A stretch of 64,000 nt of DNA from an uncultured Actinomycetes bacterium (GTDB lineage Bacteria; Actinomycetota; Actinomycetes; Nanopelagicales; Nanopelagicaceae). The position numbers were made by a program, and so were the translations under genes. Shown here piece by piece: positions 1-64,000 of the stretch. The stretch's first letter is position 1, and each line of letters begins with the position of its first letter. The stretch spans positions 91,896-155,895 of the forward strand of contig CALBFE010000099.1 of assembly GCA_937888825.1 (NCBI GenBank). Reading direction: 5' to 3'. Under the pieces are notes generated by a model that made no database searches, was not told the DNA's origin, and saw nothing but the letters and a program-made list of their open reading frames with translations.

Positions 1-2593
1 CGTTAGCGATATCTTGCAAATCAATCACATTGAGTTCTTCTGCAATCTGCTCACGCATCTGTTCTGGCAATGCTGCCCATCCACTTGCTGCAATTAGCGC
101 ACGGCCTAATGGTTGACGAATCTTTATGCCGGATTCTGCGCGTGATGCACGGCCAAGTTCAACGATACGACGTGTGAGTGCAACTTGCGCTCCAAGTTCG
201 CGATCAATCACTGATGCATCTGCAATAGGGAAGTCAGAGAGATGCACGGAAGCAACGGCAGAAGAATCAGTAGGAATGACTAACTCTTGCCACACCTGTT
301 CAGTAATAAATGGAACCATTGGAGAGAGAAGTTGAGTCAGAGTTACTAAGCACTCATCCAATGTGGAAAGGGCGCTGTTATCTCCATCCCAGAACCTGCG
401 TCGTGATCGGCGCACATACCAGTTTGAAAGATCATCGATGAATCTGGCTAAAGCGCGTCCTGCAACCTGTGAATCAAAATCAGTAAGAGCGGCATCAACC
501 TCTTCAATCAAAAGATTAAGTTCCGAGATAATCCAGCGATCCATGAGTGGTCGATCTGCGACCTTTGTGCGCTGACTTAAATCAAACTTTGATGCATTGG
601 CATAAAGAGCATGGAAAGAAACGGTGTTCCAATAGGTCAATAAAACCTTACGAACAACTTCATTAATCGCATCATGGCCCACACGACGCGCTGCCCATGG
701 CGAACCTGCAGCCAACATGTACCAGCGAACGGCATCTGCGCCATGTTGATCCATAAGCGCCATTGGCTCTAAAACATTGCCAACGTGCTTACTCATCTTG
801 CGGCCATCTTTATCCAAGATATGTCCAAGACAAAGAACGCTCTTATAAGAGGATTTATCAAAGACCAGGGTTCCGATTGTCATGAGTGTGTAGAACCAGC
901 CACGTGTTTGATCGATAGCTTCACAAATAAAGTCGGCAGGGTAGGACTCTTTAAACTTTTCAACAGAGCCTTGCTTGTGCGGATATCCCCATTGAGCAAA
1001 TGGCATTGCTCCAGAGTCATACCAACAGTCAATTACCTCAGGCACGCGCACCATTGTGGAATCACACTCATTACATGCAAATGTAATGTCATCAACAAAA
1101 GGGCGGTGCGGATCTAGATTTGATAGCTCTTGACCGGCAAGGCCGCCCAATTCAGCTAGAGAATCAACGCAAATCTCATGCTTGTTTTCACAGCGCCAAA
1201 TTGGAAGGGGAGTGCCCCAATATCGATTACGGGAAAGTGCCCAGTCAATGTTGTTGTTGAGCCAATCACCATAGCGCCCTTCCTTAATCGTCTCTGGATG
1301 CCAATCAGTAGCTGCGTTTTCACGAAGAAGAGCATCTTTAATTGAAGTTGTTCGGATGTACCACGATGGTTGCGCGTAATACATCAAAGGCGTGTGACAG
1401 CGCCAGCAATGAGGATAGGTGTGTTCATATGGTTGGTGCTTATAGAGAACACCGCGTGCTTTTAACTCTTTCACCAGTAACTTATCGGCCTCTTTAAAGA
1501 AGATTCCGCCAACTACTTCCACCTCTTTAAGGAAGTGTCCATCGGGTGCAATGGGATTAACGACTGGTAAACCATAGGCACGACAGACCGCTAAGTCATC
1601 GGCGCCAAAAGCCGGAGATTGGTGAACTAATCCAGTTCCATCTTCTGTAGTTACATATGTTGCAAGAACTATGTAATGCGCATCTGGAATCTCTACGAAA
1701 TCAAAGGGACGCTTATATGTTGTGCGCTCTAGTGATTTGCCGAGCATTTTCTTCACAATCTTCTTCTCGCCCTTAACGCTCTCTAGCAGCGCTTCGGCAA
1801 CGACTAGAACTTCACTGACTTCATCCACAGTTACTTCAACAGCCACATAATCAACCTCTGGGTGAACTGCAATGGCTGTGTTTGATACCAAGGTCCATGG
1901 AGTCGTTGTCCAGACAAGGAAACTGGCCTTCAGTGCAACTAAGTCGCCAGAAGTAATAGGGAAGCGAACATAGACCGAAGGATCCGTAACTGTTTCATAG
2001 CCTTGTGCTAATTCATGATCTGAAAGTCCAGTTCCACAGCGCGGGCAATATGGCGCAACGCGATGATCTTGAACGAGTAATCCCTTTTTCCAGATTTCTT
2101 TGAGAGACCACCACACACTCTCAACATATTCAGGTGACATGGTCCAATACGCTTCATCAAAATCAACCCAGAAGCCCATGCGATGTGTCATATCTGTGAA
2201 TGCACCAACATGGCGTTGCACTGATTCTCGGCACTTATCGTTAAATGCTGCAATTCCATATTTTTCGATATCGCCTTTACCGGCAAAGCCCAGCTCTTTT
2301 TCAACAGCAATTTCAACTGGCAAACCATGACAATCCCAACCAGCTTTGCGGATTACATGCTTTCCCTTCATTGTGTGAAAGCGGGGAAAGACATCCTTAA
2401 ATACACGTGCTTCAATGTGGTGAGTTCCAGGCATTCCATTTGCAGTTGGGGGACCTTCATAAAACATCCATGCAGGTGCGCCTTCGCGGGCAGAAACAGT
2501 TTTTTCGAAAATCTCGTTATCGCGCCAGAACTTTAATATCGTATGTTCAACGGCAGGCAGATCAACAGCTGCTGGGATTGCGCGAAATGACAT
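1..2593 (-). CDS. ileS: Isoleucyl-tRNA synthetase, IleS2-like, C-terminus cut by window edge
   Basis: Charges tRNA-Ile with isoleucine in the cytoplasm. The reading frame starts MSFRAIPAAVDLP and stays open to the window edge, about 864 codons; the family is usually above 1000 residues, so the C-terminal part lies outside. The class I HIGH motif appears as GTHH in NGMPGTHHVEARVFKD, followed by KAGWDCHGLPVE. The second signature is KMSKH in GRKMSKHVGN (near bases 780-800). These variants fit the eukaryote-like IleS2 type usual in Actinobacteria rather than the E. coli type. The ATG has a strong GGAGG seven bases upstream, and that site is part of a T-box leader. The frame is missing from the ORF track only because its stop is outside the window. 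Confidence 0.96.
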   Translation of the reverse strand, partial: MSFRAIPAAVDLPAVEHTILKFWRDNEIFEKTVSAREGAPAWMFYEGPPTANGMPGTHHIEARVFKDVFPRFHTMKGKHVIRKAGWDCHGLPVEIAVEKELGFAGKGDIEKYGIAAFNDKCRESVQRHVGAFTDMTHRMGFWVDFDEAYWTMSPEYVESVWWSLKEIWKKGLLVQDHRVAPYCPRCGTGLSDHELAQGYETVTDPSVYVRFPITSGDLVALKASFLVWTTTPWTLVSNTAIAVHPEVDYVAVEVTVDEVSEVLVVAEALLESVKGEKKIVKKMLGKSLERTTYKRPFDFVEIPDAHYIVLATYVTTEDGTGLVHQSPAFGADDLAVCRAYGLPVVNPIAPDGHFLKEVEVVGGIFFKEADKLLVKELKARGVLYKHQPYEHTYPHCWRCHTPLMYYAQPSWYIRTTSIKDALLRENAATDWHPETIKEGRYGDWLNNNIDWALSRNRYWGTPLPIWRCENKHEICVDSLAELGGLAGQELSNLDPHRPFVDDITFACNECDSTMVRVPEVIDCWYDSGAMPFAQWGYPHKQGSVEKFKESYPADFICEAIDQTRGWFYTLMTIGTLVFDKSSYKSVLCLGHILDKDGRKMSKHVGNVLEPMALMDQHGADAVRWYMLAAGSPWAARRVGHDAINEVVRKVLLTYWNTVSFHALYANASKFDLSQRTKVADRPLMDRWIISELNLLIEEVDAALTDFDSQVAGRALARFIDDLSNWYVRRSRRRFWDGDNSALSTLDECLVTLTQLLSPMVPFITEQVWQELVIPTDSSAVASVHLSDFPIADASVIDRELGAQVALTRRIVELGRASRAESGIKIRQPLGRALIAASGWAALPEQMREQIAEELNVIDLQDIAN

Positions 2594-2787
2594 AAAAAAT
2601 CCTCCACGAGTAGGAAAACAACTCTGGAGGGACGAGACCTGCTGGCGCAGATCTCGCGGTACCACCCGCCTTGCGTGAAAATCACGCCACTTCACTTTTC
2701 TATCCGCGGCTAGTTCTAGATGGTTTTCACCATTTCTTCTAGCAAACTCGTGAGGTGATAGCCCCGTCAATGCTCATATGCGGTAGT
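2594..2787 (-). promoter_or_regulatory. T-box leader (translational type) of ileS
   Basis: Read on the minus strand, the leader contains the T-box core GGTGGTACCGCG (2666-2655), then a 7-bp stem GAGATCT/AGGTCTC, then CGTCCCT, the usual 3' side of the antiterminator-like helix. The next bases CCTCCA (2630-2625) are complementary to TGGAGG (2606-2601), which holds the ileS Shine-Dalgarno site. No U-tract terminator is seen, so the switch should act on translation: uncharged tRNA-Ile would favour the T-box helix and free the ribosome site. A likely specifier codon ATC (Ile) lies at 2759-2757 in GGGGCTATCACCTC. The region before the T-box is short, which suits the reduced Stem I leaders known from actinobacterial ileS genes. 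Stem assignments were made by eye. Confidence 0.88.
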
Positions 2788-2793
2788 GGCTCA

Positions 2794-2799
2794 ATACTA
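2794..2799 (-). promoter_or_regulatory. Probable -10 element for the ileS T-box transcript
   Basis: TAGTAT on the minus strand lies just upstream of the T-box leader and would start transcription near 2787. No convincing -35 is visible at 17-18 bases, so the call rests on the -10 match and position. Confidence 0.4.
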
Positions 2800-2833
2800 T
2801 CGTCTAGTTAAGGCAAAATATGCCCGTGGCTAA

Positions 2834-2863
2834 TTGGTAACAGCCCCCTTAGGGCATTAAGGT
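2834..2863 (+). promoter_or_regulatory. Promoter of the dksA-like gene, probably leaderless
   Basis: TTGGTA (2834-2839), an 18-base spacer and TAAGGT (2858-2863) stand seven bases before the ATG at 2871. Transcription would begin at or next to the start codon. An AAGG inside the -10 could instead be read as a weak ribosome site. Confidence 0.5.
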
Positions 2864-2870
2864 TCGCGAC

Positions 2871-3647
2871 ATGCCTAAGAAGCCGATTAAGAAAGCAGTC
2901 GCCAAAAAGGCTCCTGCGAAAAAGGCTCCTGCGAAGAAGAAGGTAGCCAAAAAAGCTCCCGCCAAAAAAGCGCCCACTAAAAAAGCAGTCGCCAAAAAGG
3001 CTCCTGCAAAGAAGGCCCCAGCCAAGAAAGCAGCGGTAAAGAGCATTCCAGTTAAAAAAGCACCAGGTAAGCCATTTCCATCTAAGACAACTTTGACCGT
3101 TGATGAGAAATCTCAAACAGTTTCAGTCTCAACTATTTCTGTGCAAGTTGCCGCACCGGTAGTTGAAGAGCGTCGTTTGGTAATGCCACCACCACCGCGC
3201 CCTGCTAAAAGCGGAAAGAAAGTTGCACCACTTAAGCCAATCAAAGTTGCTCCAACACCCATCGTTGTCAGTGAGAGTGAATCACCTTGGACTGCAGCAG
3301 AGCTAAAGAGCATTCGTACTGAGATTTCTAAAGAGTTATCGCGCTTGCGTGTTGAGCTAGCTAAGGTCGAATTAGAGATGGACTCTCTTATTCAAGAATC
3401 TGGCGAAGGTGCTGGAGATGATCAGGCAGATGCTGGAACAAAAACCTTTGAGCGTGAACATGAGATGTCATTAGTTATTAATGCTCGCGACATGGTTTCG
3501 CAAACAGAGCGCGCCTTGGATCGAATCGACACTAAGACCTATGGAAACTGCGAAGAATGCGGAAGTGCAATTGGAAAGGCCCGTTTACAAGTATTTCCTC
3601 GGGCCACTTTGTGCATGCTCTGCAAGCAGAAGGAAGAACGGCGCTAG
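2871..3647 (+). CDS. DksA/TraR-type zinc-finger protein with lysine/alanine-rich tail
   Basis: Probable RNA polymerase-associated or nucleoid-associated regulator. Residues 1 to about 65 are a low-complexity tail of KKAPAKK-type repeats resembling histone H1 tails. Next comes a Pro/Val-rich linker, then a helical segment (about 145-230) with an acidic turn GDDQADAG that recalls the DxxDxA coiled-coil tip of DksA. The C-terminus is a four-cysteine zinc finger (CEEC near the start, CMLC near the end). At 258 residues it is much longer than E. coli DksA (about 151) because of the tail. The downstream neighbour lspA starts three bases after the stop, so the genes are probably co-transcribed. The DksA-like fold is clear; whether it binds the polymerase secondary channel, DNA or both cannot be told from sequence. 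Confidence 0.85.
   Translation: MPKKPIKKAVAKKAPAKKAPAKKKVAKKAPAKKAPTKKAVAKKAPAKKAPAKKAAVKSIPVKKAPGKPFPSKTTLTVDEKSQTVSVSTISVQVAAPVVEERRLVMPPPPRPAKSGKKVAPLKPIKVAPTPIVVSESESPWTAAELKSIRTEISKELSRLRVELAKVELEMDSLIQESGEGAGDDQADAGTKTFEREHEMSLVINARDMVSQTERALDRIDTKTYGNCEECGSAIGKARLQVFPRATLCMLCKQKEERR
2880..3070 (+). repeat. Low-complexity Lys/Ala/Pro-coding repeat inside the dksA-like gene
   Basis: Imperfect repeats of AAAAAGGCTCCTGC-like units encode runs of KKAPAKK. They create two shadow frames on the minus strand rich in F, L and G, which are not genes. Confidence 0.85.
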
Positions 3648-3649
3648 CA

Positions 3650-4132
3650 GTGCGCGTGTGGCGCACACTCTTAGGTGTTGCCTGGCTTATCTGGCTTGCA
3701 GATCTAGCTACCAAAATCTGGGCAGTGGAGTATTTGGCCAATCGTGGTCCAGTAAAAGTTATCGGTTCACTCTTCCAACTTAACTTTATTAGAAACTCTG
3801 GTGCTGCTTTTTCATTTGCCCCAGGGGCGACTTTGTTTCTCTCATTTTTTGGAATTGCCGTATTGATAGCAATTACTTATTACGCACCTTCATTGACCTC
3901 AAAGGGGTGGGCGCTTGTTTTAGGCCTAGTCATGGGTGGAGTTTTAGGAAATCTGACTGATCGCATTTTTAGAGAGCCAGGATTGCTGCGGGGCCATGTT
4001 ATCGATTGGATGCAACTGCCTCATTGGCCTATATTCAATATTGCAGATACTGCAATCGTGGTCGCAGCCTTTATTTCGGTAGTTTTAACCGCGCGCAACA
4101 TCCCGCCTATTAAAAAAGAAGAGTTGATATGA
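3650..4132 (+). CDS. lspA: Lipoprotein signal peptidase II
   Basis: Membrane aspartyl protease that removes signal peptides from diacylglyceryl-modified prolipoproteins. The two catalytic aspartates are in GNLTDRIF and FNIADTAI, and the conserved NSGAAFSF segment is present; four hydrophobic segments match the family. The track ORF starts at 3557 inside the preceding gene. I prefer GTG at 3650, three bases after that gene's stop and downstream of AGGAAG, giving about 160 residues, the normal length. GTG at 3656 is also possible. The stop overlaps the rluD start as ATGA. Its partner lgt, which acts one step earlier, is also in this window at 19.7 kb. Confidence 0.95.
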   Translation: MRVWRTLLGVAWLIWLADLATKIWAVEYLANRGPVKVIGSLFQLNFIRNSGAAFSFAPGATLFLSFFGIAVLIAITYYAPSLTSKGWALVLGLVMGGVLGNLTDRIFREPGLLRGHVIDWMQLPHWPIFNIADTAIVVAAFISVVLTARNIPPIKKEELI

Positions 4133-5070
4133 GCAGTCGAGAACAGCGCACACTTTCAGTGCCAGAAGGCGTTGCTGGTGAGCGAATCGATAGCGCTCTC
4201 ACTCGTGTGCTGGGCCTTTCCCGCACAGCAGTCGTCAAACTCCTAGAAGATGGCGATATCACTACATCTGGAAAAGCTATGGCTAAATCAGATCGTGTGG
4301 CTGCCAACCAAGTTATTGAAGTGTTGATGCCAGCTCCAATTAATCAAGATCCGATTCCACTCACACCACTAGAGGGTCTTTCGATTGTTTATGACGATGA
4401 TGCAATTGTTGTTATAGATAAACCGGTGGGATGTGCGGCTCATCCAAGTCCAGGATGGACGGGGCCAACTGTCGTAGGTGCATTGATGGCAGCGGGATAT
4501 TCAATTTCAACTAGTGGGGCCGCAGAGCGACAGGGGATTGTTCATCGCCTAGATGTCGGCACAAGCGGGTTAATGATTGTTGCAAAGAGTGATCGTGCAT
4601 TTACTGTTCTCAAAGATGCCTTTAGAAATCGCTCCGTAGACAAGATTTATCATGCACTTATTCAAGGACACATGGATCCAACTACTGGAACAATTGATGC
4701 ACCGATTGATCGACATCCAAAAGAGGACCACCGATTTGCGGTAGTAGCCACAGGAAAAGACTCCATTACGCACTATGAAGTTATTGAGTTTTATCGCGGG
4801 GTTTCATTAGTCAAAGTTGAATTAGAAACCGGGCGTACGCACCAAATCCGTGTTCACTTCTCTGCACTTAACCATCCACTTGTGGGCGACACTACATATG
4901 GGGCAGATCCTGTTTTGGCTAAATCTCTAGAGATGAGACGGCCGTGGCTACACGCCAAGGAGCTCATCTTTGACCACCCTATTACTGGTGAACATCTGAG
5001 TTTTAGTGCTCCATACCCAGCCGATCTCACACGCTCATTAGCGTTGCTATCTGATGCAGTTCTACCTTAA
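4129..5070 (+). CDS. rluD: Ribosomal large-subunit pseudouridine synthase, RluD family
   Basis: Converts specific uridines in 23S rRNA to pseudouridine. The N-terminus (about 1-75) is an S4-type RNA-binding domain, and the catalytic domain contains HRLDVGTSGLMIVAK, whose aspartate is the catalytic residue of the RluA/RluD group, plus the conserved GRTHQIRVHF. At 313 residues the length is typical. It overlaps lspA by four bases (ATGA), the common lspA-rluD pairing. The exact target uridines cannot be assigned from sequence. Confidence 0.93.
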   Translation: MSSREQRTLSVPEGVAGERIDSALTRVLGLSRTAVVKLLEDGDITTSGKAMAKSDRVAANQVIEVLMPAPINQDPIPLTPLEGLSIVYDDDAIVVIDKPVGCAAHPSPGWTGPTVVGALMAAGYSISTSGAAERQGIVHRLDVGTSGLMIVAKSDRAFTVLKDAFRNRSVDKIYHALIQGHMDPTTGTIDAPIDRHPKEDHRFAVVATGKDSITHYEVIEFYRGVSLVKVELETGRTHQIRVHFSALNHPLVGDTTYGADPVLAKSLEMRRPWLHAKELIFDHPITGEHLSFSAPYPADLTRSLALLSDAVLP

Positions 5071-5089
5071 GTAATAATCTACGACCACC

Positions 5090-8000
5090 ATGACTTCTGA
5101 GAATTTCGTACATCTGCACGTCCATACCGAGTATTCAATGCTCGATGGTGCAGCGCGCGTTCCCGATTTAATGCAAGAAGTCGCAAGACAAGGCATGCCT
5201 GCAATTGCAATGACAGATCATGGAAATGTTTTTGGTGCTTATGAGTTTTATAAGCAGGCTAAAAAAGCTGGTGTTAAACCGATTATTGGAATTGAAGCAT
5301 ACGTGGCCCCAGAATCTCGCTTTGATAAAAAGAGAGTGCAGTGGGCAAGTGGTGGTGAAGACGATGTTTCAGGTGGTGGTGCTTATACGCACATGACTAT
5401 TTTGGCTGAAAACAATGTTGGCCTAGGCAATCTCTTTCGCTTATCTTCTCTTGCATCCCTTGAAGGCTATTACTACAAGCCCCGCATGGATCGCGAACTC
5501 CTTGCTCAGTATTCCAAAGGACTCATTGCAACAACTGGTTGCCCTGGCGGAGAGATTCAAACTCGCTTGCGCATGGGTGCATATAAAGAGGCAATAAAGG
5601 CTGCAAGTGATTATCGAGATATCTTCGGTGAAGGCAATTTCTTCCTAGAGGTGATGGATCACGGAATTGATATTGAAAGCCGCGTTAAAGCTGATCTACT
5701 CAAATTGGGAAAAGAGTTAGGCCTTCCACTTCTTGCAACTAATGATCTGCACTACACATTACAAGCAGACTCTGGTGCACATGAGGCCCTGCTCTGCGTT
5801 CAATCGGGCTCCACATTGGCAGATCCGAAGAGATTTAAATTTGATAATGACTCTTTCTATGTCAAGACGCCGGCGCAGATGCGAGAGCTCTTTAAAGATA
5901 TTCCAGAGAGTTGCGATAACACATTACTTATTGCAGAGCGCTGTGAAGTAACTATGCGAGAAAATGAAAATCTCCTTCCGCAATTTAGCGTTCCAGCTGG
6001 AGAGACAGAGGATTCTTGGCTTAAAAAAGAAGCTGTTCGCGGGATGAAAGAGCGTTTGGGGGAAAAGCTGACGCCAGCACATGAATCTCGTCTTGATTAT
6101 GAACTTGGTGTTATGGAGAAGATGGGTTTTCCTGGTTACTTCCTTGTTGTTGCTGACTTAGTCGGACATGCCAAGAAAGTTGGCATTCGAGTTGGACCAG
6201 GCCGCGGATCAGCACCTGGTTCACTAGTCGCGTATTCACTTGGCATTACTGGTTTAGATCCACTTGAACATGGACTTTTGTTTGAGCGCTTTCTCAATCC
6301 AGAACGTATTTCTATGCCTGATATCGACCTGGACTTTGATGAGCGTCGTCGCAGCGAAATGATTCGTTATGCAACAAACAAATATGGTGAAGATCGAGTG
6401 GCTCAGATTATTACTTACGGAACTATTAAATCAAAGCAAGCGATTAAGGATTCAACACGCGTGCTTGGTTACCCGTATGTAATTGGAGAGAAGTTAACTA
6501 AGGCCTTGCCTCCATCTGTAATGGGCAAAGATATTTCTCTTGGTGGGATATTTGATTCTAAAGATGATCGTTACGGTGAAGCTGGAGAGTTCCGCTCTCT
6601 CTATGAGTCAGATCCAGATTCGAAGCGAGTGGTTGATACGGCCCGTGGTCTTGAAGGATTAAAGCGCCAGTGGGGTGTTCACGCGGCTGGAGTTATTCTC
6701 TCTCGCGAACCTTTGCTCGATGTTATTCCTATCCATCGCCGTGAAGCAGATGGTGCAATCATCACTCAGTTCGATATGGGCGCATGTGAATCTATAGGCC
6801 TACTTAAGATGGACTTCTTAGGTCTTCGAAATCTCTCTGTTTTAGATGATGCCCTATTAAATGTTAAAGAGAATCAAAACATTGATGTGGTCTTAGAGGA
6901 TTTAACACTCGATGATAAAAAGACATATGAACTGCTCTCTCGCGGCGATACTCTGGGTGTGTTCCAGCTCGATGGTGGCCCAATGCGAGCGTTGCTTAAA
7001 TCCATGTCCCCAGACTCATTTGAAGATATCTCTGCTGTTATTGCTCTCTATCGCCCAGGTCCTATGGGAGAAAATGCACATAACAACTACGCCGATCGCA
7101 AAAATAAGCGCAAGCCAGTTGAACCTATCCACCAAGAGCTTTCAGAACCATTGCAGGACATTCTTGGTGACACATATGGCCTCATTGTTTATCAGGAACA
7201 AGTAATGGCAATTGCCCAGAAGGTTGCGGGGTTCTCACTCGGACGCGCGGATCTTTTGCGAAAGGCGATGGGTAAGAAAAACAAAGATATTTTGGATAAG
7301 GAATACATTCCTTTTGAAGCGGGTATGAAGGCCAATGGTTTCTCAACTGCTGCCATCAAGCGCTTATGGGACGTTCTTATTCCTTTCTCTGATTATGCTT
7401 TCAATCGGGCACACTCTGCCGGCTATGGAGTTGTTTCTTATTGGACTGCTTATCTAAAAACTAATTACCCAACTGAATACATGGCCGCGCTGTTGACCAG
7501 CGTGAGAGATGATAAAGATAAGTCTGCTCTGTATTTGAGTGAGTGCCGCCGCATGGGAATTAATGTGTTGCCACCTGATGTCAATGAATCAAATGGTGAA
7601 TACACCCCGCGTGGAAAAGATATCCGCTTTGGTCTTGCAGCAATTAGAAATGTTGGCGAAGGCGTTGTGGCATCGATTAAGGCTGCGCGTGAGAGCAAAG
7701 GACGCTTTGCATCATTTGGAGATTTCTTGGCAAAAGTGGATGCTCAAGTGTGTAACAAGAAAACCATTGAATCTTTGATTAAGGCTGGAGCCTTTGGCTC
7801 ACTGGGATCAACTCGTAAGGGTTTGATTGCAGTTCATTTGGAGGCAATTGATTCTGTTATCGAGAGCAAGCGTGCCGAGGCAATTGGTCAATTTGATTTA
7901 TTTGGCGGTGAGGCAATTACTGAAGTTTCAGGTTTGGATATTGAAATCCCAACGGGTGAGTGGGATAAGGCGATGTTGCTCAGCTATGAACGAGAGATGT

Positions 8001-8587
8001 TGGGGTTATACGTTTCTGATCATCCACTCTTAGGCGTTGAACATGTGCTTCGGGCCAATACAGATATGTCTATCAGCGAGCTAGTTGATGAAGGCGCTGT
8101 GCATGAATCTATTGTAACTATCGGAGGCTTAATCACAAGCGTTACTCGCAAAGTTTCAAGGCAAGGTGCTTCGTGGGCCGTTGTTACTATTGAAGATCTA
8201 GAAGGATCTTTAGAAGTTCTCTTCTTTTCAAATACTTATAATCAATATTCAATGTCACTGACTGAAGATCGAATTGTGACTATTCGTGGTCGTGTTGATC
8301 GCCGTGAAGAGAATCTGCGATTTACAGCCCTTGAAATGTCTATGCCTGATATTTCTGCAGGCCCGACAGGTCCTCTTGTGATTTCAATTCCAATGTCTCA
8401 ATGCACACCGCCTGTGGTTGACCGTATTAAAGAAATTCTTCGCTCACATCCTGGAAAGCGTGAGGTACATCTTTCTTTAAGTGAAAATGGAAGCAGTACC
8501 GTGATGAAAATTGATGCATCGGTCACAGCTTCACCATCATTGAGCGCAGATCTCAAATCTATTCTTGGGCCTCACTGCCTGGTTTAA
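5090..8587 (+). CDS. dnaE: DNA polymerase III alpha subunit, DnaE1 type
   Basis: Main replicative DNA polymerase. The N-terminal PHP domain keeps metal-binding motifs (HLHVHTEYSMLDG, TDHGN), so a proofreading nuclease activity as described for actinobacterial DnaE1 is plausible. Catalytic aspartates are in PDIDLDFD at about residues 410-417. HhH and OB-fold regions follow (ITSVTRKVSRQGASWAVVTIEDLEG). A beta-clamp binding motif, QFDLF, is visible at about residues 934-938. At 1165 residues it is full length. ATG at 5090 follows rluD by 19 bases with no clear Shine-Dalgarno site; TAATCT lies nine bases before the ATG, so a very short leader is possible. Confidence 0.97.
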   Translation: MTSENFVHLHVHTEYSMLDGAARVPDLMQEVARQGMPAIAMTDHGNVFGAYEFYKQAKKAGVKPIIGIEAYVAPESRFDKKRVQWASGGEDDVSGGGAYTHMTILAENNVGLGNLFRLSSLASLEGYYYKPRMDRELLAQYSKGLIATTGCPGGEIQTRLRMGAYKEAIKAASDYRDIFGEGNFFLEVMDHGIDIESRVKADLLKLGKELGLPLLATNDLHYTLQADSGAHEALLCVQSGSTLADPKRFKFDNDSFYVKTPAQMRELFKDIPESCDNTLLIAERCEVTMRENENLLPQFSVPAGETEDSWLKKEAVRGMKERLGEKLTPAHESRLDYELGVMEKMGFPGYFLVVADLVGHAKKVGIRVGPGRGSAPGSLVAYSLGITGLDPLEHGLLFERFLNPERISMPDIDLDFDERRRSEMIRYATNKYGEDRVAQIITYGTIKSKQAIKDSTRVLGYPYVIGEKLTKALPPSVMGKDISLGGIFDSKDDRYGEAGEFRSLYESDPDSKRVVDTARGLEGLKRQWGVHAAGVILSREPLLDVIPIHRREADGAIITQFDMGACESIGLLKMDFLGLRNLSVLDDALLNVKENQNIDVVLEDLTLDDKKTYELLSRGDTLGVFQLDGGPMRALLKSMSPDSFEDISAVIALYRPGPMGENAHNNYADRKNKRKPVEPIHQELSEPLQDILGDTYGLIVYQEQVMAIAQKVAGFSLGRADLLRKAMGKKNKDILDKEYIPFEAGMKANGFSTAAIKRLWDVLIPFSDYAFNRAHSAGYGVVSYWTAYLKTNYPTEYMAALLTSVRDDKDKSALYLSECRRMGINVLPPDVNESNGEYTPRGKDIRFGLAAIRNVGEGVVASIKAARESKGRFASFGDFLAKVDAQVCNKKTIESLIKAGAFGSLGSTRKGLIAVHLEAIDSVIESKRAEAIGQFDLFGGEAITEVSGLDIEIPTGEWDKAMLLSYEREMLGLYVSDHPLLGVEHVLRANTDMSISELVDEGAVHESIVTIGGLITSVTRKVSRQGASWAVVTIEDLEGSLEVLFFSNTYNQYSMSLTEDRIVTIRGRVDRREENLRFTALEMSMPDISAGPTGPLVISIPMSQCTPPVVDRIKEILRSHPGKREVHLSLSENGSSTVMKIDASVTASPSLSADLKSILGPHCLV

Positions 8588-8617
8588 ATTCAAGTCCGCC
8601 GCCCATAGCGCAGCCGT

Positions 8618-8623
8618 TACAAT
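8618..8623 (+). promoter_or_regulatory. Promoter -10 for the his-trp run, probably leaderless
   Basis: TACAAT is followed by exactly six bases and then the hisD GTG. No ribosome site precedes the GTG. No good -35 is visible in the GC-richer bases upstream. Confidence 0.55.
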
Positions 8624-8629
8624 TGGCAC

Positions 8630-9940
8630 GTGATTCGCACAGTAGATCTTCGTGGCAAAGCCCTCACTAAGGCTGGTTATAACGCCGAACTCCCGCGTGC
8701 TGCTTTAGATGTTGCCCAAGCTATGGCCTTAGTTGAGCCAATTCTGCACCGTGTGAAAACTGGTGGTGAAAGCGAACTCATTAGATTGGCCCAAGAATTC
8801 GATGGAGTTACTCCTGCTTCCATTCGCGTTGCACAGCAGGCTTTAGATTCGGCTTTAGATTCATTGGATCCTGCTATTCGCGCCGCACTTGAGCTTTCAA
8901 TCGAGCGCGTGAGAAAAGTTCACAACGATCAGGTAAGAGTGGATAAAACCACAACTGTTGTGGATGGTGGCAGCGTTACTGAAAAGTGGATCCCGGTCGA
9001 TCGTGTGGGCCTCTATGTTCCAGGTGGTCGTGCGGTTTATCCAAGCAGCGTTGTGATGAATGTTGTGCCGGCTCAAATAGCAAAAGTTTCATCGATAGCT
9101 GTTGCTTCACCGCCTCAAAAAGAATTCGCAGGATTGCCTCACCCAACTATTTTGGCTACGTGCGCACTTCTTGGCATTACCGAGGTATATGCCGTTGGGG
9201 GAGCACAGGCAATTGCAATGTTTGCTTACGGTGTTGAAGGCTTATGTGAGAAAAGTGATCTTGTTACAGGTCCAGGCAATATCTATGTGGCTGCGGCTAA
9301 ACGCGCACTGCGTGGCGTGATTGGTATTGATTCAGAAGCTGGACCAACTGAGATAGCAATTCTGGCAGACTCTTCTGCGCTAGCAACAGATGTTGCTGCA
9401 GACTTAATTAGCCAAGCCGAGCACGATGTCATTGCTGCAGCTATTTTGGTAACAGATTCAAATGAGTTAGCCGAGGGCGTTGAGGCAGAACTAAAAATAC
9501 AAGTTGGTAAGACTAAACACAAAGAGCGTATTACTGCTGCGTTGTCTGGAGTACAGTCAGCGATTGTCTTAGTTGATGATATGAAGCAGGGGATTGATGT
9601 TGTTAATGCCTATGCTGCAGAACACTTAGAAATTCAGACGAAGAATGCACGTGAAGATGCTGCACAGATTAGAAATGCTGGAGCAGTATTTATCGGTCGA
9701 TTCTCACCAGTCTCACTGGGAGATTATTCAGCGGGCTCTAATCACGTCTTGCCTACAGGTGGATGTGCTTGTCATTCAAGTGGTTTATCAGTACAGACAT
9801 TCCTGCGTGGCCTTCACTTTATTGAATACAGCGAAAAAGCATTCACTGACCTAGTGCCAACTGTTGTGACATTAGCAAATTCTGAAGACCTGCCTGCACA
9901 CGGACAAGCCATGACTGTCAGATTGGAAAATCATAAGTGA
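8630..9940 (+). CDS. hisD: Histidinol dehydrogenase
   Basis: Catalyses the last two oxidations of histidine synthesis, L-histidinol to L-histidine with NAD. Conserved segments include the glycine-rich [42 protein letters not shown] and the metal-site region [11 protein letters not shown]. At 436 residues it is typical. The GTG start gives MIRTVDLRG, the usual actinobacterial N-terminus. It is the first gene of a run extending to lgt; the 42-base gap from dnaE contains a -10-like TACAAT. The stop overlaps hisC as GTGA. Confidence 0.97.
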
Positions 9941-11022
9941 ATTGGCCAACTTGGTTGCCGCTGCGCAAGGACTTAACTCCGCTCACACCATATGGAGCTC
10001 CACAGGTTCCTGCACAAGCATCACTTAACACTAATGAGAATCCATATTCTCCTTCACCCGCTCTACAGAAAGCGATAGCCGATGCGATCTTGGTTGTCGC
10101 AGCCAATTTAAATCGCTATCCAAATCGGGACGCTGATGTGTTGCGCAGTAAGTTGGCAGGCTATATCAACGCCAGCGCAAGTGTGAAAGTTACATTAGAT
10201 AATATTTGGGCGGCTAATGGCAGCAATGAAATCATTCAATCTATTTTTCTAGCTTTTGGGCAGGGAAGTGCACTTGGTTTCACTCCTTCATATTCGATGC
10301 ACCCACTCATTGCTAAGGTGTGTGGAACTGCGTGGATAGATGGAAAGCGAAATACAGATTTCTCACTCAATGTGCAATTGGCAGTTGAGCAGATTGCAGA
10401 ATCAAAACCAGTACTTACTTTTATTACAACTCCTAATAACCCAACGGGTGGGTCTGTTTCAATCTCTGAGATCAAGTTACTTGCAGATGCTGTGGCGAAG
10501 GTGAACGGCTTACTTATTGTGGATGAGGCTTACGCTGAGTTTTCATCAGAGGAATCTGCGATTACTTTGATTGATAAGAATCCTCATGTCGTAGTGATTC
10601 GTACCATGAGCAAGGCATTTGCATTTGCAGGAGCACGAGTGGGTTATTTGGTCAGTGATAGTTCGGTCAAAGATGCCATGATGCTTGTGAGATTGCCGTA
10701 TCACTTAAGTGCGCTGACTCAAGCTGCGGCATCAGTTGCTATTGATTTCAAAGAGGAACTGCTGGGATATGTCTCTGAGTTGATACGAGCTCGGGAGTCA
10801 TTAACTGCGCAACTACGCGCATTGGGCCTTGTGACTTTGCCGAGCAGCGCAAACTTCATCCTATTTACAGGATTTAGTGCAGATGCCCCTAAACTTTGGA
10901 GTGAACTACTAGGCAAAGGCGTCCTAATTCGAGATGTCGGTCTACCAGGGTATTTACGAGTAACTGTCGGCAACGAAGCCGAAAACACATTATTTATATC
11001 TGCATTAAAAGAACTCATCTAA
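9937..11022 (+). CDS. hisC: Histidinol-phosphate aminotransferase
   Basis: PLP-dependent class I/II aminotransferase converting imidazole acetol phosphate to histidinol phosphate. The N-terminal [14 protein letters not shown] block and the PLP lysine in [16 protein letters not shown] are present, with TPNNPTGG in the middle. At 361 residues it is normal. GTG is chosen because it overlaps the hisD stop by four bases, which gives translational coupling. In related organisms such enzymes sometimes also act on aromatic amino acids; the sequence alone does not settle that. Confidence 0.95.
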
Positions 11023-11034
11023 AGAGAGGCCACC

Positions 11035-11619
11035 ATGAGAACAGCACGAGTCGAAAGGGCAACTAAAGAGTCACATGTTTTAGTTGAACTTAATCTAGAT
11101 GGCCAAGGCGTCATCGATGTTTCAACTGGTGTGCCATTTTTTGACCACATGATGTCTCAACTTGGTAAGCACTCTGGCTTTGATCTGACTATCAAAACAA
11201 CGGGTGATATTGAAGTCGATTCTCACCATAGCGTTGAAGATACGTCATTGGCATTTGGCCAAGCTTTACGTGAGGCGTTGGGTGATAAGGCTGGTATTCG
11301 TCGTTTCGGTGACTCCATGGTTCCACTCGATGAGGTTTTAGTTCAAGCAGCTGTTGATCTTTCAGGTCGTCCTTATTTAGTTCACCGCCAGCCAGAGATT
11401 GTTGAACTCATCGGAACTTTTGATACAACACTCGGAAAACATATCTGGGAATCAATTGTTGCTGAGGCACATATTGCTTTGCATATCCGTGTGCTTGAAG
11501 GAAGAAATGCACACCATGTTTTTGAAGCACAGTTCAAAGCAGTTGCCCGTGCTCTGCGCGATGCAGTTTCACTTGATGGAAGAGTCGCAGGTATCCCGTC
11601 AACTAAAGGCTCTCTTTGA
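11035..11619 (+). CDS. hisB: Imidazoleglycerol-phosphate dehydratase
   Basis: Dehydrates imidazole glycerol phosphate to imidazole acetol phosphate. The metal-binding histidine motifs of the monofunctional enzyme are seen in FFDHMMSQLGKHSGFD, DSHHSVEDTSLAFG and HIALHIRVLEGRNAHHVFEAQFKA. At 194 residues it is the single-domain type without the histidinol-phosphatase domain found in E. coli HisB, so the phosphatase must be another gene. AGAGAGG precedes the ATG. Its TGA overlaps the TTG start of hisH. Confidence 0.96.
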   Translation: MRTARVERATKESHVLVELNLDGQGVIDVSTGVPFFDHMMSQLGKHSGFDLTIKTTGDIEVDSHHSVEDTSLAFGQALREALGDKAGIRRFGDSMVPLDEVLVQAAVDLSGRPYLVHRQPEIVELIGTFDTTLGKHIWESIVAEAHIALHIRVLEGRNAHHVFEAQFKAVARALRDAVSLDGRVAGIPSTKGSL

Positions 11620-12218
11620 TCGCAATTCTTGATTCTGGTTCGGGCAACTTGCGATCGGCTGAAAGAGCATTTGCTACTTCTGGTCTAGATGTAGTTGTCA
11701 CGGCAGATCGCGCCGTTGCACTTGAAGCTGATGGCTTAGTTGTTCCAGGTGTTGGCGCTTTTGCTGCTTGTATGCAGGGATTGCAAACTGTTGATGGCGC
11801 AGCAATTATCCGTGAACGAATTGCGAATGAAAGACCTGTCTTAGGAATTTGTATTGGTATGCAAATTCTTTTCCAAGAGGGTAGTGAGCATGGCGAAAAT
11901 GGTAATCATTCAGGTGTTGGTGTCTGGGAAGGTGAAGTTTCTCGGCTTGATGCACCGATATTGCCTCATATGGGTTGGAACAACGTTGAGAGTGATTCGA
12001 ACTCCACGCTATTTAAAGGTGTAGCAGGGGAATCGTTCTATTTTGTTCACTCATTTGCGGCTAAGAGAGCTGTTGGCAAAATGCAGGGGTGGAGCTTTCA
12101 TGGAGAAAAGTTTTTAGCCGCAGTTGAAGATGGTTATGTTTCAGCAACACAATTTCACCCAGAAAAATCTGGAGACGCAGGATTAGCTTTGATTGCGAAT
12201 TGGGTGAAATCACTATGA
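11616..12218 (+). CDS. hisH: Imidazole glycerol phosphate synthase, glutaminase subunit
   Basis: Releases ammonia from glutamine and passes it to HisF. The class I amidotransferase triad is visible: nucleophile Cys at about residue 79 in [10 protein letters not shown], and His/Glu in TQFHPEKS. The TTG start overlaps the hisB stop (TTGA) and gives [16 protein letters not shown], the usual N-terminus. At 200 residues it is normal. Its partner hisF is two genes downstream, separated by priA. Confidence 0.95.
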
Positions 12219-12940
12219 GTTACTTAGAACTTCTCCCCGCAGTTGATGTTAAAGACGGGCGTGCTGTGCGCTTAGTGCAAGGTGAGCTTGCCAAAGAAAG
12301 CATTTATGGAGCCCCGTTAGAAGTTGCACTTGAGTTTCAGGCAGCAGGCGCCGAGTGGTTGCACCTAGTTGATCTTGATGCCGCATTTGGCCGTGGCAGT
12401 AACGCTGCGTTGTTAGCAGAGGTTGTTGGTGCCTTAGATATAAAGGTTGAGCTCTCCGGAGGCATTAGAGACGATGAGTCTTTGCGCAGAGCACTTGCAA
12501 CGGGGTGTGCGCGAGTAAATCTTGGAACTGCAGCGTTGGAAGATCCTGCATGGACTGCGCGAGTGATTGGTGAGTTCGGTGATCGAATTGCCGTTGGACT
12601 TGATGTGCGAGGACATGTTCTTGCTGCACGAGGATGGACTAAAGAGGGCGGAGATCTCTTTGAAACTCTCTCACGATTAGATAGAGATGGTTGTGCTCGC
12701 TATGTAGTTACCGATGTTACAAAAGATGGCACTCTGACAGGACCAAATTTGGAACTACTTCAATCTGTTTGTGTAGCAACTACCAAGCCAGTTGTGGCAA
12801 GTGGTGGTATTTCTTCTTTGGTTGATATTCAAGCTTTGTGTGATTTGCATGCAACAGGTGTTGAAGGTGCAATTGTTGGTAAGGCTTTATATGCCGGTGC
12901 TTTTACTTTGCAAGAAGCGCTGAAAGTTACAGGACGATGA
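12215..12940 (+). CDS. priA: Phosphoribosyl isomerase A, bifunctional HisA/TrpF (PriA)
   Basis: Isomerises ProFAR (histidine pathway) and, in Actinobacteria, also phosphoribosyl anthranilate (tryptophan pathway). The (beta/alpha)8 barrel carries catalytic aspartates in [19 protein letters not shown] and [15 protein letters not shown]. The [12 protein letters not shown] segment matches the Arg-Gly-Trp loop of dual-substrate PriA and differs from HisA proper. The track ORF begins at 12200, but ATG 12215 overlaps the hisH stop and gives the standard [12 protein letters not shown]. The lack of a trpF in the adjacent trp genes fits a dual role, though trpF elsewhere cannot be excluded. Confidence 0.93.
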
Positions 12941-13710
12941 CACTTTCAGTTCGCATCATTCCTTGTCTGGATGTCACTAATGGACGTGTGGTGAAAGGTG
13001 TCAACTTCACCAACTTGGTCGATGCAGGGGATCCAGTTGAAATGGCTGCCCTTTATGGGGCTGAAGGCGCCGATGAATTAACTTTTCTTGACATCTCAGC
13101 AAGCGTTGATGGACGTGAGACTACTTTGGATGTTGTTCGCCGCACAGCTGAACAAGTATTTATTCCCCTTACAGTTGGTGGGGGAATTAGAAATGTTGCC
13201 GATGTTGATCGTTTACTTCGAGCAGGCGCCGATAAAGTTTCAATTAATACTGCTGCTATTGAACGTCCAGAATTAATTGCCGAAATTGCAGATCGATTTG
13301 GTTCACAAGTACTTGTTCTCTCAGTTGATGCCAGACGTGCTCGGACAGAGTCAGGATTTGAAGTAACAACTCATGGTGGCCGAGATGGCACAGAAATCGA
13401 TGCCCTCAAATGGATTGAGAAAGCGTGCGCATTGGGTGTGGGGGAGATTCTCCTTAACTCAATGGATGCCGACGGTACTCGTGCTGGTTATGACATTGGA
13501 ATGATTAGTGCGATGCGTTCAGTATCAAAGGTGCCATTAATTGCCAGTGGAGGTGCTGGAACTTTGGCAGATTTTGGTGCAGCCCTTGATGCGGGAGCAG
13601 ATGCGCTTTTGGCAGCCAGCGTGTTCCATTTTGGAATTCACCGCATAGGGGATGTGAAGTCATACCTTGATTCGCACAATTATCCCGTGCGCGCCGTGGC
13701 TGTTAGGTAA
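12937..13710 (+). CDS. hisF: Imidazole glycerol phosphate synthase, cyclase subunit
   Basis: Uses HisH-derived ammonia to make imidazole glycerol phosphate and AICAR. The barrel shows the catalytic aspartates in [15 protein letters not shown] and [13 protein letters not shown], plus phosphate-binding GGGIRN and ASGGAG segments. At 257 residues it is typical. The ATG overlaps the priA stop by four bases. Confidence 0.97.
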
Positions 13711-13724
13711 GGCAGAATTAACCC

Positions 13725-14066
13725 ATGAGCGCTCTTGATCCAGAAGTGATGGCACTGCTTGAAGATCCAACAACGCTCATGCCTGCCGTTGTGCAAGATG
13801 CAACCTCTCATGAAGTTTTGATGCTTGCTTATATGAACTCTGAGTCATTAGCGCTCACTCTTAGCACCGGCAAAGCCACCTATTGGTCGCGCTCTCGAAA
13901 TGAGCTTTGGGTGAAAGGTGCAACTTCTGGGCATTTTCAAAACGTAATCACCGTTGCATTGGATTGCGATGGCGATGCATTACTTATCAACGTGCAACAA
14001 ATTGGAGTTGCTTGCCACACGGGTGAAAAAACTTGTTTTCACAGACCGTTAGCGCTGGGTAAGTAA
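13725..14066 (+). CDS. hisI: Phosphoribosyl-AMP cyclohydrolase
   Basis: Opens the adenine ring of PR-AMP in histidine synthesis. The metal-binding [26 protein letters not shown] region holds the conserved aspartates and cysteines. At 113 residues this is the single-domain cyclohydrolase; the pyrophosphohydrolase HisE is not fused and not in this window. A 14-base gap from hisF contains CAGAAT six bases before the ATG, a weak leaderless-like arrangement. trpE starts two bases after its stop, joining the his and trp blocks. Confidence 0.95.
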
Positions 14067-14068
14067 GA

Positions 14069-15553
14069 ATGAATCTTGATGAATTTCGCGCTTATGCCAA
14101 GATTTCAAATGTAATTCCAGTTTCAAGACGTCTGCTTGCTGATGGTGAAACGCCGTTGGGTGTTTATAGAAAACTGGCTAAGAATGCCGCAAATACCTTT
14201 TTGTTGGAATCAGCAGAACATGGTGGTGCATGGTCACGGTATTCATTTATTGGTGTGCGAAGTGAAGCAACGCTGAGTGAGAAAGATGGAAAGTCTTACT
14301 GGCAGGGCACAGCTCCAGCTGGTGCACCAACTGGAATTGATCCACTTGAAGCTCTGCGTCTTTCTGCATCACATTTGAAATCACCCACGATTCCAGGACT
14401 TCCTCCTCTGACAGGCGGCTTGGTCGGTTTTATGGGTTATGACGTTGTGAGACGACTCGAAAAACTTCCTAACCTTGCGAAAAAAGATCTGCCGCTTCCT
14501 GAGTTAAGTTTTATGTTGACTAGCGATTTAGCCGTTCTAGATCACAGTGATGGAACTATTACTTTAATTGCTAACGCCATTAACTGGGATGGCAGCGATG
14601 ATCGCATCGATGAAGCTTTCAATGCATGCAACGAGCGCTTAGATCGTATGCAGGCAGAATTAGCTGCGCCCCTAGATGGCGAGATTGCGCAGATTGATTC
14701 ACATACTTCACCAACCTTTAATGCCAATATGAGCCCTGCTGATTTCAAGGCAAAGATTGCAATTGCAAAAGAGGAGATTTTGGCTGGAGAGGCTTTTCAG
14801 ATTGTTCTTTCCCAACGTTTTTCAATGCCATGTTCTGCTGATGCAATCGATGTTTATCGCATGCTGCGTCTTAATAATCCAAGTCCGTATATGTATCTAT
14901 TCCGTTTCAATGAGGGAATCACAATTGTGGGATCAAGTCCTGAAGCGCTGGTGAAAGTTAATCAACGTGAAGTGATGATTCATCCCATTGCAGGAACTAG
15001 AAAGCGTTCGTCATCTCCAGAAGAGGATCACCGCCTAGGTGAAGAACTCTTGGCAGATCCAAAAGAGCGTGCAGAGCATTTAATGCTGGTTGATTTAGGC
15101 AGAAATGATCTGGGACGAGTGTGTGCTCCAGGATCAGTTGAAGTTATTGATTTCATGCACATTGAAAGATATTCACATGTGATGCATATCGTTTCAACAG
15201 TTACCGGCACATTGGCAGAGAAAGCAACTCCAGTCGATGCACTCTTTGCAGTCTTTCCTGCAGGCACTTTATCCGGAGCACCTAAGCCTCGGGCTATGGA
15301 GATTATTGAAGAACTCGAACCAACTCGTCGCGGAGTCTATGGAGGCATTGTTGGCTATCTAGATTTCACAGGAAACATCGACACATGTATCGCCATTAGA
15401 ACTGCCCTCATTCATGATGGAATTGCATATGTGCAAGCAGGGGCTGGAATCGTTGCAGATTCTGATGCAGAGTCAGAAAATCAAGAGTGTAGAAATAAAG
15501 CAGCGGCCGTCCTTATGGCTGTGGATTCGGCAAATAGATTGCGAAAGAACTAA
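14069..15553 (+). CDS. trpE: Anthranilate synthase component I
   Basis: Makes anthranilate from chorismate, the first step of tryptophan synthesis. The N-terminal part has LLES at about residues 45-48, the segment linked to feedback inhibition by tryptophan. The C-terminal chorismate-binding domain is complete (IVGSSPEALV, PIAGTRKR, DLGRNDLGRV, GTLSGAPKPRAMEIIEE, YVQAGAGIVADSDAESE). At 494 residues it is normal. The glutamine amidotransferase trpG and the transferase trpD are not nearby. Its TAA overlaps the next small ORF as TAATG. No Trp-rich leader peptide or attenuator was found before it. Confidence 0.95.
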   Translation: MNLDEFRAYAKISNVIPVSRRLLADGETPLGVYRKLAKNAANTFLLESAEHGGAWSRYSFIGVRSEATLSEKDGKSYWQGTAPAGAPTGIDPLEALRLSASHLKSPTIPGLPPLTGGLVGFMGYDVVRRLEKLPNLAKKDLPLPELSFMLTSDLAVLDHSDGTITLIANAINWDGSDDRIDEAFNACNERLDRMQAELAAPLDGEIAQIDSHTSPTFNANMSPADFKAKIAIAKEEILAGEAFQIVLSQRFSMPCSADAIDVYRMLRLNNPSPYMYLFRFNEGITIVGSSPEALVKVNQREVMIHPIAGTRKRSSSPEEDHRLGEELLADPKERAEHLMLVDLGRNDLGRVCAPGSVEVIDFMHIERYSHVMHIVSTVTGTLAEKATPVDALFAVFPAGTLSGAPKPRAMEIIEELEPTRRGVYGGIVGYLDFTGNIDTCIAIRTALIHDGIAYVQAGAGIVADSDAESENQECRNKAAAVLMAVDSANRLRKN

Positions 15554-15723
15554 TGGAGCAGTCAATAGCAATTGGTGTCAGCATTCTTGTTGTTTATGCG
15601 ATTGTTCTTCTTATAGGCAAGAAGTTCAAACTTTCTTCGCGCTATGAGAGAAAACCCCGTGTGCTAAATACGTGGAGCGCACTTGATGAAGGTATTGATC
15701 CAACTGTGCAGGATAAAAAATGA
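15553..15723 (+). CDS. Small single-span membrane protein between trpE and trpC
   Basis: A 56-codon frame too short for the ORF track. It starts with ATG sharing a base with the trpE stop (TAATG) and ends with a stop overlapping the trpC start (ATGA), so it fills the gap exactly. The product begins MEQSIAIGVSILVVYAIVLL, one clear transmembrane helix, followed by a basic KKFKLSSRYERKPR stretch and a polar tail with LNTWSALDEGIDPT. I know no function. Actinobacterial trp operons often have a membrane-protein gene or a small unassigned ORF at this position; this may be a reduced version or the small ORF sometimes called trpX in streptomycetes. The overlaps make a real gene likely. Confidence 0.8.
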   Translation: MEQSIAIGVSILVVYAIVLLIGKKFKLSSRYERKPRVLNTWSALDEGIDPTVQDKK

Positions 15724-16505
15724 GCGTTCTCGATTCAATCATTGAAGGAGTCCGTGAGGATTTAGCTGCTCGTAGAAAGCCATTGGCTCAACTACAAGAG
15801 GCGATGGATTCAGCAGCGTCCGTTCGCGATCCTTTAGAGACATTACTTCGCAATGAGCTTTCAGTCATTGCTGAAGTTAAGCGCTCATCTCCTAGTAAGG
15901 GGGCACTTGCCACAATTGCAGATCCGGCAAGTTTGGCTGAGCAGTATGAAAACGCTGGAGCAAGCGTGATTAGTGTGTTGACCGAAAGAAGGCGTTTTGG
16001 TGGTTCCCTTGCTGATCTAGATGCCGTTCGTTCGCGGGTGAACATTCCAATTTTGCGTAAAGATTTTATGGTTGATGAGTATCAATTCTTTGAAGCACGT
16101 GCTCATGGAGCCGATGTTGTGCTTCTGATAGTTGCTGCATTGAGTAAGTCACAGCTTATTGATTTTCATCAACTGGCTGAAGGCTTAGGCATGCGCTCAC
16201 TTGTTGAAGTGCATACCCATGATGAACTTGAAAGAGCGTTAGAAATCTCACCACGCATTGTTGGTGTTAATTCTCGTAACCTAAAAACTTTAGATGTTGA
16301 TGCTGGTGTATTTGTCGAATTGTTACCACTTATTCCAACTGATGTGGTGCGCGTGGCAGAATCTGGAATCTCTACACGGGCCGAGGTGGAGTTTGCGCAA
16401 AGTAATGGCGCTAGCACAATTTTGGTGGGTGAGGCCTTGGTTAAATCTTCCAATCCAGAGTTGGCGATGCGTGAACTTCTAGGCGAGGATAGGATTGGCT
16501 CATGA
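15720..16505 (+). CDS. trpC: Indole-3-glycerol phosphate synthase
   Basis: Closes the indole ring to form indole-3-glycerol phosphate. Barrel motifs include [13 protein letters not shown] (catalytic Lys and substrate site), [25 protein letters not shown] and GVNSRNLKT. At 261 residues it is a single-function enzyme with no fused TrpF domain. The start overlaps the preceding small ORF and the stop overlaps trpB, both as ATGA. Confidence 0.96.
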
Positions 16506-17698
16506 CAATCCAGACAAGTGATGTGCTTGGCCATTTTGGTCAATACGGTGGCCGTTTTGTGCCAGAAGCACTTATTGGAGCTTTGGATGAGTTAGAAGCA
16601 GCCCACAATGCTGCAAAAACCGATCCAGTTTTTCAGGCAGAACTTGCCGAACTTCACCGCACATATACAGGACGTCCAAGCATCATCACAGAAGCTAAGA
16701 GATTTTCTGAACACGCAGGTGGAGCAAGAATTTTGCTCAAGCGCGAAGATCTCAACCACACCGGTAGTCACAAGATCAATAATGTTTTAGGTCAAGCATT
16801 ACTTACAAAGAAGATGGGCAAGAAGCGTATCATCGCTGAAACTGGTGCAGGACAACATGGTGTTGCTGCTGCAACGGCCGCAGCGTTAATGGGACTTGAG
16901 TGTGTTGTCTACATGGGCGAAGAAGACACACGTCGTCAAGCACTCAATGTTGCGCGAATGAAATTGTTAGGTGCCGAAGTTGTTCCAGTAACTTCTGGAT
17001 CTCGCACACTCAAGGATGCGATCAATGAAGCGATGCGCGATTGGGTAACAAATGTTGCAACAACACATTACATGTTGGGCACAGTTGCCGGACCGCATCC
17101 ATTTCCAACAATGGTGCGCGATTTCCACAAAACAATTGGAGAAGAAGCTCGCGAACAGGTTTTAGCATTGACCGGTAAATTACCTGATGCGGTGCTTGCA
17201 TGCGTTGGGGGAGGATCTAATGCCATTGGAATTTTCCATGCTTTCATTCCAGATGCAGGCGTGCGCTTAATTGGTTTGGAAGCAGGTGGCGATGGAATTG
17301 AGACCGGGAGACATTCGGCAACTATAAGTGGAGGTTCACCGGGTGTATTGCACGGTGCTCGTTCATACATCATGCAAAATAGCGATGGACAAACCGTTGA
17401 ATCACATTCAATTTCTGCTGGGCTAGATTATCCAAGTGTTGGGCCAGAGCATGCATATTTGCATGACATTGGCCGCACCGAATACCGTGCAGTCAATGAT
17501 GATGCAGCCATGGCCGCATTTTCACTTCTGTGTCGCACTGAAGGAATTATTCCTGCCATTGAAACTGCCCATGCATTAGCTGGTGCATTAGTAATCGGTA
17601 ATGAATTGGGTCCTGATGCAACTCTGCTCATTAACCTTTCTGGCCGTGGGGATAAGGATGTTCAGACAGCTGCAGATTATTTCGGAATTCCGTTGTGA
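16502..17698 (+). CDS. trpB: Tryptophan synthase beta chain
   Basis: Condenses indole with serine using PLP. The PLP lysine is in HTGSHKINN, and the phosphate-binding glycine loop is [10 protein letters not shown]. The N-terminal [12 protein letters not shown] block is typical of the main TrpB1 class. At 398 residues it is complete. The start overlaps trpC and the stop overlaps trpA (GTGA), which suits near-equal synthesis of the two subunits. Confidence 0.97.
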
Positions 17699-18498
17699 GC
17701 ACAGCTTTAGATGTAGTTTTTGAAAAAGTACGTGCAGAAAATAGAGCCGCACTTATTGCATATATTCCAGCGGGATTTCCTTCCAAGTTGGGTTGCGAAA
17801 AAGCTATCAAAGCTTTGGCTGAGGCTGGCGTTGACGCTATTGAAATTGGATATCCCTACAGTGATCCGATTATGGATGGCCCAACAATTCAAGAAGCGGC
17901 AGAGATTTCCCTAAAAGGTGGCACAAATGCGGCAGATGTTTTCTCCGCGCTAAAGGTAGCAAGTGATATGGGTGTTGCATCAGTTGTTATGACGTATTGG
18001 AATCCCATTGAAAAATATGGTGTGAACGAGTTTGCACAATCCATCGCAGATAATGGTGGTTCTGGGGTTATTACCCCGGATCTAACAATTGAAGAATCTG
18101 GACGCTGGTTAGATGCGGTGGGTAAATCCGGAATTAATCCTATTTATGTTGTTGCACCAAGTACTTCGGATGCTCGTTTGACTCAAGTTACCTCTAAAAC
18201 CGGTGGCTTTGTCTATGCAGCATCTGTCATGGGAGTAACAGGGGCAAGAACAAATGTTTCAGTTGATGCCAGTGCCTTAGTTGCACGAGTGAAAAAGACT
18301 ACGGCGCTGCCAGTTTCAGTCGGTTTGGGTGTTTCAACACGGGAACAGGCAAAGCAAGTTGCGGCTTATGCAGATGGCGTCATTGTTGGCTCTGCATTTA
18401 TTAAACTGCTTTTAAATGCCAAATCTGAGCAAGAAGGATTAGATGCGATTTCAGCATTAGCAAAAGAGTTGGCGCTAGGAGTGCGAGAGGGTCGATGA
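17695..18498 (+). CDS. trpA: Tryptophan synthase alpha chain
   Basis: Splits indole-3-glycerol phosphate and channels indole to TrpB. Catalytic Glu and Asp are in [35 protein letters not shown] and [12 protein letters not shown] form the substrate and phosphate sites. At 267 residues it is normal. The GTG start overlaps the trpB stop. Its stop overlaps the start of a membrane protein unrelated to tryptophan. Confidence 0.97.
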
Positions 18499-18992
18499 GT
18501 AACTTGCAGACGAAGTATCAACCTTTTATTACACTCCTTTGTCGCCTTCTTTTAGGTGGGGTGTTGTTAGTAGCAGGGGGATTAAAGGCCTTTAAACCTT
18601 CTGAGTCGGCCGGAGCAGTTGCCGCCTATAAAATCTTGCCCACAGATCTTGCTCACCTGATTGGCTATGCATTGCCGTGGTTAGAGATCGCTCTCGGAAT
18701 TCTTCTCATTATTGGCCTCACCACACGATTGGCCGCAATTGCTGGAACTGCTGTGATGATTATTTTCATTGCAGCAATCATTTCAGTGTGGGCGCGTGGC
18801 ATCCTCATTGACTGTGGTTGCTTTGGCGGGGGAGGCGAAGTTGATCCAAGCAAAGCTTCCGAAGCACATAGGGCCTATCTCATGGAGATTCTGCGCGATT
18901 TAGGTTTGGCTTTAAGCGGTATTTATCTATACTTTTTTCCCTACGGACGTTTAAGCATTGAAAAACCACTTCACAATATCGAGGAGCAGTAA
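18495..18992 (+). CDS. MauE/DoxX-like four-helix membrane protein
   Basis: About 165 residues with four hydrophobic segments. The first contains LLLGGVLLVAGGLKAF, the DoxX/MauE pattern. A conserved IDCGCFGGGGEVDPS loop with a Cys-Gly-Cys pair sits between the third and fourth helices. MauE-like proteins are thought to help supply or maintain redox equivalents for extracytoplasmic thiol proteins. The next gene, one base downstream of the stop, encodes a DsbA-like thioredoxin, so the pair may form a membrane thiol-redox system. That role is inferred from the CGC motif and the neighbour, not shown. Confidence 0.8.
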   Translation: MSNLQTKYQPFITLLCRLLLGGVLLVAGGLKAFKPSESAGAVAAYKILPTDLAHLIGYALPWLEIALGILLIIGLTTRLAAIAGTAVMIIFIAAIISVWARGILIDCGCFGGGGEVDPSKASEAHRAYLMEILRDLGLALSGIYLYFFPYGRLSIEKPLHNIEEQ

Positions 18993-19712
18993 ATGGCAAA
19001 GCAGGCGAAGGCAACCAAATCATCTGGGGGAGACAACTTCACACGATGGTTAGTTATCGGAATGGTCACCCTGGTTGTTGCAACGGGGGCTATTTTCAGT
19101 GTTGTTGGTGAAAAGTCTAAAGCCAATGAGTCATTTGCAATCTTGAGCGATTTTAAAGTTGGACCAACAGTTGTTTCAACCGTTGATGACGCTAATGGCG
19201 CTGGTATTACATTCAACAACGGCGCAGCTAAGACTGTTGATATTTGGGAAGATCCACAGTGCCCAGTCTGTAACACATTTGAACAGGCAAATGGTGAGTT
19301 TGTTGAAGATTTAGTGCGTGCTAAAAAGGCCAAGGTCGTTTATCACGTTTTATCTTTCCTGGGCAATGAATCAGTTTCTGCAGCCAATGCTGCCTACTGC
19401 GCAGCAGATGAGGCCCGTTATCTAGATTTCCACAAGGCTATGTATTTGGTGCAGCCAGTGCTTGAAAATTCAGGGTTCTATTCAACGGAAAATTTAATTA
19501 AAATTGGTAGTTATGCAGGCCTTACCTCACAGAGTTTCATTGATTGTGTTACCAAAGGTTCAAAGCTAGATAAAGTCAGAGCGGCTTATGAGTCAATGGG
19601 CAAATACAACGTTCAAGGAACTCCAACCGTGTTCTTCAACGGTAAGTTGTGGGAGCGCAAGAACAATGCCTTCCTTCCTGAAGAGTTCACTGCAGCGTTC
19701 GAAGCTAGTTAA
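18993..19712 (+). CDS. Membrane-anchored DsbA-like thiol oxidoreductase
   Basis: A cytoplasmic basic N-terminus, one transmembrane helix (about residues 23-43) and a thioredoxin fold outside. The active site is CPVC in WEDPQCPVCNTFEQ at about residue 90, the cis-proline loop is VQGTPTVFFNG near the C-terminus, and a helical insertion lies between them, as in DsbA/DsbG-type proteins (PF13462-like). At 239 residues it is typical of actinobacterial family members. It probably forms or repairs disulfides in exported proteins, with the upstream CGC membrane protein as a possible redox partner. Confidence 0.88.
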   Translation: MAKQAKATKSSGGDNFTRWLVIGMVTLVVATGAIFSVVGEKSKANESFAILSDFKVGPTVVSTVDDANGAGITFNNGAAKTVDIWEDPQCPVCNTFEQANGEFVEDLVRAKKAKVVYHVLSFLGNESVSAANAAYCAADEARYLDFHKAMYLVQPVLENSGFYSTENLIKIGSYAGLTSQSFIDCVTKGSKLDKVRAAYESMGKYNVQGTPTVFFNGKLWERKNNAFLPEEFTAAFEAS

Positions 19713-19715
19713 GCC

Positions 19716-20522
19716 TTGATTCGCGCAATTCCTTCACCAACAGTTTCATCGTTGGAGTTGGGCCCGTTTACCTTTCACCTCTATGCCCTATGCATAATTA
19801 CTGGCATTGCCATCGCCATTTGGTTGGGGGATAAGCGCTTTCGTTCTCACGCACCCGATTCTAAATCAGTTGTTTCAGAGGTTGCGATCACTGCCGTTCC
19901 TGTAGGAATAATTGGTGGGCGCATCTATCACGTGATCACTTCACCAGATGCTTATTTTGGTTCTGGCGGAAACCCAGTAGATGCTTTTAAAATCTGGGAA
20001 GGTGGTTTGGGTATTTGGGGCGCAATTTCACTAGGCGTATTAGGTGCTTGGTTAAGATATCGCCAATTAGGTAAGCGCATGCAATTGCCAAACTTTGCTC
20101 TCTTTTTGGATGCACTAGCCCCAGGGATTTTATTTGCACAAGCAATGGGCAGATTTGGAAATTGGTTTAACATTGAATTATTTGGAAAACCACTCATAGC
20201 TCCTTGGGCGTTAGAAGTCCCAGCGCAATATCGGCCAACTGGCTATTCTGCATTTGAAACCTTCCATCCAACTTTTCTGTATGAATCATTGTGGTGTGCG
20301 ATTTTGGCATTTGTGTTGATCAAATTTGGTAAGCGTCTTGCACCGGGGCAGATCTTTTCCCTCTATGTAATGGTGTACTCCATAGGACGCTTAGCAATTG
20401 AATCCATTCGTATTGATTCTGCTCACACAATTGCCGGCTTGCGCCTAAATATCTGGGTCAGTTTGATTGTTGTTATAGCTGGGGCAGTGACACTTCGTGC
20501 GCAATCGCGCAAAGTCCATTAA
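19716..20522 (+). CDS. lgt: Prolipoprotein diacylglyceryl transferase
   Basis: Adds diacylglycerol from phosphatidylglycerol to the lipobox cysteine of prolipoproteins in the membrane. GGRIYHVITSPDAYF and the Lgt signature GRFGNWFNIELFGKP with its essential Arg and Asn are present; seven hydrophobic segments fit. At 268 residues the protein is short for Actinobacteria, where C-terminal tails are often long, but complete. The start is TTG three bases after the previous stop; no ATG lies early enough to keep the first helix. It ends the his-trp-lgt run. Confidence 0.95.
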   Translation: MIRAIPSPTVSSLELGPFTFHLYALCIITGIAIAIWLGDKRFRSHAPDSKSVVSEVAITAVPVGIIGGRIYHVITSPDAYFGSGGNPVDAFKIWEGGLGIWGAISLGVLGAWLRYRQLGKRMQLPNFALFLDALAPGILFAQAMGRFGNWFNIELFGKPLIAPWALEVPAQYRPTGYSAFETFHPTFLYESLWCAILAFVLIKFGKRLAPGQIFSLYVMVYSIGRLAIESIRIDSAHTIAGLRLNIWVSLIVVIAGAVTLRAQSRKVH

Positions 20523-20530
20523 CTTTCAGG

Positions 20531-20536
20531 TAGGCT
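20531..20536 (+). promoter_or_regulatory. Promoter -10 of the VIT-family gene, probably leaderless
   Basis: TAGGCT is followed by seven bases and the ATG at 20544. An AGGTAGG overlaps it and could alternatively act as a distant ribosome site. Confidence 0.4.
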
Positions 20537-20543
20537 CATTGAT

Positions 20544-21251
20544 ATGGCACTAGAAGAGGTATACCAACGCAATCTTCACCACCGCACTCATCGTGCAGGT
20601 TGGTTGCGTGCTGCGGTTCTCGGCGCAAACGATGGCTTAGTCTCTACAGCATCTTTGATGATTGGTGTTGCTGCGGCCGGAAGAACTGATTTACTTATTA
20701 CGGTAGGGCTTGCAGGAATTTCTGCAGGTGCAATGTCTATGGCTGTTGGAGAATATGTTTCGGTTCGTTCTCAAAACGATGTTGAAGAATCAGATCGCAA
20801 ATTAGAAATCGAACATCTTGCTGCAGATCCTGAAGGAGAACTTTTAGAGCTCCAACACATTTATATCGCTCGAGGTCTTTCACCTGAACTTGCATTGACT
20901 GTGGCACAAGAGATGCATAAGAAAGATCCACTTGCTGCGCACTTGCGTGATGAGTTAGGTCAGTATCCCCACACAAAGGCCCGCCCAATTCAAGCAGCAG
21001 TTGCCTCAGCGCTAAGTTTTACAGCAGGAGGATTCATTCCATTCTTGGGAGCCTTTGCACCAACTATCGGTGCTAAAGCATGGAGCATTGTTGGCTTCAC
21101 AGTAGTTGGCTTACTTCTTACCGGAATACTCAGCGCCAGGACTGCGGGCTCAAAGCTCTTGGTACCAACCCTTCGAGTGATCATTGGGGGATGCCTAGGC
21201 ATGCTCATCACCGCAGCTATAGGAAAGATTGCCCATATCTCTGGGATTTAA
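20544..21251 (+). CDS. VIT1/CCC1-family metal transporter
   Basis: Probable Fe2+/Mn2+ transporter of the vacuolar-iron-transporter family. The N-terminus has [24 protein letters not shown], the family's first-helix motif, followed by [17 protein letters not shown] cytoplasmic acidic and helical metal-binding region (about 80-145) and three further hydrophobic helices follow. At 235 residues it is normal. It may export metal from the cytosol. It is followed 98 bases later by gltB with no obvious functional link. Confidence 0.88.
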
Positions 21252-21307
21252 CTGCTGTAGAAAATTGCGCAGTTGTTGATACTCTTTACCAGTACGACAG
21301 GGCCAAG

Positions 21308-21339
21308 GTTGTCCCGCTATTCATTTTCGACAACAGGAG
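21308..21339 (+). promoter_or_regulatory. Inverted repeat abutting the gltB ribosome-binding site
   Basis: GTTGTC (21308-21313) and GACAAC (21329-21334) form a 6-bp stem with a 15-base loop, ending directly against the AGGAG (21335-21339) that serves gltB. It could modulate translation or act as an operator; there is no second line of evidence. Confidence 0.35.
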
Positions 21340-21349
21340 CTCTGACGCC

Positions 21350-24300
21350 GTGGCTTTGCCTTCCAATTACCCCCATGCACAAGGTCTCTATGACCCTGCG
21401 CAAGAACATGATGCCTGCGGTGTGGCAATGGTGGCAACGCTTAATAAAGTAGCAACACATGAGATTGTAGAAAAAGCGCTCACTGCACTTCGTAACTTAG
21501 AGCACCGTGGTGCATCTGGAGCAGAACCAGATAGTGGTGATGGTGCAGGAATTCTTATTCGTATTCCAGATAAGTTTTATCAAGAAGTAACAACTTTTGA
21601 TTTACCATCAGCTGGCTTCTATGCATCTGGCATTGCATTTGTTGAAAAGGGTGTCGATGTTAAAGCTGCAATAGAGAAGATTGCAGTAGAAGAAGGATTA
21701 AAGGTTTTAGGATGGCGCGAGTTACCAATTAACTCGAACTCACTGGGTAAAACCGCACTCTCTGTTATGCCGAATTTTCAGCAGATCTTCATTGCAGGCG
21801 TGAATGGGGAATCTGGCTTAGTTTTAGATCGTATGGCTTTCTGTTTGCGCAAACGCGCTGAACATGGTTTGAAAGTGTATTTCCCTTCTCTTTCATCCCA
21901 AACAATTGTTTACAAGGGCATGCTTACAACTGGACAGCTAGAAGAATTCTTCCCAGATCTCTCTGATGAGCGAGTTGTTTCACCACTTGCACTCGTTCAC
22001 TCACGCTTTTCAACTAATACTTTTCCTTCTTGGCCACTGGCGCACCCTTATCGCTTTATTGCCCACAACGGTGAAATCAATACCGTTAAAGGAAACCGAA
22101 ACTGGATGCGTGCACGTGAGTCTTTACTTGAAAGTGATTTAATCCCAGGTGATCTCAAGCGTTTATTCCCAATTGTTGAAATGTCAGGTAGTGACTCGGC
22201 TTCCTTTGATGAAGTTCTAGAGCTGCTCTATTTGGGTGGTCGTTCGCTGCCGCATGCAGTCTTGATGATGATTCCTGAAGCGTGGGAAAATCATGAAACG
22301 ATGCCTCAGAATCGTCGAGATTTCTATGCATTCCATTCTTCGCTTATGGAGCCATGGGATGGACCTGCATGTGTGACATTTACAGATGGATATCAAGTTG
22401 GAGCAGTTCTTGATCGAAATGGTTTACGCCCATCACGTTTTTGGGTTACAAATGATGGCCTTGTTGTACTTGCATCTGAAGTTGGCGTTCTGGATATTCC
22501 CGCCGAAAACATTGTACGAAAGGGACGTTTGCAGCCTGGCAAGATGTTCTTAGTAGACATTGAAGCTGGACGTATTATTGAAGATTCCGAAATCAAAGAT
22601 CAATTAGCTAACTCTTCTCCTTATGGAGATTGGATTCATGCGGGGATGGTCAAGTTAAGTGATCTACCTTCGCGCGAACATATTGTTTACCCTCACTCAT
22701 CAGTTTTGCGCCGTCAGCGCGCATTTGGTTATACCGAAGAAGAAGTTCGCATTCTTATTACACCGATGGCAAAAAATGGATTAGAAGCTCTAGGTTCAAT
22801 GGGAACAGACACTCCTATTGCAGCCCTTTCTGATAAGCCACGTTTAATATTTGATTACTTCTCTCAACTTTTTGCACAAGTTACTAATCCGCCTCTAGAT
22901 GCTATTCGCGAAGAGGTGGTTACAAGCCTTGGAACTTCAATGGGGCCAGAACACAATTTATTGGACCCAGGACCAAGTAGCTGTCGCCAAATCTCATTGG
23001 CTTTTCCTGTTATTGACAATGATGAGTTAGCAAAGATTATTCACGTTAACGCTGATGGTGAATACCCGGGCTTAAGTGCCCATGTGATTCGTGGTTTGTT
23101 CTTTGTTGCAGATGGTGGCGACTCACTTCGTGAGCGCCTAGAAGAAATTAAAGCCGAAGTTTCACAGGCCATTAATGATGGTGCGCACATCATCGTTCTA
23201 TCAGATCGTGATGCAGATGCTGAAGAAGCACCTATTCCATCACTCTTATTAACTTCTGCTGTGCACCACCATTTGATTCGTGAAAAGACACGCACCAAGG
23301 TGGGACTTGTTATTGAAGCCGGGGATGTGAGAGAAGTTCATCATGTTGCGCTTCTGATCGGTTACGGAGCAGCAGCTGTTAATCCGTACTTGGCTATGGA
23401 GACAGCTGAAGATTTAGTTCTGCAGGGAGTAATTACAGGAATTACACCTGAGAAGGCTGTGGGCAACTTAATTAAGTCTTTAGGTAAAGGCGTTCTCAAA
23501 GTTATGTCCAAGATGGGCATTAGCACCATTGCTTCATACACGGGAGCTCAAGTATTTGAAGCCATTGGCTTGAGCCAAGAGTTAGTGGATGAGTATTTTG
23601 TCGGCACAACTTCTCGCTTAGGCGGAGTCAATTTAGATGTCATTGCCCAAGAAACAATTGCGCGTCACCACGTTGCATATCCGCCAGGGGGAGCAATTCC
23701 TGGAACTAAGAGATTGCCTATTGGCGGGGAATATCAGTGGCGCCGTGAAGGTGAACCACATTTATTTGATCCAGAGACAGTCTTCACATTGCAGCACTCC
23801 ACTCGCAATAAGCGCTATGACGTGTTCAAGCGCTATACCGATCGAGTCAATGATCAGAGCACACGGTTAATGACATTGCGCGGACTTTTTGGTTTCAATG
23901 AAAGCGTGCGTCCTTCCATTTCGATAGATGATGTGGAATCTGCTTCAGAGATTATCAAGCGCTTCTCCACTGGTGCGATGTCATATGGCTCGATTTCTCA
24001 AGAGGCCCATGAGACTTTAGCAATCGCTATGAACCGTTTGGGCGGTAAATCAAATACGGGTGAAGGTGGCGAAGATCCAGAGCGCTATATAAAGATGGCT
24101 AATGGAGATTCAAAGCGTTCTGCGATCAAGCAGGTTGCATCCGGACGCTTTGGTGTTACTAGTGATTATTTGGTTAATTCAGATGACATTCAGATCAAGA
24201 TTGCACAAGGTGCAAAGCCAGGTGAAGGTGGGCAACTTCCAGGTAACAAGGTGTATCCATGGATTGCAAAGGTGCGTTATTCAACCCCTGGTGTAGGTCT

Positions 24301-25867
24301 TATTTCCCCTCCTCCGCACCACGATATTTATTCTATTGAAGATCTTGCACAGTTAATTCATGATTTAAAGAACGCTAATAAGAATGCACGTGTTCATGTC
24401 AAACTTGTGGCAGAAGTTGGTGTCGGTACCGTGGCAGCTGGTGTGAGTAAGGCACATGCCGACGTTGTTCTTATCTCTGGCCATGATGGTGGAACTGGTG
24501 CAGCACCGCTGACCTCACTTAAGCATGCAGGTGCTCCATGGGAGCTTGGCTTAGCTGAAACGCAACAGACTCTTTTGCTTAACAATTTACGTGATCGCAT
24601 TGTTGTTCAAGCTGATGGTCAGTTAAAGACTGGACGAGATGTTGTCATTGCAGCACTTCTTGGTGCAGAAGAGTTTGGTTTTGCTACCGCGCCACTTGTT
24701 GTGTCTGGCTGCATCATGATGCGTGTGTGTCATTTGGACACATGCCCGGTTGGTGTTGCAACTCAGAACCCTGAACTGCGCAAGCGCTTCACGGGCAAGC
24801 CTGAATTCGTTGAGACTTTCTTTGAATATATTGCCGAAGAGGTCAGAGAGATTTTGGCCAGCCTTGGCTTTAAGACTCTGCTTGAAGCAGTCGGTCATGT
24901 TGAGTATTTAGATACTAAACGCGCAGTAGATCATTGGAAGTCCAGTGGCCTTGATCTTTCACCATTGCTAACACGACCAGATGTAACCAGCGCTCTACAC
25001 AATACTTCACAGCAAGATCATGGTCTTGCTGCTGCCCTTGATAACCAACTGATTTTACTCTCGGAGGCTGCGCTTAAGAACAAAGAGTTAGTGCGCATCG
25101 ATCTTCCTGTCCGAAACGTTAATAGAACTGTTGGAACGATGTTAGGCGCTGAAATCACCCGCAAGCATGGGGGAGCCGGTTTACCTGATGACACGATTGA
25201 TGTGACTTTGCATGGTTCAGCTGGACAATCACTCGGTGCATTTATTCCACGCGGTTTAACTATTCGCCTTTATGGTGATTCCAATGACTATGTGGGTAAG
25301 GGTATTTCAGGTGGTCGCATCATTGTTCGACCTGATGAGAAATCTACTTTCAACTCATATGAAAATGTTATTGCTGGAAACGTAATTGGTTATGGCGCAA
25401 CATCTGGTCAGATCATGATTCGCGGCGTTGTTGGTGAACGCTTCTGTGTAAGAAACTCAGGAGCCACGGCAATTGTTGAGGGTATTGGTGATCACGGTTG
25501 TGAGTACATGACTGGGGGAGCTGTAGTTGTTCTTGGACGTACAGGCCGTAACTTTGCTGCTGGAATGTCTGGCGGGCGAGCTTTTGTTCTAGATCTTGAT
25601 CCGGCAAATGTGAATACAGATATGGTGGATATTTTGGCTGTTCCCGAAGATCAAAAAGAGATTCTTCGTGCTCTGATTTCAGATTTTGCCGAAGAGACGG
25701 GTTCTGTCGTTGCTAGTGATCTCATCAAGGATTGGGACAGTGCAATTAAAAGAATTTCTCTAGTTATGCCACGCGATTATGCGCGCGTACTAGAGGCGAC
25801 GGCACGTGCAACTCGTGAAGGTTTACCAGTAGATGCATTGGTCATGGAGGTCGTTGCAAATGGCTGA
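21350..25867 (+). CDS. gltB: Glutamate synthase (NADPH) large subunit
   Basis: Transfers glutamine amide nitrogen to 2-oxoglutarate, producing glutamate with GltD. I moved the start from the track's 21080 to GTG 21350, which follows AGGAG by ten bases; the upstream frame only overlaps the VIT gene. This gives 1505 residues, the family norm. Cys23 in EHDACGVAM is the class II amidotransferase nucleophile after a 22-residue propeptide. The central and FMN-binding synthase domains follow ([32 protein letters not shown]). The 3Fe-4S cysteines are in [15 protein letters not shown], and the C-terminal GXGXG beta-helix ([21 protein letters not shown]) is complete. Confidence 0.97.
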
Positions 25868-27314
25868 TCCAAAAGGATTTATGACAACTGAGCGTGAAAC
25901 TCCAACACGTCGGCCAGTAGATGTTCGCATTCAAGATTGGCGCGAAGTGTATGAACCACAGAGTTTTGAGCACCTACAAAAGCAAGCAGGCCGCTGCATG
26001 GATTGCGGAATTCCATTCTGTCATTCAGGTTGCCCACTCGGAAACCTGATTCCTGAATGGAATGACTTGATTTGGCGCGGGGATAAAACTGAGGCGATTA
26101 ACCGCTTGCACGCCACAAACAACTTTCCTGAGTTCACTGGACGTTTGTGCCCAGCTCCATGTGAGACTGCATGTGTTGTTGCTATCAATCGTGATGCTGT
26201 GACAATTAAGCAAGTAGAGCTGCGCACCATTGAAGAAGCATTCGATGCAGGTGAAGTGAAGCCCCTTGCTCCAGATCGCATCACTGGTAAGACTGTTGCA
26301 GTTATTGGTTCAGGACCTGCAGGTTTAGCTGCGGCCCAACAGCTCACACGCGCTGGTCACACTGTCGCCGTTTATGAAAGAGCCGACAAAATTGGTGGCC
26401 TTCTTCGCTATGGAATTCCAGAGTTTAAAATGGAAAAACATATCCTTGATCGCCGTTTAGCTCAGATGGAAAAAGAGGGAACGCGTTTTCGTGCCGGTGT
26501 TGATGTTGGAACTGAATTAACTGGAGCCGATCTTCGCAAGAAATACGATGCAATTGTTCTTGCTGTGGGTGCAACTAAATGGCGTGACCTACCAATTCCT
26601 GGTCGTGAATTTAAAGGCGTTTACCAAGCAATGGAGTTTTTGCCTTGGGGAAATAAGCAGGCGTTGGGTGAGATAGAAGTTTCACCAATTAATGTTGCTG
26701 GAAAGCATGTAGTGATTCTGGGTGGTGGTGACACTGGAGCAGATTGCTTGGGCACATCAATTCGCCAAGGCGCAGCATCTATCACTCAACTAGAAATTAT
26801 GCCGCGACCAAGTGATGAACGACCAGATTCACAGCCTTGGCCTACGTATCCAATGATTTATCGTGTTTCAAGTGCGCATGAAGAAACAGATAACCGCATG
26901 TTCTCAGTAAGCACTGAGGAATTTTTGGGGGATGCTGATGGAAATCTACGGGCAATTCGCATTGTTGAAACAAAGTTTGAAAATGGAAAGTTTGAGCCAG
27001 TAGAGAAATCACACAAAGAAATTCCGACAGATTTCGTATTTCTTGCATTGGGTTTTACAGGTCCTGAACAATCAGATTTAATTTCGCAGCTAGAAGTGAA
27101 GTTAGATGATCGTGGAATCATTGCCCGTAATGCAGATTTTGAAACAAGCGAAGAAGGTATTTTCGTTGCAGGAGATGCAGGGCGTGGACAATCACTGATT
27201 GTCTGGGCAATTGCAGAAGGTCGAAGTGCTGCAGCAGCCGTTGATAAATATCTCACTGGAGAGACTCAGCTTCCTTCACCGATTGAACCCACTACCCGTC
27301 AACTCATGGTTTAA
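25860..27314 (+). CDS. gltD: Glutamate synthase (NADPH) small subunit
   Basis: Passes electrons from NADPH through FAD and 4Fe-4S clusters to GltB. The N-terminal ferredoxin-like domain has [23 protein letters not shown] and [10 protein letters not shown]. The FAD-binding [15 protein letters not shown] and the NADPH-binding [15 protein letters not shown] follow, and [19 protein letters not shown] is the C-terminal FAD site. The true start is ATG 25860, nine bases after GGAGG and overlapping the gltB stop by eight bases; the track start at 25833 is an artefact. At 484 residues it is typical. Confidence 0.97.
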
Positions 27315-27323
27315 GGTAGGCAC

Positions 27324-28763
27324 ATGCGTAGAGCAAAGATTGTGTGCACGATGGGCCCAGCAGTTGATTCTCCTGAAAAGGTGAAGGAGCTCATTGACGC
27401 TGGAATGAATATGGCACGTTTGAATCTCTCCCACGGTACATATGAAGAGCACCAAGCACGTCTTGATTGCGTTCGCGATGCAGCCAAAGCTGCCGGTCGC
27501 CCAGTTGCCATTCTTGTTGACCTTCAAGGCCCAAAGATTCGCCTGGCTCGCTTTAAGGCAGGACCACATGATTTAGCGCGTGGTGACATATTTGTTATTA
27601 CAACTGATGAGGTTGAGGGAACAAAAGAGCGCGTGGGAACCACTTACAAAGGTTTACCAGGGGATTGCAAAGCTGGGGATCGAATACTGATCGATGATGG
27701 CAAAGTAACAGTTGAAGTTGTTGAAGTTAAGGCAAATGATGTTGTTACTAAAGTTATTGAACCTGGCGCAGTGAGTAACAACAAGGGAATTAACCTGCCT
27801 GGTGTGGCAGTTTCAGTTCCAGCGCTATCTGAAAAAGACATTGATGATCTTCGCTGGGGCTTGCGAGCAGGAGCTGATTTCATCGCGCTCTCATTTGTTA
27901 GAAGCGCCGATGATATTAAAGATGTTCATAAGATTATGGATGAAGAAGGTATTCGCGTTCCAGTTATCGCAAAGATCGAAAAGCCACAAGCAGTCGAAAA
28001 TCTTGCTGAAATCGTTAACGCCTTTGATGGCATTATGGTTGCCCGCGGCGATCTAGGTGTGGAACTTCCAATAGAAGATGTGCCGCTGGTGCAAAAGCAG
28101 TGTGTTGAATTAGCTAGAGATATGGCTAAGCCAGTAATTGTAGCTACTCAGATGCTTGATTCCATGATTACGAATTCACGTCCAACGCGCGCAGAAGCAA
28201 CAGATTGCGCAAACGCAGTTCTAGATGGCGCAGATGCACTTATGCTCTCAGGTGAAACAAGTGTGGGTGAATTTGCAATAGAAGCCGTTCAAACAATGGC
28301 GCGCATCATTCAAAAGACTGAAGAAGGCGGCCTAGACCGTATTCGTCCAATTAAGACAGCCCCACGTACTAAAGGTGGAGCAATTACAAAGGCTGCAACT
28401 GAGGTAGGCGCAATTGTTGATGCAAAGTATTTAGTGGCATTTACACAAAGCGGAGACTCAGCACGTCGTATGTCGCGCTTGCGCTCACCTATTCCAATTC
28501 TTGCTATGACTCCAGAGGTTGGAACGTATAACCGGCTTGCACTGACTTGGGGCGTTGAATCAATGCTCACTCCAATTGTCGGCGCAACCGATGAAATGGT
28601 GAAATTGGTCGATACTGTTCTTATTGATTCAGGTCGCGCTCAATTAGGTGATCAAGTAATGATTGTTGCTGGATCTCCTCCTGGAATTCCAGGTTCAACG
28701 AACGCGATGCGCGTTCACCGCGTGGGAGATGCTGTTGGTGGGGTAGCTGCGGCTTACCGCTAA
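27324..28763 (+). CDS. pyk: Pyruvate kinase
   Basis: Last step of glycolysis, phosphoenolpyruvate plus ADP to pyruvate plus ATP. MRRAKIVCTMGPAVDSPEKV, the metal and substrate site VARGDLGVELP and the active-site IEKPQA lysine region are present. The C-terminal domain is complete but carries no extra PEP-utiliser-like domain. At 479 residues it is normal. AAGG stands eight bases before the ATG. It lies nine bases after gltD and may share its transcript. Confidence 0.97.
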   Translation: MRRAKIVCTMGPAVDSPEKVKELIDAGMNMARLNLSHGTYEEHQARLDCVRDAAKAAGRPVAILVDLQGPKIRLARFKAGPHDLARGDIFVITTDEVEGTKERVGTTYKGLPGDCKAGDRILIDDGKVTVEVVEVKANDVVTKVIEPGAVSNNKGINLPGVAVSVPALSEKDIDDLRWGLRAGADFIALSFVRSADDIKDVHKIMDEEGIRVPVIAKIEKPQAVENLAEIVNAFDGIMVARGDLGVELPIEDVPLVQKQCVELARDMAKPVIVATQMLDSMITNSRPTRAEATDCANAVLDGADALMLSGETSVGEFAIEAVQTMARIIQKTEEGGLDRIRPIKTAPRTKGGAITKAATEVGAIVDAKYLVAFTQSGDSARRMSRLRSPIPILAMTPEVGTYNRLALTWGVESMLTPIVGATDEMVKLVDTVLIDSGRAQLGDQVMIVAGSPPGIPGSTNAMRVHRVGDAVGGVAAAYR

Positions 28764-28791
28764 GATTGGCACCGTTCGGATATCACGTAAC

Positions 28792-28864
28792 GCCTCGGTA
28801 CTCCAACGGTAGAGAGGGCAGTCTCAAACACTGCACAGTGTCGGTTCAAATCCGACTCGGGGCA
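28792..28864 (+). tRNA. tRNA-Leu (anticodon CAA), class I size with short variable loop
   Basis: A 73-base cloverleaf: acceptor GCCTCGG/TCGGGGC with two G-T pairs, T8, D-arm with 3-bp CTC/GAG stem and GG in the loop, anticodon stem GCAGT/ACTGC with loop CTCAAAC (T33, anticodon CAA), a five-base variable region ACAGT, and T-arm GTCGG-TTCAAAT-CCGAC. The discriminator is A and CCA is not encoded. Leu is assigned from the anticodon. Bacterial tRNA-Leu normally has a long variable arm, which is missing here, and the D-stem is irregular, so the molecule is atypical. It ends one base before the pdtaR start codon. Confidence 0.75.
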
Positions 28865-28865
28865 C

Positions 28866-29447
28866 ATGACACAAAAGGTTCGCATCCTCGTTGCCGAAGA
28901 TGAAGCACTCATTCGCATGGACCTTGTTGAGATGTTGCAAGTTGCTGGATATGAAGTTGTGGCAGAAGCATCTAATGGACAAGAAGCTATTGATCTAGCA
29001 AATGAACACAAACCAGATTTAGTAATCCTTGATGTGAAGATGCCGGTACTAGATGGAATATCTGCTGCAGAGAAAATTATTGATCTATCACCTGTATTGA
29101 TGTTGACAGCTTTTTCTCAAAAGGAATTAGTAGATAGAGCACGCGATGCCGGTGTGATGGCATATGTTGTTAAGCCATTTACCATCGGAGATTTAATCCC
29201 AGCTATTGAAATTGCAATCAGTCGTCATACGCAGATGCGCTCACTTGCAGCAGAAGTTGCCGATTTACATGATCGCCTAGAAACAAGAAAAATTATCGAT
29301 AGGGCAAAAGGTATTTTAATGAAGGCACTTAATCTCTCAGAACCCGAGGCATTTTCTTGGATTCAGCGGGCAGCTATGGATAGGCGAATGAGCATGAAAG
29401 AAATTGCAGAGGCGGTAATTAGCCCCGCTGCGGTACCTGAGCGTTAA
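28866..29447 (+). CDS. pdtaR: Response regulator with REC and ANTAR domains (PdtaR-like)
   Basis: Phosphorylation-controlled RNA-binding antiterminator. The receiver domain (about 1-120) has the acidic pair AEDEALIRMD, phosphoacceptor Asp56 in VILDVKMP, Thr in MLTAFS and Lys in VVKPF. The ANTAR domain (about 130-188) has LETRKIIDRAKGILMKALNLSEPEAFSWIQRAAMDRR. At 193 residues it matches the mycobacterial PdtaR type. The cognate PdtaS-like kinase is not in the window. The ATG is two bases after the last tRNA base with no ribosome site of its own, so its mRNA probably begins near the tRNA 3' end. No upstream in-frame start exists within the tRNA. Confidence 0.92.
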   Translation: MTQKVRILVAEDEALIRMDLVEMLQVAGYEVVAEASNGQEAIDLANEHKPDLVILDVKMPVLDGISAAEKIIDLSPVLMLTAFSQKELVDRARDAGVMAYVVKPFTIGDLIPAIEIAISRHTQMRSLAAEVADLHDRLETRKIIDRAKGILMKALNLSEPEAFSWIQRAAMDRRMSMKEIAEAVISPAAVPER

Positions 29448-29455
29448 AGCGCAGA

Positions 29456-29484
29456 TTTACCAGCAACTGCAAGGCAATTATAAC
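29456..29484 (+). promoter_or_regulatory. Promoter of livK
   Basis: TTTACC (29456-29461), a 17-base spacer and TATAAC (29479-29484) form a good sigma-70-type promoter. Transcription would start near 29491, leaving a leader of about 100 bases before livK. Confidence 0.6.
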
Positions 29485-29488
29485 GAAA

Positions 29489-29502
29489 CTGAAACATTTC
29501 AG
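29489..29502 (+). promoter_or_regulatory. Perfect dyad at the livK transcription start
   Basis: CTGAAACATTTCAG, six-base arms around CA, covers the predicted start site just downstream of TATAAC, a typical position for a repressor operator. The binding protein is unknown. Confidence 0.4.
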
Positions 29503-29589
29503 AGGCCATATTATCTTGCGATGAGATGCCAAATGCGGTTAACTTCATTCCTCCCTGTCCCGGGACGAAATGAACAGGAAAGGCAATAC

Positions 29590-30753
29590 ATGAACAAGAA
29601 GATTCAGCGTTCACTTGCCGTTGTATCTGCCGTAGCTCTCGTTTTCGGAGTTGCGTCAGCATCGACAGCACAGGCAGCAAAACAAAAGGGTAAAGTTATC
29701 TACCTTGCATTTCAAGGCCCACTAACAGGTGAAGAAGCACAGGTTGGTCAGGATGAAGTAGCTGGCGTGGAGTATGCAATTAAATTATTCAACAAAAAGT
29801 ACAAGAAGAAGTATGTAGTTTCACTTGTCAAGGCAGATGACCAAGGTTCTCCAGCCGAGGCAGCAAAGGTTGCCCCAGGAATCGCATCAAATGCAAAGAT
29901 CATCGGCCTAATTGGTGCAGCTTACTCTGGTGCAACAATTGCTTCCCTTCCTTTCTACAAGCAACGTAACCTTCCAATGGTTTCGCCATCTGCAACTCGT
30001 GTATCAATCACTGATCCAGCATCTGAAGGTGGTGCAATGGGATTCCCTGTATTCCACCGCGTCGTTGTTACTGACAAGGTACAAGGTCCATCACTTTTCA
30101 AGTTAGCAACAAAGGGTGTTTCAACTCCTAAGGTATTTATCATTGATGATCAATCAGCTTACGGTGTTGGTCTAGTTGACTACATGAAGCCAGGAATTCC
30201 TGCAGGACAATCTGTTGGCTTCGACAGTGTTTCTGACAAGACAACTGACTGGTCTGCAACAATTGCAAAGGTCAAGACAGCGGGAGCAAATGTAGTGATC
30301 TACACAGGTTACTTCCCACAAGCAGCTCCACTCTTCAAGCAGCTTCGCGACAGTGGCTACACAGGCATTCTTGCTGGTGGCGATGGAGTTCTAAGCCCAA
30401 CCCTCCCAACACTTGCGCCAGCATCAGTTCTTGAAGGGGTTCGCCTTACAGCAGGAACTGTTCCTCTAGCTGAAATTTCAGCTAAGTTGGAAGCAGATTT
30501 CAAGAAAAAGATGGGCAAGGCTTCAGGAGTTTATGCCGCTGAATCAATTGATGCAGCAAATGTATTTCTAAGCTGCGTGGCAAAGGGTGTTTCTACTCGC
30601 GACGCGATGCTCAAGTGCGTGAAGACTTACAAGGGTAAGTCTCTTGCCGGAGCAACAATCAAGTTCGACATCAATGGCGATGTTGCTGGTGGCACAATGA
30701 ACGGATTTGAAGTCCGTAGCGGCGTCATCAAGTTCACAGGACCAATCAAGTAA
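29590..30753 (+). CDS. livK: Branched-chain amino-acid ABC transporter, substrate-binding protein
   Basis: Extracytoplasmic receptor of a Liv-type importer, type 1 periplasmic-binding fold (Peripla_BP_6). ATG 29590 follows AGGAAAGG; the track start at 29521 lies in the leader. The N-terminus MNKKIQRSLAVVSAVALVFG..ASTAQA is a signal peptide ending near residue 29 with an AQA-type site. There is no lipobox cysteine, which is unusual for a substrate-binding protein of a Gram-positive-type bacterium. The mature part has the usual GPLTGEEAQVGQDEVAGVEYA and GLIGAAYSGATIASLPFY segments. The ligand could be leucine/isoleucine/valine, other amino acids or amides; these families vary widely. Confidence 0.92.
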   Translation: MNKKIQRSLAVVSAVALVFGVASASTAQAAKQKGKVIYLAFQGPLTGEEAQVGQDEVAGVEYAIKLFNKKYKKKYVVSLVKADDQGSPAEAAKVAPGIASNAKIIGLIGAAYSGATIASLPFYKQRNLPMVSPSATRVSITDPASEGGAMGFPVFHRVVVTDKVQGPSLFKLATKGVSTPKVFIIDDQSAYGVGLVDYMKPGIPAGQSVGFDSVSDKTTDWSATIAKVKTAGANVVIYTGYFPQAAPLFKQLRDSGYTGILAGGDGVLSPTLPTLAPASVLEGVRLTAGTVPLAEISAKLEADFKKKMGKASGVYAAESIDAANVFLSCVAKGVSTRDAMLKCVKTYKGKSLAGATIKFDINGDVAGGTMNGFEVRSGVIKFTGPIK

Positions 30754-30773
30754 AGAACAAATCATAAGTGATT

Positions 30774-30820
30774 AAACCCGGCAGGCTGAATTTAAATTTA
30801 GTCTGCCGGGTTTGATTTGT
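30774..30820 (+). terminator. Intrinsic terminator between livK and livH
   Basis: AAACCCGGCAG (30774-30784) pairs with CTGCCGGGTTT (30803-30813). The AT-rich inner arms can extend the stem, and a T-rich stretch follows. As the permease genes come next on the same strand, it probably stops part of the transcripts and keeps the binding protein in excess. Confidence 0.85.
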
Positions 30821-30861
30821 TGTATTTTTCGTCCCACATAAAGAGTTAGGAAACCAGCAGC

Positions 30862-31812
30862 TTGATAGGTAATTTTTTTGATCAATTCTGGTCCTTGACC
30901 TTTGGTGGTTTAAGCCTTGGGTTTATCTATATCCTCATTGCCCTTGGGTACACATTGGTTTATGGAGTCCTGCGAATGATTAACTTCGCAAACTCCGAGA
31001 TATTCATGGTGGGTACTTTTGCAACCGTAATTGTGGTTCGAGATCTCTTTAAATTCACGCAGAGCTCCGAATACGCCACCGGATTCCGTTTGTGGTTCAT
31101 TTTAGGAGTGGCCCTAATCATCACGATGAGTGTCTCTGGACTTTTGTCAGTTGTAGTTGAGTTAGTTGCCTATCGTCGATTACGACGTCGCAACTCAGGC
31201 GTCTTGGCGCCGTTAATTTCAGCAATTGGTGTATCGATGGTGCTGGCTGAATCTGTTCGAATAATGACTGATTCTCGTCCCGTGGCAAGCCCTCGTGCGA
31301 TGGAGAAGAAGTTTTTAGGAGAGTTTTTTGATGCTGGAATTCGATTAGACAACACAATAATCGTTGTAGCCGCTCTCGTTTTATTTTTTATCCTTTGGAG
31401 TTTTATTAATAGAACCCGACTTGGCAAGGCGATCCGTGCGGTTTCAATGAATCCGAGTGCAGCTAAATTAATGGGAATTGATATTGACAAGATAGTTTCG
31501 GCAACCTTCCTTATCGGTGGAGTCCTGACCGGAGCTGCAGGGTTCTTCTATGTCCTGAAGTACGAAAACACTGGCTCAAGTATTGGTTTTGAGTTGGGAA
31601 TTGCGGCCTTCACAGCTGCGATCATAGGAGGCATTGGAAACATTAAGGGAGCTTTCTTCGGCGGTCTCGCGCTCGGTCTTCTTGAGACATACGCTTCATT
31701 CTTCTTAGGCACTCAGTGGAAAGCTGTAACAGTATTTATTGTTCTAGTTTTGGTTTTGTACACAAAACCAAGTGGTCTCTTTGGCGAATCAATCACACGG
31801 ACGAGGGTATGA
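30862..31812 (+). CDS. livH: Branched-chain amino-acid ABC transporter permease LivH
   Basis: First membrane subunit of the importer. It has eight or so hydrophobic segments and the family segments LGFIYILIALGYTLVYGVLRMINFANSEIFMVG near the N-terminus and SMNPSAAKLMGIDIDK in the cytoplasmic loop that contacts the ATPases. At 316 residues it is normal. The start is TTG, with AGGAAA about ten bases upstream; no ATG is placed better. The gene is separated from livK by a terminator and overlaps livM as ATGA. Confidence 0.93.
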   Translation: MIGNFFDQFWSLTFGGLSLGFIYILIALGYTLVYGVLRMINFANSEIFMVGTFATVIVVRDLFKFTQSSEYATGFRLWFILGVALIITMSVSGLLSVVVELVAYRRLRRRNSGVLAPLISAIGVSMVLAESVRIMTDSRPVASPRAMEKKFLGEFFDAGIRLDNTIIVVAALVLFFILWSFINRTRLGKAIRAVSMNPSAAKLMGIDIDKIVSATFLIGGVLTGAAGFFYVLKYENTGSSIGFELGIAAFTAAIIGGIGNIKGAFFGGLALGLLETYASFFLGTQWKAVTVFIVLVLVLYTKPSGLFGESITRTRV

Positions 31813-32831
31813 TGATAAATATTCGAGATAAAGGTGTAGAGATTTGGGAAAACTCTGGTAAAACAACAAGGATTGCAATCGCAACTCTCTCGATTGCTCT
31901 TGTTGCCTCCTTGCCCTTCATGGGTGGGACCATCCTCAATACTCCTATAGCCAGTTACGAGTCAGTATTGGTTTATCCAATCGCGATGTTTGTCCTTATG
32001 GCTATCGGTTTAAATATTGTAATTGGTAAAAGTGGCCTTTTGGATCTTGGATACGTTGCTTTCTTTGCCATTGGCGCCTACACCATGGGTCTTTTGGGAA
32101 CTAAGACAGGTCTGAATGCTTGGGAGATCCTTCCAATCGGAATTGCGATGTCAATGTTCGCAGGTTTAGTTTTAGGTGTTCCAGCTTTGAAATTGCGTGG
32201 GGATTACCTTGCCATTGTCACGCTAGGTTTTGGAGAGATTGTTCGTATTGTTGCTCTCAATCTAGGACCGCTTGGTCGCTCTGAGGGAATCATCGGAATC
32301 CCAACACCACCACCTATTTTCGGTGTTGAATATTCATTTGATAGTCACCGAGTCTATTACTGGACACTACTCATCATGATTCTCGTCGCGATCTGGATGG
32401 TTCGCCGACTTTCAGCTCGACGCGCGGGACGTGCATGGGAATCGATTCGTGAAGATGAGGATGTTGCCGAACTTCTCGGAGTGCCAACATTTAGATATAA
32501 GATTTGGGCATTTGTACTTGGTGCATCTGTCGGTGGCGCAGCTGGCGTAATTTACGCATCTAAGACTTTATTTATCGCTCCCGATAATTTCACACTACAG
32601 ATTTCAATCCTGATTCTTGCATGTGTTGTTTTTGGTGGAATGGGAAACATCTGGGGTGTAATCCTTGGGGCAGTTGTACTTGGTTATCTGCCTGACCGAA
32701 TTCGATTCCTTTCAGAAGCTCGTCTACTAGTCTTTGGATTGGTTCTAGTTATCATGATGAATTTACGTCCAGATGGTCTTTTGCCTCGCAAGAAGAGAGA
32801 AAAAGCGATCCCAGTAAAGGAGAAGCAGTGA
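31809..32831 (+). CDS. livM: Branched-chain amino-acid ABC transporter permease LivM
   Basis: Second membrane subunit. The core contains YPIAMFVLMAIGLNIVIGKSGLLDLGYVAFFAIGAY and RAWESIREDEDVAELLGV, the LivM coupling loop. The track ORF begins at 31716 inside livH. ATG 31809 overlaps the livH stop, and the next codon is also ATG (31812), which sits at a better distance from GAGG. Either gives about 340 residues. The C-terminus is lysine-rich (RKKREKAIPVKEKQ). Confidence 0.93.
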   Translation: MMINIRDKGVEIWENSGKTTRIAIATLSIALVASLPFMGGTILNTPIASYESVLVYPIAMFVLMAIGLNIVIGKSGLLDLGYVAFFAIGAYTMGLLGTKTGLNAWEILPIGIAMSMFAGLVLGVPALKLRGDYLAIVTLGFGEIVRIVALNLGPLGRSEGIIGIPTPPPIFGVEYSFDSHRVYYWTLLIMILVAIWMVRRLSARRAGRAWESIREDEDVAELLGVPTFRYKIWAFVLGASVGGAAGVIYASKTLFIAPDNFTLQISILILACVVFGGMGNIWGVILGAVVLGYLPDRIRFLSEARLLVFGLVLVIMMNLRPDGLLPRKKREKAIPVKEKQ

Positions 32832-33604
32832 GTACTCCTATCCTGTCACTCAAGAATGTGACCATGCAGTTTGGTGGTGTTAAAGCACTCAATGATGTTA
32901 GCTTTGACATTAACAAGCAGGAAATCCTGGGTTTGATCGGACCAAATGGTGCTGGTAAAACAACCGTCTTTAATGTTGTGACTGGTGTCTATCAAATCAA
33001 TTCAGGTGAAATTAACTTTGAGGGTAAGTCACTCGCCGGAATCAAGAGATACAAAATTACCCGCGGAGGAGTGGCTCGCACTTTTCAGAATATTCGCCTT
33101 TGGGGGGATATGACATCTCTGGACAATGTCATTACCGCAACCGATACACATAAGAAGTCGGGATTATTGTCGGGTTTGTTTGGCTTGCCAGTCTCACGCC
33201 GTGAAGAGAAGAGAGACAAGGCGCGAGCCCAAGAGCTTCTCGACTTTATTGGGATTGGTGAGTATTCGGATCGACTAGCAAAGAACTTGCCGTATGGAGC
33301 TCAACGTCGCCTCGAAATTGCTCGCGCCCTTGGTACCGAGCCAAAGTTGCTACTCCTTGATGAGCCTGCCGCTGGTTTCAATCCTGCAGAAAAGGTAGAA
33401 CTTGCGCAAACGATTAGAAAGATTCGCGATGCTGGATATACTATTTTGCTAATCGAGCATGACATGTCGCTAGTCATGCAAGTTTCAGATCGAATAGTGG
33501 TATTGGATTTTGGCGAGAAGATTGCAGATGGCACTCCATCGGTGATTCAAGAGGATCCCCGCGTAATCGAGGCATATTTAGGAGTTCAAGAAGATGCGTC
33601 TTGA
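32828..33604 (+). CDS. livG: Branched-chain amino-acid ABC transporter ATPase LivG
   Basis: One of two ATPases driving the Liv importer. Walker A is GPNGAGKTT, the Q-loop region FQNIRLWGDMT, Walker B LLLLDEPAAGF, and the switch histidine is in LIEHDM. In this family the LSGGQ signature is degenerate; here it is LPYGAQRR. At 258 residues it is normal, with the C-terminal BCA-type extension (EAYLGV). The GTG start overlaps livM by four bases. Confidence 0.95.
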   Translation: MSTPILSLKNVTMQFGGVKALNDVSFDINKQEILGLIGPNGAGKTTVFNVVTGVYQINSGEINFEGKSLAGIKRYKITRGGVARTFQNIRLWGDMTSLDNVITATDTHKKSGLLSGLFGLPVSRREEKRDKARAQELLDFIGIGEYSDRLAKNLPYGAQRRLEIARALGTEPKLLLLDEPAAGFNPAEKVELAQTIRKIRDAGYTILLIEHDMSLVMQVSDRIVVLDFGEKIADGTPSVIQEDPRVIEAYLGVQEDAS

Positions 33605-34316
33605 AGTAAAGGACCTGCGAGTTTCCTACGGAAAGATCGAAGCGATCAAAGGTGTCTCGGTTATTGTCAATGAAGGCGAGATAGTTTCACTAATTGGCGC
33701 AAATGGAGCAGGTAAGACAACGCTCTTGAAAACTATTTCTGGATTACTCAATCCCACTGCGGGAACAATTGAGTATGGAGGAGAAAACGTTCTCAAGCGT
33801 AAGGCTCATGAGCGTGTTTCCTTAGGAATTTCCCAAGCCCCCGAAGGGCGAGGCATTTTCCCAGGCATGACAGTTCTAGAAAATCTGGAGCTAGGCAAGT
33901 ATCACCTCAAGATGAAAAAAGCTGAGATTGAGGAAGATCTGATCAGGATCTATGAACTTTTCCCTCGGCTTAAGGAGAGAAGCTCACAGGCCGCCGGAAC
34001 CCTATCTGGTGGAGAGCAACAAATGCTTTCGATAGGTCGGGCATTAATGGCTAAGCCTAAGATTTTACTTCTCGATGAGCCCTCTATGGGACTGGCACCC
34101 TTGATGATTCAAAATATCTTCAACATCATTACTGAAATCAATAAATCTGGTGTGACCATTCTTTTGGTTGAACAAAATGCACGGCAAGCGTTACAACGTT
34201 CCGACCGGGCCTACATCCTGGAAACCGGAAAAGTTGTTAAAGAGGCCATAGCATCAGATCTACTCAATGATCCTGCAGTGCGCGAGGCATATCTGGGCAC
34301 TGGGGCACATTCTTAA
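33594..34316 (+). CDS. livF: Branched-chain amino-acid ABC transporter ATPase LivF
   Basis: Second ATPase of the importer. Walker A is GANGAGKTT, the signature LSGGEQQM, Walker B ILLLDEPSMGL, and the C-terminal REAYLG. At 240 residues it is typical. It overlaps livG by 11 bases. Its stop lies in TTAA, shared in the opposite sense with the stop of the convergent thioesterase gene. Confidence 0.95.
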   Translation: MRLEVKDLRVSYGKIEAIKGVSVIVNEGEIVSLIGANGAGKTTLLKTISGLLNPTAGTIEYGGENVLKRKAHERVSLGISQAPEGRGIFPGMTVLENLELGKYHLKMKKAEIEEDLIRIYELFPRLKERSSQAAGTLSGGEQQMLSIGRALMAKPKILLLDEPSMGLAPLMIQNIFNIITEINKSGVTILLVEQNARQALQRSDRAYILETGKVVKEAIASDLLNDPAVREAYLGTGAHS

Positions 34317-34723
34317 CGCTCTGCCAGGATCAAACAGGTAATACGCGCCGTACATGTGCGTTCGCCTGCTTCATTTGTAATAACGATTTCCCAACTGCAT
34401 AACGTCTTGCCCAAAGAAATTGCTGTGGCAACACCAGTAACTAATCCAGTTGTTGCTGATTTGTGGTGGGTTGCATTGATGTCCACACCAACAATTTTGC
34501 GATGAGGACCGGCGTGGAGCGACGTTCCGATTGAGCCAAGGCTTTCAGCCAAAACAACACTTGCTCCACCATGTAAAAGGCCCATGGGTTGGGTGTTACC
34601 TTCAACAGGCATTGTTCCAACGATGCGGCCTTGCTCAGCTTCAAGAATCTTGATGCCCATCTTTTGATCTAGTGCGCCGCTACCGCGTTCTTTGTAAAAT
34701 TTGAGAAACTCTTCGTTGACCAT
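34313..34723 (-). CDS. PaaI-like hotdog-fold thioesterase
   Basis: Probable acyl-CoA thioesterase. The hotdog fold shows QPMGLLHGGASVVLAESLGSIGT, the PaaI/YbgC-like motif with the acidic catalytic residue in the long helix, and VGVDINATHHKSATTG. I prefer ATG 34723 (136 residues, MVNEEFLKFYKERG) over the track's TTG at 34744, because a TAGAAT lies exactly seven bases before that ATG. The substrate is unknown; related genes range from hydroxybenzoyl-CoA to 1,4-dihydroxy-2-naphthoyl-CoA thioesterases. It is divergent to polA and convergent with livF. Confidence 0.85.
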   Translation of the reverse strand: MVNEEFLKFYKERGSGALDQKMGIKILEAEQGRIVGTMPVEGNTQPMGLLHGGASVVLAESLGSIGTSLHAGPHRKIVGVDINATHHKSATTGLVTGVATAISLGKTLCSWEIVITNEAGERTCTARITCLILAER

Positions 34724-34730
34724 GGGAACT

Positions 34731-34736
34731 ATTCTA
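34731..34736 (-). promoter_or_regulatory. Leaderless-type promoter of the thioesterase gene
   Basis: TAGAAT on the minus strand, seven bases before the ATG at 34723, lies within the 35 bases separating two divergent start codons. Confidence 0.55.
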
Positions 34737-34746
34737 GTGTGCAACC

Positions 34747-34752
34747 TAAGAT
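34747..34752 (+). promoter_or_regulatory. Leaderless-type promoter of polA
   Basis: TAAGAT is followed by six bases and the polA ATG at 34759. No ribosome site precedes the ATG. Any -35 element would lie near or inside the divergent gene's start. Confidence 0.55.
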
Positions 34753-34758
34753 GTTCCC

Positions 34759-37344
34759 ATGAGCAAACGCCTATTACTTATCGATGGGCACTCAATGGCA
34801 TATCGCGCTTTTTATGCCCTCCCTGCGGAGAACTTCACTACGGCATCAGGCCAACACACCAATGCAATTTATGGCTTTGCCACGATGTTGCTCTCACTGC
34901 TGAGCAGCGAGAAACCCACTCACGTTGCCGTGGCTTTTGACGTCTCTCGTAAGACATTTCGCTCTGAGATCTTTCCAGAGTACAAAGCTAATCGGGCAAA
35001 AACTCCTGATGAGTTTCGCTCTCAGATGTCATATCTGCACGAGCTTGTAAGTGCTTTCGGCATCACGCAGTTTGAGGTTGAGGGATATGAGGCCGATGAC
35101 ATCCTGGCCACGATAACCAAGCGAGCTGAAAGGGAAGGCGCAGAAGTATTCATCTGCACGGGAGATCGAGATTCCTTCCAGCTCGTCAATGATAAAACTA
35201 CAGTGCTTTATCCCAAGCGCGGCGTGAGTGATTTAGCTCGAATGACACCAGATGCTGTGCAAGAAAAATATGGAATGTCACCTTCGCAATATCCAGATTT
35301 TGCAGCTCTTCGCGGAGACCCCAGCGATAACTTGCCATCAATTCCAGGTGTCGGGGAAAAGACTGCAGCTAAGTGGGTTGTTGAATATGGATCACTCAAA
35401 GAACTTTTATCTAACGTGGATAAAGTTGGTGGCAAAGTTGGTCAGGCCCTGCGTGATTCCATTGATAATGTCATTCGCAATCGAGAGCTCACGCAACTAG
35501 TCGCAGAAGTGCCTTTAGATTTGAGTATTGATGCACTTGCTTGGTCTGGCGTGGATGAGAACCGGACCAATCCACTCTTTGATCGCCTTGAGTTTAAAAC
35601 TCTTAAAGATCGTATGAAACCTATCCTTCTCAAAGGAACAAGCAAATCAACTGAACCAGATTTCCAACTCTTTGCTGAAGAGATGAGTGAGGGTGTCTTA
35701 ACTCCAGTTGAGTTGGATGCAAAGGTCGCTCAGCACAAAGGTGCCATTGCAATTACTTTTTCTATAGTTGAAGAGAAATTGCATCGATATGCCGTTGCAT
35801 TTTCAAAGGAAGATATCTTCCTCGTGCATTCATCAGCGATGGGGGATTGGGCACTCGATGCCTCAATTCCAAAGATTGCCCATGATGCTAAGTCTTTAGC
35901 GCGCAGTAACGGCATTGTTGGTATTGAGTTTGATACTTCACTTGCTGCTTATTTGGTTAATCCAGGTGTCCGAGCCCAAGAACTTAAAGATTTACAAGAG
36001 CGCTGGGGAGATGGCAGTGCTATTAACTTTTCATCGCCCGAACAAGAGCTACTGACTTCGGCTCGAGCATTATTCACTTTGCGTGATTCGCTAACGCGCG
36101 AACTCAAAGAGCGCGGGTTGTGGGATCTCTTTGTAGAGATGGAACTACCTATCGCAGCCCTATTAGCCAAGATGGAAGCACTAGGTATTGCCGTTGATAA
36201 GAAAGAGTTAGACAAACTTGCTGCCTACTTTGAGGGTGAAGTCAGCCGGGAGACTAAAGCGGCACATGATGCCGTGGGACATGAATTTAATGTGGCATCA
36301 CCTAAGCAGCTCCAAGTTGTTCTCTTTGATGAACTTAAGCTTCCTAAGACAAAGAAGATTAAGACTGGGTATACAACCGATGCTGAGAGTTTAGATTGGC
36401 TGCATCAAAAGAGCGGTCATCTTGTACTAACTTCGCTTTTGCGCATTCGTGAGACAAAAAAGCTTGGAACAACTGTCGAAGGTTTGATTGCAGAGATCGC
36501 CGAGGATGGTCGCATCCATACCCATTTCCAACAGACAGTTGCAGCTACTGGGCGCTTGTCTTCCACAGGACCGAATCTGCAAAATATTCCTGTGCGCACT
36601 GAGGAAGGGCGTACTATTCGCAATTGCTTTATCGCAGGTACGGGTTATGTTGGCCTTTTAACTGCTGACTACAGCCAAATCGAAATGCGCATCATGGCTC
36701 ACTTATCTCATGATGAGAAACTGCTCAAGGCTTTTGAATCGGGGGAGGATCTGCATGCAAGGATTGCTGGAGAGATATTTGGTGTTAAAGCCCATGATGT
36801 TGACCCTGAAATGCGCAGACAGATCAAGGCAATGTCGTATGGGCTTGCCTACGGCCTCTCCTCATATGGTTTATCTGCTCAACTTGATATCTCTCCACCG
36901 GCTGCACAAGATTTGATGGATAAATACTTTGAGCGCTTTGGTGGAATTCGGGATTACTTAAAGGTTGTTGTTGAAGATGCTCGCAAAGTTGGTTATACCG
37001 AAACAATCATGGGACGCCGCAGGTATCTACCTGATTTGATGCATGATAATCGCCAACGCCGTGAAGTTGCAGAGCGCATGGCGCTTAACGCACCTATTCA
37101 GGGATCAGCTGCTGACATTATTAAATTAGCCATGCTTAAGGTTCAGAATGCAATAGAAAAGGAAAAACTTTCTTCAAGGTTGTTACTACAGATTCATGAT
37201 GAGTTAATTGTTGAAGTTGTTAAAGGCGAAGAAGAGCAGATAACTGCCCTTGTTAAGCGGGAGATGGGAGCGGCATATCCGCTTCGAGCACCTCTTGATG
37301 TGAGCGCTGGTTTAGGGCTTACGTGGCACGAAGCGGCGCATTAA
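34759..37344 (+). CDS. polA: DNA polymerase I
   Basis: Repair and Okazaki-fragment polymerase. The N-terminal 5' nuclease domain (about 1-290) has LIDGHSMAYRAFYALP, EGYEADDILAT and GDRDSFQLV. The middle 3'-5' exonuclease-like domain lacks the catalytic DxE (IAITFSIVEEKL instead), so proofreading is likely absent. The polymerase domain is complete: motif A LLTADYSQIEMR (Asp637), O-helix RRQIKAMSYGLAYG and motif C LLQIHDELIVEV (Asp814). Tyr694 occupies the position that is Phe762 in E. coli. At 861 residues it is typical of Actinobacteria. Its TAA abuts the stop of the convergent MFS gene without a gap. Confidence 0.97.
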   Translation: MSKRLLLIDGHSMAYRAFYALPAENFTTASGQHTNAIYGFATMLLSLLSSEKPTHVAVAFDVSRKTFRSEIFPEYKANRAKTPDEFRSQMSYLHELVSAFGITQFEVEGYEADDILATITKRAEREGAEVFICTGDRDSFQLVNDKTTVLYPKRGVSDLARMTPDAVQEKYGMSPSQYPDFAALRGDPSDNLPSIPGVGEKTAAKWVVEYGSLKELLSNVDKVGGKVGQALRDSIDNVIRNRELTQLVAEVPLDLSIDALAWSGVDENRTNPLFDRLEFKTLKDRMKPILLKGTSKSTEPDFQLFAEEMSEGVLTPVELDAKVAQHKGAIAITFSIVEEKLHRYAVAFSKEDIFLVHSSAMGDWALDASIPKIAHDAKSLARSNGIVGIEFDTSLAAYLVNPGVRAQELKDLQERWGDGSAINFSSPEQELLTSARALFTLRDSLTRELKERGLWDLFVEMELPIAALLAKMEALGIAVDKKELDKLAAYFEGEVSRETKAAHDAVGHEFNVASPKQLQVVLFDELKLPKTKKIKTGYTTDAESLDWLHQKSGHLVLTSLLRIRETKKLGTTVEGLIAEIAEDGRIHTHFQQTVAATGRLSSTGPNLQNIPVRTEEGRTIRNCFIAGTGYVGLLTADYSQIEMRIMAHLSHDEKLLKAFESGEDLHARIAGEIFGVKAHDVDPEMRRQIKAMSYGLAYGLSSYGLSAQLDISPPAAQDLMDKYFERFGGIRDYLKVVVEDARKVGYTETIMGRRRYLPDLMHDNRQRREVAERMALNAPIQGSAADIIKLAMLKVQNAIEKEKLSSRLLLQIHDELIVEVVKGEEEQITALVKREMGAAYPLRAPLDVSAGLGLTWHEAAH

Positions 37345-38571
37345 TTACTTAACCTCGTTTGAAATATCTTTAATTGCTTGTAGATCTTCTTCTTCAGTTG
37401 GCACATCATTAGCGGTAGTTAGACGCTTCTTTCCTAATGTAAGGATTATTAAGCCGCAGAAAAGCATGGATGGAAGCAATGCCAAACCAACTTGTGGTGA
37501 GTGGTGCTCTGAAATCCAACCACCTGTTGCTGCGCCAACTGCCATGAAAGATCCCTCGATACTCCAGATCCAACCAAGAGAAGAAGTTTGTGATCCCCGA
37601 GGTCGCACAGCTTCAAGCACTTCAAAGTAGAAGACTTGAACAGCCCCGCCTATAAGACCAATAAATGCTCCGACTAATGCCATGGTCCAGTCTGGATATG
37701 TGAAAGCGATTGGTATACAGGTAATGAACCACACCAAATAGGCGTTTCGCAATGCAGATAGTGGTGCCAATTTCTTTGAGACCAAACCTCCCAAAAGACC
37801 CCCAACGACAGTGGCAATACCGAAGGCTGCGAAAATCCAGGCAACACGTTGTTATACCCCTTCTTGTGTTGCATAAGCTGGAACAGCAACATCAAAAACT
37901 CCCCAACCAAAACCAATAAAGCATCCTTCAAACATGAGAAGTTGAATTGCGCGATCGCGCCAAAGCTTTTGCTGGCCCGTAGCTTTCTTCTCAGGAACCC
38001 AATTGCGTGAGACTGAAGTAAGGGCAATTGCTGTGCCACCAATGATCATGAGCGCCGAGGTCACAGCCAATGCCAAACCGGGATGTGAGGAGAGAGCAAG
38101 TGAAGTGACCACCACAGGACCAAAGACGGTTGTTGTACTCATCATCGCAGAATCAAGTGCATAAGCAGTGCGTAGGAAATTTTCAGGAACGATGTCTTTC
38201 CACAATGGCCGAATCGATAAATTTATTGGGGGAGCAGAGATTCCAAGAACAAAAGCGGTAATTAAGATTGACTCTTTGGAATGCATTGAGCTCAACGCCA
38301 AAATCAATGTGGCATAACAAGGAACTAGGATTCGCAGTGGCCACTTTTGACCCCATTTATCCATCAAAGAGCCGCGGATTCCAGCGGTGAGAGAACCGGC
38401 GAGAGAGTTCAGACCGATCGCCAATCCAGCGACTGCAACAGATCCTGTTTCTTGTTCTGCCTTAAAGAAGATTCCTAAACCGATCATCGAATAGGCAAGA
38501 CGGGCTGGAAAAGCCGCTAATGCCAAAGTCACAACATGTGGAAAGGCTAGAAGCTCTTTATATCGTTTCAT
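37345..38571 (-). pseudogene. MFS transporter interrupted by a single in-frame stop codon
   Basis: Two track ORFs (38571-37852 and 37794-37345) lie in the same frame and are joined by open sequence apart from one TAA at 37854-37852. Read through, they give 408 codons, the length of a 12-helix major facilitator. The N-terminal part has repeated helices and the loop RGSLMDKWGQKWPLR; the second part resumes QRVAWIFAAFGIATVVGGLLGG directly after the stop. The stop follows codon 239, between the two six-helix halves. A CAA-to-TAA change is a simple explanation (GTA-TAA-CAA). The substrate is unknown. This could be a recent nonsense mutation, a consensus error in an assembled genome, or, less likely, readthrough. 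Confidence 0.85.
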
Positions 38572-38615
38572 CGTTATGCCGATCCTACCTGCGAGCGTGA
38601 TTTTTCCGCATGGAT

Positions 38616-38645
38616 TTGCTCAAATAGATGCACAAACCGTACCCT
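38616..38645 (+). promoter_or_regulatory. Possible rpsA promoter
   Basis: TTGCTC (38616-38621), an 18-base spacer and TACCCT (38640-38645) would give a leader of about 50 bases before the rpsA TTG start. The match is modest. Confidence 0.35.
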
Positions 38646-38699
38646 TGCCCTCCAGCCGTGAAAGCGGAAACTACTACTCATCTATCCCTACGGAGCAAC

Positions 38700-40055
38700 T
38701 TGACTACAGCACCTGTAATTGCAGTAAATGACATTGGATCAGCTGCCGACTTTCTAGCAGCAATCGAAGGCACAATAAGAAATTTTAATGACGGAGATCT
38801 AGTAACAGGAACAATCGTCCAGGTTGGACGCGAAGAAGTTCTTGTCGACATCGGATATAAAACTGAAGGTGTTATTCCTTCACGCGAGCTTTCAATTCGC
38901 CACGATGTAGATCCAAACTCACTCGTCAAGGTTGGCGAGACTATTGAAGCTCTTGTTCTTCAAAAAGAAGACAAAGAAGGTCGTTTGATTCTTTCTAAGA
39001 AGCGCGCACAGTACGAGCGTGCCTGGGGAGACATCGAAGGCAAGAAAGAGCGCGACGAAGTTGTTATTGGAACAGTTATTGAAGTTGTTAAGGGCGGACT
39101 TATCGTCGATATCGGACTACGTGGCTTCTTGCCAGCATCTCTTGTTGAAATGCGCCGTGTTCGCGATCTAACTCCTTACATTGGTAAGCAGGTTGAAGCT
39201 CGAATCATCGAACTTGATAAGAACCGTAACAACGTTGTTCTTTCACGTCGTGCATTCCTTGAGCAGACACAATCTGAATCACGCACAACATTCCTTAACC
39301 AGCTACAAAAGGGTCAGGTTCGCACAGGTGTTGTTTCATCAATCGTTAACTTCGGTGCATTCGTTGACCTTGGTGGCGTAGATGGACTTGTACACGTCTC
39401 AGAGCTTTCATGGAAGCACATCGACCACCCAGGTGAAGTTGTTGAAGTTGGCGATGAAGTAACTGTTGAAGTTCTTGAAGTTGATTTCGAGCGTGAGCGC
39501 GTGTCACTTTCACTTAAGGCAACACAAGAAGATCCATGGCAGGCATTTGCTCGCACTCACACAATCAATCAGGTTGTTCCAGGTGTGGTTACAAAGCTTG
39601 TTCCATTCGGAGCATTCATTCGTGTTCACGAAGGCATTGAAGGCCTAGTTCACATTTCAGAGTTGGCAGAACGCCACGTTGAAATTCCTGAGCAGGTTGT
39701 TCAAGTTGATGATGAATTATTCGTAAAGATCATCGACATTGACCTAGAGCGTCGCCGTATTTCACTATCTTTGAAGCAAGCTAATGAAGGACATGAGATT
39801 GAGATTGAAGCATTTGATCCGACTCAATACGGAATGGCTGCTCGTTACGATGCTGAAGGAAACTTCATCTATCCAGAAGGTTTCGATTCAGATTCACAAG
39901 AGTGGAAGCCAGGACATGAAACACAGCGCGAAGAGTGGGAAAAGCAATACGCCCAGGCGCAAGAGCGTTTCATGGCACACAAGAAGCAGAAGGCAGAAGC
40001 TAAAGCTGCTGATGCTGCTGCAACTCCAGCCGAAGAAACTCCTGCTGCTGAGTAG
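38700..40055 (+). CDS. rpsA: 30S ribosomal protein S1
   Basis: Binds mRNA on the ribosome. Four S1 RNA-binding repeats are visible (starting near GDLVTGTIVQVGREEVLVDIG, ERDEVVIGTVIEVVKGGLIVDIG, KGQVRTGVVSSIVNFGAFVDLG and INQVVPGVVTKLVPFGAFIRVH), followed by an acidic, Ala/Lys/Glu-rich tail, the usual short actinobacterial form. I choose TTG 38700, giving MTTAPVIAVNDIGSAADFLAAIEGTIRNFNDGD, which matches family N-termini; GGAG lies four bases before it. The track start at 38628 adds an unconserved 24-residue extension. Length is then 451 residues. Its codon use looks biased toward a few codons, consistent with high expression. Confidence 0.95.
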   Translation: MTTAPVIAVNDIGSAADFLAAIEGTIRNFNDGDLVTGTIVQVGREEVLVDIGYKTEGVIPSRELSIRHDVDPNSLVKVGETIEALVLQKEDKEGRLILSKKRAQYERAWGDIEGKKERDEVVIGTVIEVVKGGLIVDIGLRGFLPASLVEMRRVRDLTPYIGKQVEARIIELDKNRNNVVLSRRAFLEQTQSESRTTFLNQLQKGQVRTGVVSSIVNFGAFVDLGGVDGLVHVSELSWKHIDHPGEVVEVGDEVTVEVLEVDFERERVSLSLKATQEDPWQAFARTHTINQVVPGVVTKLVPFGAFIRVHEGIEGLVHISELAERHVEIPEQVVQVDDELFVKIIDIDLERRRISLSLKQANEGHEIEIEAFDPTQYGMAARYDAEGNFIYPEGFDSDSQEWKPGHETQREEWEKQYAQAQERFMAHKKQKAEAKAADAAATPAEETPAAE

Positions 40056-40068
40056 TAATAATTAAGAT

Positions 40069-40106
40069 AAAAGGACTCGACTTAATCGTCGGGTCCTTTT
40101 TCTTTT
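40069..40106 (+). terminator. Intrinsic terminator after rpsA
   Basis: GGACTCGAC (40073-40081) pairs with GTCGGGTCC (40088-40096) across a six-base loop, flanked by AAAA and TTTTTCTTTT. It is the clearest rho-independent terminator in the window. Confidence 0.93.
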
Positions 40107-40116
40107 CTAATCGGGT

Positions 40117-40122
40117 TATCCT
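40117..40122 (+). promoter_or_regulatory. Leaderless-type promoter of coaE
   Basis: TATCCT is followed by six bases and the coaE ATG at 40129, directly after the rpsA terminator. No ribosome site is present. Confidence 0.5.
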
Positions 40123-40128
40123 TAATCT

Positions 40129-40725
40129 ATGCGCGTAATCGCTTTAACTGGAGGTATCGGCTGCGGTAAGTCACTTGCGGCTGAGTATTTCGCCGATCTT
40201 GGCGCAATCGTAATTGATGCAGACCAGTTAGCGCGCGCAGCTATAGAGCGCGGTTCAGCAGGCTTTGATCAAGTGGTGAGTATTTTTGGTGATTCGATAT
40301 TAAAAAATGGGGATGTAGATAGACGTGCGTTGGGGGAGTTGATATTTAAAGACCCGTCTTTGAAGGTGAAGTTAGAGAACATCATTCATCCCTGGATACG
40401 CCAAGAGTTCGAAGAGGCAGTTGCAACTCTGAGAGCTGATGAAACTCTTGTCTATGAAATCCCACTTCTATTTGAAACTGGTGGCCAAGATCGCTTTGAA
40501 CTTGTCATTACAGTTGAATCATTACTTGAGAACAGGATTTCAAGGCTACGTGCCAGGGGCTTACACATCTCTGAAATAGAAGCGCGCATTGCTTCCCAGG
40601 CAAGTCGCGAACAGCGCGAATCGATAGCTGATTTCTTGATTGAAAATGATGGCAGTGAAGATGAATTACTGCGTAAAGTTGAAAATATATGGGGTGAACT
40701 CGCGAATAGGGATGTAAAAAAGTAG
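40129..40725 (+). CDS. coaE: Dephospho-CoA kinase
   Basis: Last step of coenzyme A synthesis, phosphorylating dephospho-CoA. The P-loop is GGIGCGKS at residues 7-14; DADQLAR and YEIPLLFETG are the CoA-kinase substrate segments, and R140-region SRLRARGLHISEIEARIASQ forms the lid. At 198 residues it is a single-domain enzyme; many actinobacterial orthologues have a C-terminal GrpB-like extension, which is absent here. It stands between rpsA and uvrB as in mycobacteria. Confidence 0.95.
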   Translation: MRVIALTGGIGCGKSLAAEYFADLGAIVIDADQLARAAIERGSAGFDQVVSIFGDSILKNGDVDRRALGELIFKDPSLKVKLENIIHPWIRQEFEEAVATLRADETLVYEIPLLFETGGQDRFELVITVESLLENRISRLRARGLHISEIEARIASQASREQRESIADFLIENDGSEDELLRKVENIWGELANRDVKK

Positions 40726-40734
40726 GCTTGGCAA

Positions 40735-42816
40735 ATGCGCCCGGTATCTGAACTCCAACGACGAGTCGAGCCTTTTCAGGTAATAAGCGATTATGTTCCT
40801 GCCGGAGATCAGCCAGAGGCTATTGAAGAGATTGCCCGACGCATCAATGCGGGGGAACAAGATGTAGTTCTTCTAGGTGCTACTGGCACAGGAAAATCAG
40901 CCACAACTGCCTGGCTGATTGAAAAGCTCCAACGCCCAACTTTAGTCTTAGCTCCTAATAAGACGTTGGCTGCCCAGTTAGCAAATGAATTTCGTGAACT
41001 GCTACCAAATAACGCCGTCGAATACTTTGTCTCCTATTACGACTACTACCAACCTGAGGCATACGTTCCACAGACCGATACCTTCATCGAAAAGGATTCA
41101 AGTGTCAATGATGAGGTTGAGCGCTTGCGCCACTCAGCAACTAACTCACTTTTAACTCGTCGCGATGTGATTGTGGTTGCAACGGTGTCCTGTATTTATG
41201 GATTAGGTACGCCGCAGGAGTATGTGGATCGAATGATCAAACTTCGCGTGGGCGATGAGATTGAACGTAACGCCCTTTTGCGTAAATTCGTTGATGTTCA
41301 ATATAAGCGCAATGATGTTGCATTCGAGCGTGGCACATTCCGCGTTCGGGGAGACACAATCGAAATCATCCCTATGTATGAAGAGTTAGCTATTCGTATT
41401 GAGATGTTCGGTGATGAGATTGAAAAGATAACTACCTTGCATCCTCTTACCGGTGAAATCATGCGCGATGAGGTGGAGATGTATATTTTTCCTGCAACCC
41501 ACTACGCCGCTGGACCTGAAACCATGAAGCGGGCAATTGGTGATATTCAGGATGAACTACAAGTTCAGCTCAACTTATTTGAAAAGCAAGGCAAACTCCT
41601 CGAGGCACAGCGACTTCGGATGAGAACCACCTTTGATATTGAGATGATGGAACAAATCGGCTTTTGTAGTGGAATTGAAAACTACTCCAGACATTTAGAT
41701 GATCGTGCGGCTGGTTCTGCTCCAAACTGCTTGTTGGATTACTTCCCAGAGGATTTTCTTGTTGTTATTGATGAGAGCCACGTGACCGTTCCGCAGTTAG
41801 GTGCGATGTTTGAAGGCGATGCATCACGCAAGCGCACGTTGGTTGAGCATGGCTTTAGATTACCTAGCGCGCTGGATAATCGCCCTTTGAAGTTTCCTGA
41901 ATTCATAGAACGTACTGGGCAAAAGCTTTATCTCTCAGCAACCCCTGGTAAATATGAGATGGCAAAAGTAGATGGCGATGTAGTGGAGCAAGTAATTCGT
42001 CCAACTGGTTTAGTGGATCCACAGATTGTAATTAAGCCTATTAAGGGTCAGATCGATGATTTGCTCAATGAAATTACTATCAGAGCTGAGAAAAACGAAC
42101 GTGTTCTAGTCACAACACTTACTAAAAAGATGAGTGAAGATTTAACTGATTACTTACAGGAAAAGGGAGTGAGAGTTCGTTATCTGCACTCTGAGGTAGA
42201 CACATTGCGCCGTGTTGAACTATTAAGAGAGTTACGAATTGGCGAATATGACGTTCTTGTCGGTATCAACTTACTTCGCGAAGGTCTGGATCTGCCTGAA
42301 GTTTCCTTAGTTGCAATCCTGGATGCCGATAAAGAAGGCTTCCTACGCTCTGCTACTTCACTCATTCAAACTATTGGTCGGGCAGCTCGAAATGTTTCAG
42401 GTGAAGTGCATATGTATGCCGACAACATCACAGCCTCTATGGAAAAGGCGATTGATGAGACCAATCGCCGTCGGGCCAAGCAAGTTGCATATAATCTAGA
42501 AAAAGGTGTGGACCCACAGCCGTTGCGCAAGAAGATTGCTGATATCACCGATCTCATTAATCGTGAATCTGAGGATACTGATGAGTTGATGGCATCAAAT
42601 AAGCGGGCAAATCAAAAGAGCGCAGCAACGGCAGGACTCTATGTGAAATCTCTGGCCTCGTTGCCGCGCCAGGATTTAATGGCGTTGATAGGCTCGCTCA
42701 CTGATCAGATGCGCGCTGCTGCAGGGGACCTTCAATTTGAAGTCGCTGCACGTTTGCGTGATGAGATAAAGATTTTAAAGAAGGAACTACGTTCAATGGA
42801 AGAGGCTGGGGTTTAG
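40735..42816 (+). CDS. uvrB: Excinuclease ABC subunit B
   Basis: DNA-damage verification helicase of nucleotide excision repair. Walker A is [15 protein letters not shown], the beta-hairpin [21 protein letters not shown] is intact, helicase motifs include [11 protein letters not shown] and [23 protein letters not shown], and the UVR motif for UvrC/UvrA contact is at the C-terminus ([22 protein letters not shown]). At 693 residues it is full length. AGTAGG lies 8-13 bases before the ATG. Its TAG shares a base with the uvrA GTG. Confidence 0.97.
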
Positions 42817-45674
42817 TGACTATCGACAAACTCATTGTCCGCGGTGCTCGCGAACATAACCTTAAAAACGTTTCCATTGAGCTGCCACGAAATGCGCTCA
42901 TTGTTTTTACAGGTCTATCAGGCTCAGGTAAATCATCATTAGCTTTTGACACGATATTTGCTGAAGGTCAGCGTCGATATGTTGAATCTCTATCTGCCTA
43001 TGCCCGTCAATTTTTGGGGCAGATGGATAAGCCTGACGTTGATTTCATTGAGGGATTATCACCAGCGGTATCTATAGATCAAAAATCAACGAACCGTAAT
43101 CCACGTTCAACAGTGGGAACGATTACTGAGGTTTATGACTACTTACGTCTGCTCTTTGCACGTGCAGGGCGTCCACATTGCCCCACCTGTGGTCAGGCAG
43201 TAACGAGACAGTCACCACAACAGATCGTTGACCAGATCTTGACCATGCCTGCCACAACAAAGTTTCAAGTTTTAGCTCCAATAGTTCGTTCGCGAAAAGG
43301 TGAGTTCGTCGATCTCTTTGCCGATCTGATAACTCAAGGTTTTTCACGTGCTCGTGTAGATGGTGAAGTTATTCAGCTCACCGATCTGCCAAAGCTAAAA
43401 AAACAAGAGAAGCACACTATTGAAGTTGTAGTTGATCGCCTTACGGCTAAAGAAGAGTCCAAGACTCGCCTGACAGATTCCATTGAAACTGCGCTGCGTC
43501 TTGCATCTGGAGTTGTTCTTCTTGATTTTGTAGATTCCAAGGGTGCTGAGAAAGAGCGCACATATAGCGAGCACTTGGCTTGCCATGATTGCAACCTTTC
43601 ATTTGAGGAGTTAGAGCCGCGTTCTTTCTCATTCAACTCACCATTTGGTGCATGCCCCGAGTGTTCTGGAATTGGAACCAAGCTCGAAGTTGATAATGAT
43701 TTAATCATTCCTGATGACTCGATATCGATTAATGAAGGTGCAGTTGCGCCTTGGTCAGGCGGGCAATCATCAGATTACTTCCTGCGCTTACTAGAGGCGT
43801 TAGCAAAAGATGTTTCATTCTCCCTAGATACGCCATGGAAGAAGATTTCCGTAAAGGCGCGTGATGCCATTATTAATGGCTATGAGTATGAAATCAAGAT
43901 GAAGTACAAGGGTCGCTACGGTACTAAGAACTACACAACTGGATTTGAAGGTGTTGTTCCATTTATTCATCGCCGCCACAGTGAGACAGATAGTGACTAC
44001 AGCCGCGATAAGTACGAGGCTTATATGCGCGAGACACCTTGTGATGTTTGTAAGGGAGCCCGCCTAAAGCCAGAAGTCTTGGCTGTGACTCTAGGCGGCA
44101 AGAACATTAGTGAAATTACCGAGCTTTCGATTATGGAGTGCGCGGAATTCCTTAAGGCAATTAAGCTCAATAAACGTGAGGCACAAATTGCAGAACGTGT
44201 AATGAAAGAAGTTTATGCACGTCTTGGCTTCTTGCTAGATGTTGGTTTGGATTATTTGTCATTAGCGCGCCCGGCAGGGACTTTATCTGGTGGTGAAGCA
44301 CAGAGAATTCGCTTAGCTACACAGATTGGTAGCGGACTAGTTGGCGTGCTCTATGTTTTGGATGAACCAAGTATTGGGTTACACCAAAGGGATAACCGCC
44401 GCTTAATTGATACCTTGACGCGTCTTCGTAATTTAGGAAACACACTCATTGTTGTTGAGCATGATGAGGAAACAATTAGAACTGCTGATTGGGTTGTAGA
44501 CATCGGACCAGGTGCTGGTGAGCATGGTGGCAACGTTGTTGTCTCGGGTAGTTATGAAGACTTAATCGGTTCTAAAGAATCGATTACCGGTGCATATCTC
44601 TCTGGCCGTAAATCGATCGCGATTCCTACCAAGCGTCGCAAAGTTGATCCTAAGCGCCAATTAGTTGTTAAGGGCGCCAAAGAAAACAACCTTCAAAATA
44701 TTGATGTTGAGGTTCCACTGGGGGTATTTGTTTCAGTTACTGGAGTCAGTGGCTCAGGTAAATCGACTTTAGTAAACGATATTTTGTATACGACTCTTGC
44801 CAACAAACTCAATGGAGCACGACTAGTTCCTGGGCGACATCGAACAGTTTCAGGTATTGATTTACTCGATAAGGTTGTCCACGTTGATCAATCACCTATT
44901 GGTCGAACACCTCGTTCTAACCCTGCCACCTATACCGGCGTATTCGATAAGGTACGTGCGTTATTTGCTGAGACATCAGAGGCCAAGATCCGTGGCTATC
45001 AGCAAGGGCGTTTCTCATTTAACGTTAAGGGCGGGCGCTGCGAGAACTGTTCAGGTGATGGCACCATCACAATTGAGATGAACTTCTTACCTGATGTCTA
45101 TGTACCTTGTGAAGTCTGTCATGGAGCACGTTATAACCGTGAAACTCTTGAAGTGCATTACAAAGGCAAAACAATCGCCGATGTTTTAGATATGCCGATA
45201 GAACTTGCCGCTAGCTTCTTTGAATCAGTTCCAGCTATTGCTCGCTATCTGAAAACACTTAACGATGTTGGTTTGGGCTATGTGCGCTTAGGGCAATCAG
45301 CACCAACGCTTTCCGGCGGTGAAGCCCAGCGCGTAAAGTTATCGACTGAGTTGCAACGACGTTCAACTGGTCGCACTATTTATGTTCTAGATGAACCAAC
45401 AACTGGTCTGCACTTTGAAGACGTAAGCAAGTTGCTGGGAGTTCTCAATCGCTTAGTTGATACTGGCAATACTGTGGTTGTTATCGAGCATAACTTGGAT
45501 GTTATTAAATCCTCTGACTGGGTTATAGACATGGGACCAGAAGGTGGATTCCGTGGGGGATTGGTAGTTGCTCAAGGAACCCCTGAAGATGTAGCTAAAG
45601 TAAAGGCCAGTTACACCGGACAGTTCTTGGGTGAAATCTTGGCAAGTAATCGCAAAGTAGCGACTAAAAAGTAA
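42816..45674 (+). CDS. uvrA: Excinuclease ABC subunit A
   Basis: Damage-recognition ATPase of excision repair. It has two ABC modules with Walker [15 protein letters not shown] and [13 protein letters not shown], two signature motifs ([24 protein letters not shown]) and zinc-binding cysteine pairs (CPTCG, CHDC..CPEC, CDVC, CENC..CEVC). At 952 residues it is normal. The GTG start shares its first base with the uvrB stop (TAGTG). The three uvr genes being consecutive on one strand is tighter than in most Actinobacteria, where uvrC is usually distant from uvrBA. Confidence 0.97.
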
Positions 45675-45679
45675 TCGAT

Positions 45680-47602
45680 ATGGCAGATCCCCAAAGCTAT
45701 CGGCCAACGGATATACCTAAACTCCCTGGGGTCTATCGATTTTATGATGCAACGGATACGGTCATTTATGTCGGCAAGGCAATTAACTTAAAGAATCGGT
45801 TGAGTAATTACTTCCAGGGCAACTTGGCCGAGAAGACTTATCGCATGGTGAATCAAGCCGTGCGAGTTGATTGGACGATAGTTGATACTGAGGTTGAAGC
45901 TCTGCAGTTAGAGTTTTCTTGGATCAAGCAATATGCACCGCAGTACAACGTGCAGTTTAGAGATGACAAGTCATATCCGTATCTAGCAATTACGAACAAG
46001 GAAGAGTTCCCTCGGGTTTTCATTACTCGCAAATCGAAGCGTCCTGGTATTTCATACTTTGGACCTTTTACTCACACTTGGGCGCTCCGGAGCACTTTTG
46101 ATGTTGTGCTAAAGACTTTCCCAATTCGCTCCTGCACAACTAGTAACTTTGAACGAGCAAAGCGGACTAAACGTCAATGTTTGCTGGGTGATATTGGAAA
46201 GTGTGCCGCTCCTTGTGTTGAGTGGATTAGCAAAGAGGATCACAAGGCACTCTCTGATCGTTTAGTGAATTTTATGTCTAATGGAAATACTGACATAGTT
46301 CCAACCTTACGAGCAGAGATGGAGCTTGCCTCTAGCCGTGAAGAGTTTGAACGAGCTAGCAAGATTCGAGATTCTATTGATGCCATAGAGCGGGCACAGG
46401 AGTCCGCAGAGGCTGCTCTGCCTGAGAATTTAACGGCTGACATAGTCGCAATCCACCATGACGGAGCACATGCCGCAGGTTCGATTTTTATCGTGCGAGG
46501 CGGTGCAATTAAGGGCTCGCGTTCGTGGATTGTGGATCAAAGTAAATCCCTAGAAGGCGATGATGAGATGGGTGCACTTTTCTACTCCATCTATAGTCAA
46601 AGTGCTCCAACTGATATCCCTGCTGAGATTCTCATCAATGAACTCCCACTAGATGCCACAGCGTTAGAAAGTTGGCTCAGTGGTTTGCGTGGTGCCCCCG
46701 TAACACTGAAGGTGCCTCAACGTGGTGAGAAAGTTGAGATTCTGGCAACGGTTAAGCGAAATGCGCAGTACTCACTGATTCAATTCTTAAGTAAGCGGGC
46801 TAATGACGCAGCAGTAAGTGGCAAAGCGTTGCTAGAAATTGAAGAAGCGTTGGATTTAAGCCGCACACCACTTCGCATTGAATGCTTTGATATTTCAAAT
46901 ATTTCCGGAACATCCGTTGTAGCATCCATGGTTGTCTTTGAAGACGGACTAGCTAAGAAAAGTGAATATCGTCGCTTCATCATTAATACCGAAGAAGGCT
47001 TTGATGACACGCGAGCGATGCATCAAGTCATCACTCGCAGGTTGAAGAGATTGCTCGATGATAGATCTGTTGACGAAGCAGAGGTCGCAGAACTTGGTGG
47101 AAAGTTGAGTAAGTTCTCATATCCACCACAACTCATTGTTGTTGATGGTGGTCAGCCCCAGGTTAATGCAGCAGCCCGCGCATTAGCCGAACTTGGAATC
47201 ACTGATATCGCTTTGTGCGGGCTTGCTAAAAGGTTAGAAGAAGTATGGGTTCCAGGTTCATCTGATCCGCTCATCTTGCCTCGCTCTAGTGAGGGTCTCT
47301 ATCTCTTACAACGTATTCGCGATGAGGCACATAGATTTGCGATTACATTCCACCGCTCTAGACGTTCAAAGGTGATGCTGGAATCAATTCTTGATGAGAT
47401 TCCGCAGTTGGGACAAGCACGTAGAAAAGCGTTACTGGAACGATTTGGTTCAGTGGCTGCTATTCGTAAGGCAACTGTGGAAGACATCGCTGCTACACCG
47501 GGTATAGGCAGCAAGATCGCAGCAGTTATTGGTGAACAGCTTTTGACTATGAGTGCAAGCAAGATGAATACCGAAACCGGAGAGATTTCTGAGAGTAAAT
47601 AG
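45680..47602 (+). CDS. uvrC: Excinuclease ABC subunit C
   Basis: Makes both incisions in nucleotide excision repair. The N-terminal GIY-YIG nuclease domain (PGVYRFYDATDTVIYVGKAINLKNRLSNYF) cuts 3' of damage. A cysteine cluster (CTTSNFERAKRTKRQCLLGDIGKCAAPC), a UVR motif (about 200-235), the RNase H-like 5' nuclease domain (ECFDISNISGTSVVASMVVFEDG, LIVVDGGQPQVNAA) and C-terminal helix-hairpin-helix motifs follow. At 640 residues it is complete. It starts five bases after uvrA with no clear ribosome site, suggesting coupled translation. Confidence 0.97.
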   Translation: MADPQSYRPTDIPKLPGVYRFYDATDTVIYVGKAINLKNRLSNYFQGNLAEKTYRMVNQAVRVDWTIVDTEVEALQLEFSWIKQYAPQYNVQFRDDKSYPYLAITNKEEFPRVFITRKSKRPGISYFGPFTHTWALRSTFDVVLKTFPIRSCTTSNFERAKRTKRQCLLGDIGKCAAPCVEWISKEDHKALSDRLVNFMSNGNTDIVPTLRAEMELASSREEFERASKIRDSIDAIERAQESAEAALPENLTADIVAIHHDGAHAAGSIFIVRGGAIKGSRSWIVDQSKSLEGDDEMGALFYSIYSQSAPTDIPAEILINELPLDATALESWLSGLRGAPVTLKVPQRGEKVEILATVKRNAQYSLIQFLSKRANDAAVSGKALLEIEEALDLSRTPLRIECFDISNISGTSVVASMVVFEDGLAKKSEYRRFIINTEEGFDDTRAMHQVITRRLKRLLDDRSVDEAEVAELGGKLSKFSYPPQLIVVDGGQPQVNAAARALAELGITDIALCGLAKRLEEVWVPGSSDPLILPRSSEGLYLLQRIRDEAHRFAITFHRSRRSKVMLESILDEIPQLGQARRKALLERFGSVAAIRKATVEDIAATPGIGSKIAAVIGEQLLTMSASKMNTETGEISESK

Positions 47603-47652
47603 TGGCAAAAGAAGAGCGTGTTGGCGGGTTCTTGACAGATGTAAGAGGATAA
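47602..47652 (+). other. Possible 16-codon micro-ORF in the uvrC-rapZ gap
   Basis: GTG shares a base with the uvrC stop (TAGTG), and the frame (VAKEERVGGFLTDVRG) ends at TAA four bases before the rapZ ATG, running over its AAGAGG ribosome site. It may carry ribosomes from uvrC to rapZ rather than make a useful peptide. It is too short to judge coding potential. Confidence 0.3.
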
Positions 47653-47656
47653 AGCT

Positions 47657-48514
47657 ATGACGAGCAATGAAACTTTGGTCCTAACCGGAATGTCAGGGGC
47701 TGGGCGATCAACGGTAGCCCATGCTTTGGAAGATCTTGGTTGGTATGTCGTTGATAACTTACCTCCCGCTTTGCTACCTGCTTTAGTTGGTAAGGGCACA
47801 GGATCACAAGGCAAAGAGTATGCAGTTGTAGTTGATGTTCGCGGTGGCCATTTCTTTGATGAGCTAACTGCAGCTTTAGCAGAGTTGAAGAAGAATGGCT
47901 CTGCATACCGCCTTGTATTCCTAGATGCCACAGATCAAGCTTTAGTGCAGCGCTTTGAATCAACCCGCAGACCGCATCCTCTGCAAGGTGGAGATCGCAT
48001 AGTTGATGGCATTGCTCGTGAGAGAGCGAAACTTGAAGAAGTACGAGTTGAGTGTGAAATTGCTATTGATACAACTAATTTGAATGTGCATCAGTTGGAA
48101 AAGAGAATTGGTGAGATTTTTGGTGGTGGCAAGATTCAGGGGATTCGTATTAACGTCCTTTCTTTTGGTTATAAATATGGAATTCCAGTTGATTCAGATT
48201 TAGTTTTGGATTGTCGCTTTATTCCAAATCCACATTGGATTACTGAACTGCGGCCCCTGACTGGATTGACAACGCAAGTAAGTGAGAAGGTTTTGGGTAG
48301 CGAAGGTGTGAGTAAGTTTGTGAAGGATTATGTTGCACTTATCAACTCAATGATTCCTGGATACATGAACGAGGGAAAAAAGTATGTGACTATCTCTGTT
48401 GGCTGCACAGGTGGAAAGCATCGAAGTGTTGCAGTTGCTGAAGAGATTGCCCGCCAGCTCAGTTCCAATGATCGCTCTGCCTATGCAACGCATCGAGATG
48501 TCGGGCGAGAATAG
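47657..48514 (+). CDS. rapZ: RapZ-family nucleotide-binding protein
   Basis: P-loop protein; the family member in E. coli is an RNA-binding adaptor for glmS regulation, while the role in Actinobacteria is not settled. The N-terminal P-loop is GMSGAGRST, with Arg in place of the usual Walker A Lys, as I recall for actinobacterial members. It is followed by DLGWYVVDNLPPALLP. The C-terminal half has VLSFGYKYGIPVDSDLVLDCRFIPNPHW and SVGCTGGKHRSVAVAEEIA, the conserved ligand-binding domain. At 285 residues it is typical. It heads the conserved rapZ-yvcK-whiA trio. AAGAGG precedes the ATG. Confidence 0.94.
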   Translation: MTSNETLVLTGMSGAGRSTVAHALEDLGWYVVDNLPPALLPALVGKGTGSQGKEYAVVVDVRGGHFFDELTAALAELKKNGSAYRLVFLDATDQALVQRFESTRRPHPLQGGDRIVDGIARERAKLEEVRVECEIAIDTTNLNVHQLEKRIGEIFGGGKIQGIRINVLSFGYKYGIPVDSDLVLDCRFIPNPHWITELRPLTGLTTQVSEKVLGSEGVSKFVKDYVALINSMIPGYMNEGKKYVTISVGCTGGKHRSVAVAEEIARQLSSNDRSAYATHRDVGRE

Positions 48515-48517
48515 ATA

Positions 48518-49462
48518 GTGCAAAAAGTAGTTGCACTTGGGGGAGGACATGGCCTAGCCGCAACTCTGTCGGCGCTTCGCCAACTTACCAATGAGATAAC
48601 TGCAGTTGTCACAGTTGCTGATAACGGAGGCTCTAGTGGTCGCTTGCGCGAAGAGTTTCCAATCTTGCCTCCTGGTGATTTACGTATGGCACTTGCCGCA
48701 TTGTGCGCAGATGATGAATGGGGCCGCACATGGGCCAATATCATGCAGCATCGCTTTGAAAGTAAAGGACCACTTAATGGCCATGCAATGGGCAATCTCT
48801 TATTGGCATCGCTGTGGAATGAAAATGAAGATCCAGTTATTGGTTTAGATCGTGTTGGTCAGTTGTTAAAAGTTATTGGGCGTGTTCTACCGATGGCTGA
48901 AACTGCTTTAGATATTGAAGGAACTTTTAATACATCAACTGGGCGAATAGTTGTGAGAGGGCAAAAAGAAGTTGCTACAGCAAAGGGTCGTATCGAATCC
49001 TTACGTGTGATTCCTGAAAATCCGCAGGCGAGATTAGAAGCACTCACTGCTATCCGAGTAGCGGACTGGATCACTATGGGGCCGGGTTCTTGGTTTTCAT
49101 CAGTCATGCCGCACCTGATGGTGCCGATGCAGCAAGATGCACTACTTCGCACAAAAGCTAAAAAGATTTTGATCCTCAACCTTGATGCCACAAATACAAC
49201 AACTGGAGAAGAGTTCGCTGGCTCTACGCCAGAGGAACATTTAGAGTTTTTCCATTCCTATGCCCCTGAATTAAAGATTGATTACTGTCTCGTTGATTCA
49301 TCTGTGGTCCGAAATTCTGTTGCCCTTGATGAAGCGGCAGCAAAAATGGGCGGACGAGTCATTGCCGCCGATATTCGCAAGGCACCAGGTAGTGTTCATC
49401 ACGATGTCACAAAATTGACTCTCCATTTGGGCCACATCATGGGTCCAAAACTGGTTGGATAA
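48518..49462 (+). CDS. yvcK: YvcK/CofD-like gluconeogenesis factor
   Basis: Member of the UPF0052 family, needed for cell-wall balance on gluconeogenic carbon in Bacillus and mycobacteria; binds UDP-sugars in studied members. The N-terminal [16 protein letters not shown] and [14 protein letters not shown], then [10 protein letters not shown] and [13 protein letters not shown], are the family's conserved loops. At 314 residues it is complete. The GTG start follows the rapZ stop by three bases. Confidence 0.93.
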
Positions 49463-49466
49463 CCCC

Positions 49467-50444
49467 ATGGCAATGACAGCATCAGTTAAGGACGAACTTA
49501 GTCGCATTTCAGTGACTAAGCCATGCTGCCGCAAAGCCGAGGTTTCCTCCCTGCTCCGCTTTGCCGGCGGATTACATATAGCCGCAGGCAAAATTTTGAT
49601 TGAAGTTGAATTAGATACTTCTCAAAGTGCGCGCAGATTAAGAAAAGATATCGCTGATATTTATGGTCATGGATCTGATTTAGCAGTGCTCTCATCGAGC
49701 GGCCTTAGAAAAGGTTCACGTTATGTTGTTCGTGTCATCGAAGCCGGAGATGCACTAGCTAGGCAAACAGGTTTAGTAGATGCCAATGGTCGTCCTGTTA
49801 GAGGATTACCTCCTCAAGTAGTCTCAGCGGCCATCTGTGATTCAGAGGCAGCATGGCGCGGTGCCTTTATTGCACATGGTTCACTCACTGAACCTGGACG
49901 CTCTTCTTCATTGGAAATTACATGTCCTGGCCCAGAAGCGGCGTTGGCATTAGTGGGTGCGGCACGTCGAATGGGAATTGTTGCAAAGGCCAGAGAAGTG
50001 CGCGGTGTTGATCGTGTTGTTATTCGCGATGGTGATGCAATAGGAGTTCTACTCACACGCCTTGGCGCACATGAATCAGTACTTGCATGGGAAGAGCGCC
50101 GTATGCGCCGTGAAGTTCGCGCAACAGCTAATCGCTTAGCTAATTTTGATGATGCAAATCTACGTCGTTCTGCTCGAGCAGCAGTTGCTGCGGCAGCTCG
50201 CGTGCAGAGAGCAATGGAAATTCTTGGTCCAACAATTCCAGATCACTTAAAAGAAGCGGGCGAGCTTCGCATCAATCACGGCCAAGCTTCGCTAGAAGAG
50301 TTGGGTTCACTTGCCACACCTCCAATGACTAAAGATGCGATTGCCGGTCGAATTCGCCGCCTATTGGCGATGGCTGATAAACGAGCGGGGGAACTCGGTA
50401 TTCCTGATACTGAGAGCGGACTTCCCCCTGATTTGTTGAACTAA
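49467..50444 (+). CDS. whiA: WhiA-type DNA-binding protein
   Basis: Transcription factor with a degenerate LAGLIDADG homing-endonuclease fold and a C-terminal helix-turn-helix. In Streptomyces it works with WhiB in sporulation; in non-sporulating bacteria it affects division. The N-terminus [26 protein letters not shown], the central [13 protein letters not shown] and the C-terminal region up to LPPDLLN fit. ATG 49467 is preferred to the track's TTG 49455, which overlaps yvcK. At 325 residues it is normal. It is the last gene of the rapZ-yvcK-whiA group. Confidence 0.94.
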
Positions 50445-50481
50445 ACCTTTCCTACCCGCAAGTTAGGCCTTGAGCCACTGA

Positions 50482-51578
<1,097 letters not shown>

Positions 51579-51579
<1 letters not shown>

Positions 51580-52766
51580 TGTCAGATCTTGCACACTTTG
51601 ATGTAGCGGGAAAGCGGGTTTTTCTACGCTGTGATCTCAATGTTCCGTTAAAAGACGGTGTCATTAAAGATGATGGTCGTATTAAAGCCTCGCTTCCTAC
51701 TATTCAAGCTTTGCTTGAAAAGGGTGCATCGATTGTCATTGCTGCGCATTTAGGTCGGCCAAAAGGTGAAGTAAAACCAGAGTTATCGCTGGCTCCAGTT
51801 GCTAAGCGTTTAGGGGAATTGCTAGGACAAGAGATTATTTTCCCTGGTCAAGTAGTGGGGGATGTAGTCACAGCATCAGTTCAAAGTCTAAAGCCTGGTC
51901 AAATTCTTCTTTTAGAAAACATTCGCTTTAGTTCAGCCGAGACAAGTAAAGAAGAGTCAGAGCGGGCAGAGTTTGCAAGCCAGTTAGCTAAGTTAGCCGA
52001 TGCATACGTTGGTGATGGCTTTGGCGCTGTGCACCGCAAGCACGCGTCAGTCTTTGACCTCCCAAAGCTTTTGCCACATATTGCCGGCACTTTAGTTGCA
52101 GCTGAAGTCGAAGTACTAAAAAAACTCACACAAAATCCAGAGCGTCCGTACGGGGTAGTTCTAGGTGGTGCAAAGGTTTCTGACAAGTTAGCCGTCATTG
52201 AAAATTTACTAGGCAAAGTTGATGTTCTGGCAATTGGTGGGGGGATGGTCTTTACATTCCTTAAAGCGCAAGGCAAAGAGATCGGCACATCACTTGTTGA
52301 AATAGAGATGCTCGATGTTGTTAAAGGCTTAATTGAGAGTGCTAAGAAGAATGGCGTGAAACTGGTTCTTCCAACTGACATCGTTGTTGCACCCAGCTTT
52401 TCTGCCGATGCCACGCCAACCTTAGTTTCAGCCGATGCAATTCCAGCAGATCAAATGGGTCTAGATATTGGCCCTGAGTCAGCTGCAGCTTTTGCAATTG
52501 AAATCGAGAAATGCAAGACAGTATTTTGGAATGGCCCCATGGGTGTGTTCGAATTTGCTAACTTTGCTGCTGGCACAAAAACAGTTGCCGCAGCGTTAAC
52601 CAAGGTTTCAGGCATTTCAGTTGTTGGTGGGGGAGACTCGGCCGCCGCGGTGCGTGCTTTGGGATTTACAGACTCAGAGTTCGGTTATATTTCAACTGGC
52701 GGCGGAGCATCGTTAGAATATTTAGAGGGCAAGGAACTTCCTGGTCTTCAAGCACTTGGCTTATAA
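51579..52766 (+). CDS. pgk: Phosphoglycerate kinase
   Basis: Transfers phosphate from 1,3-bisphosphoglycerate to ADP. KRVFLRCDLNVPLKDG, HLGRPKGE, VGDGFGAVHRKHAS and VVGGGDSAAAV are the conserved substrate and nucleotide segments. ATG 51579 overlaps the gap stop; the earlier track start is within gap. Length is 395 residues, normal. Confidence 0.97.
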
Positions 52767-52775
52767 GGAGCATTC

Positions 52776-53552
52776 ATGCGTAAACCATTGATGGCTGGAA
52801 ACTGGAAGATGAACCTCAATCACCTCGAGGCGATCGCAGTTGCCCAAAAACTGGTTTATTCACTCGATGACAAAGATTATGACGCAGTTGACGTTGCGAT
52901 CATCCCTCCTTTCACAGATATCCGCTCTATCCAAACGTTGATTGATGGAGATCGTCTGCGCCTTACTTATGGTGCTCAAGATCTTTCACCAGAGGCAAGT
53001 GGAGCATTTACTGGCGATATCGCCGGCTCAATGTTGCACAAGCTCGGTTGCACATTCGTTCTTATTGGTCACTCTGAGCGCCGTGCTATTCATGGTGAAT
53101 CAGATGCACTTATTAATCGCAAGATTAAGGCTGCCCTTGCTAATGAAATTATCCCAATCTTTTGCGTGGGGGAAGAGCTATTGATTCGTGAATCAGGTGC
53201 GCATGTCAGCCATGTGATTCGCCAAGTGCGCGCAGGTCTTGAAGGTTTTACTAAGCCAGAGCTAAAAAAGATTGTTATTGCATATGAACCAGTATGGGCA
53301 ATTGGTACTGGCAAGGTTGCAACTCCTGAGGATGCACAAGAAGTCTGTGCTGCAATTCGTGAAGAGATTGAAAATATCGGTTCTGCCGAAATTGCTTCAA
53401 ATATGAGAATCCTTTATGGGGGTTCAGTGAAACCTTCTAACATCGCAGAAATCATGAAAAAGAGCGATGTGGACGGCGCTCTTATCGGAGGAGCGAGCCT
53501 AGACCCTGAAGAACTAGCCAAGATTGTGAAGTTCCACGCGCAATCCGAGTAA
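52776..53552 (+). CDS. tpiA: Triose-phosphate isomerase
   Basis: Interconverts dihydroxyacetone phosphate and glyceraldehyde-3-phosphate. AGNWKMN (Lys), IGHSERR (His) and AYEPVWAIGTGKVATPEDAQEV (Glu) hold the catalytic residues; LYGGSVKPSN binds phosphate. At 258 residues it is typical. AAGGAG lies seven bases before the ATG. It completes gap-pgk-tpiA. Confidence 0.97.
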   Translation: MRKPLMAGNWKMNLNHLEAIAVAQKLVYSLDDKDYDAVDVAIIPPFTDIRSIQTLIDGDRLRLTYGAQDLSPEASGAFTGDIAGSMLHKLGCTFVLIGHSERRAIHGESDALINRKIKAALANEIIPIFCVGEELLIRESGAHVSHVIRQVRAGLEGFTKPELKKIVIAYEPVWAIGTGKVATPEDAQEVCAAIREEIENIGSAEIASNMRILYGGSVKPSNIAEIMKKSDVDGALIGGASLDPEELAKIVKFHAQSE

Positions 53553-53609
53553 GGGACAGCCAGCTTTTACAGGTATCCTTATCCTCTACGAAACAAGGAG
53601 TTCGACAAC

Positions 53610-53837
53610 GTGAAATTAGCACTATCAATCTTGCTCGTCATTACCAGCGTTATTATGATTCTGCTCGTCCTTTTGCATAAGGGTAAGGGCAGCGGACTAT
53701 CCGACCTTTTTGGCGGCGGTATCTCAACTAACTACGGTGGATCATCGGTAGTGGAGCGCAACCTAGATCGCATTACAATTGTTGCGGGTGGGCTTTGGTT
53801 TGCACTCGTTGTTGCCTTAAGTCTTGTTCTTAAGTAA
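53610..53837 (+). CDS. secG: Preprotein translocase subunit SecG
   Basis: Small membrane subunit of the SecYEG export channel. It has two hydrophobic helices (about 3-23 and 52-73) separated by a loop with the family motif KGKGSGLSDLFGGG. At 75 residues it is normal. The start is GTG after AAGGAG. It follows tpiA by 57 bases, the standard gap-pgk-tpi-secG order. TATCCT motifs lie about 25-35 bases before the ribosome site and could be a -10. Confidence 0.93.
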   Translation: MKLALSILLVITSVIMILLVLLHKGKGSGLSDLFGGGISTNYGGSSVVERNLDRITIVAGGLWFALVVALSLVLK

Positions 53838-53872
53838 ATCTTTTAATTTCACATTTTAAAAAGGAGTAATAC

Positions 53873-54214
53873 ATGGCAAGTGCAATTCGTGGAAGCCGAG
53901 TCGGCGCTGGCCCAATGGGCGAGGCAGAACGCGGTGATTCGATTGCTCGCGCTTATGTTTCATATTTTTGCGCTAACGGACATGAAGTCCGCCCATCATT
54001 TGCTGTTGAAGAAACTGTAGTTATTCCAGCTGAATGGGATTGCCCAAAGTGTGGTTACCCAGCAGGCCGTGACCGTAACAATCCACCTAGCCCAGTTAAG
54101 AATGAGCCATACAAGACTCACCTTGCCTACGTTAAAGAGCGTCGCACTGATGCTGAGGGCGAGAAGATCCTAGAAGAGGCTCTACGTAAACTTCGTGGAG
54201 ATGACGAAGACTAA
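53873..54214 (+). CDS. rbpA: RNA polymerase-binding protein RbpA
   Basis: Actinobacteria-specific transcription activator that binds the beta subunit and principal sigma factor. The N-terminal tail SAIRGSRVGAGPMGEAERG, the core with CxxH and CPKCGYPAGRD zinc-site remnants, and the C-terminal helix RRTDAEGEKILEEALRKLRG (sigma-interacting domain) are present. At 113 residues it is typical. AAAAAGGAG precedes the ATG. The stop overlaps the convergent pgi stop. Confidence 0.96.
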   Translation: MASAIRGSRVGAGPMGEAERGDSIARAYVSYFCANGHEVRPSFAVEETVVIPAEWDCPKCGYPAGRDRNNPPSPVKNEPYKTHLAYVKERRTDAEGEKILEEALRKLRGDDED

Positions 54215-55740
54215 ATCTTTTCAACTGCTGCAAGTAGTTGGTCTATACCCGCACTGCGATTTATTAAATTAAATCGAAGGAGCGGGTATTTTCTTGAAGC
54301 AAGGGCTTTTCCATCTCCCAATGCTTGAGCAGCAACTAAAGTCTTGAAACCAAAGCTCTGCCCTGGGATTGCAATATCTGTTGATGGTGTTCCAGTGATT
54401 TGTAGGAATGAGCCGTTTTGTTGACCACCTTTATGGAACTGACCGGTGGAGTGAAGAAAACGTGGTCCCCAACCAAAGGTAACTGGCTTACCAATTTTTT
54501 GAGAAAGTATGAATCTAATCTGTGCAATCTTTGCTTCGTCTTTGCGATCTAGATAAGCCATGATTGCTACATAACCATCTTTGTGGATACCTTGAGTAAA
54601 CAGCTTTAGTGAGTTGGCAAGATCAGCGCCCTCTCCAAAAATCTCTATAGCACCATCAGTATGCGGGGCAGTAAAGACAGGAAGTACGCCGCCCCATTCT
54701 TTAAGCAATGCAGATGTCTGTTCTTTAGCTTCAGTGACATTGGGTTGATTAAATGGATCGATTTCAAGTGCAGCTCCAACAAGTGCGGTCACCCATTCCC
54801 AAATAATGAATTGAGCCGCAAGGTCAGCCTCTACAACTAAATCAGCAGAACCGGCATATGCAATGGAAAAGACATTTGCATTCGTTGCAGCTTTTTCAAT
54901 TACTACAGGAAGTCGTCCCACTTGATTCTTACCTGTTGATTCGGCAACCAATTGCTCTGCCCAATCACTTAATCCCGGCATGGCAGATCCATCATCGGTG
55001 TAGGAGAGATATTGACCTGCGTGATATGCAAGAAGGTATGCGATATCAACTACCAGAGTTGAGTCTTTGAGAAATGCAGTCTTTGCATCACTAGCGTTAT
55101 CCAATAAAACTGACACATCCACACCGATTAAGGCTGATGGCACCAAGCCAAAAGCACTCAGCACACTAAAGCGTCCACCAACATTTGGATCAGCATTTAT
55201 GACGCTGTAACCGGCTGCCCGACTTTGTTTATCTAATGGTGAACCAGGATCAGTAACAATAACCATGTGGTTTTGTGGTGCAAGGCCCACTTGGGTAAAT
55301 GCATCTTCAAAGAGTGCGCGCTGAGATGCTGTTTCAATTGTTGATCCAGATTTCGAACTGATAATCACAACGGTTTTGGCTAAATCATTATTCAACGCAT
55401 GAGCAACATAATCAGGATCAGTTGAGTCAAGAATGAAAAGCTCCTTCTTAAAACTCTGTGCGATAACTTCAGGGCCAAGTGATGATCCACCCATGCCGCA
55501 CAAAACAACATTGTTCTTGTCGCGATGCTTTGCACAGAGGGCATCGAGTGCAGGCAGGAGATCTCTAGAACTCTCTGGAAGATCTATCCAATTCAAGCGA
55601 ACAGAGGCTTCAGCTTGTGCAGCCGCACCCCAAATCGATGAGTCTTTCTTGGCTAGACGTGAGTGAACGTCTACCAGTGTTTTATAACGTGCATCGCTGC
55701 GATCAATGTGTTTGATCGCATTTCCTGAAATCTTTATCAT
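54211..55740 (-). CDS. pgi: Glucose-6-phosphate isomerase, divergent SIS-type
   Basis: Interconverts glucose-6-phosphate and fructose-6-phosphate. The SIS fold shows VVLCGMGGSSLGPEVIAQ and VIISSKSGSTIETASQ, and EQTSALLKEWGG is near the C-terminal part. The sequence resembles the isomerase half of fused transaldolase/phosphoglucose isomerase proteins more than E. coli Pgi. At 509 residues it is full for that group. It overlaps tal by four bases (ATGA), so one frameshift separates it from a fusion. It lies last in ctaA-tkt-tal-pgi. Confidence 0.9.
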   Translation of the reverse strand: MIKISGNAIKHIDRSDARYKTLVDVHSRLAKKDSSIWGAAAQAEASVRLNWIDLPESSRDLLPALDALCAKHRDKNNVVLCGMGGSSLGPEVIAQSFKKELFILDSTDPDYVAHALNNDLAKTVVIISSKSGSTIETASQRALFEDAFTQVGLAPQNHMVIVTDPGSPLDKQSRAAGYSVINADPNVGGRFSVLSAFGLVPSALIGVDVSVLLDNASDAKTAFLKDSTLVVDIAYLLAYHAGQYLSYTDDGSAMPGLSDWAEQLVAESTGKNQVGRLPVVIEKAATNANVFSIAYAGSADLVVEADLAAQFIIWEWVTALVGAALEIDPFNQPNVTEAKEQTSALLKEWGGVLPVFTAPHTDGAIEIFGEGADLANSLKLFTQGIHKDGYVAIMAYLDRKDEAKIAQIRFILSQKIGKPVTFGWGPRFLHSTGQFHKGGQQNGSFLQITGTPSTDIAIPGQSFGFKTLVAAQALGDGKALASRKYPLLRFNLINRSAGIDQLLAAVEKI

Positions 55741-56822
55741 CCCTGTTGGGCTGCCTTCACATTAGCGAGTAATTCATCCCATGCTTGGGCAAACTTCTTC
55801 ACACCATCTACTTCAAGTTCAGTTGTTACGGTATCGAGTGAGATGTTAAGAGCTGAGAGTCCTTTGAGGACTTCCACGGCCGCTCCATAGCTTGAAGTAA
55901 TGGTGTTTCCTCGTACTTTGCCGTGATCAATAACGGCATCTAGAGTCGATTGAGGCATTGTGTTGACGGTATCAGGGGCAATTAACTCAACAACATATCG
56001 AGTGTCATCATAGGCAGGGTCTTTCACGCCCGTTGATGCCCAGAGTGGACGTTGCTTATGAGCACCTCTGGCAATTTGAGCTTGCCATCTAGGAGAAGAG
56101 AACTTCTCTTCAAATAGTTGATAAGCAAGATGGGCGTTAGCAATTGCCGCCTTTCCTAGTAGGGAAGTGGCAGCCTCTGATCCATCTTTTTTAAGCAGTG
56201 CGTCAATAGATGAATCGATTCGGCTAACAAAAAACGATGCAACTGAATGCACATGCCCGGGATTTGTCGCAGCTTCTATTCCAGAGATGTAAGCATCTAT
56301 TACAGCCCCATAGCGCTTGACTGAGAAGATCAAAGTGACATTGACGCTAATTCCTGCGCCGATAAGTGCGGTAATGGCAGGTAAGCCTTCAAGAGTTGCA
56401 GGAATTTTAATCATTAAGTTTGGACGATCAATAATCGACCACAATTCTTTTCCTTGAGCAATTGTTGTCTGGGTGTCATGGGCAAGACGAGGGTCTACTT
56501 CGATACTTACACGACCATCGACACCTTTTGTTGAGGAATAGATATCTTTGAAGAGATCACAGGCTGCTCGTACATCATCTGTAGTCAGTTTTTTGACTAC
56601 ATCATCAACTGATGAGTTTTTCATGGCCGCGATATCTGCTGCATATTCATCTGCACCAGCGATTGCTGCGCCAAAGATTGAAGGATTAGTTGTAACTCCT
56701 ACAACACCAGAGTGGGCGATACGAGATGGTAATGAATGTGCATCACTGCCTGAGATCTTGGCTCTAGATAGGTCATCAAGCCAAATCGAGGTTCCACCCT
56801 GTGCAACATCGGCCACAGACAT
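55737..56822 (-). CDS. tal: Transaldolase
   Basis: Moves dihydroxyacetone units in the non-oxidative pentose phosphate pathway. SIWLDDLSRAKISG, GVTTNPSIFGAAI, the Schiff-base lysine region NLMIKIPATLEGLPAI and NVTLIFSVKRY are typical of the actinobacterial/cyanobacterial type. At 361 residues it is normal. It is one base downstream of the tkt stop and overlaps pgi. Confidence 0.95.
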   Translation of the reverse strand: MSVADVAQGGTSIWLDDLSRAKISGSDAHSLPSRIAHSGVVGVTTNPSIFGAAIAGADEYAADIAAMKNSSVDDVVKKLTTDDVRAACDLFKDIYSSTKGVDGRVSIEVDPRLAHDTQTTIAQGKELWSIIDRPNLMIKIPATLEGLPAITALIGAGISVNVTLIFSVKRYGAVIDAYISGIEAATNPGHVHSVASFFVSRIDSSIDALLKKDGSEAATSLLGKAAIANAHLAYQLFEEKFSSPRWQAQIARGAHKQRPLWASTGVKDPAYDDTRYVVELIAPDTVNTMPQSTLDAVIDHGKVRGNTITSSYGAAVEVLKGLSALNISLDTVTTELEVDGVKKFAQAWDELLANVKAAQQG

Positions 56823-58868
56823 TTATAGGCCCGCCTTCACCTTGGCAGCGATTGCTTCGACCGAGAAACCGAACTCCTTAAACAAACGCTTGGCATCTGC
56901 TGAAGCTCCGTAGTGTTCAAGTGAAATTGCGATTCCACCATCACCAATTAACTGATGCCAACCTTGGGCAATTCCCACTTCAATACTGACCTTTAACTTT
57001 ATTGAAGGTGGTAGTACTTCATCCTTATAGCTTTGGTCTTGTTCGCTAAACCATTCAAGACATGGTGCGCTCACAACACGAACTGCAATTCCTTCACTAG
57101 CCAACGCGCTCTGTACATCAATTGCTAGAGATACTTCAGAGCCAGTTGCAATCAGAATCGCTTTTGGATTAGCAGCATCTTTAAGAATGTAGGCACCCTT
57201 GGCAGTTCCAGAAGCAGGAGCGCACTGGCTGCGATCTAAAACTGGAAGGTTTTGGCGCGATAAAAGGATTCCTGCAGCGCGGCCACGAGTCAGAACCTTC
57301 TTCCAGCTCTCGGCAACTTCGTTGGCATCACCAGGGCGAATGACATCTAAACCTGGGATTGCACGCAATGCTGCGAAATGCTCAATGGGTTGGTGAGTTG
57401 GTCCATCTTCGCCCACACCGATTGAATCATGCGTCCACACAAATGTGGAAGGGATATTCATCAACGCTGCAAGGCGAACAGCGGGGCGCATGTAATCGCT
57501 AAATACTGCAAAGGTCCCACCAAATGCGCGAGTTAATCCATGGAGTGCAATTCCATTGAGAATTGATCCCATTGCATGCTCGCGAATTCCAAAGTGGATT
57601 ATTCGACCATAAGGATGAGCGCCCTTCATCGCACTTGTGGCAGGCAAGAATGAACCGCCACCATCGATGCTTGTGTTGTTAGATCCAGCTAAATCGGAAG
57701 AACCACCCCAGAACTCAGGCAGATGTTTTGCAATTGCATTAATGACTTGTCCAGATGCTGCGCGAGTAGCAACTTCTTTACCTGGAGCAAAGGTAGGGAT
57801 GTCTGCATCCCAACCAGCTGGCAATGCTCTAGTGCGCAAGCGTTCCAAAAGCTTTGCTTGCTCTGGATTACTTGATTGCCATGTTGCAAACTTTGCATCC
57901 CACGCTTTGCGAACTTGAGCTGAGCGATCTTTTACTAAACGGGCATGAGCTAAAACATCGACTGGCATTGCAAATTTTTCCTCTGGATTAAGACCAAGTG
58001 CAGTTTTTGTTGCAGCAACTTCCTCATCGCCAAGTGCAGAACCATGTGAGCTTGCGGTGCCTTGAGCTTTTGGTGCCGGCCAAGCTATAACTGAGTTCAT
58101 TCGAATCAAAGATGGCTTAGCTGTTTCTTTTTTAGCTGCAACCATTGCAGCATCAAGGGCAGCGATATCCACGCTTCCGTTAGAAGCTGCTGCCACATCA
58201 ATGACGTGCCAGCCATAGGCGCGGTATCTAGCAGATACATCTTCAGTAAATGCGTTATGTGTATCGCCTTCAATAGAAATGCGATTGTCATCATAAATAA
58301 CATTTAATACGCCAAGCTCTTGAGTTCCAGCAAGAGAAGATGCTTCGGCGCTTACGCCTTCTTGTAAATCTCCATCAGAACAGATAACCCAGATGCTGTG
58401 ATCAAATACAGAGCCACCAGCGGGTGCTTTCGGATCCAATAAACCACGCTCATAGCGAGCAGCCATTGCCATACCGACTGCAGTTGCAACCCCTTGTCCA
58501 AGAGGACCAGTTGTCATTTCTACGCCGGCAGTGTGACCAAATTCAGGGTGTCCTGGAGTAAGTGATCCCCACGTGCGAAATTCTTGAAGATCTTTTAATT
58601 CAAGGCCGTAACCGCTTAAGAAAAGTTGGGTATAGAGAGTCAATGATGAATGGCCGCACGAGAGTACGAAGCGATCCCGCCCTACCCACTGTGGGTCTGA
58701 AGGATCATGAACTAAATGGCGCTGAAAGAGTGTGTAAGCAACTGGAGCTAATGACATTGCTGTACCCGGGTGACCATTACCCACTTTTTGAACTGCATCT
58801 GCTGCCAGAGCACGGGCATGTGCAACTACAAGATCATCCATCTCAGACCAACCAGACATTGAACTCAT
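56823..58868 (-). CDS. tkt: Transketolase
   Basis: Thiamine-diphosphate enzyme moving two-carbon units in the pentose phosphate pathway. GHPGTAMSLAPVAYTLF and SCGHSSLTLYTQLF start the TPP domain, GDGDLQEGVSAEASSLAG-like CSDGDLQEG is the TPP motif, and THDSIGVGEDGPTHQPIEH is the catalytic middle domain. At 681 residues it is full length. The ATG overlaps the ctaA stop; an alternative ATG is three codons later. Confidence 0.96.
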   Translation of the reverse strand: MSSMSGWSEMDDLVVAHARALAADAVQKVGNGHPGTAMSLAPVAYTLFQRHLVHDPSDPQWVGRDRFVLSCGHSSLTLYTQLFLSGYGLELKDLQEFRTWGSLTPGHPEFGHTAGVEMTTGPLGQGVATAVGMAMAARYERGLLDPKAPAGGSVFDHSIWVICSDGDLQEGVSAEASSLAGTQELGVLNVIYDDNRISIEGDTHNAFTEDVSARYRAYGWHVIDVAAASNGSVDIAALDAAMVAAKKETAKPSLIRMNSVIAWPAPKAQGTASSHGSALGDEEVAATKTALGLNPEEKFAMPVDVLAHARLVKDRSAQVRKAWDAKFATWQSSNPEQAKLLERLRTRALPAGWDADIPTFAPGKEVATRAASGQVINAIAKHLPEFWGGSSDLAGSNNTSIDGGGSFLPATSAMKGAHPYGRIIHFGIREHAMGSILNGIALHGLTRAFGGTFAVFSDYMRPAVRLAALMNIPSTFVWTHDSIGVGEDGPTHQPIEHFAALRAIPGLDVIRPGDANEVAESWKKVLTRGRAAGILLSRQNLPVLDRSQCAPASGTAKGAYILKDAANPKAILIATGSEVSLAIDVQSALASEGIAVRVVSAPCLEWFSEQDQSYKDEVLPPSIKLKVSIEVGIAQGWHQLIGDGGIAISLEHYGASADAKRLFKEFGFSVEAIAAKVKAGL

Positions 58869-59746
58869 AGGGCCATTTCCTTTGTTTTAAATTGAACTGA
58901 TAGCCAGATTCGCCACGCTGCAATCCAAACTAAAGTCGTACCCAACACGTGCATTCCTACTAATAACTCAGGGACACCCAGGAAGTATTGAATGTAGCCG
59001 AGGGCTCCTTGAGCAAGTGAAATACCAAAAAACAGACGTATGCGGTGCTTGGTCAATGCAGGTAAGCCTTTTCTTAAATAGAAGGCAATTGTGAAAATCA
59101 TCAAGATGATTACTGAGATTGAGTGCATGCGGGCAACGTCTTGAATTCTTAAATCAAGTCGTGGCACATCAGCATCTCCAGCATGGGGGCCTGATGCAGT
59201 AACAATTGTTCCTAAGATGATTACTAGGGCAGTCCACATAATATGAATCTTTGAAAAACTATTAAGTGAGCCTTGCACTCCGCTCTTAACTGCCGGTCCC
59301 TTGCGTCGTGAGTGAAGTGAAGTGGCCGCAGCAATCAAGATAGTAGAAAGCAAGAAGTGGCTAGCGACCGAAAGCGGATTGAGATTTGTTAGCACGGTGA
59401 TTCCACCCAGAACACCTTGGCCAAATATTCCTAAGAATTGTCCGGCTGCAAGTATGCGTAAATCTTTTCGTCCTGATCGAAGAACTGCAATTAAAGTTGC
59501 CAGCGCGAAAATAACTAGAACAAAAGTGAGTAAGCGATTTCCAAACTCAATCCAAGAATGCAGGGTGCCCTCGGCTTGGTTCTCAACTGGAAAATATGAA
59601 CCTGGCGTGCACTCGGGCCATGTGGGACAGCCAAGGCCTGAGCCTGTTAGACGAACTGCGCCTCCGGTTACGACGATGGCTGCTTGGGATACGAGTAGGG
59701 CCAGAGTCAGGGGAGTGAGTGCCCGGGCCGCGCGCTTGGATGCCAT
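58865..59746 (-). CDS. ctaA: Heme A synthase, CtaA/COX15 family
   Basis: Oxidises heme O to heme A for the aa3-type oxidase, in the membrane. There are eight hydrophobic helices, with conserved histidines in TLHSWIEFGNRL, VASHFLLS, RMHSISVI and VGMHVLGTT, and the extracellular cysteine pair in LGCPTWPECT. At 293 residues it is typical. The ATG at 59746 lies six bases after a TAGGGT -10. It overlaps tkt by four bases; the heme O synthase ctaB, often next to tkt in Actinobacteria, is not here. Confidence 0.93.
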   Translation of the reverse strand: MASKRAARALTPLTLALLVSQAAIVVTGGAVRLTGSGLGCPTWPECTPGSYFPVENQAEGTLHSWIEFGNRLLTFVLVIFALATLIAVLRSGRKDLRILAAGQFLGIFGQGVLGGITVLTNLNPLSVASHFLLSTILIAAATSLHSRRKGPAVKSGVQGSLNSFSKIHIMWTALVIILGTIVTASGPHAGDADVPRLDLRIQDVARMHSISVIILMIFTIAFYLRKGLPALTKHRIRLFFGISLAQGALGYIQYFLGVPELLVGMHVLGTTLVWIAAWRIWLSVQFKTKEMAL

Positions 59747-59752
59747 GGCTCA

Positions 59753-59758
59753 ACCCTA
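59753..59758 (-). promoter_or_regulatory. Leaderless-type promoter of ctaA-tkt-tal-pgi
   Basis: TAGGGT on the minus strand is followed by six bases and the ctaA ATG. The palindrome GGGCGCCC lies in the spacer region upstream. No clear -35. Confidence 0.45.
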
Positions 59759-59795
59759 TGGCTACGGGGCGCCCACGCGGGCCGAGTGGCCGAAG

Positions 59796-59820
59796 GTGTC
59801 GAATTACGACACAATAGTGT
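59796..59820 (+). promoter_or_regulatory. sufR promoter with overlapping inverted repeats (probable SufR operator)
   Basis: GTGTCG (59796-59801) and CGACAC (59807-59812) form a perfect dyad around AATTA. It touches a second dyad ACAC-AATA-GTGT (59809-59820) that contains the -10 TAGTGT (59815-59820), seven bases before the sufR ATG. A repressor bound here would block the promoter. SufR is known to control its own suf operon, so it is the natural candidate. Confidence 0.6.
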
Positions 59821-59827
59821 TGTGAAA

Positions 59828-60502
59828 ATGAGTGGCCAAACAAGCCCAGTTCCAGGTGATGATCTTCGCACCCGGGACTTAGTGGCGCGCTCCATTTTAG
59901 AAAATGGCCCATCAACGGCTGCAGTTCTTGGACAGCGTTTAGGTCTAACTCCAGCTGGTATTCGTCGCCACCTTGATCTACTTGTTGCAGATGGTGTTCT
60001 GCAGGCACGCGAACCGCACTCTGCGATTAATCGCGGCAGAGGTCGACCTTCAAAAGTATTTGTTATGAGCGATAAAGGCCGTGAACAGTTTGAACATTCC
60101 TATGATGATTTAGCCGTTGCTGCATTGAAGTTTATGTCGGCACAATCTGGTGCACACTTGGTTTCAGGTTTTGCGCAATTGCGCGCTGACGATATCGAAA
60201 GAAAAGCAACGCTTGCACTGGAGAAGAAAAGTAATAAGAGCGAAGGCCTCGCCCAATTCCTCACTGAACAAGGCTATGCCGCCAGTATTGCTAAAAAGCC
60301 AATGGGTGAAGAGCTGTGTCAACATCACTGTCCTATTGCACACGTTGCTTCAGAATTTCCTCAACTATGTGAGGCTGAGACTGAAGCACTCTCACGTATT
60401 TTAGGCACTCACGTTCAACGTCTTGCAACAATTGCACACGGTGATGGAGTGTGCACAACTTTTATACCCACAACAACAACGAAGCGAAAGGTACGCGCAT
60501 GA
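59828..60502 (+). CDS. sufR: SufR-like Fe-S-sensing transcriptional repressor
   Basis: DeoR/ArsR-like winged-helix regulator of the suf operon. The N-terminal helix-turn-helix (about 18-70) has [23 protein letters not shown] and the wing GRGRPSKVF. The C-terminal cluster-binding cysteines are in CQHHCPIAH and [10 protein letters not shown] start at ATG 59828 rather than the track's 59786, because TAGTGT sits seven bases upstream; GTG 59822 is an alternative. Length is 224 residues. It overlaps sufB by four bases, the standard actinobacterial order. Confidence 0.93.
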
Positions 60503-61908
60503 CTATCGCACATCCAGAACTCGAAGGTATCGGCAACTATGAATACGGTTGGTCAGATAAAAGTGATGCAGGCACAAACGCTAAGCGCGGCCTGAGTGAG
60601 GATGTCGTGCGCGATATCTCCGCTAAGAAATCCGAGCCACAGTGGATGCTAGACCTTCGCTTAAAAGGCCTTGCCTTATTTGAGAAGAAGCCAATGCCTA
60701 ACTGGGGCTCTGACCTTTCAGGAATCTTCTTTGATACGATCAAATACTTTGTGCGCTCCACCGAAAAGAAGGCTACAACGTGGGATGACCTGCCAGATGA
60801 AATTAAGAACACATACGATCGCCTAGGTATCCCTGAAGCTGAAAAGCAACGCCTGGTTTCTGGTGTTGCGGCTCAATATGAGTCAGAGGTGGTTTATCAC
60901 TCAATCCGTGAGGATTTAGAGAAGCAGGGCGTGATTTTCCTAGATACCGATAGTGCTCTCAAGCAGCACCCAGAACTATTTAAAGAGTACTTCGGAACAG
61001 TTATTCCAGTGGGGGATAACAAGTTCGCAGCTCTTAATACATCTGTGTGGTCAGGTGGTTCATTTATCTATGTTCCAAAGGGCGTTCACGTTGACATTCC
61101 TTTGCAGGCATATTTCCGTATCAATACTGAGAACATGGGTCAGTTTGAGCGCACATTGATTATTGCTGATGAGGATTCATACATTCACTATGTAGAGGGA
61201 TGTACTGCGCCTATTTATAAGTCAGATTCACTTCACTCAGCGGTAGTTGAGATCATTGTGAAAAAGGGTGCGCGCGTTCGTTATACAACAATTCAGAACT
61301 GGTCGAACAACGTTTATAACTTGGTTACAAAGCGCGCGACATGTGCTGAAGGTGCAACCATGGAGTGGGTCGATGGAAACATCGGTTCAAAGGTAACAAT
61401 GAAGTATCCAGCAATCTTTTTGATGGGTCCACATGCAAAGGGTGAGACCCTGTCTCTTGCCTTTGCTGGAGAAGGACAGCACCAAGATTCTGGTGCCAAG
61501 ATGGTTCACGCTGCGCCATACACATCATCATCTGTAATCTCTAAATCAGTTGCGCGAAATGGTGGACGTACTTCTTATCGTGGACTTGTTCAAGTCCAAG
61601 AAGGAGCACACCACTCAAAGAGCACAGTAAAGTGCGATGCACTTCTTGTTGACACAATTTCTCGCTCTGACACATATCCCTATGTTGATATCCGCGAAGA
61701 TGATGTCTCAATGGGCCATGAAGCAACTGTTTCTAAGATCTCTGATGATCAGCTCTTCTATTTGATGTCTCGTGGATTAACTGAAGATGAAGCTATGGCA
61801 ATGATTGTCCGTGGATTCATCGAGCCAATTGCGCGTGAACTACCAATGGAATATGCCCTAGAGCTCAATCGCCTCATTGAACTTCAAATGGAAGGTGCAG
61901 TTGGTTAA
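60499..61908 (+). CDS. sufB: Fe-S cluster assembly scaffold protein SufB
   Basis: Core scaffold of the SufBCD complex. It contains [39 protein letters not shown], and the C-terminal [42 protein letters not shown] 60499 overlaps the sufR stop and follows AAAGGT by seven bases; the track start at 60451 is inside sufR. Length is 469 residues, with no intein, unlike the interrupted SufB of M. tuberculosis. The gene is directly followed by sufD. Confidence 0.97.
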
Positions 61909-62990
61909 TGTCAGTTTTAGCAACTAATTACTTAGTACCAACAGGGCGTGAGGAAGCGTGGAGATTCACTCCACTTAAGCGCTTGCGTGGTTTACACGAT
62001 GGCTCTGCGGCCGTCGGCGGCCGCAATTCCCTCGTAACTAAAGCTGGCTTACCAAAGGGTGCCAGCTTTACCCGTGAAGCTTTATCACCTCTTGCTGTGA
62101 GCGATGATGTAATCATTGAGCGCATCCGAGGAGAAGTTTCTGATGTTTCGCATTTAGCCATTGAGGCAAATGCAGAGATTGCCGAACCAATCTTTCTTAC
62201 TCGCTCAGCAGGTGCCTTAGATTCAGCGGAACTTTCCAGAGTGCGTATCTCACTAGGTAACCATGCTGTTGCAACAGTAATCGTTGAAAATGTTGGCGAT
62301 ACATTGCTGGCTGAGGATCTAGAGATTGCATTAGCTCCAGGCTCATCTCTAACTTTTGTATCTTTGCAAGAGTTTGATTCAAAGAGTGTTTACACAGCTC
62401 GCCACCATGCTGTGGTTGATAAGGATGCAACATTCAAATCAATCACAGTCACTGTTGGGGGAGATGTAGTTCGTATCTTGCCAACAGTGGAGTTCACAGC
62501 ACCTGGATCTTCAGCCGAACTTCTAGGTGTCTACTTTGCAACAACTGGACAGTTCTTTGAACACCGTATGCACGTAGATCATGCTGTGCCAAACGCAAAA
62601 TCGCGAGTGAACTTCAAAGGCGCACTTGCTGGAAAAGATGCTCACACAGTGTGGATTGGTGATGTTTTAATCCGCGCAGTTGCTGAGGGCACTGACACCT
62701 ATGAGCTCAATAGAAATCTTTTGCTGACAGATGGAGCACGCGCTGATTCTGTTCCTAATCTTGAAATCGAAACTGGTGAGATCGTTGGTGCGGGCCATGC
62801 AAGCACCACGGGCCGCTTTGATGACGAGCAGTTGTTCTATCTGATGTCACGTGGAATCACTTTAGAGAATGCCCGCCGACTTGTTGTGCGCGGTTTCTTT
62901 AATGAAATCATCACTGAAATCGGAAATGAAGAAGTACAAGAGCGCCTTATGGAGCGCATAGATGTCGAACTTGAAAGAGCTGGTGCGTAA
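61908..62990 (+). CDS. sufD: Fe-S cluster assembly protein SufD
   Basis: Partner of SufB in the SufBCD scaffold. Conserved C-terminal part: [48 protein letters not shown]. The N-terminal REEAWRFTPLKRLRGL is the usual SufD start. At 360 residues it is typical. The ATG shares a base with the sufB stop (TAATG). Bases 62014-62027 hold a GGCCGTCGGCGGCC inverted repeat inside the coding sequence, probably without function. Confidence 0.96.
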   Translation: MSVLATNYLVPTGREEAWRFTPLKRLRGLHDGSAAVGGRNSLVTKAGLPKGASFTREALSPLAVSDDVIIERIRGEVSDVSHLAIEANAEIAEPIFLTRSAGALDSAELSRVRISLGNHAVATVIVENVGDTLLAEDLEIALAPGSSLTFVSLQEFDSKSVYTARHHAVVDKDATFKSITVTVGGDVVRILPTVEFTAPGSSAELLGVYFATTGQFFEHRMHVDHAVPNAKSRVNFKGALAGKDAHTVWIGDVLIRAVAEGTDTYELNRNLLLTDGARADSVPNLEIETGEIVGAGHASTTGRFDDEQLFYLMSRGITLENARRLVVRGFFNEIITEIGNEEVQERLMERIDVELERAGA

Positions 62991-63287
62991 ATGGCCGACA
63001 TGATGTTGGATCAATTAGAGGTCGGCAAGCCGGTCAAGATTGAAAAAGATGGCAAAACCATCTGTGTTGCAAGAGTTGGCGATGAAGTATTTGCAGTTGA
63101 TGACACTTGTTCGCACTCAGAGGCTTCTCTATCAGAGGGTGAAGTTACAGATTTCAAAATTGAATGCTGGCTACATGGTGCTGAATTCGATTTACGTACC
63201 GGTGTGGCGTTGACCTTACCGGCAAATATAAGCCTTCAAACATATGCAGTGAAGATCGACGGAAATTCCGTCACGGTTCAGATTTAG
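62991..63287 (+). CDS. Rieske [2Fe-2S] ferredoxin-like protein in the suf operon
   Basis: A 98-residue Rieske domain protein with ligands Cys-x-His in DTCSHSEASL and Cys-x2-His in CWLHGAEFDL, the dioxygenase-ferredoxin subtype. It starts immediately after the sufD stop and sits between sufD and sufC. Similar genes occur in suf operons of many Actinobacteria. It may receive clusters from, or supply electrons to, the assembly machinery; its exact role is unknown. Confidence 0.92.
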   Translation: MADMMLDQLEVGKPVKIEKDGKTICVARVGDEVFAVDDTCSHSEASLSEGEVTDFKIECWLHGAEFDLRTGVALTLPANISLQTYAVKIDGNSVTVQI

Positions 63288-63311
63288 TACACGAGTAGAA
63301 GAGAGACAATA

Positions 63312-64000
63312 ATGAGCGTTTTAGAAATCCGCGGACTACAAGTATCAGTTAATACTGAAAATGGTAGTGTTGAAATTCTTAAGGGTGTTGACCTAACTAT
63401 TAAGTCTGGTGAAACACATGCAATCATGGGTCCTAATGGATCTGGTAAATCAACTCTTGCTTACTCCATTGCAGGCCACCCTAAATACACAATCACTAGT
63501 GGCTCTGTGACTCTAGATGGCGCAGATGTTTTGGATATGACTGTTGATGAGCGCGCTAAGGCGGGCTTGTTTCTAGCAATGCAGTATCCAGTTGAAGTTC
63601 CTGGAGTTTCAGTTTCTAACTTTCTGCGCACAGCAGCAACAGCTCTTCGAGGTGAGGCTCCAAAGCTTCGTACTTGGGTTGCAGAAGTTAAGGGAGCAAT
63701 GGAAGCGCTCAACATGGATCCAGCATTTGCTACAAGAAATGTTAATGAGGGATTTTCTGGCGGAGAAAAGAAGCGCCACGAAATCATGCAGCTAGAGCTA
63801 TTGAAGCCAAAGATGGCCATCTTGGATGAAACAGATTCAGGTCTAGATGTGGATGCACTACGCATTGTTTCTGAAGGTGTTAATCGCGCAAAGGCGAATA
63901 ATGACCTTGGGGTATTGCTTATCACTCACTACACGCGTATTTTGAAGTACATCAAGCCTGACTTTGTTCATGTTTTTGCTAATGGCAAAATTGTTGAAGA
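63312..64000 (+). CDS. sufC: Fe-S cluster assembly ATPase SufC (cut by window end)
   Basis: ABC-type ATPase of SufBCD. The frame starts at ATG 63312 (MSVLEIRGLQVSVNTENG) and stays open to the window end, about 229 codons of the usual 250. Walker A is GPNGSGKST, the SufC-type Q-loop region LFLAMQYPVEVPGVSV, the signature FSGGEKKRHEIMQ and Walker B MAILDETDSGLDVD are present. It is absent from the ORF track only because it is open at the edge. In related genomes sufS and sufU follow. Confidence 0.96.
   Translation, partial: MSVLEIRGLQVSVNTENGSVEILKGVDLTIKSGETHAIMGPNGSGKSTLAYSIAGHPKYTITSGSVTLDGADVLDMTVDERAKAGLFLAMQYPVEVPGVSVSNFLRTAATALRGEAPKLRTWVAEVKGAMEALNMDPAFATRNVNEGFSGGEKKRHEIMQLELLKPKMAILDETDSGLDVDALRIVSEGVNRAKANNDLGVLLITHYTRILKYIKPDFVHVFANGKIVE

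Follow-up and report, generated by a model that had tools for sequence, protein, structure and literature searches.

The tRNA-Leu(CAA) locus and its cloverleaf

The window, meaning the whole 64-kb stretch of actinobacterial DNA analysed here, carries a tRNA gene that lies between pyk and a pdtaR-like gene (Table 1). It is the sole tRNA called by ARAGORN in the window, as tRNA-Leu(CAA) at 28792-28865, and Rfam RF00005 matches 28792-28864 with 50.2 bits and an E value of 8.5e-08. Both confirm what an earlier reading, made from the letters alone (the sequence-only reading), had proposed, namely a 73-base tRNA-Leu(CAA) with a five-base variable loop.

Table 1. Features of the tRNA-Leu(CAA) locus, in coordinates of the window
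Feature	Coordinates	Strand	Basis
tRNA-Leu(CAA), short variable loop (class I) body, G1-A73, no encoded CCA	28792..28864	+	ARAGORN, Rfam, covariation
Anticodon CAA (positions 34-36), decodes UUG	28825..28827	+	ARAGORN
Leucine-type D-arm: 3-bp stem 10-12/23-25, open C13/A22, A14, A15, G18G19, A20a	28801..28816	+	
Five-base variable loop ACAGT; in the model, U48 forms a trans-Levitt pair with A15	28835..28839	+	
Discriminator A73, main leucine identity base (role per PMC9976931)	28864..28864	+	
Palindrome ACACTGCACAGTGT in the anticodon/variable region; neither conserved nor covarying	28828..28841	+	
pdtaR-like ANTAR response regulator; ATG one base past A73	28866..29447	+	
pyk (pyruvate kinase); 28 bases upstream of the tRNA; conserved neighbour	27324..28763	+	

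The acceptor stem consists of seven pairs, among them the two G-U pairs (U4-G69 and G7-U66) already recognized in the sequence-only reading, and the anticodon and T stems consist of five pairs each. The D-stem is built from three Watson-Crick pairs (10-25, 11-24 and 12-23) and C13/A22 are left open, so that the four-pair D-stem usual for class I tRNAs, in which 13 and 22 are paired, is not formed; these positions are paired in 39 of the 40 short non-leucine tRNAs examined. The variable loop has five bases, within the four or five that define class I and short of the arm of at least 10 bases with a stem that defines class II. A73 is followed directly by CATG and not by an encoded CCA.

Several lines of evidence bear on whether this fold is maintained. 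An equally good fold arose in only 7 of 200 dinucleotide shuffles of the window tRNA, and a near-identical tRNA with few changes is present in more than 30 genomes of the same genus, which are the close relatives of the window and measure 1.3-1.4 Mb. Among 19 diverse short tRNA-Leu relatives, standard pairs occupy 99.7% of the pair cells, double-sided changes occur at 16 of the 20 stem pairs as opposed to 9.3 in shuffles, and pairing falls to about half when the partners are slid by one base. On this comparative evidence, the cloverleaf of the short tRNA-Leu is evidently under selection as a tRNA. A degenerate tRNA or pseudogene was considered and rejected, given the near-identity across genomes and the covariation.

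The palindrome ACACTGCACAGTGT is present as the sequence-only reading had described it, but its suggested role as an alternative hairpin does not hold. Only 5 of the 28 same-genus rows preserve it, the other 23 having it broken; covariation supporting the hairpin was looked for and none was found; and in a simple fold the best structure containing it reaches -22.1 kcal/mol, compared with -24.0 kcal/mol, the hairpin being 1.4-1.9 kcal/mol less stable than the cloverleaf. The hairpin was rejected on these three grounds.

The junction with pdtaR

In the genus of the window the tRNA and pdtaR are co-oriented. Outside the genus the tRNA points away from pdtaR, and comparison of the two arrangements thus indicates that the tRNA-Leu(CAA) gene is inverted in the window's lineage. 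Among 28 informative same-genus genomes, the pdtaR ATG is located exactly one base past A73 in 21 (19 identified by script and two by reading), whereas in the other seven pdtaR has an ordinary 5' leader or a nearby start is lacking.

This spacing suggests that a working tRNA-Leu might double as the 5' leader of pdtaR: transcription would begin ahead of the tRNA gene, and maturation of the tRNA 3' end at A73 would free a leaderless mRNA beginning with C-AUG. We regard the prospects of this additional role as evenly balanced. Besides the recurrence of the one-base spacing, TANNNT boxes are found 14-19 bases upstream of G1 in many same-genus genomes, and a scan with a consensus that does not cover the promoters of this genus detected no promoter-like site between the tRNA and the ATG. 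Leaderless mRNAs are, moreover, common in Actinobacteria. Weighing against the role are the seven genomes with an ordinary leader or no close start and the orientation of the tRNA in other families, where it is directed away from pdtaR; in the window itself, moreover, the nearest TANNNT box lies 31 bases upstream.

Distribution and origin of the short form

A pattern search for short tRNA-Leu genes with a CAGTG core returned 104 of 397 genomes across the phylum. The CAA short form was found in at least 118 stretches in named genome contigs; those listed all belong to Actinobacteria by their titles, and the matches listed include Streptomyces, Mycobacterium, Bifidobacterium, Micromonospora, Nocardioides and Frankia. 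When 148 Actinomycetes genomes were searched with a pattern permitting any arm length, tRNA-Leu(CAA) proved to be short in 85 and long in 47, with no clear match in 16 and both forms in none. Two genomes that at first seemed to carry both (G522 and G053) were discounted, as ARAGORN did not recognize their long candidates as tRNAs. The short and long CAA forms are mutually exclusive even inside one genus (g19). The window gene is one case of a phylum-wide pattern and not an oddity of its genome.

Actinobacterial class I tRNA-Leu genes (annotated as CAA or UAA, 73-77 nt) resemble that of the window in the anticodon loop, the D-arm, the identity set discussed below and an NCAGT loop, and many also lie between pyk and pdtaR; what distinguishes the gene in the window's genus is its reversed orientation, in which it abuts the start codon of pdtaR. 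In one family (f20) the short tRNA-Leu(CAA) is of a second kind, with loops TGTTT, TGTGT or TGCCT and an open A13/A22, and perhaps arose independently. Short tRNA-Leu genes are also carried by phages of Streptomyces, Synechococcus, Prochlorococcus, Vibrio, Pseudomonas, Bacillus and Myxococcus. These resemble the window gene in the five-base loop and, mostly, in the identity set, which is complete in 84 of 104 short tRNA-Leu(YAA) of viral contigs; they differ in being phage-borne and in their anticodons, which are mostly UAA, with some CAA and UAG. Two further phage genes, from phages of Rhizobium and Lactobacillus, could not be resolved cleanly with the script.

The two forms occupy the same position in the chromosome. 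Sixteen of the 17 genomes inspected, seven with the short and nine with the long form, have the tRNA-Leu(CAA) gene beside pdtaR and pointing away from it. In 19 of the genomes whose tRNA-Leu(CAA) and polA genes share a contig, the two are 2-16 kb apart irrespective of form; from this common slot it follows that the forms are alternatives at one place. A polA tree, itself weakly supported, requires at least five changes of form. Both the shared slot and the repeated changes would suit an origin of the short form in which the resident long-armed gene recently and repeatedly lost its arm by deletion, with no separate old lineage behind it. We nevertheless consider this origin somewhat unlikely, because, when the variable region is set aside, the closest match of every one of the 34 tRNAs compared has the same form and usually comes from a different family, rather than being the alternative form found within the genus. 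The different loops of f20 (TGTTT, TGTGT), which may represent an independent case, also count against such deletion. The clustering by form favours an exchange in situ between two old tRNA bodies over a fresh loss of the arm, although the shared constraints of short tRNAs could produce the same clustering.

A fuller scenario can be offered only tentatively, and we judge it rather improbable in its entirety. The short tRNA-Leu would form an old lineage of its own, common to Actinobacteria and phages, whose members have repeatedly taken the place of the long CAA gene at its fixed slot, perhaps through recombination with phage copies; in the window's genus the gene would also have been inverted, with 3' processing setting the leaderless start of pdtaR.

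Leucine identity, LeuRS and the reading of UUG

The identity elements listed for tRNA-Leu of E. coli include A73, G18G19, A20a and contacts between the D-loop and T-loop (PMC9976931). The long arm is not crucial to this identity, and E. coli tRNA-Leu variants that lack both the anticodon arm and the long arm are still active (PMC9976931). The window tRNA carries A14, A15-U48, G18G19, A20a and A73, that is, all of the published leucine identity bases, as defined by rules that derive from E. coli and not from the window's lineage. Human mitochondrial tRNA-Leu(UUR) likewise has no long arm and is charged by LeuRS through A73 and A14 (PMC9976931); being mitochondrial, with its own LeuRS and a weaker fold, it does not count as a relative by the tests applied here.

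The same elements set leucine tRNAs apart within a genome. For a sister species whose genome is complete (G015; a single contig of 1,364,004 bases), all 39 tRNAs were read, and four of them are tRNA-Leu: CAA and UAA with five-base loops, and UAG and GAG with loops of 13 and 15 bases. A14, A15-U48, A20a, A73 and the open 13-22 are common to all four, the long-armed ones included, and this fingerprint is absent from the remainder of the 39. The D-stem that the sequence-only reading had taken to be irregular is therefore normal for leucine, with three pairs and 13-22 open as in all four of these tRNAs. The draft genome of the window has an identical four-member set (35 tRNA matches read). A hidden long-armed CAA gene was thereby rejected: the second, class II tRNA-Leu(CAA), for which the sequence-only reading had proposed a search, is present neither among these 35 matches nor among the 39 tRNAs of the sister genome. 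The tRNA-Leu(UAA) of the window's genome is also short-armed (loop CCAGT), and its CCA is encoded. Across genomes, the full identity set is present in 89 of 93 distinct short CAA tRNAs, in 23 of 23 short UAA tRNAs and in none of the 40 short tRNAs for other amino acids; of its elements, U48 was imposed on many loci by the search pattern and so is not independent, while the pattern left A14, A15, A20a, A73 and the open 13-22 free. Position 20a alone sets the four CAA exceptions apart. Class II bacterial tRNA-Leu shares A14, A15-U48, A20a, A73, the three-pair D-stem and the genomic slot with the window tRNA, and differs from it in an arm of 13-17 bases, a different body and G13/A22 in place of C13/A22.

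A single LeuRS gene is present in the genome, and its product matches NCBIfam TIGR00396 (leuS_bact) over the full model with 948.7 bits. The C-terminal domain aligns to the LeuRS of T. thermophilus and to that of 6q89, with the latter up to the last residues, and the leucine-specific insertion is missing, as it is from the LeuRS of AgnB2 and H. pylori (PMC5059758). The leuS frame starts within the upstream tRNA-Ala(GGC) gene. Two types of LeuRS exist in the class Actinomycetes, one of about 840 aa without and one of about 1000 aa with large insertions; counted by eye, the short type occurs with 9 short-armed and 5 long-armed tRNAs and the long type with 4 and 6, respectively. Since both types occur with both forms, no dedicated enzyme is required for the short tRNA, and a special LeuRS was rejected as a general rule. 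In structures, the C-terminal domain of bacterial LeuRS contacts the long arm, and in one model this contact pushes the CCA end into the active site (PMC5059758). The affinity or charging rate of the short tRNA could accordingly be lower, and its recognition by a LeuRS that lacks the leucine-specific insertion may differ in detail.

The meaning of UUG was assessed in one gene, polA. At its 14 UUG sites, 71% of the cells in 28 relatives are leucine, with a leucine majority at 10 of the 14, and in the same relatives the corresponding values are 67% for UUA sites and 57-83% for CUN sites. UUR codons occupy only some 5% of these cells in the relatives, so that the agreement is with leucines read by other tRNAs. 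UUG accounts for 65 of 400 leucine codons in seven genes of the window.

We are highly confident that the window gene is a working elongator tRNA-Leu that reads UUG, and that it would be provided with CCA, charged by the single LeuRS of the cell and used on the ribosome. The observations that carry this interpretation are the structure, the leucine fingerprint, the covariation, the lack of a long-armed CAA gene, the presence of UUG at leucine sites and the one normal LeuRS. The molecule has the leucine core (A14, A15-U48, G18G19, A20a, the three-pair D-stem, open 13-22 and A73) with a five-base loop in place of the arm, and in its lineage it takes the place of a long-armed tRNA-Leu(CAA) instead of occurring alongside one. 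LeuRS would be expected to recognize it via the elbow and A73, because these and not the arm are what bacterial LeuRS reads. Of the options weighed in the sequence-only reading, acceptance by LeuRS thus gains support, at the level of sequence, from the presence of every published identity element and from the fact that the long arm is not among them.

Charging by another synthetase, with UUG read as another amino acid, was a second option. It could appeal to the loss of a feature usual for tRNA-Leu and to the reassignment of leucine codons in mitochondria and yeasts (PMC7609411). It is very improbable, given that the leucine fingerprint is confined to tRNA-Leu in the sister genome and that the UUG codons of polA fall on positions conserved as leucine in relatives. 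The same form of tRNA is, moreover, found in Streptomyces, Mycobacterium and Bifidobacterium, in which UUG is read as leucine. Scarcely any likelihood attaches to the remaining option, a tRNA-shaped element that does not decode and serves only as a processing signal or regulatory leader: it would account for the position directly ahead of pdtaR, for an Rfam score that is low relative to other tRNAs of the genome and for the small energy gap to the alternative hairpin, but all stems covary, the hairpin is mostly broken within the genus, the gene is the only CAA tRNA of the complete sister genome, with no second, decoding copy elsewhere, and its position is not that of a conserved leader, as its orientation to pdtaR differs outside the genus, it lies on the strand opposite to pdtaR in other families and it is found at many positions and in many genomes where it does not lead pdtaR. 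What endures of the leader proposal is the possible second role of a decoding tRNA that ends one base before the pdtaR start in this genus.

In textbooks and reviews the long variable arm has been taken for a constant feature of bacterial tRNA-Leu (e.g. PMC7609411), and a search of the open-access full-text literature found no prior description of a short-armed bacterial tRNA-Leu. A study of the MenT3 toxin names tRNA-Leu-2, -3 and -5 of M. tuberculosis, and no others, as long-armed, which implies that the other two are short (PMC11541572). The short genes are known to databases, if not discussed, as phage records annotate tRNA-Leu and ARAGORN finds the bacterial ones. Most sampled Actinomycetes genomes break the long-arm rule for the CAA tRNA, and many break it for UAA too. 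They constitute a natural experiment on the requirements of LeuRS, in that a single enzyme, despite its arm-holding C-terminal domain, must handle tRNA-Leu of both forms within one cell, and they are relevant to how isotypes are called when genomes are annotated and to the question of which host enzymes are able to charge the tRNAs of phages. The genus of the window also has extra tRNA-Val-like genes with odd bodies, one with anticodon GAC and a seven-base loop and one with anticodon UAC, U14 and G73.
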